Source of the DNA: a virus
IMG/VR virus record: IMGVR_UViG_3300043449_001157
Coordinates: 1 to 29,317 of that record
DNA length: 29,317 nt
Reading direction: 5' to 3' (one strand)
Shown here piece by piece: positions 1-29,317 of the stretch (its first letter is position 1; each line of letters starts with the position of its first letter). Under the pieces are notes generated by a model. The model did no database searches. It was not told the origin of the DNA and saw nothing but the letters and a program-made list of their open reading frames with translations. A program made the position numbers and the translations under genes.

Positions 1-2
1 CT

Positions 3-386
3 GTGGCATCAAAGTCCAAGATATTGTTGGTCTCGAACGGTACGGATATCGTGACTGCTACAAACACGATTGTCGCGCTTAAGGAAGTCAAGGCATCGAT
101 CTCGGCTAGCGACATTGACCTGACGCTTGCGAACTACTTCAGCAAGACCATTTCTGGCACAACGACGTTCACGGTATCGAACGTGCCTACTACGGGTACA
201 GCGGCCAGCTTCATCCTTGACCTGACGAACGGCGGATCCGCTACGGTCAACTGGTGGTCTGGCACGAAGTGGGCTAGTGGCACCGCTCCTACTTTGACCT
301 CTTCGGGCCGTGATGTGCTGGGCTTCTTCACCTACGACGGCGGCACCACTTGGAGCGGTTTTGTGCTTGGGCTGGATGTGAAGTAA
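3..386 (+). CDS. C-terminal part of a tail fibre-like protein (5' end probably outside the window)
   Basis: The frame is open from the window edge, and a GTG at position 3 is the first possible start. I think this GTG is an internal valine, because the first residues (KILLVSNGTDIVTA) align with an internal stretch of the fibre-like protein at 2182-3132 (KKVVLTSNGTDVVLA), not with its start. The rest is a beta-rich, Thr/Ser/Gly-rich domain with the pattern TVNWWSGTKW...GRDVLGFFTYDGGTTW. Its likely counterpart in the second protein ends TMTWPASFKW...SVDLLVATYRSSTSAWYV. This looks like the beta-sandwich tip found at the end of many phage tail or fibre proteins, with a likely role in adsorption. 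The stop codon overlaps the next start (TAATG), so translation is probably coupled. Confidence 0.6.
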   Translation: MASKSKILLVSNGTDIVTATNTIVALKEVKASISASDIDLTLANYFSKTISGTTTFTVSNVPTTGTAASFILDLTNGGSATVNWWSGTKWASGTAPTLTSSGRDVLGFFTYDGGTTWSGFVLGLDVK

Positions 387-1654
387 TGAGCACTAGGGAG
401 ATCATTTACGCTGCGGCGGGTGCGGAATCGTACTGGTTCTCACAGTTATCTAGCAATTCATCCACCCTAGTAGGTTGGGATATTGCAGTAAGCGATTTGG
501 CTAATATATATACCTGTGGGTATGGTGGGGCTACTGCATATCCGCTAATCGTAAAATATAATTCTAATGGTGTTGCGCAGTGGCAAAAGGAATTAGCTCC
601 AGCGTTGTATACCAGCTCTTTCTACTCTTGCACAATAGATACTTCAGAAAATATATACCTCACTGGTCTTTATGACGCTAGTGGGTCGGGGACTGATGTA
701 CAGCTAGTTGTAGTGAAGTACGATTCATCTGGGGCGGTTACATGGCAAAAAACTCTTGACCACGCCACGCTAAACATTGGTATCTATTCGTCCATTACGA
801 ATGATGGCGTTGGGAATCTATATGTTAATTCTCAGTTAAATTCTCAACCTACTATATATAAGTACAATTCTTCTGGAACACTGCAGTGGAATTTTAAGCT
901 TACTATTTCTAATGTGAGCATGGCTTATAGCAGCGGTAGTATTGTTCTTGATTCTTCTAGTAATTCTTTCATTATTGGCTATCAAGGGAGTCCGGAATAC
1001 GCGATCATTGTAAAAGTAAATAGCTCTGGTACCTTACAGTGGATAAAAAAGCTAAGTCATGCGTCTAATGGGTTAAATTTCTATGGGATAGCGATTGATT
1101 CAAATGATGAGATGTACGCAGTGGGGTATGTAGGAACTACGGATAGTCAAGCACTTATTGTTAAATACGACACCTCTGGAGCCGTGGTTTGGCAAAGTAC
1201 GCTTTCTTCTTCAGGAGAAGATATGTACTTCGTGGCCGCTGCGTGTGATGAAAATGACAACGTATACGCATACGGAACAAACGAAACAACTGCGGTACTT
1301 GTAATCGTAAAATATGATTCTTCTGGGACTTTGCTCTGGCAAAGAACGCTAAACCACACCCCAAATGGAGCGTTCCCATATGGGATTACAGTAAAAAATT
1401 TGTCTGTATATCTGTCTGGGATAGTGTATGGCACAACATACAATACAATGCTGACAGTAAAACTTCCTACCAGTGGGGCGCTAACTGGCACGTATGGTTC
1501 GTACGTATACGCAAGTTCTAGCTATACAGACGCTTCATCCTCGTACACAGAGGGTACTATTTCTAATAGCAGCACGACCGACAGCTATACGGAAGCTACG
1601 TCTACGTTTACCGCGTCTACTACGACTTACACCTCTACAACTACGTCCATCTAA
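386..1654 (+). CDS. Seven-repeat beta-propeller-like protein with Ser/Thr/Tyr-rich tail
   Basis: A 422-residue product. I chose the ATG at 386 because it overlaps the previous stop (TAATG); an in-frame TTG at 350 would run back into the previous gene. Seven repeats of about 50 residues share a core like VKYDSSGxxxWQKTL, with cores near residues 53, 108, 157, 206, 255, 305 and 355. This resembles SBBP/Delta-60-type repeats that fold as beta-propellers, and seven copies would fit one closed ring. The last ~45 residues are almost only Ser, Thr and Tyr. No signal peptide or membrane segment is visible. The gene is clearly more AT-rich than its neighbours, which suggests separate acquisition. Its place among fibre and chaperone genes suggests a virion-surface or receptor-binding role, which is inference. 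A secreted or host-interaction protein cannot be excluded. Confidence 0.75.
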   Translation: MSTREIIYAAAGAESYWFSQLSSNSSTLVGWDIAVSDLANIYTCGYGGATAYPLIVKYNSNGVAQWQKELAPALYTSSFYSCTIDTSENIYLTGLYDASGSGTDVQLVVVKYDSSGAVTWQKTLDHATLNIGIYSSITNDGVGNLYVNSQLNSQPTIYKYNSSGTLQWNFKLTISNVSMAYSSGSIVLDSSSNSFIIGYQGSPEYAIIVKVNSSGTLQWIKKLSHASNGLNFYGIAIDSNDEMYAVGYVGTTDSQALIVKYDTSGAVVWQSTLSSSGEDMYFVAAACDENDNVYAYGTNETTAVLVIVKYDSSGTLLWQRTLNHTPNGAFPYGITVKNLSVYLSGIVYGTTYNTMLTVKLPTSGALTGTYGSYVYASSSYTDASSSYTEGTISNSSTTDSYTEATSTFTASTTTYTSTTTSI

Positions 1655-1666
1655 CAGGACTTCAAC

Positions 1667-2107
1667 ATGGCTGCGTACATCAATACCAACACTCTGGAAT
1701 ACCCCGTTTTCGAGGGGGATATCCGGCTTGCGTTCCCGAACACTTCGTTCCCTCGGCAGTTTGCGCCCCCGGACGGGTACGCTGCAGTGGCTTCCGTTCC
1801 ACGACCGAACATTGACCATACCCAGAATGTGGTTGAGGGGGCCCCCGCCGAGACTTCGGGAAGCTGGGTCCAGACATGGGTAGTGACCAGCGCCTCTGCG
1901 CAACAGGTCGCGGATCGTACGGATGCGAAGGCCAAGTCGGTTCGGTCGGAGCGAAATACCCTGCTGCGGGACTGCGATTGGACTCAGCTGGCAGATTCCC
2001 CGGTGGCGAACAAAGCGGCGTGGGTGCAGTACCGTCAAGCACTTAGAGACATTTCGTCTCAGGCGGGGTTCCCTTGGTCCGTGGTGTGGCCGGTTACGCC
2101 TGCATAA
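1667..2107 (+). CDS. Phage tail assembly chaperone-like protein
   Basis: A 146-residue protein whose C-terminal half carries a pattern typical of the Phage_tail_APC family: RNTLLRDCDWTQLADSP, then WVQYRQALRDIS, then a short GFP...VVWPVTP ending. Proteins of this family are usually encoded beside tail fibre or tail tip genes and are thought to assist their assembly. The N-terminal half is unlike the core and may be a partner-specific adaptor. An AGGA box lies 8 bases upstream of the ATG. It follows the propeller gene after 12 bases and precedes a fibre gene, which fits a chaperone for one or both. Family assignment is from remembered motif pattern, not a search. Confidence 0.75.
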   Translation: MAAYINTNTLEYPVFEGDIRLAFPNTSFPRQFAPPDGYAAVASVPRPNIDHTQNVVEGAPAETSGSWVQTWVVTSASAQQVADRTDAKAKSVRSERNTLLRDCDWTQLADSPVANKAAWVQYRQALRDISSQAGFPWSVVWPVTPA

Positions 2108-2111
2108 CCGC

Positions 2112-2140
2112 TTGGATCTACTGGCTTTTTAGGGTATTCT
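2112..2140 (+). promoter_or_regulatory. Weak sigma70-like promoter candidate before the second fibre gene
   Basis: TTGGAT (2112-2117) and TATTCT (2135-2140) are separated by 17 bases, a normal spacing. Matches to consensus are only three and four of six. It sits in one of the few real gaps of the late block (74 bases), between the chaperone-like gene and the fibre gene at 2182. Confidence 0.3.
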
Positions 2141-2155
2141 AGGATACAAATCGGG

Positions 2156-2169
2156 CGCAACGTGTTGCG
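2156..2169 (+). repeat. Short inverted repeat just upstream of the fibre gene ribosome binding site
   Basis: CGCAAC and GTTGCG are perfect 6-base arms separated by only GT. The repeat lies 12 bases before the ATG at 2182 and directly before the AAGGA box at about 2171. The 2-base centre is too tight for a stable RNA loop, so a two-fold protein-binding site is at least as likely as a hairpin that affects ribosome access. Confidence 0.4.
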
Positions 2170-2181
2170 TAAGGACAACAG

Positions 2182-3132
2182 ATGGCTACTACATATAGTA
2201 CAAACCTTGGTATCGCACTGCCCGGTTCCGGCGAACAATCCGGTACGTGGGGCGTAACGACTAACACCAACCTCGGCACCCTGATTGAACAGGCGGTATC
2301 GGGGTACGAAACGCAGGCGATTACCGATGGTTCGGACACGACCATCACGATCCCCAACGGCGCTACGGGCGTTGCTCGCAACATGTACCTTGAGCTCACG
2401 GGCTCGCTGTCGGCTGCACGCACACTGCTCGTTCCGGTCAACAAGAAGCTCTACTTCATCTACAACAACACGACTGGCGGGTATGCCGTCACGGTGAAGG
2501 TCTCTGGGCAGACTGGGGTGTCGGTGCCGAACGGCAAGAAGGTCGTGCTTACGTCGAACGGTACGGATGTCGTTCTGGCGATCAACCACCTGATCGGGAC
2601 TGTGACTGGCGATGTGACCGGCGACTTGACCGGCAGGGTGATCCTGTCTGGATCCACGATCCCGTCGAACGGCTGGTACCTGCCTTCTGCGAATGTCGCG
2701 GGCCTTGCGACCAACAGCACTCAGCGGGTTACGGTCAGTGCGAACGGCTTGGTGACGATCAATGCCCCTGCCGCTGCCACACAGGCGCTCACGGTTACGG
2801 GCGGGGCGGCGACTCCCAATACGGCAGTTTCGTTCTCGGCTACGGCGATGACGGTCGATTGCTCGCGGGGCAACGTGTTTGCTACGACGTTCACTGCCAA
2901 CGTGACGGTCGCTCCGTCGATCAGTAACCCGCAGGACGGCCAGACGATCAACTGGTTCATCACGCAGGATGCTACGGGTAGCCGTACGATGACGTGGCCT
3001 GCTTCGTTCAAGTGGCCCGGTGCAACTGCGGGGGTCCTGAGTACCGCTGCCAATTCGGTGGACCTGCTGGTCGCGACCTACCGGTCTAGTACCTCTGCAT
3101 GGTACGTCACGCTCTTGAAGGGCTTCGCGTAA
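2182..3132 (+). CDS. Tail fibre-like protein
   Basis: A 316-residue protein. The N-terminus (TNLGIALPGSGEQSGTWG...NLGTLIEQAVSGY) has the form seen at the start of many phage tail fibre proteins, a likely tail-attachment segment. The middle is beta-rich, with SNGTDVVLAINHLIGTVTG followed by short VTGD/LTG repeats that suggest a trimeric shaft. The C-terminal ~110 residues resemble the tip domain of the partial protein at 3-386. An AAGGA box precedes the ATG. The stop overlaps the next start in a TAATG. Expected role: host recognition at the cell surface. The presence of two related fibre-like genes separated by the propeller and chaperone genes is notable. Confidence 0.75.
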   Translation: MATTYSTNLGIALPGSGEQSGTWGVTTNTNLGTLIEQAVSGYETQAITDGSDTTITIPNGATGVARNMYLELTGSLSAARTLLVPVNKKLYFIYNNTTGGYAVTVKVSGQTGVSVPNGKKVVLTSNGTDVVLAINHLIGTVTGDVTGDLTGRVILSGSTIPSNGWYLPSANVAGLATNSTQRVTVSANGLVTINAPAAATQALTVTGGAATPNTAVSFSATAMTVDCSRGNVFATTFTANVTVAPSISNPQDGQTINWFITQDATGSRTMTWPASFKWPGATAGVLSTAANSVDLLVATYRSSTSAWYVTLLKGFA

Positions 3133-3515
3133 TGAGCTTCATGGCACGGGCAACCGTCTCTACAACGCTGTACGAAGGTACGATTACAACGGCGCTCAGT
3201 TCAAGCGCGAAGTATACGGGCTTCAGCACCGTTTTGGACAGCGGGTTCGGCTCTAGGTCCCCGACAACCCTGACAACCGGGAATACCTTCCGCGCTTGTT
3301 ATGACGAAGTGTCGTCAGCCACAGTGGAGATTAGTGGGTTTAGCTCGAATCCCGGCAAGGGGTTCATCAGGAACGTGATCACCGGGCCTACCCCTACGAC
3401 ACTGACGGGGGCAGCGGCTACGTACTCCTATTCTAGCGGGGTGGCAACGTGGACTTGGGCCAGCACTTTCGGCTTCGCGAAGAACGTCGCTTACGCATGT
3501 ACGATCAACGGGTGA
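3132..3515 (+). CDS. Hypothetical phage structural protein
   Basis: A 127-residue protein, starting at the ATG that overlaps the stop of the fibre gene (TAATG). It begins MSFMARATVSTTLYEGTITT and is rich in Ser, Thr, Gly and aromatic residues, with predicted beta character and no obvious signal peptide or membrane segment. I do not recognise the family. Its tight coupling to the fibre gene and its place just before the lysis genes suggest a small tail or fibre accessory protein, but this rests on context only. Confidence 0.6.
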   Translation: MSFMARATVSTTLYEGTITTALSSSAKYTGFSTVLDSGFGSRSPTTLTTGNTFRACYDEVSSATVEISGFSSNPGKGFIRNVITGPTPTTLTGAAATYSYSSGVATWTWASTFGFAKNVAYACTING

Positions 3516-3518
3516 TCT

Positions 3519-3992
3519 ATGGTGCTTGAATCACTGGCAGGCGGGATCCTCGGCGGCGTGCTTCGTATAGCGCCGGAGATGCTGAAGTTCTTTGACCGCA
3601 AGGGGGAACGCGCCCACGAGCTTGCCATGATGCAGGCCGAAATGGAATTTGCCAAGGTGAAAGGCGAGATCAACATGAAGCAGATCGAAGCCGCAATTTC
3701 GGTCGCTGAGCTCGACACCATGGCAGAGGCAATCAAGGAGCAGTCAGCTACCTCAGTGGCTGCAGGTAAGTTTGTGGCTGCGTTGAGCGCCTTGGTCCGT
3801 CCGTTGATTACCTATTTCTTCGTAACGGTGTATGCACTGGTCAAGTACGCTTCGTTCCAGATCGCCATCATGCAGGGCGGGGAATGGAAGACCGTACTTA
3901 TTGAGCACTGGGGCGAGCAGGACGTTCAGGTTTTCGTGATGATCCTGACGTTTTGGTTTGTAGGCAGGGTATGGGAACGAGCGAAGCAGTAG
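3519..3992 (+). CDS. Holin of the 3TM/GTA type
   Basis: A 157-residue protein. The N-terminus (LGGVLRIAPEMLKFFDRKGERAHELAMM) followed by a charged helical stretch matches the pattern of the GTA_holin_3TM family. Hydrophobic segments lie at about residues 87-115 (with LITYFFVTVYALVKYASF) and 136-153 (VFVMILTFWFVG). A third weaker or amphipathic segment may be near the N-terminus. Holins of this type permeabilise the inner membrane and release the endolysin. The gene overlaps the endolysin gene by 22 bases, the usual arrangement of a lysis cassette, which supports the call. Confidence 0.75.
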   Translation: MVLESLAGGILGGVLRIAPEMLKFFDRKGERAHELAMMQAEMEFAKVKGEINMKQIEAAISVAELDTMAEAIKEQSATSVAAGKFVAALSALVRPLITYFFVTVYALVKYASFQIAIMQGGEWKTVLIEHWGEQDVQVFVMILTFWFVGRVWERAKQ

Positions 3993-4420
3993 GTATCGCC
4001 GCTGCCCTGTGTAGGGAATTCGAAGGGTTTTATGCTAGGCCATATCTATGCCCTGCTGGAGTCCCCACACAAGGGTATGGAACAATCAGGAGGCCCGATG
4101 GAACGCCGATCACGCTGGACGCCGAACCAATTGACAAAGAGACTGCAGAACTTTGGCTTCAGGACGAGCTTGGCAAACTGCTTCCGGCTGTGCTGGCGGC
4201 ATCTCCGGGCTTGGTTTCGTACCCTGCTAGGTTAGGGGCCATATTGTCATTCTGCTACAACTTAGGAATTGGCAGGTACCGGGCTTCGACGCTTCGCAAG
4301 AGGGTTAACGCATACGACTGGGCGGGTGCCAGACAGCAGATCAATCGCTGGGTGCGTGGTGGCGGTAAGGTGTTGAACGGATTGATTCGACGACGTGCAG
4401 CTGAAGCTGCGTTGCTATGA
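3971..4420 (+). CDS. Endolysin, GH24 lysozyme (N-acetylmuramidase)
   Basis: A 149-residue product from the ATG at 3971, which has an AGGCAGGG box just upstream and overlaps the holin gene. The catalytic pattern of T4-type lysozymes is visible: Glu18 (EFEGFYARPY), then Cys27 nine residues on, then Thr33 six residues later (CPAGVPTQGYGT). The middle residue is Cys rather than the Asp of T4 lysozyme, a variant known in other GH24 endolysins. The C-terminal part (SFCYNLG, then RRRAAEAAL) also fits the family. It cuts the glycan strands of peptidoglycan. No signal or anchor segment is visible, so it should depend on the holin for export. No spanin pair is visible next to it. Confidence 0.85.
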   Translation: MGTSEAVGIAAALCREFEGFYARPYLCPAGVPTQGYGTIRRPDGTPITLDAEPIDKETAELWLQDELGKLLPAVLAASPGLVSYPARLGAILSFCYNLGIGRYRASTLRKRVNAYDWAGARQQINRWVRGGGKVLNGLIRRRAAEAALL

Positions 4421-4432
4421 GTAGGACGTGAA

Positions 4433-7069
4433 ATGCCGCTTTCCAAATTACAATTTCGTCCGGGTATCAACAAGGAATCCACCACCTACGCCAATGAAGG
4501 TGGCTTCTACTCGTGCGACAAGGTTCGCTTCCGGTCTGGGTTCCCTGAGAAGCTGGGCGGCTGGGTCAACCAGAATGCGACCTATACCTACAAGGGCATC
4601 GCCCGTTCCTTGTGGAACTGGGTCACGTACGACGGCCAGAACCTGCTTGGGGTAGGCACGAGCCAGAAATACTACATCGAGAATGGTGGCGAGTTTTTCG
4701 ACATCACCCCCCTGCGCACTACGGTGACGCTGGGCACGGACCCCTTCACGACAGTCAACGGCAGCAAGGCCATTACAGTCACTGCTAACTCTCACGGTGT
4801 TGCGACGGGAACCTACGTCACTTTCACTAACGCGGGCGGGAATATCACGGTCGGTGGCCTTGTGTTGGCGAGCATAGCTGGGGTCGAGTTCGAAGTGGTT
4901 CAGGTGCCCAATAGCAACTCGTACATCATCGTGTCCCCGACGGCGGCATCGTCCTCGGCAACGGGCGGCGGTTCGGCTATTTCTGCCAAGTACCAGATCA
5001 ATGCGGGTAATTCTCAGTCTATTCCGTCAGGCGGCGGCTGGGGCGCGGGCCCATGGCCGTCTTTCACAACTACGACATTGACCGATCCGTTCACCGCTTC
5101 TGGATCCGGGGTCTCGGTGCTGACGGTAACGCATTCTGCCCACGGCTTGAACACGGGGGATTATGTCTTCTTCGCGAGCATTGCGACCGACCCGTGCGGT
5201 ATAAACAAGACCGTGATGCAGCAGGCGTTTCAGATCACCAAGGTGGACGCTAACTCGTACACAATCTCGACTGTAATCGGAAATCAGACCTATACCACGA
5301 CTTCGGGCACGGCAAGTGGCGGTTCCGTAGTTGTTGACGTACCGTCTACTCCGGTACGTGGCTGGGGCGACGGCGTGAGTTCTACTACTGTGACGTATCT
5401 TCCGATGCGGCTGTGGAGTCAGGACAACTTCGAGCAGGATCTGATCATCAGTCCTCGCGGAGAGGCACTGTACTACTGGATCAAGGATACTACGACCTAC
5501 GCCCGTGCAGTATTGCTTAGCAGTGTTGCCAACGACTCAACCTTAAGCGGCGCGATGACGATCAAGACCGGCTCGATCACGTCGGGTACTTCGACGTTGA
5601 CGGTCACAGATTCGTTCAATATCACTGCAGGTTCGGTCGTGACGGGTACGGGGATCCCGGCTGGGACCTATGTGCTTACTACGTACACTGGTGGGTCTAG
5701 CGTACCTCTTTCGGCAAATGCGACCAGTACGGGTACGGGCGCGACCTATACGTTTAGCTATCCGGGTAGATTTGTGCCTAACAAATCGAACTACATTCTG
5801 GCTTCGGACACGTCGCACTTCACGATTGCATTGGGGGCAAACCCGTACGATCCGACCGACTTTGATACGACGTTCGATCCTCTGATGGTGCGGTGGTCTG
5901 ATCAGGATAACCCGTTTGATTGGGTGCCGACTACCTTCAACCAATCAGGTGAGCAGCACATCTCCAAGGGTTCGTATCTTGTGACTGCTCGCGATACTCG
6001 ACAGGAAATCCTAGTCTGGACAGACGCGGCGTTGTTCTCGATGCAGTACCTCGGGCCCCCGTACGTGTGGGGCTTTAACATGCTGATGGACAACATCTCG
6101 ATTGCCTCCCCGGAAGCTGCGATCACGGTAAACGGCGTTACCTACTGGATGGGTGTGGACAAGTTCTACATGTACTCCGGGCGGGTTGAGACGCTGCCTT
6201 GCTCGCTACGTCAGTTCATATTCATGAACCTCAATAAAGATCAGATCGATCAGGTCGTGTGCGGGTCCAACGAAGGGTATAACGAGATATGGTGGTTCTA
6301 TCCCTCGGCTAACAGTCAAGTCAATGATTCGTATGTGATCTTCAACCATCTTGAGCGAATCTGGTACTACGGCACGATCAACCGGACGGCTTGGTTGGAC
6401 AGCCCGTTGCGGTCGTATCCGTTGGGCGCGTTCAGCATCCAGACTTCGTACCTCAATGCCGACATCAACAGCTCGGTAACCAGCATCGCGCTGGTGGACG
6501 GTACCTCGTACCCCAACTCTGGTACGGTGACGATTGAATCTGAGCAGATCACTTACACTGGGGTTTCCAACAACACCCTCACTGGGTGCGTACGAGGTGC
6601 GAATAACACGACAGCTGCAAGCCACAGCCAGTATACGGCAGTGCCGTACTACGTCCCGAATCAGGTCATGCAGCACGAAAACGGGAACGATGATGGGTCG
6701 GTATCCCCGTCACTGCCTATCGATGCCTACGTCGAGTCGTCGGACTTTGACATTGGGGACGGGCACAACTTCGGCTTCGTGTGGCGGATCCTGCCGGATA
6801 TTACGTTTGCCAATAGCACGGCTACCCAGACCCACCCAAGTGCTATTTTTAGTGTCAAGGCACGGCAGAACTCCGGTACGCCGTATAACTCTAACGGTAC
6901 CCCGACGGTCACCCAGACGGCTTCGTACCCGGTTGAGCTCTATACTGGGCAGGTCTACACCCGGATCCGGGGTAGGCAGATGGCGTTCCGCGTGGAGTCT
7001 GGTGAGCTCGGGGTCGCTTGGCAGCTGGGCACCCCCCGTATCGACATCCGCCCGGACGGTAGGCGCTAA
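4433..7069 (+). CDS. Tail nozzle/stabilisation-type protein (P22 gp10 / T7 gp12-like role)
   Basis: An 878-residue protein. It starts with a pattern seen in many phages with short tails (LQFRPGINKESTTYANEGGF...KVRFRSGFPEKLGGW, then RSLWNWV). The core between about residues 480 and 670 has the repeated Trp/Tyr-rich blades of this group (QEILVWTDAALFSMQYLG, YWMGVDKFYMYSG, EIWWFYPS, HLERIWYYG). Several domains appear inserted: two FCCH-like repeats near residues 103-170 and 218-300 (each starting DPFT and containing HG-T-Y-F), a Thr/Ser-rich segment at about 378-440, and an IESEQITYTG...RGANNTTAASH module at about 677-737. A multimeric collar/nozzle that closes the tail is the likely role. It follows the endolysin after 12 bases and ends in a TAATG overlap. 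Confidence 0.7.
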   Translation: MPLSKLQFRPGINKESTTYANEGGFYSCDKVRFRSGFPEKLGGWVNQNATYTYKGIARSLWNWVTYDGQNLLGVGTSQKYYIENGGEFFDITPLRTTVTLGTDPFTTVNGSKAITVTANSHGVATGTYVTFTNAGGNITVGGLVLASIAGVEFEVVQVPNSNSYIIVSPTAASSSATGGGSAISAKYQINAGNSQSIPSGGGWGAGPWPSFTTTTLTDPFTASGSGVSVLTVTHSAHGLNTGDYVFFASIATDPCGINKTVMQQAFQITKVDANSYTISTVIGNQTYTTTSGTASGGSVVVDVPSTPVRGWGDGVSSTTVTYLPMRLWSQDNFEQDLIISPRGEALYYWIKDTTTYARAVLLSSVANDSTLSGAMTIKTGSITSGTSTLTVTDSFNITAGSVVTGTGIPAGTYVLTTYTGGSSVPLSANATSTGTGATYTFSYPGRFVPNKSNYILASDTSHFTIALGANPYDPTDFDTTFDPLMVRWSDQDNPFDWVPTTFNQSGEQHISKGSYLVTARDTRQEILVWTDAALFSMQYLGPPYVWGFNMLMDNISIASPEAAITVNGVTYWMGVDKFYMYSGRVETLPCSLRQFIFMNLNKDQIDQVVCGSNEGYNEIWWFYPSANSQVNDSYVIFNHLERIWYYGTINRTAWLDSPLRSYPLGAFSIQTSYLNADINSSVTSIALVDGTSYPNSGTVTIESEQITYTGVSNNTLTGCVRGANNTTAASHSQYTAVPYYVPNQVMQHENGNDDGSVSPSLPIDAYVESSDFDIGDGHNFGFVWRILPDITFANSTATQTHPSAIFSVKARQNSGTPYNSNGTPTVTQTASYPVELYTGQVYTRIRGRQMAFRVESGELGVAWQLGTPRIDIRPDGRR

Positions 7070-7662
7070 TGGCGACCATACGGAATATCACTGCCCCGAA
7101 CCTGCCCAGTGCGCCCATCGCGTACGAGCAGCGGTATCAAGAGCAGCTCACAAACACACTACGGTTGTTCTTTAACTCCGTAACAAACAACGCTAACTCC
7201 CCGAAGCCGTACGGGTCGTTCTACGACACGACAAACCAGACTGCAGCGGTCATCAATACTGCATACCCAGTGCAGTGCAATATGACTACGGACGCCTTCC
7301 ATGTCACGCTTGACTTGGCCACTTCGCGGTATTATGTAACAGAATCAGGGATTTACAATATTCAGTTTTCGGCGCAGTTGGGCAAAACCACTTCCTCTGC
7401 GGGCAAGGTGTATTTCTGGCTGCGGGTAAACGGGAACGATGTACCGCATTCTGCCAGCGTGGTGGGGGTTAAGGACTCTACGGGGATCTCCGTCCCGGCA
7501 TGGAACTTCGTGCAGCCCCTTCGGTCGGGGGACTACTTTCAGTTGATGTGGAGTACCGATGATACGGATATCACCCTAGACGCGGTTGCCGCCTCGTCCC
7601 CTGTGCCGGAGGTCCCGTCGGTCATCTTGACAGTAACATGGGTTTCCGCAATTGCCCTGTGA
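7069..7662 (+). CDS. Virion structural protein with C1q/TNF-like jelly-roll-type domain
   Basis: A 197-residue protein starting in the TAATG overlap with the nozzle-type gene. Residues 1-45 are helical and polar (YEQRYQEQLTNTLRLFF). The rest has the alternating pattern of a jelly-roll domain: GSFYDTTNQTAAVINTAYPV, then YYVTESGIYNIQFSAQL, then KVYFWLRVNGNDVPHS, then LRSGDYFQLMWSTDDTDI. This resembles C1q/TNF-like domains found in phage receptor-binding or decoration proteins. The likely role is a tail-associated or capsid-decorating protein. Fold assignment is from pattern only. Confidence 0.6.
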   Translation: MATIRNITAPNLPSAPIAYEQRYQEQLTNTLRLFFNSVTNNANSPKPYGSFYDTTNQTAAVINTAYPVQCNMTTDAFHVTLDLATSRYYVTESGIYNIQFSAQLGKTTSSAGKVYFWLRVNGNDVPHSASVVGVKDSTGISVPAWNFVQPLRSGDYFQLMWSTDDTDITLDAVAASSPVPEVPSVILTVTWVSAIAL

Positions 7663-7664
7663 TG

Positions 7665-7673
7665 TGGTATTAT
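7665..7673 (+). promoter_or_regulatory. Extended -10 promoter candidate
   Basis: TG-G-TATTAT forms an extended -10 element with five of six matches in the hexamer. It lies just after the stop of the jelly-roll gene and about 29 bases before the next ATG (7702). No good -35 is visible at the right distance, which extended -10 promoters can tolerate. It would start a transcript for the internal virion protein genes. Confidence 0.35.
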
Positions 7674-7701
7674 CCACGAAATTCAACCCGTTGGGGTGAG
7701 T

Positions 7702-8727
7702 ATGTATAACCTTAAAGACCCAATGATCGACCCCAATACGCTGAATTCCGGTATCCGTATGGGTATGCAGCCGTACACGGGTAGTGGGGTCACCCCTCCG
7801 ATGAGTCAGGTTCCCCTGACTGGCTATTCCCCGCCGCTCAATTTCAACCGCCCGCAGGAAGTCGTCGGCGGCTACGAGCCCAACATTGATCCGTACACTG
7901 GGCAAGAGCATTTTGCGGACGGCGGAGAAGTAGGGGCTTATCAAAACGCGAATCCCTTCTCTGCGTACGGCCCTGACATCGCCCAAGGTGTGGGCATGGT
8001 ACATGAATTCGGCGGGGCTTTTTCTGACTACTTAAGCGGGAGGAACGCACCTGCTTCAGCTGCCCCTCTTTCAACTGCATTTAGCGACCCTAACTCGGCT
8101 GTTAGCCCGATGAAAGAGCCCCCTCGCCAAGAAGCCCCTAGACTAACGGGCCAAGCTTTCTGGGATGCGGTCGAGCAGCGGCGTGCGGAGCGGGATGCTA
8201 ACAGGCCACCTCCTACGCCTTTCACGTTGCCTGCTGGTGTAACGCCGTATACCCGTGATCCTAATGTGATCGATATCAGCTCGGCTAAAGATCGAGATGA
8301 ACGAGCGGCGATAATCAACCCCTATATTGAGCAGCTGGCTAAGGCTAGAGGGACTACGCCGTATAGCGTGGTATACGGGGCAAGCACAGAGACCGGGGCT
8401 AACTTAGACCCTGATCAGTACTACACCGTCTGGGATCCGATTGCGAACGGCTTTATAGGGATGAAAGGAAGCGATTTAAGGGGTTATAACTTCGACATCA
8501 TGCCGTCCTATTTTGAGCAAAGACCAGATGAGCTTACCGGCTTGGTGGAGTTTGCGTTACGAGACACGACGAATCTCGCTCCAATACTTTCAAGCATTCG
8601 GGAAGGGGACCCCTCTGGCAGAACATACAACCAGCTCATCTCTGCGCTAAGGACGATGGGGGTTGAGCTCCCTGAAGGTTACGCTGCGGGCGGTCTCGCT
8701 TCGCTCCTGAAATATAACGCTGCATAA
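7702..8727 (+). CDS. Putative internal virion protein with glycine-pair motifs
   Basis: A 341-residue product from the ATG at 7702, chosen because GGGGTGAG ends two bases upstream; a GTG at 7696 is inside that box. The N-terminal ~80 residues are rich in Pro, Gly and Tyr, ending in HFADGGEVGAY. The middle is charged and contains a Pro-rich linker (about residues 165-185). The C-terminus is YAAGGLASLLKYNAA. Short (F/Y)A-x-GG motifs of this kind recur in two later proteins of the block. There is no membrane segment or recognisable enzyme domain. Position at the head of the ejection-protein run suggests a virion component. I do not recognise a named family. Confidence 0.55.
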   Translation: MYNLKDPMIDPNTLNSGIRMGMQPYTGSGVTPPMSQVPLTGYSPPLNFNRPQEVVGGYEPNIDPYTGQEHFADGGEVGAYQNANPFSAYGPDIAQGVGMVHEFGGAFSDYLSGRNAPASAAPLSTAFSDPNSAVSPMKEPPRQEAPRLTGQAFWDAVEQRRAERDANRPPPTPFTLPAGVTPYTRDPNVIDISSAKDRDERAAIINPYIEQLAKARGTTPYSVVYGASTETGANLDPDQYYTVWDPIANGFIGMKGSDLRGYNFDIMPSYFEQRPDELTGLVEFALRDTTNLAPILSSIREGDPSGRTYNQLISALRTMGVELPEGYAAGGLASLLKYNAA

Positions 8728-8740
8728 CGGTAGTTATCTT

Positions 8741-10969
8741 ATGATTAAATCTGCGGCTAAAGGTTTAGCTTCTCTCGGACGTAACGGGGATTCCGTTCTT
8801 GTGCATATGTCTCCCAGAGAAGTTCAGGGGCTCCAAGCCCTCGCGAAGTCTCAAGGTAGCGAGCTGACGGTTAATCCCCATACAGGTCTCCCTGAAGCAT
8901 TCAGGCTCAAGGATCTTATACCGATGATTGCGGGTGCAGCACTTGCTGCTACGGGTGTTGGCGCACCTGCCGCCGCGCTGCTGGTCGGTGGTGTAGAGGG
9001 TGTTCGTAAAAAGAACCTCGGTGCAGGATTGATGGCAGGCTTGAGCGCCTTCGGTGGTGCAGGGTTGGCTAGTGGATTGGCTGGAGCTGGGGCCAAAGCG
9101 GCTACGGAAGCTAGTAAGAATGTTATCGGATCTTCTTTGGGGGCGGGCACTTCAACAGGTGCGCTTGGTTCTGGTGCGATTAGTCAGGCAACACTACAGA
9201 GCGCGCTGCCTATTTCCGGTGAACTGGCGCTGCCGGGTGTAAATATGGCTGGACGAGCTGCTGCACAAGCCGCTCTGCCTACTGCTCAAACCGCACTTGC
9301 TCCCGCAGCACAGGGAATTGTCAGAGGCTCTTTACAGAAAGTGGGTATGGATGTCGCTAAAAAGCAAGGCGCTAAGGAGTTCGGGCAAGCTGCGTTGAGC
9401 GGCATCAAACAGCTAGGTGCAGGCACTGAAGCGTGGAAGCAGCTTGGACAGTCACTGGGTGCGCCGGGGGTGATGGCGGTTGCTGCCCCAGTCGTGCAGG
9501 CAATGTCAGAAGCTCCTGAGTTTAAACCTTACACGCCTCCTGAAGCTCAGTACTACGATGTTGATTTTGACCCCCGCAAGCGCCAGTTTACTGGAGGGCG
9601 GTTTACGAATGTATTCCCTTACGCGGAAGGCGGAGCCGTGGCTCACTATGAGGGAGGAGGCAGCACAGACGGGTATAGCCCGACTTACGGTATAGACGTC
9701 AATGCAGCGACTGAAGCCGCCGCGAAATCTGCAGCTGAGAAGGAAGCTGCACGACTTGCTGAACAAGCTGCCGTAACTAGGGAGTCTCGTGACGCCGTAC
9801 TGCGGCACATGAATACTTACCAAAACGTCCCCTTGAACATGACATACGACTCCTCGTCAGGTATGCGTATGGGTACGGCTGCACCGGGGGCTTTTACGGA
9901 CTATCTGTCAAACTTGAATAAGTTTGTTACGAGCCCATTCCCCGGTAGTGAAATTCAGTTCCGCTCCCCTACAGGTGTGGGCGGGATTGGTGGTGCGGGC
10001 GGTACTAACTATTCCGGTGGTATTAGGGGTACTGGCGGGCCTAACGGTACTGAACCTCCGCCCAGTGATACCGGGACTGGCGGTGGTGGTGGTGGTGGCA
10101 CTCAGCCTCCGGGTGGCGGTGGTGGTGGCGGTGGTGGCACTCAGCCTCCGGGTGGTGGCGGTGGTGGTGGCGGTGATGGCACTCAGCCTCCGGGTGGTGG
10201 CGGTGGCACTCAGCCTCCGGTGCAGCAGGCTGATACGAGGGTTCTTATCGGAGACACCTACCTACCTGCCGGTACGACTACGCAGCATCGGGGCAACGGC
10301 TTCTATGACGTGTTCGACGCTAGTGGGGCGGCTATCGGCGTGCTTCGTCCCGGCGGGCCTAATGGACTCTATCAAGCATGGTCTACACCCCAGACGTTCA
10401 CCGCCAGCGATGTTTTTGTCGGCAATACTTATCTGCCTGCTGGTACGACCACGGTAGATAGGGGTAACGGGTACTACGACGTTTATAGCGCAGACGGTAG
10501 CCGCATCGGCGTCCTTCGTCCGGGTGGTACTAGTGGTATTTACGATGCGCTGGCTGCGCCTGAAGCGCCGACCACGACCCCGACCCCAACTACGACCACG
10601 ACTTCGCCTCCAGCAAGCGTTGACTACAGTAGTTACACTGACTACTACGACCCGTACGCTGCCAGCAGCTATTTCGCAGGGGGCGGGCTTGCGGCGTTGC
10701 CTGAATACCGTGCAGGTGGTAAATTCCTGTCTGGTCCGGGGGATGGCATGAGCGACGATATCCGTGCCAATATCAGTGGTAAGCAGGAAGCCCGGTTAGC
10801 TGACGGCGAATTTGTCGTTCCGGCGGATGTGGTCTCGCATATCGGTAACGGTTCTAGCAAGGCTGGAGCGAAGCAGCTCTACGCGATGATGGATCGGGTT
10901 CGGCAGGCCCGGACAGGGAAGAATCGTCAGGCCCCTGAGATTAAGGCACGTAAGTACATGCCAGCATGA
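8741..10969 (+). CDS. Large Gly-rich virion protein, candidate ejected or pilot protein
   Basis: A 742-residue protein. Residues ~65-170 are strongly hydrophobic and Ala/Gly-rich (GAALAATGVGAPAAALLVGG), suitable for membrane insertion after ejection. Residues ~290-300 contain PYAEGGAVAHYEGGG. Residues ~420-500 are a polyglycine tract interrupted by four GTQPP units. Two tandem modules of about 57 residues follow (VLIGDTYLPAGTTT...IGVLRPGG and VFVGNTYLPAGTTT...IGVLRPGG). The last ~100 residues (FAGGGLAALPEY, GPGDGMSDDI, RLADGEFVVPADVVSHIGNG, QLYAMMDRVRQARTG) form a domain I recall from many phage proteins in this position. Its function is not established to my knowledge. The stop overlaps the next start (ATGA). 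The Shine-Dalgarno upstream of the ATG is weak. Confidence 0.65.
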   Translation: MIKSAAKGLASLGRNGDSVLVHMSPREVQGLQALAKSQGSELTVNPHTGLPEAFRLKDLIPMIAGAALAATGVGAPAAALLVGGVEGVRKKNLGAGLMAGLSAFGGAGLASGLAGAGAKAATEASKNVIGSSLGAGTSTGALGSGAISQATLQSALPISGELALPGVNMAGRAAAQAALPTAQTALAPAAQGIVRGSLQKVGMDVAKKQGAKEFGQAALSGIKQLGAGTEAWKQLGQSLGAPGVMAVAAPVVQAMSEAPEFKPYTPPEAQYYDVDFDPRKRQFTGGRFTNVFPYAEGGAVAHYEGGGSTDGYSPTYGIDVNAATEAAAKSAAEKEAARLAEQAAVTRESRDAVLRHMNTYQNVPLNMTYDSSSGMRMGTAAPGAFTDYLSNLNKFVTSPFPGSEIQFRSPTGVGGIGGAGGTNYSGGIRGTGGPNGTEPPPSDTGTGGGGGGGTQPPGGGGGGGGGTQPPGGGGGGGGDGTQPPGGGGGTQPPVQQADTRVLIGDTYLPAGTTTQHRGNGFYDVFDASGAAIGVLRPGGPNGLYQAWSTPQTFTASDVFVGNTYLPAGTTTVDRGNGYYDVYSADGSRIGVLRPGGTSGIYDALAAPEAPTTTPTPTTTTTSPPASVDYSSYTDYYDPYAASSYFAGGGLAALPEYRAGGKFLSGPGDGMSDDIRANISGKQEARLADGEFVVPADVVSHIGNGSSKAGAKQLYAMMDRVRQARTGKNRQAPEIKARKYMPA
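10078..10230 (+). repeat. GGT/GGC-rich minisatellite encoding polyglycine with GTQPP units
   Basis: The 16-base unit GGCACTCAGCCTCCGG occurs four times, at 10097, 10136, 10178 and 10205. The copies are separated by runs of GGT and GGC codons of different length. It is in frame and encodes a flexible linker. Such a tract is prone to slippage, so copy number may vary between relatives or assemblies. Confidence 0.9.
10241..10560 (+). repeat. Tandem duplication of a ~57-codon module
   Basis: Two in-frame modules begin at 10241 and 10412, 171 bases apart. They share TYLPAGTTT, then RGNG-YDV, then IGVLRPGG. The DNA has diverged moderately, so the duplication is not very recent. It lies between the polyglycine tract and the conserved C-terminal domain of the 742-residue protein. 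Confidence 0.85.
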
Positions 10970-11406
10970 GCTACGAATTCTCTTTAGTTCCGTTTGGACA
11001 GATCAGTTATGTAGTCCCGGCGCTACTTGCTAATCTGGAGAAGTCGCAGTTCTGGACTAAGGGCAGGGCTAACGTAGACGATATCGTACGGTTTATACTG
11101 ACGGGACAGATGAACCTCTGGGTACTGTTTGATACGGAGTCCTCTATGGTAGAAGGGCACGTAATTACGGAAATCAAAGAGTACCCGCAATGCAAGATGT
11201 TAGTAGTGCAGTACTGCGCTGCAGAGCCCCACTTACTTGATCAAGTTGGGGACAAGGTATTCGGGATTCTCGAACAATTTGGAGAAGCCTGCGGATGTAA
11301 AGGGATCGAGTTTTTCGGACGCCCCGGTTGGGGCCCCCACGTTAAACAGCGTGGGTATGTTACTCGAACCGTAGTCTATGAAAAGCATTTTAAGGAATCA
11401 CTATGA
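10966..11406 (+). CDS. GNAT acetyltransferase-like virion or accessory protein
   Basis: A 146-residue protein that starts in an ATGA overlap with the preceding gene and ends in another ATGA overlap. The pattern WVLFDTES...GHVITEIKEYPQCKMLVVQY, a central helix, then GIEFFGRPGWGPHVKQRGY and a final V-YEKHF resembles the core strand-helix-strand layout of GNAT N-acetyltransferases. Proteins of this type are often encoded among ejection proteins in phages with short tails. The typical acetyl-CoA loop (R/Q-x-x-G-x-G/A) is not clear, so catalytic activity is uncertain and it may be a structural relative. No membrane segment is visible. Confidence 0.55.
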   Translation: MSYEFSLVPFGQISYVVPALLANLEKSQFWTKGRANVDDIVRFILTGQMNLWVLFDTESSMVEGHVITEIKEYPQCKMLVVQYCAAEPHLLDQVGDKVFGILEQFGEACGCKGIEFFGRPGWGPHVKQRGYVTRTVVYEKHFKESL

Positions 11407-12317
11407 GTAGCGGCGGCGGCGGATCATCGGCACCTACCCAGCAAACCGTATACCAAACCAGTCTTCCGGAATACGCAAAGCCGTATCTAGAAAAGCTGTT
11501 AGGTAGCGCGGAGGAACTCACTACAGCGGATGTCTATAGGCCCTATACCGGGCAGCAGATCGCTGGATTGAACCCGCTTCAACAGCAGGCCATGATGAAT
11601 CTCCAGCAGTTTCAACCTGCTGCGCAGATCGGTCAGGGGACTCAGCTTGCTCAGATGGCGGGGCTTGGTTCCATTGGTGCAGGACAGCAATATGCACAGA
11701 CGGCGACGGATCCGAGGGCGCTCCAAGCTTATATGTCCCCGTATATGCAGAACGTCGTGGACATGCAGAAGGCTGGGGCGATTCAGGACTACGCGAAGTC
11801 TATCCCCGGTATGAAGGCGCAAGCCTCGACCGTAGGTGGGTTGGGCGGCTCTCGTTCTTCTATTCTGGAAGCCGAAGCGCGTAAGGGCCTGATGGGTCAG
11901 CTGGGCTCGATCCAGACTCAAGGTTTGCAGAATGCCTTCCAGAATGCGCAGCAGGCGCAGCAGTTTGGCGCTGGGCTCGGTATGCAGGGTTACGGTCAGG
12001 CGCTGGGCGCGGCGGGTACCCTTGGGCAGCTTGGTCAGACTGCATATGGTCAGGCGACCGGTATCACCGAGGCTCAGATGCGTGCGGGTGAATCGGCTCG
12101 GCAGCTTGAACAGCAGGGGCTCGACAAGCAATACCAAGACTACATTGCCGCGATGCGTCAGCCGTATCAGCAGCTGTCGTTTATGTCGGACATTCTTCGC
12201 GGTGCCCCGCTCGGCTCCACGACACAGACCATGTATAGCCAAGCTCCTGCAAGTCAGCTCGGTCAGTATGGCGGGTTGATTGGTGGACTGGGTAGCCTGT
12301 TCATGGCAGGGAGATAA
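11403..12317 (+). CDS. Putative internal virion (ejection) protein, Gln/Gly-rich
   Basis: A 304-residue protein beginning in an ATGA overlap with the acetyltransferase-like gene. The start is flexible (SSGGGGSSAP), followed by QTSLPEYAKPYLEKLL and YTGQQIAGLNPLQQQAM. The body is rich in Gln, Ala and Gly with long helices. The C-terminus is hydrophobic and Gly-rich (GQYGGLIGGLGSLFMAG). This composition and gene position fit the middle-sized ejected proteins of phages with short tails, which help form a channel across the cell envelope. It has no enzyme motif. Confidence 0.6.
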   Translation: MSSGGGGSSAPTQQTVYQTSLPEYAKPYLEKLLGSAEELTTADVYRPYTGQQIAGLNPLQQQAMMNLQQFQPAAQIGQGTQLAQMAGLGSIGAGQQYAQTATDPRALQAYMSPYMQNVVDMQKAGAIQDYAKSIPGMKAQASTVGGLGGSRSSILEAEARKGLMGQLGSIQTQGLQNAFQNAQQAQQFGAGLGMQGYGQALGAAGTLGQLGQTAYGQATGITEAQMRAGESARQLEQQGLDKQYQDYIAAMRQPYQQLSFMSDILRGAPLGSTTQTMYSQAPASQLGQYGGLIGGLGSLFMAGR

Positions 12318-12319
12318 CG

Positions 12320-13990
12320 ATGCCTATTCAGATCAGCCCGCAGGGGCTTCAGTTGCAACAGCAAGCTATGGGCATGCCGCGTGATCAAATGCAGGCACTA
12401 CTGAACCAGCAGATCGGATTGATCCCGCTGCCGGAGCTGCTTGCGATCAAGAGCGCCGTGGACCGTGCGCAGCTTAGAAGCGCCCCACCGCAGGCCCAGC
12501 CTGAGCAGACGACTGTTGCACAGGACTTGATGATTCAGAAAGGCACGCAAGATCGGATGCAGGGCGGGGTCGCGACGCTCCCGGTAGCTAACGTGGGCAA
12601 TGAAGCTGCCTATGCAGGCGGTGGGATTGTGGCGTTTGCTGAAGGTGGGACTCCTTACGGACGAGCGGTCGAGCGGTTTGGACAGGGTATTGCAAATTTT
12701 GCTACAAGTTCTCCAAAAGGAATGTACAGCGACCCACGAGCTAAACGACGAATGCTAGAGGAAGAAGCCCTTAAGGTTCTTAATATTGATAAACGCGGCT
12801 CATTACTTGGCGGCTTCATGGATCAATCTGATGAGGAGCGTCAATTCGCGCAGCAAAAAGTTGAACAGATTCGTAATATGCCAGAGGACCAACTCCTCGC
12901 TTTAATAGCCGAAGGACAGGCCGCATCTCAACCTGCCTCTAGTGCAGGTTCAGAACAAGGTGCCCCGCAGTATGGTCTGGGCGCTGTAGGAAAGCGGCAA
13001 TTTGGCCCCTTCAGTCGGCCTACTCCGCAGATTAGGCAATTTGGGCAAGCGGAAGAAGGTGCTTCTGCCCGCGCCGCTGCTCCTGCTCTTAGTATACCGG
13101 AGCTGCTCAAATCGCCTGCCCCCACTGAGTCGGACTTTGGTATTGGTGACCTACAAAAACGCGCAAATAAGGACGAAAAAGCGCGAATGAAAGAAATTCA
13201 AGAAGCCCGTGGCGAAGATGTGCTTGCTAAGCAGGAGGGCGAGCTCAAGGGCGAGCGTGAGAAGCGCACAGGTAAGGCTGCCCAGACTAGGGACATGTGG
13301 CTCGCGCTTTCTCAAGGCTTCTTCGATATGGCTGCATCGGGTAAGCCGACATTCACGGGCGCTCTTGCTGCAGGCGCACAGCGTGGATTTGATGCGTATC
13401 GTCAAGCCCTTGATAAGCGCGATGCTCTTAAAGAGAAGTATGACGACAAGCTAGCACAAATTGCTCTTGCCAAACAGGCTCAGGCGGAAGGAGACTATCG
13501 TTATGCAGCGTCACAGCTTCGTGATGACGAGAAGGAGCTTAATGCTGCACAGAGAGCGTTCAAAACAGCAGATCTGAATTTCCGGCAGTTTGAGATAGGG
13601 CAAACTAACGATAGTATTCAGCAGCTTCGTACCCTCGCCGCACAAAGTAGAGAGAATGAACGGGATCGTCGAACTCAACTTGAGGTTGCGAACATCGGGC
13701 TTGAACGCGCTAGGGCATCTGCCGAAGATCGTGGGGCACTGACTGACTATCAAAGAGCAAATCTTCTAATGAAACTTGATGAACTTCCAGAAGTACAACA
13801 AGCAGACGAAGCGGCTGAAAAAGAAATTGCTGCAAAAGGCAGTCGAGTCCTGAATAGCCCGGCGGGGCAGGCCGCTCTTGCACAACGGAAAAAGGAGATT
13901 CGTGCAGAAGCGGCAAAAAAACTGGGCATAAGGGGGCAAGGGTATAATCCCATATATAGCGCCGCAGATACGATTCTCGGGAGACCGTAA
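12320..13990 (+). CDS. Putative internal virion protein with central AGGG motif and long coiled coil
   Basis: A 556-residue protein, two bases after the previous gene. The N-terminus is Gln/Pro-rich (LQLQQQAMGMPRDQMQALL). Residues ~75-112 contain GVATLPVANVGN and AYAGGGIVAFAEGGTPYG, close in form to motifs in the proteins at 7702 and 8741. A Pro/Ala-rich linker follows at about residues 195-260. Residues ~280-500 are highly charged and helical, with Ala/Lys/Glu-rich stretches suggesting a coiled coil. There is no catalytic motif. It ends in a TAATG overlap with the giant gene. The order 304, 556 and 1887 residues resembles three-protein ejection sets such as T7 gp14, gp15 and gp16, though sequence similarity is not evident by eye. 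Confidence 0.6.
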   Translation: MPIQISPQGLQLQQQAMGMPRDQMQALLNQQIGLIPLPELLAIKSAVDRAQLRSAPPQAQPEQTTVAQDLMIQKGTQDRMQGGVATLPVANVGNEAAYAGGGIVAFAEGGTPYGRAVERFGQGIANFATSSPKGMYSDPRAKRRMLEEEALKVLNIDKRGSLLGGFMDQSDEERQFAQQKVEQIRNMPEDQLLALIAEGQAASQPASSAGSEQGAPQYGLGAVGKRQFGPFSRPTPQIRQFGQAEEGASARAAAPALSIPELLKSPAPTESDFGIGDLQKRANKDEKARMKEIQEARGEDVLAKQEGELKGEREKRTGKAAQTRDMWLALSQGFFDMAASGKPTFTGALAAGAQRGFDAYRQALDKRDALKEKYDDKLAQIALAKQAQAEGDYRYAASQLRDDEKELNAAQRAFKTADLNFRQFEIGQTNDSIQQLRTLAAQSRENERDRRTQLEVANIGLERARASAEDRGALTDYQRANLLMKLDELPEVQQADEAAEKEIAAKGSRVLNSPAGQAALAQRKKEIRAEAAKKLGIRGQGYNPIYSAADTILGRP

Positions 13991-16900
13991 TGGCCTCTGC
14001 TGAAAAATACGCTCGATGGATCGTAGCAAATGAAGATAAACGTGGTACTCCTGAATTCGATACTGTAGCTAAAGCATATAGGTTAGCTAGGCAAGAAGAA
14101 TCTGCGGAGCTCGAAGGCCCCTCCAGTGGAGAAATGCTGGCGCAGCTAAAACCAGATTACACCTTTGGCGAAGCCATCTCCAAGGGCTTCACTCGTGGCA
14201 AAAAGCAACTGTCGTCTGCACTGGGCGACGTGCTGCCTGCCATGGCTGCGAGAGGGCTTGGGTTTGACGAGTACGCACAGGAGCAGATGGAAGAAGCTGC
14301 CCAGACCCAGCAGGAAATTGCACGGGAATACGCTCCGCAAGTGCAGAGTTACAAGGATGTGGCTGGCCCTCGCGATGCCCTGATGTACGCAGCGGAGACC
14401 ATATCCGAACAGGTCCCGAACATCCTGACTTCGCTAGTCCCCGGTGTTGGTACTGGGGCCCTCATGGCAAGAACCGCTGCTTCCGCCGCTACCAAGGCCG
14501 CTGCACAAAACGCTGCTGTCTTCTTGGGTTCCTACGCCCAAAGTGCGCCCGAAGTCTTCCAGAACATTTACCAAGAAACGGGCGAAATGGCCCCCGGTGC
14601 CTCGTTGCTTTTCGGTGCAGCAGCAGGTGCATTGGACTCGGTGCTGCCAGCCAAGCTGGCTAAGGCTCTGACGGGTCCGGTCAAAGCAGGGGTAGTCGAG
14701 AAGCTTCTTGAAGGATCCGGCATGGAGCGCGGGCTGCTTCGGTCGGTCACAGCCAACACGCTTGAAAGCATGGGGGTCGAAGGCGTAACGGAAGGTGCGC
14801 AGGAAGCCATCAGTATCGCTGCAGAACGCTTCATCAACGACAATCCGGAAGTGTTTGGCAACAAGGAATGGGACCGGATTTTCGAGTCTGCCATCCGTGG
14901 CGCGATTGCCGGTGGTCCGTTCGGTGCCATCGAAGGTGCAGTGGATACCTCTCGGGAAAGCGCACAGCGTAGGCAGGCGGAAGAAGCCCAGCGCGTGCAG
15001 GAAGAAGAACGGGCTCAGGTACAGGCTCAGCAGGCTGCGGATGCCGAGATCGGCCAGACCCTTGATGAGTTCCGGGCAAGGAATACCGAACCCCAGCTGC
15101 TGTTGCCGGGGATCGAGCCCGAGCCTTATATCTCTACGCTCGTTCCCACAGAAATTGATTCGCGCACGAAGGAACAGAAGAAGGCCGCTGCAGTCGCTGA
15201 AAAAGCAATCAGCAAGGAGGATGCGAAGCAGGCCGACAAGCAAACCGAACTGTTTGCCCCCAGAGCTTCTTGGGAAGCAGAAGCCAAGCTGACGCCGTTC
15301 GCCCAGAAGATGGCAGAGCGCAATGCCAAGCGGGTCGAGTTTCTAGCCAAGGAAGAAGCGAAGCAGGTCAAGCTTGCAGAGCAGGCCAAAACTAAGCAAG
15401 AACGCGAAGCTGCCAAACAGAAAGCAATTGAGCTGAAGGCTGAACGAGTTCGGTTGTCCAAGCAGATCAAGGAACAGCCCGAACTGCCGTTTGGAGAGCC
15501 TGCGCCGCTTCCCTCGGAAGTACCCCCCACGGAACAAGGGGATACCTTTGACTTGTTTGCAGCTAGGCCCACCCCTGCGGCGACCACGGAAGCGATTCCG
15601 GAACCGACCGTGCGCAAGAAGCCGGAGAAGTTTACTACCATTGACGCGCTGCCCTCTGTGCTACCGGAGGATCCGAAACTAATTAGCACTGCGTTTGGGC
15701 TTACGGCGAAAGCGCCTATCCTGAAGCAATTAGTAGGTAAAGACCTTACCAATCCAGAAGTTGTGGCGGATCTCGCTGATATTGTTGTTCCTCAGTTTAT
15801 AGAAGCACAGCGGAAAAAAGCCCCAAATGCCCCATCAATCGGACGATTCGAAAGCTTCCTCGAACGGCTCAAACCCGCTCAACCTGCAGCGCCCGTCGCT
15901 ACAGAAACTCAGCCCGAAGCAGCTAGAACAAGCGATGAAGTGCCTGTACCTGCAGCGGAACCCACGGTCCAAGGTACTCCAGCAACTGGAGGCGAGAGAC
16001 TGGCTGGTCCTAGCGTTCCTGCTCCAGTGCCTCCTGCAGGAGAAGGCGGAGTCGGTGCTGCACTAGAAACCGCTCCCGCTCCCGCTGCGGAAGTCCAGCC
16101 GCCGGTCAAGGGTAAGATCAAGAAGGCTGCTAAGCCCAAAGCAGCATCCGTGCCGCCTGCGCCTGTTGTCGAAACTCAAGCTGCTACACCGAAAGCGGCT
16201 CCGACTGATGAAGAGCGCCGTGCGGGGCTTGAGGCGCGCCGTTCGGAATTGATGAAGAAGGCAAGCGCGGCTAACCTCAGAGAAAAATCGCCAATCAGTG
16301 ATGACGCATATGAAGCGATAAAAAATAACTTAAAGCGGTACAACTTTGAGCGGGCGGAAAAGCTGCTTAAGGGGGCAACACCAATTCGGGATGAAGGAAC
16401 ATTCCGTGGTCCCAAGTACAAAGGCGCATCGTTTGACGATGATACTCGCCGCTTGGTCGAACAGGGTAACGTAAAGGAAGCTGTCGGGCGCATTGCACAA
16501 CGAAGCAGCCCCGCAGTCCGGAATGTCCTGCGCAAGGTTCAGTCGCTTAATCTCAGGCCCAAGGTCGAGATCCGCAAGGCTGACATGCCGGGATCCGGTG
16601 CCTACGACCCGCGTACGAATACGATTGTGCTGGATCCAGACAGTGGGCTCAACGACCACATCTTCGTGCATGAGCTGATCCATTCCGCGTTGGTCAATGT
16701 GCTTGGCAACCCAGAGCTGAAGATCACCAAGGACTTCACGAAGTTCTTCACGCAGATCAAGAACCAGATGGGCGATGCCTACGGCGGGCAGGACCTGCAG
16801 GAATTTGCTTCTGAACTGGTGGGCAATCCCGAATTTCAGGCGTTGCTCAAGACCATCAAGGCTCCGCGTAGTGAGTCCTTCTTCAAGAAGATCATGCGGG

Positions 16901-19653
16901 CTATCGCGGATTTCTTTGGTTTCCCCCCAAATGCCTACGATGCTGGGCTTAAGTTTGTGTCTGATGCGCTCGATATCTCCGAAGGTGTTGAGGTTCTTCC
17001 GTGGGACAAGATGTTCTACGGTCCCGGCAACTTCGAAGCTGTTGCAGAAATTGGCAGGTCTATGCCAAAGGCGACGAAGAACGCAATTGAGGAAGCCAAG
17101 AACGTCTACTCCAACCTGACTGACGGGGGTGGGTTCAAGGAAACCGCATTTGGCCTTCTTCGGCTGGACAACATGAACGACATGTTCCGCACGGAGCTGC
17201 CGGGTATCCAGAAGCTGCTGAACGCAATCGAGAGGCGTACTGGTGACGAAGCACGTCGGATCAATGATGTGAACGCCAAGGCCAAGAAGATGCGCAAGAC
17301 CTTGAACCGGTACCCGAACGAAGTTGCCCGCATGGACCAGATGGCGATTGATGCGCGTCTTGCCCAAGTGGACATCCTTGACCCGAAGTTCACGCCCACA
17401 CCCAAGAACCGTGCAGAATACGACCGGCTCAAGCAGGTGTTTAACGCGCTACCGTCTGATGTGCAGGATGTGTACCGTGTGGCACGCAAGGATTTCGATG
17501 CTCAGCTGACAGAGTACCGGCAGATCCTGATGCGGGCAGCGGAAGACGCTTCCCCGTCCCTCGCCAAGCGCCTGCAGACTCAGTTTGCAGTGGATGGAAT
17601 GCTGGTTGGGTATGTACCGTTCGCCCGGTATGGCGATTTCTGGGTTGAGTACACGGATCCGGCCACCAAGGAACGGGCAGCGGCAGCATTCGAGAGCTTC
17701 AGGGAGCGCGAACAGTTCATCAACCGCGAGCTGGCCCCCAAGAAGATCGACTTCAGGAAGTACGAGCAGCTGGAAAATGCTTTGTTCGACCCGTCCAACG
17801 TGCTGCCTACTTCGACCATTGGGCAAATCATGTCCAACCTGCAGAAGCAAGGTGCCGAAAAGGGCCTTCCCCCGGATGCCATTCGTGCCCAGATGGACAG
17901 CGTGTACCAGATTTACCTGAGCATGTTCCCCGGCCAATCGATCATGAAGCAGTTCATCAAGGCGAAGAACACGCCCGGAATGAGCAAGGACCTGATTCGC
18001 GGGTATAGTGACTTGATGGTCCGTTGGGCCCAGAAGATGCCCAATGCTATTTATCTGCCGCAGATCAACGAAGCTCTCAACGAGATCAAGGCGCAGAAGG
18101 AAGGCCAGAACGAAACGGTCAAGGCTGCGGCACGTAACATATTGAACCAGTCGGCCTTTATGCGCGACCCCACGTTCAACAACTTGGTAAACGCGGCAAC
18201 GTCGTTCAGCTACTTTGAGTACATTGCGGGTAATATCTCCTCGGCAATCGTCAACCTGACTTCGCTGCCCCTGCTGGTATGGCCGATCCTGTCCCGATTC
18301 GGGTTTGGTAAGGCTTCAGATGCCATGTTGTCTGCAGGTCGTGTAGCGATGAACGATTGGAGCAAGGGCAAGTACGCCGCCCTGTACAAGACCCTGATGG
18401 ATCACGGGCAGCTCGAACACACCATGGCTCGGGAGATCTTGAATAGCCGCAGGAAGAAGTCGTCTGACTATACCAGTGTTTGGGCGCGGGTCATGGATGG
18501 GCTTTCCGTGCCGTTTGCCGCAACTGAAAAGTACAACCGCTCCGTGACTGCTATTGCAGCCTATGAATTGGCGCGGGGCAAGAATATGTCGGAGCAGGAA
18601 GCGATTGATTTTGCATTGAAGACCACCAAGGACGCGCACACCTCGGGCATCGCTGCCACGGGTCCCCGCTGGATGCAGAACGCGGTCGGACGTATTTTCT
18701 TCACCTTCAAGTCTTTCGTATGGAACAGCGCCTATGTTGCAGCGCGAGCGTTCCATCAGTGGGCAAAGGGGCAAACCCCGGAAGTCCGCGCCGCTGCGCG
18801 CAGGCAGGTGCTTGGCATGTTTGGCATGGCCTCTGTCCTTACTGGTGTGAAGGGAATGCCGTTCTACGGAGCCTTTAGTGTGCTTGGCACGATGATGCAG
18901 GCTATGCTGGGCGATGACGACGAGCCGTTCGACTTCCACGAAGAAGCCAGAAACTTCTTTGGCGAGCTCGGATACAAGGGCGGGCTTAACTACTTGCTGA
19001 ACTTGGAAATATCCAACCGTGCAGGTATTGCAACAGATTTGGTGTTCCGTGACGACCCGCGTGGGGTTGAGCAAAATGGATATGTGCTGTCTGCCATGAA
19101 GAATGCGTTCGGTCCTGCAGGATCGTATCTGGTCGGAGCTGAACGGGGCATCAGGCAGATGGCCGAAGGGAATGTCTGGCGGGGTGTCGAATCCCTCTTG
19201 CCAAGCTGGACGCGGAACGGGCTCAAGGGCGCTAGGTACATGCAGGAAGGCGCGTTGACCCTCAAGGGGGATCCGGTGGATGAGGACATCAGTGCATGGA
19301 ATTCGCTCAACCAGATCATCGGGTTCTCACCTGCAGACTTGTCGTCTAGGTACGAAAAGATTTCTGCGGCAAAGGCTTACGAGAAGAAGATCAACGATAG
19401 GCGTCAACGGCTCATAGACCTGTACGACATGGCGCGGACTTCGGGGGATACGGAGTTGTTGGCAGAAGCCAAGGCACGCATCAACGAGTACCGGCTTGCC
19501 CGGATCGGTAAGCCCATAACGCAGGACACCCTCGAACGCTCGTTCAGGGCCCGCAAAGCGGCTGAGAAGGAAATGCTCTACGGCGTGCGCTTCGACAAGA
19601 ACCTGCGGTCGCAGATCGAAGAGAAGTTTTTCTCGGAAGAGGATGAGGAATAA
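13990..19653 (+). CDS. Giant virion protein with embedded HEXXH metallopeptidase-like domain (genome ejection protein candidate)
   Basis: A 1887-residue protein and the last late gene. Regions in order: an N-terminal helical segment (AEKYARWIVANEDKRGTPEFD); an Ala/Gly-rich hydrophobic part at about 140-230; charged coiled-coil stretches at about 321-360 and 429-500; Pro/Ala-rich linkers at about 500-545 and 630-740; a metallopeptidase-like part at about 850-960; long helical regions; hydrophobic segments near 1408-1440 and 1604-1640; and a charged C-terminus (EEKFFSEEDEE). The zinc motif is HELIH at residues 894-898, preceded by YDPRTNTIVLDPDSG. A possible third ligand is Glu938 or Glu942 (EFASEL). 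Large polyvalent proteins of phages often carry such domains. A role in envelope or host-protein cleavage during DNA ejection is inference. No lytic transglycosylase motif, as in T7 gp16, is evident. Confidence 0.7.
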   Translation: MASAEKYARWIVANEDKRGTPEFDTVAKAYRLARQEESAELEGPSSGEMLAQLKPDYTFGEAISKGFTRGKKQLSSALGDVLPAMAARGLGFDEYAQEQMEEAAQTQQEIAREYAPQVQSYKDVAGPRDALMYAAETISEQVPNILTSLVPGVGTGALMARTAASAATKAAAQNAAVFLGSYAQSAPEVFQNIYQETGEMAPGASLLFGAAAGALDSVLPAKLAKALTGPVKAGVVEKLLEGSGMERGLLRSVTANTLESMGVEGVTEGAQEAISIAAERFINDNPEVFGNKEWDRIFESAIRGAIAGGPFGAIEGAVDTSRESAQRRQAEEAQRVQEEERAQVQAQQAADAEIGQTLDEFRARNTEPQLLLPGIEPEPYISTLVPTEIDSRTKEQKKAAAVAEKAISKEDAKQADKQTELFAPRASWEAEAKLTPFAQKMAERNAKRVEFLAKEEAKQVKLAEQAKTKQEREAAKQKAIELKAERVRLSKQIKEQPELPFGEPAPLPSEVPPTEQGDTFDLFAARPTPAATTEAIPEPTVRKKPEKFTTIDALPSVLPEDPKLISTAFGLTAKAPILKQLVGKDLTNPEVVADLADIVVPQFIEAQRKKAPNAPSIGRFESFLERLKPAQPAAPVATETQPEAARTSDEVPVPAAEPTVQGTPATGGERLAGPSVPAPVPPAGEGGVGAALETAPAPAAEVQPPVKGKIKKAAKPKAASVPPAPVVETQAATPKAAPTDEERRAGLEARRSELMKKASAANLREKSPISDDAYEAIKNNLKRYNFERAEKLLKGATPIRDEGTFRGPKYKGASFDDDTRRLVEQGNVKEAVGRIAQRSSPAVRNVLRKVQSLNLRPKVEIRKADMPGSGAYDPRTNTIVLDPDSGLNDHIFVHELIHSALVNVLGNPELKITKDFTKFFTQIKNQMGDAYGGQDLQEFASELVGNPEFQALLKTIKAPRSESFFKKIMRAIADFFGFPPNAYDAGLKFVSDALDISEGVEVLPWDKMFYGPGNFEAVAEIGRSMPKATKNAIEEAKNVYSNLTDGGGFKETAFGLLRLDNMNDMFRTELPGIQKLLNAIERRTGDEARRINDVNAKAKKMRKTLNRYPNEVARMDQMAIDARLAQVDILDPKFTPTPKNRAEYDRLKQVFNALPSDVQDVYRVARKDFDAQLTEYRQILMRAAEDASPSLAKRLQTQFAVDGMLVGYVPFARYGDFWVEYTDPATKERAAAAFESFREREQFINRELAPKKIDFRKYEQLENALFDPSNVLPTSTIGQIMSNLQKQGAEKGLPPDAIRAQMDSVYQIYLSMFPGQSIMKQFIKAKNTPGMSKDLIRGYSDLMVRWAQKMPNAIYLPQINEALNEIKAQKEGQNETVKAAARNILNQSAFMRDPTFNNLVNAATSFSYFEYIAGNISSAIVNLTSLPLLVWPILSRFGFGKASDAMLSAGRVAMNDWSKGKYAALYKTLMDHGQLEHTMAREILNSRRKKSSDYTSVWARVMDGLSVPFAATEKYNRSVTAIAAYELARGKNMSEQEAIDFALKTTKDAHTSGIAATGPRWMQNAVGRIFFTFKSFVWNSAYVAARAFHQWAKGQTPEVRAAARRQVLGMFGMASVLTGVKGMPFYGAFSVLGTMMQAMLGDDDEPFDFHEEARNFFGELGYKGGLNYLLNLEISNRAGIATDLVFRDDPRGVEQNGYVLSAMKNAFGPAGSYLVGAERGIRQMAEGNVWRGVESLLPSWTRNGLKGARYMQEGALTLKGDPVDEDISAWNSLNQIIGFSPADLSSRYEKISAAKAYEKKINDRRQRLIDLYDMARTSGDTELLAEAKARINEYRLARIGKPITQDTLERSFRARKAAEKEMLYGVRFDKNLRSQIEEKFFSEEDEE

Positions 19654-19678
19654 AAAACCCCCGCCGCGAGACGGGGGC
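19652..19678 (-). terminator. Rho-independent terminator of the leftward block
   Basis: On the minus strand the stem CCCCCG/CGGGGG (19658-19663 with 19672-19677, 8-base loop) is followed by TTTTTT. This is a standard intrinsic terminator for leftward transcripts. It lies directly after the stop of the 80-residue minus gene. On the plus strand the same hairpin follows the late stop codon but lacks a U-tract, so it may end late transcripts only poorly. The A-run starts inside the late stop codon (TAA 19651-19653). Confidence 0.85.
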
Positions 19679-19920
19679 TAAAACTTCTCAGGTGGAGAAG
19701 AAGAGTGCGGGGGCATTGTACCATCCTTCCGCCAAGCCCGCACCCCGTACACGCCGTTTTCGACCACCTGTTTGCAAGTGCAGTCGAGTTTCAGCCTGCG
19801 ACACTCCCGCATGATAAACCGTTGCACCGCAATACGGTCTACGCAGGGGACGAAAAACGAGGATCCGGGCTGGAACTTACTCCACTGGATTAGCAGGGGC
19901 TGATTGAAGATCTTTAGCAA
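19678..19920 (-). CDS. Small conserved phage hypothetical protein, TTG start
   Basis: An 80-residue protein, the last gene of the leftward block. The start is TTG at 19920, supported by a strong Shine-Dalgarno (AAGGAGGAGG) six bases upstream, inside the end of the primase-helicase gene; the two genes overlap by 44 bases. The pattern FQPGSSFFVPCVD, then a basic helix, then VVENGVYGVRAWR resembles a small conserved protein I recall in other phages, without known function. It has one Cys pair (CTC) and several Arg/Lys. A DNA- or protein-binding accessory of the primase-helicase is possible from its position. Confidence 0.65.
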   Translation of the reverse strand: MLKIFNQPLLIQWSKFQPGSSFFVPCVDRIAVQRFIMRECRRLKLDCTCKQVVENGVYGVRAWRKDGTMPPHSSSPPEKF

Positions 19921-22738
19921 ACAGAGCCTCCTCCTTGAAGAATTCCAGCTTTGTGGTGTCGAAGAACAGGGCGTTGACTGCCGTCGCGGTGCCCGTCGAG
20001 GTACCGGCTAACATGCGCTTCTTGTCCCTGCGGAGGAACCCGCCCGACTTCTTGTAGGGTATCAGGGTCTCCTCGAAGTTCAGCTTCATCTTTTGGCAGG
20101 CATCCCGGTAACTGCGGGACACAACGTACAACATCTTGGTATCTGGCTCGTACCGGGCCACCAGCTGCCCACGGGGCTCCTTGATCGGGCCATAATCGAG
20201 ACCGGTGCGCTTGTCCTTGTTGCCGTTGATGACCAGCATATCGCTGTAATGGGCTGCAAGGAACGCACCCAAGAAGTCTTCTTGGTCGAACAGGTACTCC
20301 CGGTTCTTCTCGCGGGTGTCGTTGATCAGCTTGATCCCATAGTCGAACACCGGCTTGACCGGGATATCGTGCAAGCCAAGATGCTTGGCAATCGTCCCGC
20401 CAGCGATGGCTACGGACACCATCAGAGCCCAGTACCGCTCCGAGTTGCGGATCCCGGCAGCTTGGTCCACTTTCAGCTGGATTTCAGTTAGTTTTTGTTT
20501 GACGGTCGGCAACTGCGAGATAATGGCCCGTGCAAACGGCTCAATGGCGTGCCCGTAGTTCTCCGTCAGCGGCCCGAAGTGGCCCCTAGCCCACGTAGCA
20601 TTGTCATACGGATCCGGCTTGATTTCGACTTCGATGATGCGCTTGAGCTCACCGTCAGGGAATCCCTTAATCGATAGCAAGGCGTCGGTGATCCGCTGGT
20701 TGGATGACGTGATCAACCCGGTCTGCCACTTGGTCGAGTTCGTACGTTCGGCGTTGTCGTGCTGGCGCAGGCGGTTCTTGGCCCGTCCGGAGGTCACGTC
20801 GTAGACCTGCTGGGACAGCTGATCAGCGCCCATGTTCGTGATCTCGTCCATGGTAACGGCCAGATTCTGCATCACGCCAAGGCGCTGCATCCGGGAGTTG
20901 TACGTGTCCTTCGGTGCCAGCAGAAGTTCCTTGGGCTTGCCGTAGATGCTGTTGATTGCCTGCAGGATGGTCGTCTTGCCGGTACCAGACTCGCGGCTCA
21001 CGAGGTTCAGTACGAACCCGTCCAGCGGGGTGAAGCGCATAAGCAGCGTGCCAAAGCCCATGAAGAAAGCGAAGGCCCGACACTCCATGCCCGGACGCCC
21101 ATAGGCATTGATGATGTTCTTCCATACATGGAAGTCGCCCTTGGGCTTAAACAGGGGGATATTGGGCAGGGTTGGCACGGACGGCGGACTATATACCGTC
21201 TCGGTTGCGCGGATCTCCCGGTCGCCAATGATCAAGCCAGACTCGTCATCCAGCCAACCAAACTGCCTGTGTGCTTTCTCTGCGTGTGCTGCTAGCTGCA
21301 ATTCGTCCACCGATCTACTGATGTAGAACATAAGGGCCTCTTGTTTCTTCACGCCGTATATCGATACGCCGATCTCCGAAACGGAAGCGATGAATTTTTC
21401 CTTCGACATCGAGTGACCCAACGGCATGATCACTTCCCGCACGCCGTCCTTCGGCAGGTGCAGCCGAACCAGAATCGTCTCCCCGATATCGGGATCCTGC
21501 AGGCGTTTGACAACGTACAGATCGTACGGGTAGACCAGTTCTTCGATGTCGTTGTCGTCCTTGTCCTTCGTACGCACAAAGATCCCGCCAGCCTTGCCTC
21601 GGAAGAACGGGAACGGGTACTTGGGGATTACGTAGGTTGTGGGCTCCTTGGTCTTCTCCTCGGGGGCAACAACCACATTGTCGGCTTCGGTCGCTTCGAT
21701 GATCTCCCGACCCAACTGGATCGGGGACGTGATCTTGAGCGGGCATCCCTCACACCCTGCCGGGTTCAGCTTGCGGAAGGTTTCGCAGGTGTACGGGCCC
21801 TTGGTCTCGCTGGCCTTGCGGTCAGTATCGTTCGCGTTGTACTCAGGGTGCTTCTTGGATATGACATGGATGGCCTTGTCCCGATCCGCGCACTGCTCGG
21901 CAATGCTCAAGCCCGCCCGCCACAGGGGTTCAGGGATTGTCGCCTGATTTTCGTAGATGTTTACCAGCTGCGCGCAGCCTGTGCCCTCAATCGACTTGAC
22001 CAGAATCTTCTTGAAGCTGGACTGGCTGCTGCCCATCAGCGCCAGCGTAGTTGGGTCCATGGCACGGCGACTGGTCGGCTTGTTCAGTGCGTTCAGGACA
22101 TCCACATCGGGGGTAAGCAACCGCTCAATGTCGCTGCGCTCGATCTCGGGCGCGACATGCAAAATCTCGACTAGGATCGGGTTTGTTGGATCCTTGACGT
22201 GGTACGTACCGGGGATTCGCAGGACTCGGGCAGCTTCGCCGGTCACTGCAGGATCTACTTTGAACCCGTGCTTGGCACACAAGAACTTCAGCTGCTCGGC
22301 GTAGTTGCGCCATTCTAGCCGGGGCATGGCCTCCTTCATAACCCAGTATACGTGCGCTCCAAGCCCAGACTTGACGATGGTAGGGCGCGGCAAGCCAGCC
22401 TTCTTGCAGAAATCCTTGAGCGCAACCATGCCATCGCCCAGATCCGTGTAGGGCTTACCGGGGCCGCAATCGAGGTCCATATAGAAAGACTTGAGCGCAA
22501 CGGCATTGGTCGCAATGCGCCCCTCGTCGGGGTTACCGTACTTCGCCATGGCAAAGAAGGCGTTGTATTCGTCTTCGACAAGCAGGTTGGCGTTCGAGTC
22601 GATCTCGTCAATCGAGGTAACGAACCGCTGCCGGACATCGCGATTTTCGCCTACGTCCTTTATGCCGAACGTGCAGTAGCACTCCCCGTCTTGCAACGGG
22701 GGAAGTACCAGCGCAAGAAATTCTTTTCTTGAAACCAT
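19877..22738 (-). CDS. Primase-helicase (primase-like N-terminus, DUF927-like ATPase C-terminus)
   Basis: A 953-residue product from the ATG at 22738, which has a GAGGA box; an upstream in-frame TTG was not chosen. The N-terminal part has primase-like motifs of the archaeo-eukaryotic type: YMDLDCG (acidic pair Asp88/Asp90) and KSGLGAHVYW at about 123-132, then RVLRIPGTYHVKDP. A Cys cluster follows (Cys318, Cys329, Cys332; CEGCPLK), a likely metal site. The C-terminal half resembles DUF927/SF3-like helicases: Walker A SGTGKTT (584-590) and Walker B VTMDEI, then a GLITSSNQ sensor-like motif. It likely unwinds DNA and makes primers at phage replication forks. The HTH gene lies upstream and the small 80-residue gene overlaps its end. 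Confidence 0.85.
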   Translation of the reverse strand: MVSRKEFLALVLPPLQDGECYCTFGIKDVGENRDVRQRFVTSIDEIDSNANLLVEDEYNAFFAMAKYGNPDEGRIATNAVALKSFYMDLDCGPGKPYTDLGDGMVALKDFCKKAGLPRPTIVKSGLGAHVYWVMKEAMPRLEWRNYAEQLKFLCAKHGFKVDPAVTGEAARVLRIPGTYHVKDPTNPILVEILHVAPEIERSDIERLLTPDVDVLNALNKPTSRRAMDPTTLALMGSSQSSFKKILVKSIEGTGCAQLVNIYENQATIPEPLWRAGLSIAEQCADRDKAIHVISKKHPEYNANDTDRKASETKGPYTCETFRKLNPAGCEGCPLKITSPIQLGREIIEATEADNVVVAPEEKTKEPTTYVIPKYPFPFFRGKAGGIFVRTKDKDDNDIEELVYPYDLYVVKRLQDPDIGETILVRLHLPKDGVREVIMPLGHSMSKEKFIASVSEIGVSIYGVKKQEALMFYISRSVDELQLAAHAEKAHRQFGWLDDESGLIIGDREIRATETVYSPPSVPTLPNIPLFKPKGDFHVWKNIINAYGRPGMECRAFAFFMGFGTLLMRFTPLDGFVLNLVSRESGTGKTTILQAINSIYGKPKELLLAPKDTYNSRMQRLGVMQNLAVTMDEITNMGADQLSQQVYDVTSGRAKNRLRQHDNAERTNSTKWQTGLITSSNQRITDALLSIKGFPDGELKRIIEVEIKPDPYDNATWARGHFGPLTENYGHAIEPFARAIISQLPTVKQKLTEIQLKVDQAAGIRNSERYWALMVSVAIAGGTIAKHLGLHDIPVKPVFDYGIKLINDTREKNREYLFDQEDFLGAFLAAHYSDMLVINGNKDKRTGLDYGPIKEPRGQLVARYEPDTKMLYVVSRSYRDACQKMKLNFEETLIPYKKSGGFLRRDKKRMLAGTSTGTATAVNALFFDTTKLEFFKEEALFAKDLQSAPANPVE
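19927..19936 (-). promoter_or_regulatory. Strong ribosome binding site for a TTG start
   Basis: The minus-strand sequence AAGGAGGAGG sits six bases before the TTG at 19920 and within the coding sequence of the primase-helicase. It decides the start of the 80-residue protein, which has no nearby ATG, and implies translation coupled to the end of the upstream gene. Confidence 0.75.
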
Positions 22739-22826
22739 AGCCGTCCTCGGTACCGTCAATAAATGGGAAGGGCAGGAACGTGACGGCGGCGTTCTTTTCG
22801 GTAGCTAGCCTAGCCCACCCAATTCT

Positions 22827-23051
22827 TCAAGTCAGTTTCTTCAGCAGCTCGGCAACAGTGCCCGCATGTTTTTCAGACACCACTGTCTCACCACGGAACC
22901 ACGCATACACGGTTGGGGGACTGACATGCAGGTAATCTGCGACATCAGCAATCGGTATGTCACGTTCCAAGCACAGCAGGCCAAACTTGACCCCAAGCAA
23001 TTCAGGATCCGCTTCCCGAATCTGCCGTGCTGTAAGCGAAGAATAAGCCAT
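22827..23051 (-). CDS. Small HTH DNA-binding protein (Cro/XRE-like)
   Basis: A 74-residue protein. Residues ~32-55 (IPIADVADYLHVSPPTVYAWFRGE) form a clear helix-turn-helix of the XRE/Cro type, with the recognition helix around SPPTVYAWF. The rest is short helices, so it is a single-domain regulator. It starts two bases after the stop of the preceding gene and is followed by an 88-base gap before the primase-helicase. A repressor of its own operon, or a timing regulator, is the natural guess. No clear operator with matching half-sites was found nearby. No integrase or second repressor is present to suggest a lysogeny switch. Confidence 0.75.
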   Translation of the reverse strand: MAYSSLTARQIREADPELLGVKFGLLCLERDIPIADVADYLHVSPPTVYAWFRGETVVSEKHAGTVAELLKKLT

Positions 23052-23053
23052 GA

Positions 23054-23971
23054 TCAGTCATCCCATTCTTCGAGGATCTTCGACAGATCCTTCTTGTCAC
23101 CGGCCACGACTTCTTCCTTCTTGGTCTGGCGCTTGACGGGCTCTTCAATCTGCCCCTCGATGACGGGCTCGGCACTCACCTTGACCTTGGCAGCAACCGG
23201 CGCGGCAGAGACCACCGTGGTCTTGGAATCGATAGCCTTGACGCCATCAACCTCGGCCACCGTCATGGTGATCGCACGATGCGCAGCCTCAGTCTTGCCA
23301 CGCTCCAGCACGGTTGCGTGTTCCTCGCTGGTGAGGATCTTGACCGGCTTGAAGGTCAGCTTCGGGGTCGCGCTCGCCGTGTCGAACCGCATCTCGGTAA
23401 CGACCGCAGTGACCGGAATACCCTTGCTGCCAATCGCACGACCGTAAGCCTGCAGCGGCCACTTGCCGGGTTCGCCGTCGCCAAAGATCGATGCAGCGGG
23501 CAGCGTCAGCTGGTACACATCGCCATCAATATCGTTCGCCAATACAACTGCAATACGCTGGCTGAACCGGCACGCACGGCTGTTGCCCTGACCAGAACCG
23601 GCCATGTTCATCGGGCAGTCCACACACCGCTTGGACTGCGGGGAAGTCGCCTTCGCATCAGGCACGTCGCCATCTGCAGACCAGCAATCAGGGGGCGCAG
23701 CCTCCGCACCTTCCGTATACGTGTTTGCATAGAACGTACGCGCCACCTTCGGGGCGGCGGCAACAATCACGACGTTCATGGCACGGTCTTCGTTCTTGGT
23801 GATCTCCTTGCCGTTGACCATCATACGCCACACGCCGCCCTTGATGGAGATGCGCTTCATCCCACCGCCACCACCCGAGTTACCCATCAGGGCCTTGGTA
23901 GTGCTATCGACTTCCATACCGCGCAGGTAATCCGGCAGGGCATTACCCAAAATCGCAAGTTCGTTACTCAT
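23054..23971 (-). CDS. Four-Cys protein with acidic C-terminus, candidate ssDNA-binding protein
   Basis: A 305-residue product from the ATG at 23971; a longer open frame upstream overlaps the next gene and was rejected. A Gly-rich segment (NSGGGGG, residues 31-37) precedes beta-rich sequence. Four cysteines at 96, 116, 119 and 134 (CVDCPMN...RACRFSQR) could bind zinc or an Fe-S cluster. IAVVLANDIDGDVYQLTLP and later strands suggest an OB-like or similar barrel. The C-terminal ~60 residues are charged and end LEEWDD, like the acidic tail with which ssDNA-binding proteins recruit partners. It sits between the coiled-coil protein and the HTH/primase genes. An ssDNA-binding role is inference; I do not know an established function for the family. 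Confidence 0.6.
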   Translation of the reverse strand: MSNELAILGNALPDYLRGMEVDSTTKALMGNSGGGGGMKRISIKGGVWRMMVNGKEITKNEDRAMNVVIVAAAPKVARTFYANTYTEGAEAAPPDCWSADGDVPDAKATSPQSKRCVDCPMNMAGSGQGNSRACRFSQRIAVVLANDIDGDVYQLTLPAASIFGDGEPGKWPLQAYGRAIGSKGIPVTAVVTEMRFDTASATPKLTFKPVKILTSEEHATVLERGKTEAAHRAITMTVAEVDGVKAIDSKTTVVSAAPVAAKVKVSAEPVIEGQIEEPVKRQTKKEEVVAGDKKDLSKILEEWDD

Positions 23972-23979
23972 CTTCGCTC

Positions 23980-24372
23980 CTATCTCTTCGTAATAACAAT
24001 CGTCTGGTTCACATCCGCATTCAGTCCCGGTGGATGCAGGTCGGGGTTTTCTTCCAGAAACTGGGCCATGTTGGCGTTGTTGATCCTGTGCTGCATCAAC
24101 GAGAAGGCATCGTGGTCCTTCATGAAGTTGATCATCGCATCCCAGTCGCTGGCCCAATAGTGCTTGTTGACCCTGCGGGACACCGTGCCGAATTCAGTGC
24201 GCAGTGTGAATGTCCCCTGCTCTTTGCAAATGTCCAACAGCTTTTGGGAAATCAGATCAAGCTGCTCCTTCAATTCTTCGTCTTGCTTTGCAATCTCGCG
24301 TCGCTTGTCGCGGATCTTTACGTAGATCTTTGTAAGCTTATCAACAGTAGTTGCTTCTTCTATCGATTCCAT
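23980..24372 (-). CDS. Coiled-coil phage protein (Gp157/Gam-like in layout)
   Basis: A 130-residue protein with a good ribosome binding site (GAGGAG, seven bases from the ATG). The first ~55 residues are a charged coiled coil (RDKRREIAKQDEELKEQLDLI). The second part reads TFTLRTEFGTVSRRV, then ASDWDAMINFMKDHDAF, then FLEENPDLHPPGL, and ends with a short strand (TIVITKR). This layout, a coiled coil followed by a compact domain with a DW and a PPG motif, is seen in phage proteins grouped near Gp157 or Mu Gam. Those are linked to DNA-end protection or nuclease inhibition in some phages. That link is uncertain here. A promoter candidate lies just upstream. Confidence 0.6.
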   Translation of the reverse strand: MESIEEATTVDKLTKIYVKIRDKRREIAKQDEELKEQLDLISQKLLDICKEQGTFTLRTEFGTVSRRVNKHYWASDWDAMINFMKDHDAFSLMQHRINNANMAQFLEENPDLHPPGLNADVNQTIVITKR

Positions 24373-24398
24373 ATATGCACTCCTCTTCTAGTAGGGCC

Positions 24399-24427
24399 AC
24401 TCTAACCCTTATAAATTGTGAAGTCAA
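24399..24427 (-). promoter_or_regulatory. Sigma70-like promoter candidate before the coiled-coil gene
   Basis: On the minus strand TTGACT (24422-24427) and TAGAGT (24399-24404) are separated by 17 bases, with five and four matches to consensus. The -35 lies in TTTGACTTC, the same nine bases as in the promoter candidate before the SNF2 helicase gene. It would drive the coiled-coil, four-Cys, HTH and primase-helicase genes. Confidence 0.5.
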
Positions 24428-25971
24428 ACATCACTCAACAGGTTCTTGTACAGGTCCACGAGCTTTTCGTGGATGTCAACCTTTTCCGAAAGCATCTTGT
24501 AAATCCGTCGCTCGACCGGGCTTCCTTCAAGATGCACCACAGTGCAGGGGTTACGTTGTCCCGCACGATGCACACGAGCATTAGCCTGCAAGTAGGTTTC
24601 GATAGACGTTATCGGACCCCACCAGACAACCACGTTGGCCGCGTGCAGAGTTACGCCGTGCGCTGCAGCTTGAGGCTGGATGACCAGCACTTGTGGGGTC
24701 TTGTCGTTCTGGAACTTGGCAAAGATGTCCGTACGCTTCGTGGCCGATATACCTCCATGAATCACTTCGCACGAAACATTGTTGGCCGTAAGTTCCTCAG
24801 ACAGTATATCAATCGCGTGCCTGAACGGAGCAAACACAATGACCTTGTGGCTGGCCTCCTCAATAACTTCCAGCAATGCTGCGATGCGGTTCTTGGCGTC
24901 AAACGCCACCACTTCTCCACTATCCGAATAGACTGCGCCACACGACAGCTGCAACAGCTTGTTCAGGTTGGCAGCGGCATTGACAGTCGTGATCTCCTCG
25001 TTCGCTGCGTACACCATCATGTTCTTGCGTAGCTTCTCGTAATACTTATCCTGCTGTGCAGTCAACGGGACGTGCCTTGACGTGTACGTCATCTCCGGCA
25101 GGTCTAGGCATTCTTCCTTTGTAAACCGGATCGCTGGCTGCAATACCCTGTGTACGATCTGTTGGGCCTCGGACTTCGGGATCCACTTGAACGTCGTGAT
25201 CTTCCGCATAACTTGGTCGCGGAACGCACCGAAGAACTTGGGCACTCCGCCCGGATTGATGATCTTGGCGAGCCCGTACGCATCTGTTGGGACCTGCGCC
25301 GCTGGCGTACCTGTTAGCATCCACACCCACATCTCGGGGCGTATGATGGAGTTGAACGTCCGCCATCGCTTGGTCGATACGTTCTTGTACGAGTTGGCCT
25401 CATCAACCACGATCAAGTCGAACCCGCCATTCTTCACATCGTCCTTAACAATCTCCAGCCCATCGAAGTTGCAGATGACGAACTCAGCGTCACTCAGCAC
25501 GGCCTTGCGGCGCTTGTCCTTCGAGTAGCTATGCGCGATTGCGCAGGTACGATGAACTGCAAACTTGAACAAATCACCTTCCCATGCCGACGACATGATG
25601 GACAGTGGGCATAGCACCAGCACGCGCTTGATCAGCCCGACCTTCATCAAGTAATCCGCAGCCCATATCACTGAGGAGGTCTTGCCTGTTCCTTGCTCAT
25701 TGAAGCAGAACGCTCGGCGGTGCAACGTCAAGAAGGATGCCGTGGTCTTCTGGTGTTCGAACGGTCGGTACAATCCCGGCCAGTCGTACTTGCCTATGAT
25801 CGGGGACGGTACGTTCTTGACCCCCATGTTCGACAGGATCTGAGCTTCTTCCACACCCCACCTGACCAGCACTTCGTTTGACCCCAACGGTTTCGAGTTG
25901 GGCACGACAGTCAGGATGCGGTTGGGCTCCCGTACTTTCAGCAGCAATGCTTTATTTTCTATGATCTGCAC
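24424..25971 (-). CDS. SNF2-type DEAD-like helicase/ATPase
   Basis: A 515-residue protein with a GTG start supported by AGGAAG six bases upstream. Motifs of SF2/SNF2 enzymes are in order: YRPFEHQ (Q-like), Walker A EQGTGKTS at 92-99, LVLCPLSIMSSAW (Ia), VVDEANSYKN with DEAN at 190-193, LTGTP at 219-223, an IVFAPFRHAID segment starting the second RecA domain, and QANARVHRAGQ at 462-472 (motif VI). The length is that of the minimal phage form, with no extra DNA-targeting domain. Such phage enzymes are thought to remodel DNA or protein-DNA complexes in replication or recombination. The HNH and Cas4-like genes lie upstream. A promoter candidate and two hairpins lie in the 120-base leader. Confidence 0.9.
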   Translation of the reverse strand: MQIIENKALLLKVREPNRILTVVPNSKPLGSNEVLVRWGVEEAQILSNMGVKNVPSPIIGKYDWPGLYRPFEHQKTTASFLTLHRRAFCFNEQGTGKTSSVIWAADYLMKVGLIKRVLVLCPLSIMSSAWEGDLFKFAVHRTCAIAHSYSKDKRRKAVLSDAEFVICNFDGLEIVKDDVKNGGFDLIVVDEANSYKNVSTKRWRTFNSIIRPEMWVWMLTGTPAAQVPTDAYGLAKIINPGGVPKFFGAFRDQVMRKITTFKWIPKSEAQQIVHRVLQPAIRFTKEECLDLPEMTYTSRHVPLTAQQDKYYEKLRKNMMVYAANEEITTVNAAANLNKLLQLSCGAVYSDSGEVVAFDAKNRIAALLEVIEEASHKVIVFAPFRHAIDILSEELTANNVSCEVIHGGISATKRTDIFAKFQNDKTPQVLVIQPQAAAHGVTLHAANVVVWWGPITSIETYLQANARVHRAGQRNPCTVVHLEGSPVERRIYKMLSEKVDIHEKLVDLYKNLLSDV

Positions 25972-25992
25972 TATTTCTTCCTAATGGGATAC

Positions 25993-26021
25993 AGACCGAA
26001 AGTGATGTTTTCACTCGGTCT
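25993..26021 (-). promoter_or_regulatory. Hairpin in the SNF2 helicase leader
   Basis: Arms AGACCGA and TCGGTCT (25993-25999 with 26015-26021) are continued by GTGA/TCAC (26002-26005 with 26011-26014) after a two-base bulge, giving an 11-pair stem with a 5-base loop. It lies between the predicted transcription start and the GTG at 25971. There is no U-tract after it on either strand, so it does not look like an intrinsic terminator. Confidence 0.6.
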
Positions 26022-26023
26022 AT

Positions 26024-26040
26024 GACTACTTACGGTAGTC
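26024..26040 (-). promoter_or_regulatory. Second hairpin in the SNF2 helicase leader
   Basis: Perfect 6-base arms GACTAC and GTAGTC (26024-26029 with 26035-26040) enclose a 5-base loop. It is two bases from the larger hairpin, so the two stems could stack. In the minus-strand transcript this would be the first structure after the predicted start site, a place where hairpins often protect the RNA 5' end or control translation. Confidence 0.55.
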
Positions 26041-26065
26041 ACTCGGCTATTTGCTAGCGGTCCCG

Positions 26066-26095
26066 ATAGTACACCGGGCAAAAATCAGAAGTCAA
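26066..26095 (-). promoter_or_regulatory. Sigma70-like promoter candidate before the SNF2 helicase
   Basis: On the minus strand TTGACT (26090-26095, five of six matches) and TACTAT (26066-26071, four of six) are 18 bases apart, and TG immediately precedes the -10. The -35 overlaps the end of the HNH gene. The predicted start at about 26059 is just before the two hairpins. The TTTGACTTC around the -35 is shared with the candidate at 24399-24427. Confidence 0.5.
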
Positions 26096-26358
26096 ATGGG
26101 TTTGTTCTTCGAGCTGCGCTTATAGCCACGATTGGCCGACGCGCTCTTGACACGCAGGTTGGACTTTGCTGTGGACCCGCCCTTGCTCAACGGGACCTTG
26201 TGGTCCACGTCCTTGCCGTCGCCCTTGTGGACTCGGCCTTCCTTCATCAGCTTGGCGCGTGCTGCATTGCGCTTCGCTCGGTTCTTCTTCTGCTCAGGTG
26301 TGCCCTGATACTGCGCGTACTCCTTGTCGTACGGTCGCGGCTTGTTTACGTATGGCAT
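26092..26358 (-). CDS. HNH endonuclease
   Basis: An 88-residue product from the ATG at 26358, two bases after the stop of the Cas4-like gene; AAGGA lies about 11 bases upstream. Longer in-frame starts would overlap the Cas4-like gene deeply and add non-homologous sequence. The HNH core is DVDHKVPLSKGGSTAKSNL with Asp52-His53, Asn67 and a final Asn76 (SASANRGYK). The rest is very basic, suited to DNA binding. Single-domain HNH proteins in phages act as free-standing or packaging-associated nucleases. No terminase is nearby, so the role is open. No metal-binding CxxC pairs are present. It could cooperate with the neighbouring Cas4-like nuclease and helicase. Confidence 0.85.
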   Translation of the reverse strand: MPYVNKPRPYDKEYAQYQGTPEQKKNRAKRNAARAKLMKEGRVHKGDGKDVDHKVPLSKGGSTAKSNLRVKSASANRGYKRSSKNKPI

Positions 26359-26359
26359 G

Positions 26360-27028
26360 TTAGTAGGATCCTTTTCCATTGTGGGTGCAGTCCTTGACTG
26401 GGCACCATTTGCTACAGGTGAAGTTCGGGCGCGGGTTCCACACGTCGGCTTTGTAGGATTCTTCCAGCCGTGCCGTATCCGTGATCCACCGTTGCCAGTA
26501 CACAGGCTCTTGCGCGACATCAAACGCATCGCGGACAAACTCGTTAGCAACAACGAACAGCAGCCCCGCCTTCACCCGCTTGACCTCGGGGAAGTGTTTG
26601 AACAGGGCCAGTGACAGAATCTCCAGCTGCTTGGTGTCTGCATACTTGCTGGACTTGCCGGTCTTGTAGTCAACCATGCGAGCCTCGTCGCCCTGCAGAA
26701 TGATCAAGTCAGCGATACCCCTCCACCAAACATCCTTGGAGAAGAAGTCACAGGGCTCAAGATTCTTGGTGAGCCCCATCTTGTGTTCACACAGAAACGT
26801 ACCCGGATACTTGCGCAGTGCGTCAAGCATCTCCTGAACGTATGAAAACTTCTCTGGCAGTGGCGTGCCAGATTGGATAAAGTCCTCGGCTGCTTTGTGC
26901 ATTTCCAGCCCGTAGGCCAGATGCTCGCTCGGCGGCTCCTTGACATCCTTCTTGACCTTGAGCCGGTAATACTTATGCGGGCATTGCTTGTACAAGTCTA
27001 GCGCCGAATACGACCACGAGTATTTCAC
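26360..27028 (-). CDS. Cas4/RecB-like PD-(D/E)XK nuclease with Fe-S type cysteines
   Basis: A 222-residue protein from a GTG at 27028 with GGAGG four bases upstream. The nuclease motifs are visible: His44 (GLEMHKA), Asp107 (RGIADLI), Asp120-x-Lys122 (MVDYKTGKS) and Gln134 (KQLEILSLALF), the order expected of PDDEXK_1/RecB family exonucleases. Cysteines at 16 (YKQCPHKYY) and 205, 209 and 214 (CSKWCPVKDC) match the four-cysteine Fe-S site of Cas4 and AddB proteins. It probably processes DNA ends in phage recombination or replication. No cas1, cas2 or CRISPR array is present, so an adaptation role here is not supported. It is next to the HNH and SNF2 genes. Confidence 0.85.
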   Translation of the reverse strand: MKYSWSYSALDLYKQCPHKYYRLKVKKDVKEPPSEHLAYGLEMHKAAEDFIQSGTPLPEKFSYVQEMLDALRKYPGTFLCEHKMGLTKNLEPCDFFSKDVWWRGIADLIILQGDEARMVDYKTGKSSKYADTKQLEILSLALFKHFPEVKRVKAGLLFVVANEFVRDAFDVAQEPVYWQRWITDTARLEESYKADVWNPRPNFTCSKWCPVKDCTHNGKGSY

Positions 27029-27050
27029 AGGACCTCCGGAACCAATAGGA

Positions 27051-27230
27051 TCAAGGGATTGTACGCCCTTTCAGTTCCTTATTCCTCGCGGCACGCTTCT
27101 CAATGCAGGTCTTGCAGCGCCACCGCCATTGGGTGCCGTTCATCACGGGAACCCGGTACAGCACAGTTGCACTTTTCCCGCAGGACAGACAGGCCCCATT
27201 CTTGGTGGGGGAAGTAACTTTTGGTGTCAT
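27051..27230 (-). CDS. 59-residue zinc-ribbon protein
   Basis: A short gene read directly on the minus strand, with AGAAGGAA about five bases before its ATG. Two CxxC pairs, Cys14/Cys17 (CLSC) and Cys39/Cys42 (CKTC), sit 22 residues apart, the spacing of a zinc ribbon. Aromatic and basic residues (QWRWRCK) lie before the second pair. The C-terminal tail is basic (EKRAARNKELKGR). A nucleic-acid-binding role is likely. It fills the gap between the 265-residue conserved protein and the Cas4-like nuclease with the same strand and short spacings, so it should be in the same transcript. Confidence 0.75.
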   Translation of the reverse strand: MTPKVTSPTKNGACLSCGKSATVLYRVPVMNGTQWRWRCKTCIEKRAARNKELKGRTIP

Positions 27231-27241
27231 GTTCGTTCCTT

Positions 27242-28039
27242 CTACAGGGAGTAGTGTTTATTGACGAACCCCAAATCGGGATCCCCCACAAGGCACCACT
27301 TCACCCAAGTCTTCGATTCTTCGTAATGCCGCCAATGCCCACGCCGGAAGTGCAGTCGCTTTTTCCCTCCACCACCGGCCCCCGCACTGGGGTTTGCTAT
27401 ACGGTGGCGCTTCGCAAGATCAACGACATAGTAATCAGATATCGGACGACGGCCCTTGCTGATCCGTTTTTCATTAAGCTTCGCAGGGGCACGCACTACC
27501 GTATGTGTGGCAACCTCCGCATCAAGAGCGACACAGATTGCTTGGATCTGTGTTTGTATAAAGTCTATAAGATCATCGTGCGCGTGCTCGGCGTCGAGGA
27601 GTACCCAATAATCGCCAGACTGAACAAAAACCGTGACGCCGCCTTCGTTAGCAACAGCGATAACCGACCACCCCGAAATTCGGAACTCGAAGGCACACTT
27701 ATCAAACGGCAGCTTGTACTCGTCTGCTACCTCAACAGCACCATTGAAAGCCCCTGCCCAATCATGACGCACAACAAACGTATGGGCAATGTGCCGCATT
27801 GGGTCGTCCGCGTCTAGCGTGTGGGTTATCCAAGTTTTACCGTTGCCGCTGTACCTTACAAAATGTTTGGTTAGCAGGGCCTCGGTTAGAATATGAAGCC
27901 GAGAGCAATCGTTCTTCTCCAGTACAAACTTTCCAGCGTTTACCCAATCTATAGCTTCCGCTAAGCGAGGTAGGGAAGGATGGTTCGCATAGACCGGCGT
28001 ATCGGGAGGTAAAGGTGTTGTTTCTGTCAGCTTTGTCAT
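27242..28039 (-). CDS. Conserved phage protein with RRGHWR motif, function unknown
   Basis: A 265-residue protein starting in an ATGA overlap. The N-terminal ~170 residues are mixed alpha/beta without a motif I can name. The end carries KKRLHFRRGHWRHY followed by WVKWCLVGDPDLGFVNKHY. This C-terminal block is a recurrent feature of phage early proteins: a basic RRGH-R element before a W-V...VG...G-V-K-Y ending. I know of no confirmed function. The AGAGGGG stretch (about residue 226) looks like a flexible joint between the two parts. It lies between the small 67-residue gene and the zinc ribbon. Confidence 0.7.
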   Translation of the reverse strand: MTKLTETTPLPPDTPVYANHPSLPRLAEAIDWVNAGKFVLEKNDCSRLHILTEALLTKHFVRYSGNGKTWITHTLDADDPMRHIAHTFVVRHDWAGAFNGAVEVADEYKLPFDKCAFEFRISGWSVIAVANEGGVTVFVQSGDYWVLLDAEHAHDDLIDFIQTQIQAICVALDAEVATHTVVRAPAKLNEKRISKGRRPISDYYVVDLAKRHRIANPSAGAGGGGKKRLHFRRGHWRHYEESKTWVKWCLVGDPDLGFVNKHYSL

Positions 28040-28239
28040 GCTTGCTCCCTAAGTAGCGCGTTGGCAACCGGTACCCAGCAATCCTTCTCGTGCGGCTTGT
28101 ACGATACTACCCCGCAGCAGGCACGATGCCCGACTTCATCCTCCGGACCATCGTACGAAACCCCACCATCTGACAGGACTGCATCCTGCAGCACGACCCG
28201 CAGCTTCATGTTCTGCTCAATCAGAGCCTTGGGATTCAT
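28036..28239 (-). CDS. Small hypothetical protein
   Basis: A 67-residue protein linked by ATGA overlaps on both sides, to the 64-residue zinc-ribbon-like gene upstream and the 265-residue gene downstream. The N-terminal ~20 residues form a helix (MNPKALIEQNMKLRVVLQDA). The rest has three Cys (HRACCGVV, then KDCWVP) and a short acidic stretch (DGPEDE). Coupling on both sides supports that it is real. I do not recognise the family. Confidence 0.6.
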   Translation of the reverse strand: MNPKALIEQNMKLRVVLQDAVLSDGGVSYDGPEDEVGHRACCGVVSYKPHEKDCWVPVANALLREQA

Positions 28240-28430
28240 GGCCTATCAAACCCCTTGAACAGCGGCCACCCATAGTTACGTGGGGAAGTTACCATCTTGT
28301 TCTCGTCGCAGACAGGGCAGACATCTTCCCACAAAGTGAATCCTCGAAGCCCGAGATCCTGCCACTCCATCGGATCCAGCGCATCCTTCGCGCACTCAGC
28401 GCACACCTGATCAGGATATTTTTGCTTCAT
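28236..28430 (-). CDS. Small zinc-ribbon-like protein
   Basis: A 64-residue product from the ATG at 28430 that overlaps the end of thyX by 20 bases; a longer open frame upstream lies inside thyX and was not chosen. Two CxxC pairs, Cys10/Cys13 (CAEC) and Cys38/Cys41 (CPVC), form a probable zinc site. The C-terminus (GWPLFKGF) is aromatic. The stop overlaps the next start (ATGA). Proteins of this type are common in early phage operons, and most have no assigned role. Confidence 0.7.
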   Translation of the reverse strand: MKQKYPDQVCAECAKDALDPMEWQDLGLRGFTLWEDVCPVCDENKMVTSPRNYGWPLFKGFDRP

Positions 28431-29061
28431 CTTTCGCACTCCAAGCTTCCCAAATCGTCGGCACCTGATTCGCCAGCTCGTGGCTGATCTGTTGTGCAAT
28501 CAGGCGGTGTTCTTTTTGCGTTGCATCATCCGACCTCAATGCACAGTAATGCAGCCAGCTGCGCAGCGTGCCGCTCATGTACATCCTGCTCGGCGTCAAG
28601 CCTTCAGGCAGCAGGGCCCGTGCTTGTTCCTTGGCAATCCCGTTAGTCAGTGCCCAACGATATATGTCGGTCGCCAGCGTACGCAGCACCCTCTGCTGGC
28701 TTTCCCATTGGACTGAGAGGCGCATATCCTCAACTTCGTAGCTACTCTGCCTGTTGTTCGGATCCTGCATCCGACACTCCCGAAGAGGGACGTAGGGTAA
28801 CTTGCTGACATCTTCATACCTCTGGCTGAATTCCTGAAACGAGAATGACCGATGCCGCAGGATCTGCCGACCAATATCCCGTGTCGTGTTGATCTCGAAG
28901 CACGCAGACGCCATCTCGAACGGCGACCAATGCTCGTTGCGGATCATATACTTCAGCAGCCCCACCACGTTCTCGTTGTCCTGATTAGCAGGATTACTGA
29001 CGCGGGCCATGTACCCGATAAGCTTCTCAGCCTCGGGCGTGATCCAGATTAGTTTGACCAT
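28411..29061 (-). CDS. thyX: Flavin-dependent thymidylate synthase ThyX
   Basis: A 216-residue protein. The ThyX signature RHRxxSxxxxSxRY is complete: Arg69-His70-Arg71, Ser74, Ser79, Arg81-Tyr82 (RHRSFSFQEFSQRY). HWSPFEM (44-50) and the C-terminal TLRSWLHYCALRS...TQKEHR match other family blocks. The enzyme methylates dUMP to dTMP using methylene-tetrahydrofolate, FAD and NADPH, and so supplies thymidylate for phage DNA synthesis. The length is normal. It follows the 26-residue membrane peptide by three bases and heads the chain of overlapping small genes. No thyA is present in the window. Confidence 0.95.
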   Translation of the reverse strand: MVKLIWITPEAEKLIGYMARVSNPANQDNENVVGLLKYMIRNEHWSPFEMASACFEINTTRDIGRQILRHRSFSFQEFSQRYEDVSKLPYVPLRECRMQDPNNRQSSYEVEDMRLSVQWESQQRVLRTLATDIYRWALTNGIAKEQARALLPEGLTPSRMYMSGTLRSWLHYCALRSDDATQKEHRLIAQQISHELANQVPTIWEAWSAKDEAKIS

Positions 29062-29064
29062 ACT

Positions 29065-29145
29065 TCAATAATCCCCCAGAAAAAGCCCGACGAACGCGAG
29101 AAGCACCGCCCCGGTCAGGATCTCTTCCAAGCTTAGGTTGATCAT
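29065..29145 (-). CDS. 26-residue single-pass membrane peptide
   Basis: A very short frame whose ATG overlaps the stop of the preceding partial gene (ATGA). It ends three bases before thyX. Residues ~9-23 (ILTGAVLLAFVGLFL) are a single hydrophobic helix, preceded by a short acidic start (MINLSLEE). Such micro-genes in early phage operons can be inhibitors or membrane modulators. The exact overlap and spacing favour a real gene, but length leaves doubt. Confidence 0.5.
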   Translation of the reverse strand: MINLSLEEILTGAVLLAFVGLFLGDY

Positions 29146-29317
29146 TCCACGGACCCACCGTAAAACTCAAGCAGCCGCTTGCAAGCCTTGATGTGCTTCT
29201 TAATGATCTTGGCATCTTCAGCAGGATCAGCAGTAAACAGGCATAGACCTCTCCCGTTGCGGTGGGCCTCTAGATTCTCCTTAAAATTCGCCAGCGTATT
29301 CTGCAACGACTGAATGA
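29142..29317 (-). CDS. C-terminal part of a small helical protein (5' end outside the window)
   Basis: The frame is open from the right window edge to a TGA at 29142-29144, giving about 58 residues. It is charged and helical (LQNTLANFKENLEAHRNG, then EDAKIIKKHIKACKRLLEFYGG). The stop overlaps the ATG of the membrane peptide. No family is recognised. Confidence 0.55.
   Translation of the reverse strand, partial: IQSLQNTLANFKENLEAHRNGRGLCLFTADPAEDAKIIKKHIKACKRLLEFYGGSVE

What the first reader, a model, noticed from the sequence alone, without database searches (positions are those of the whole stretch)
13990..19653. Giant ejection-type protein with an embedded HELIH metallopeptidase motif
Seen: a single 1887-residue late protein with hydrophobic segments, coiled coils and a HELIH motif at residues 894-898, plus a plausible Glu ligand about 40 residues on (938 or 942). 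Known: T7 gp16 carries a lytic transglycosylase; large phage polyvalent proteins can carry peptidase domains. Inference: this phage may use a co-injected protease, not a muralytic domain, to cross or remodel the envelope, or to disable a host protein on entry.
Basis: partly seen in the sequence, partly recalled or inferred. Interest (0 to 1): 0.6.

Follow-up and report, generated by a model that had tools for sequence, protein, structure and literature searches.

The report
Zinc protease domain in ejected phage protein
A short-tailed phage carries a giant protein, probably injected into the host with its DNA, that contains a well-preserved zinc protease domain of a kind already known in phage 'polyvalent' proteins, and the same domain turns out to sit in the entry proteins of several other phage families, once apparently mislabelled as a cell-wall-cutting domain.

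Summary
ORF 13990-19653 (+) encodes 1887 aa with one HELIH at 894-898; shuffled copies of the protein contain HExxH in 0.26% of cases. Residues ~805-1000 form a zincin-type metallopeptidase. In 17 divergent homologues the only invariant residues are H894, E895, H898 and E938, so the third ligand is E938, not E942; Y931 is nearly invariant. AlphaFold models give a three-stranded sheet plus HExxH and Glu helices. The closest solved structures are zincins and phage ejection proteins. Close relatives (36-50% identity) keep H, E, H, Y, E while the two residues inside the motif vary. The rest of the protein is a membrane-type N-terminal module, a linker, LPD39 and the PLxRFG 'tail-700' module. This is a new member of a known kind: zincins are the commonest domain of phage polyvalent proteins, including N4 vRNAP (PMC5512222). 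The more interesting part is that the same domain lies in phiKMV- and PhiM1-type gp16 homologues. PhiM1's was published as 'endolysin/exotransglycosidase-like'. Catalysis, ejection and substrate are inferred. Whether it cleaves its own chain after entry or a host protein is unresolved.

The parts
13990..19653 (+). giant polyvalent-type ejection protein, 1887 aa
   Evidence: relatives of similar length and layout L138, L144, L146, L150-L152
14158..14976 (+). N-terminal Gly/Ala-rich, probably membrane-interacting module (res 57-329)
   Evidence: blastp E down to 8e-22 to N-termini of L037, L054, L058, L068, L039, L095, L123; weak PHROG virion-RNAP match 97-479, E 5e-10
14977..16401 (+). poorly conserved charged and Pro/Ala-rich linker (res 330-804)
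   Evidence: 12-26% identity to close relatives in 40-residue blocks, lowest of the protein
16402..16989 (+). zincin-like metallopeptidase domain (res 805-1000)
16669..16683 (+). HELIH, zinc ligands H894 and H898, general base E895
   Evidence: invariant in 17 divergent homologues and in all close relatives
16780..16782 (+). Y931, nearly invariant; same Tyr-x6-Glu spacing as in the solved protease domain matched by the profile
16801..16803 (+). E938, third zinc ligand
   Evidence: invariant; on the second active-site helix of both models
17149..17586 (+). LPD39 (res 1054-1199)
   Evidence: Pfam PF18858, 35 bits against cut-off 27
17608..19602 (+). PLxRFG 'tail-700' helical C-terminal module (res 1207-1871)
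   Evidence: NCBIfam NF032893, 430.5 bits, cut-off 100; PHROG 10089
11403..12317 (+). putative DNA ejection protein, same cassette
   Evidence: PHROG 4287, E 2.6e-20
12320..13990 (+). 556-aa protein between the two, candidate second ejection protein
   Evidence: position only; no family found at PHROG or NCBIfam thresholds, Pfam P68HR below its cut-off

Best explanation
The ORF encodes the large ejected internal protein of a short-tailed phage. It has a membrane-type N-terminal module, a flexible linker, an intact zincin metallopeptidase (H894, H898 and E938 hold Zn, E895 is the general base, Y931 assists) and a helical LPD39 + PLxRFG C-terminal module. It is packaged in the head with the protease still part of the chain. 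During infection it passes through the tail with the DNA, refolds in the envelope or cytoplasm, and the protease then makes limited cuts. I think the likeliest substrate is the ejected protein itself, at the linkers next to the protease, separating the N-terminal module and any cargo from the C-terminal module. A host envelope or cytoplasmic protein is nearly as likely. Shown: ORF, motif, fold prediction, conservation, homology to proteins found in virions. Inferred: zinc binding, catalysis, ejection of this protein, substrate. The confidence given is for an active zincin in an ejected protein; the self-cleavage step alone I put at about 0.4.
For: Only H894, E895, H898 and E938 are invariant in 17 sequences at 14-47% identity. 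In close relatives the motif reads HEIIH, HELGH, HETGH, HEAAH, HEGGH, HEMSH or HETIH, while H, E, H, Y931 and E938 are fixed. The zincin has low dN/dS (0.06-0.09 for three informative pairs), with dN 2-4 times below that of the C-terminal module. Profile matches: solved phage ejection proteins at E 3e-27, 2e-20 and 6e-16, a zinc protease domain at 2e-4, N4 vRNAP at 2e-3. hhalign gives E 9e-16 to N4-type vRNAP and 4e-15 to phiKMV-type gp16. Structure: domain model pTM 0.77; best match PhiM1 ejection protein 289-515, Z 8.2, 141 aligned, 3.9 A; the other leading rows are nearly all zinc peptidases. In the 781-1887 model, N4 vRNAP 2124-2358 aligns at Z 5.4, 152 aligned, 4.9 A. Homologues found in virions: phi14:2 g065 by MS, PhiM1 gp48 by cryo-EM, N4 vRNAP. 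For self-processing: 64 of 79 non-redundant relatives have HExxH or HExxxH in the stretch just before the C-terminal module (2.9 expected by shuffling), with many different motif types in the same slot. The position is kept while the zincin is exchanged, as expected if it separates cargo from the C-terminal module.
Against: No proteolytic activity is known for any of these phage domains in the papers read. Full-length N4 vRNAP is packaged unprocessed (PMC5512222), and recombinant vRNAP shows no degradation (PMC12633501). PhiM1 gp48 keeps the domain in the chain inside virions. One clade of relatives (PBC5/Rhizobium type) has no HExxH at all in 11 of 15 proteins examined, so the domain is dispensable there. 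Foldseek gave no significant match at E 0.001. VIA Z values are modest, and the zincin rows other than PhiM1 fell from Z 6-8 in the large model to Z 4-5 in the domain model.
Confidence: 0.72

Rival explanations
1. The zincin is an effector: after ejection it cuts a specific host protein (envelope, defence or transcription) rather than its own chain.
For: Iyer et al. list this as an alternative. N4 vRNAP and PhiM1 gp48 remain uncut in the virion, so self-cleavage has no direct support. In phiKMV and PhiM1 the lysozyme lies in the neighbouring ejection protein, which leaves the zincin a different job.
Against: No host substrate is known. The conserved slot beside the C-terminal module, filled by many zincin types, suggests a positional role.
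Confidence: 0.38
2. The domain is a structural or regulatory module without peptidase activity in the ejectosome; the metal site only stabilises the fold.
For: N4 C1 is described as part of a CTD that inhibits the polymerase, with no protease activity reported. PhiM1 gp48 uses the region inside a tetrameric assembly.
Against: The general base E895 is as invariant as the ligands, and Y931 is nearly invariant; a purely structural site would not need E895.
Confidence: 0.15
3. HELIH is a chance motif in a helical protein with no zincin domain.
For: Foldseek E-values for the models are not significant by themselves.
Against: Chance 0.26%; the four-residue pattern is invariant; profile E to solved proteins down to 3e-27; zincin structural neighbours.
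Confidence: 0.02

Closest known systems
Zincin-like MPTase domain of phage polyvalent proteins (Iyer et al. 2017, PMC5512222)
   Same: HExxH helix plus Glu helix, three-stranded sheet, embedded in a large multidomain phage protein with LPDs; the authors relate it to the same solved protease as found here
   Different: not assigned here to one of their 12 clades; not covered by a Pfam model above cut-off
N4 virion RNA polymerase gp50, C1 domain 2124-2375 (PDB 9pnr; PMC12633501)
   Same: homologous HExxHA zincin (hhalign E 9e-16; VIA Z 5.4, 152 aligned, 4.9 A)
   Different: the window protein has no RNA polymerase domain, and its C-terminal module shows no detectable relation to N4 C2
PhiM1 tetrameric ejection protein gp48 (PDB 8vb2) and phiKMV gp37
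   Same: same zincin (E 6e-16, VIA Z 8.2, 141 aligned, 3.9 A for PhiM1; HEAVHAAT in phiKMV)
   Different: Autographiviridae gp16 homologues of 1263-1337 aa that did not appear among the relatives found with the C-terminal module; PhiM1's domain was published as endolysin/exotransglycosidase-like
crAss-like phage phi14:2 g065 (virion RNAP-associated protein)
   Same: HEIMH zincin near the N-terminus, found in virions by MS
   Different: separate protein beside a two-barrel RNAP, no PLxRFG module seen
T7 gp16 ejectosome protein
   Same: same place in an ejection cassette; possible weak fold similarity after the zincin (VIA Z 4.6, 229 aligned, 5.6 A)
   Different: T7 gp16 lacks the HExxHA zincin, and the window protein lacks a detectable transglycosylase

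Membership tests
zincin-like MPTase of polyvalent proteins | HExxH motif on a helix | tested here: met
   residues 894-898 on helix 889-905
zincin-like MPTase of polyvalent proteins | conserved Glu on the following active-site helix | tested here: met
   E938 invariant, on helix 936-945
zincin-like MPTase of polyvalent proteins | three-stranded sheet, N-terminal helix, two C-terminal helices | tested here: met
   helix 841-852, strands 858-861, 870-873, 878-881, then both helices (prediction, pLDDT mostly 70-90)
zincin-like MPTase of polyvalent proteins | homology to N4 vRNAP MPTase | tested here: met
   hhalign E 9e-16; VIA Z 5.4, 152 aligned, 4.9 A
zincin-like MPTase of polyvalent proteins | zinc binding and peptidase activity | not testable with these tools
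   needs protein
phage polyvalent protein | catalytic domain combined with LPD domains in one long chain | tested here: met
   zincin plus LPD39 above cut-off plus NF032893
phage polyvalent protein | delivered into the host with the DNA | tested here: inconclusive
   late ejection cassette and homologues in virions only
PLxRFG tail-700 (NF032893) | score above curated cut-off | tested here: met
   430.5 bits against 100
DUF6782 metallopeptidase (PF20573) | score above curated cut-off | tested here: not met
   22.5 bits against 27
N4-type virion RNA polymerase | T7-like RNAP domain before the zincin | tested here: not met
   no RNAP family in Pfam; that stretch is a poorly conserved linker
T7 gp16 family | N-terminal lytic transglycosylase | tested here: not met
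   no SLT or lysozyme match in Pfam or NCBIfam
T7 gp16 family | homologous helical core | tested here: inconclusive
   VIA Z 4.6, 229 aligned, 5.6 A to T7 gp16 516-860; hhalign E 5e-5, probability 67%, to the phiKMV-type C-terminus, reversed controls 0.13-0.26

The most novel reading that the evidence does not exclude
One zincin protease is a shared entry enzyme of several unrelated-looking podovirus ejectosomes (PLxRFG giants, N4 vRNAP, crAss g065, phiKMV- and PhiM1-type gp16). In the last group it sits in a gp16 homologue in which no T7-type transglycosylase is evident, so the published 'exotransglycosidase-like' domain of PhiM1 is really a protease that works during DNA entry.
Probability: 0.5. 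Interest if true: 0.65.

Novelty: new member of a known kind. Interest (0 to 1): 0.38.

Why it matters
It shows that a protease domain proposed in 2017 from sequence is kept catalytically intact, under strong purifying selection, in ejection proteins across at least four phage groups, and that solved cryo-EM structures already contain it under another label. That makes a testable question of what proteolysis does during phage DNA entry. N4 on laboratory E. coli is a ready system.

Tried and rejected
Chance motif: rejected. E942 as ligand: rejected, not conserved beyond the close family. 'N4 vRNAP without its polymerase': the zincin is shared, but the C-terminal module does not match N4 C2 (hhalign E 0.29 with 27 sequences; an earlier E of 0.047 with 3 sequences, vanished), and an N-terminal profile found no N4-type vRNAP among the loci searched. 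Single-protein scan of viral contigs found no relatives; alignments A2 and A6 were too divergent to scan. tblastn of the N-terminal 380 aa found nothing in the phage records. The first Foldseek search with the 1107-residue model gave no meaningful match. Pfam DUF6782 membership: below cut-off. Literature searches for zincins in phiKMV- or PhiM1-type gp16 found none in the held papers, which does not prove absence.

Full report
What is there. ORF 13990-19653 (+) encodes 1887 aa. It ends a gene run that includes 11403-12317, a PHROG 'DNA ejection protein', and 12320-13990, an unassigned 556-aa protein. A convergent block follows on the minus strand: a DUF927 primase-like protein at 19877-22759, a SNF2-type helicase at 24424-25971, a PD-(D/E)XK nuclease at 26360-27028 and a Thy1 at 28411-29061. 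The window is a 29,317-base virus record. Seventeen IMG/VR loci carry close relatives (36-50% identity over the shared part; two of the contigs had been fetched before as L018 and L019); 15 of them also show the primase-like gene downstream and 14 the helicase.

Domain layout. Residues 57-329 form an N-terminal Gly/Ala-rich module that recurs in other giants. Residues 330-804 are a poorly conserved linker. Residues 805-1000 are the zincin. LPD39 lies at 1054-1199, and NCBIfam NF032893 'tail-700, PLxRFG' at 1207-1871 with 430.5 bits. By Iyer et al. (PMC5512222) this is a phage-type polyvalent protein.

The zincin. HELIH at 894-898 is unique in the protein and unlikely by chance. tblastn with the region found crAss-like phages, a Cellulophaga crAss-like phage, N4-like vRNAPs, Autographiviridae gp16-type proteins and a Vibrio giant protein, some of them only as weak matches. 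All the ones examined have HExxH at the aligned place. In alignment A2 (17 sequences) the only invariant columns are H894, E895, H898 and E938; Y931 and L953 are above 90%. This settles the third ligand as E938. In the close family the residues inside the motif vary freely while H, E, H, Y and E do not. The 921-960 block is the most conserved 40-residue block of the protein (78% identity to close relatives). Caution: those loci were fetched with patterns at about 915-934, so part of that figure is by construction, but 935-960 lies outside the patterns. dN/dS of the zincin is 0.06-0.09 for three informative pairs, with dN 2-4 times below that of the C-terminal module.

Fold. AlphaFold2 of 781-1887 (mean pLDDT 80) and of 805-1010 (77, pTM 0.77) both give helix, three strands, HExxH helix and a Glu helix with E938. 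VIA-align ranks zinc peptidases first for the large model (Z 8.0, 150 aligned, 4.4 A for the best) and includes N4 vRNAP 2124-2358 (Z 5.4, 152 aligned, 4.9 A). For the domain alone the best match is PhiM1 gp48 289-515 (Z 8.2, 141 aligned, 3.9 A), and nearly all other leading rows are zinc peptidases at Z 3.4-4.9. By sequence profile the domain matches 23sg gp10, 9sfn internal virion protein and 8vb2 PhiM1 gp48 very strongly, then a known zinc protease domain that shares the Tyr-x6-Glu spacing, then N4 vRNAP. Profile-profile E-values are 9e-16 to vRNAP C-termini and 4e-15 to phiKMV-type gp16.

A point for the field. The PhiM1 ejectosome paper assigns gp48 Asp268-Asp528 as 'endolysin/exotransglycosidase-like' and has no 'protease', 'metallo' or HExxH in its main text. 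The same stretch carries HEAAHA, the YG...EF segment and the zincin fold. phiKMV gp37, whose neighbour gp36 carries the lysozyme, has HEAVHAAT at 423. The 2022 review of ejection proteins mentions no protease. I cannot exclude that it is stated in papers that are not held, or in the supplementary files of the 2017 paper.

Distribution. Of 79 non-redundant relatives of the C-terminal module, 64 have an HExxH or HExxxH in the stretch up to 700 residues before it; shuffled sequences give 2.9. The motifs fall into many types (HEAFHSG, HExxHAA, HEAVGHH, HEIIHAL and others), so different zincins occupy one slot. The PBC5/Rhizobium clade lacks it.

How it probably works. Shown: an intact, selected zincin domain in a protein of ejection type. 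Inferred: zinc binding, activity, packaging and ejection. Relatives are packaged uncut (N4, PhiM1), so action before packaging is unlikely. After entry, self-cleavage beside the conserved slot and cleavage of a host protein are both open; I lean slightly to the former because the slot is kept while the zincin type is exchanged.

Novelty. The zincin in giant phage proteins is known; this is a new member. The extension to phiKMV- and PhiM1-type gp16, with the correction of the PhiM1 label, is the part I would pass on.

Noticed in passing
PDB 8vb2 (PhiM1 gp48 268-528): Published as endolysin/exotransglycosidase-like; sequence profile and structural alignment indicate a zincin metallopeptidase domain instead.
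   Followed up: partly
L155:1690-1704 (phiKMV gp37 residue 423) and L014-L017, L158, L159: HExxHA zincin in Autographiviridae gp16 homologues; absent in LKA1, SWH-Ab-1 and pphageBV72. T7 gp16 has only an unrelated-looking HERLH at 559.
   Followed up: partly
window:17149-19602: LPD39 + tail-700 module may share a core with T7 gp16 (VIA Z 4.6, 229 aligned, 5.6 A; hhalign E 5e-5 to phiKMV-type gp16, reversed controls 0.13-0.26). Lead only.
   Followed up: partly
L044, L105, L115, L052, L110 and allies (PBC5/Rhizobium type): Relatives that keep the C-terminal module but have no HExxH or HExxxH anywhere in the chain examined.
   Followed up: partly
L141, L142, L143, L153, upstream of the zincin: Long extra region between the N-terminus and the zincin; in L141 it contains repeated 'SFPVLKTA'-like units, as if the linker were a cargo slot.
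   Followed up: no
L013 (Vibrio phage PG11 vRNAP, residues 2187 and 2424): Two HExxH zincin-like motifs in one N4-type vRNAP; hhalign also finds a second zincin-like stretch in the vRNAP profile, E 3e-7.
   Followed up: no
L007:5227-10638 (crAss-like cr4_1): 18 in-frame TAG codons in the zincin-bearing giant gene, consistent with TAG reassignment.
   Followed up: no
window:19877-22759 (-): 960-aa DUF927 primase/helicase-like protein with a matching PHROG of unknown function (E 7e-102), convergent with the giant gene in this and 15 of 17 related loci.
   Followed up: no
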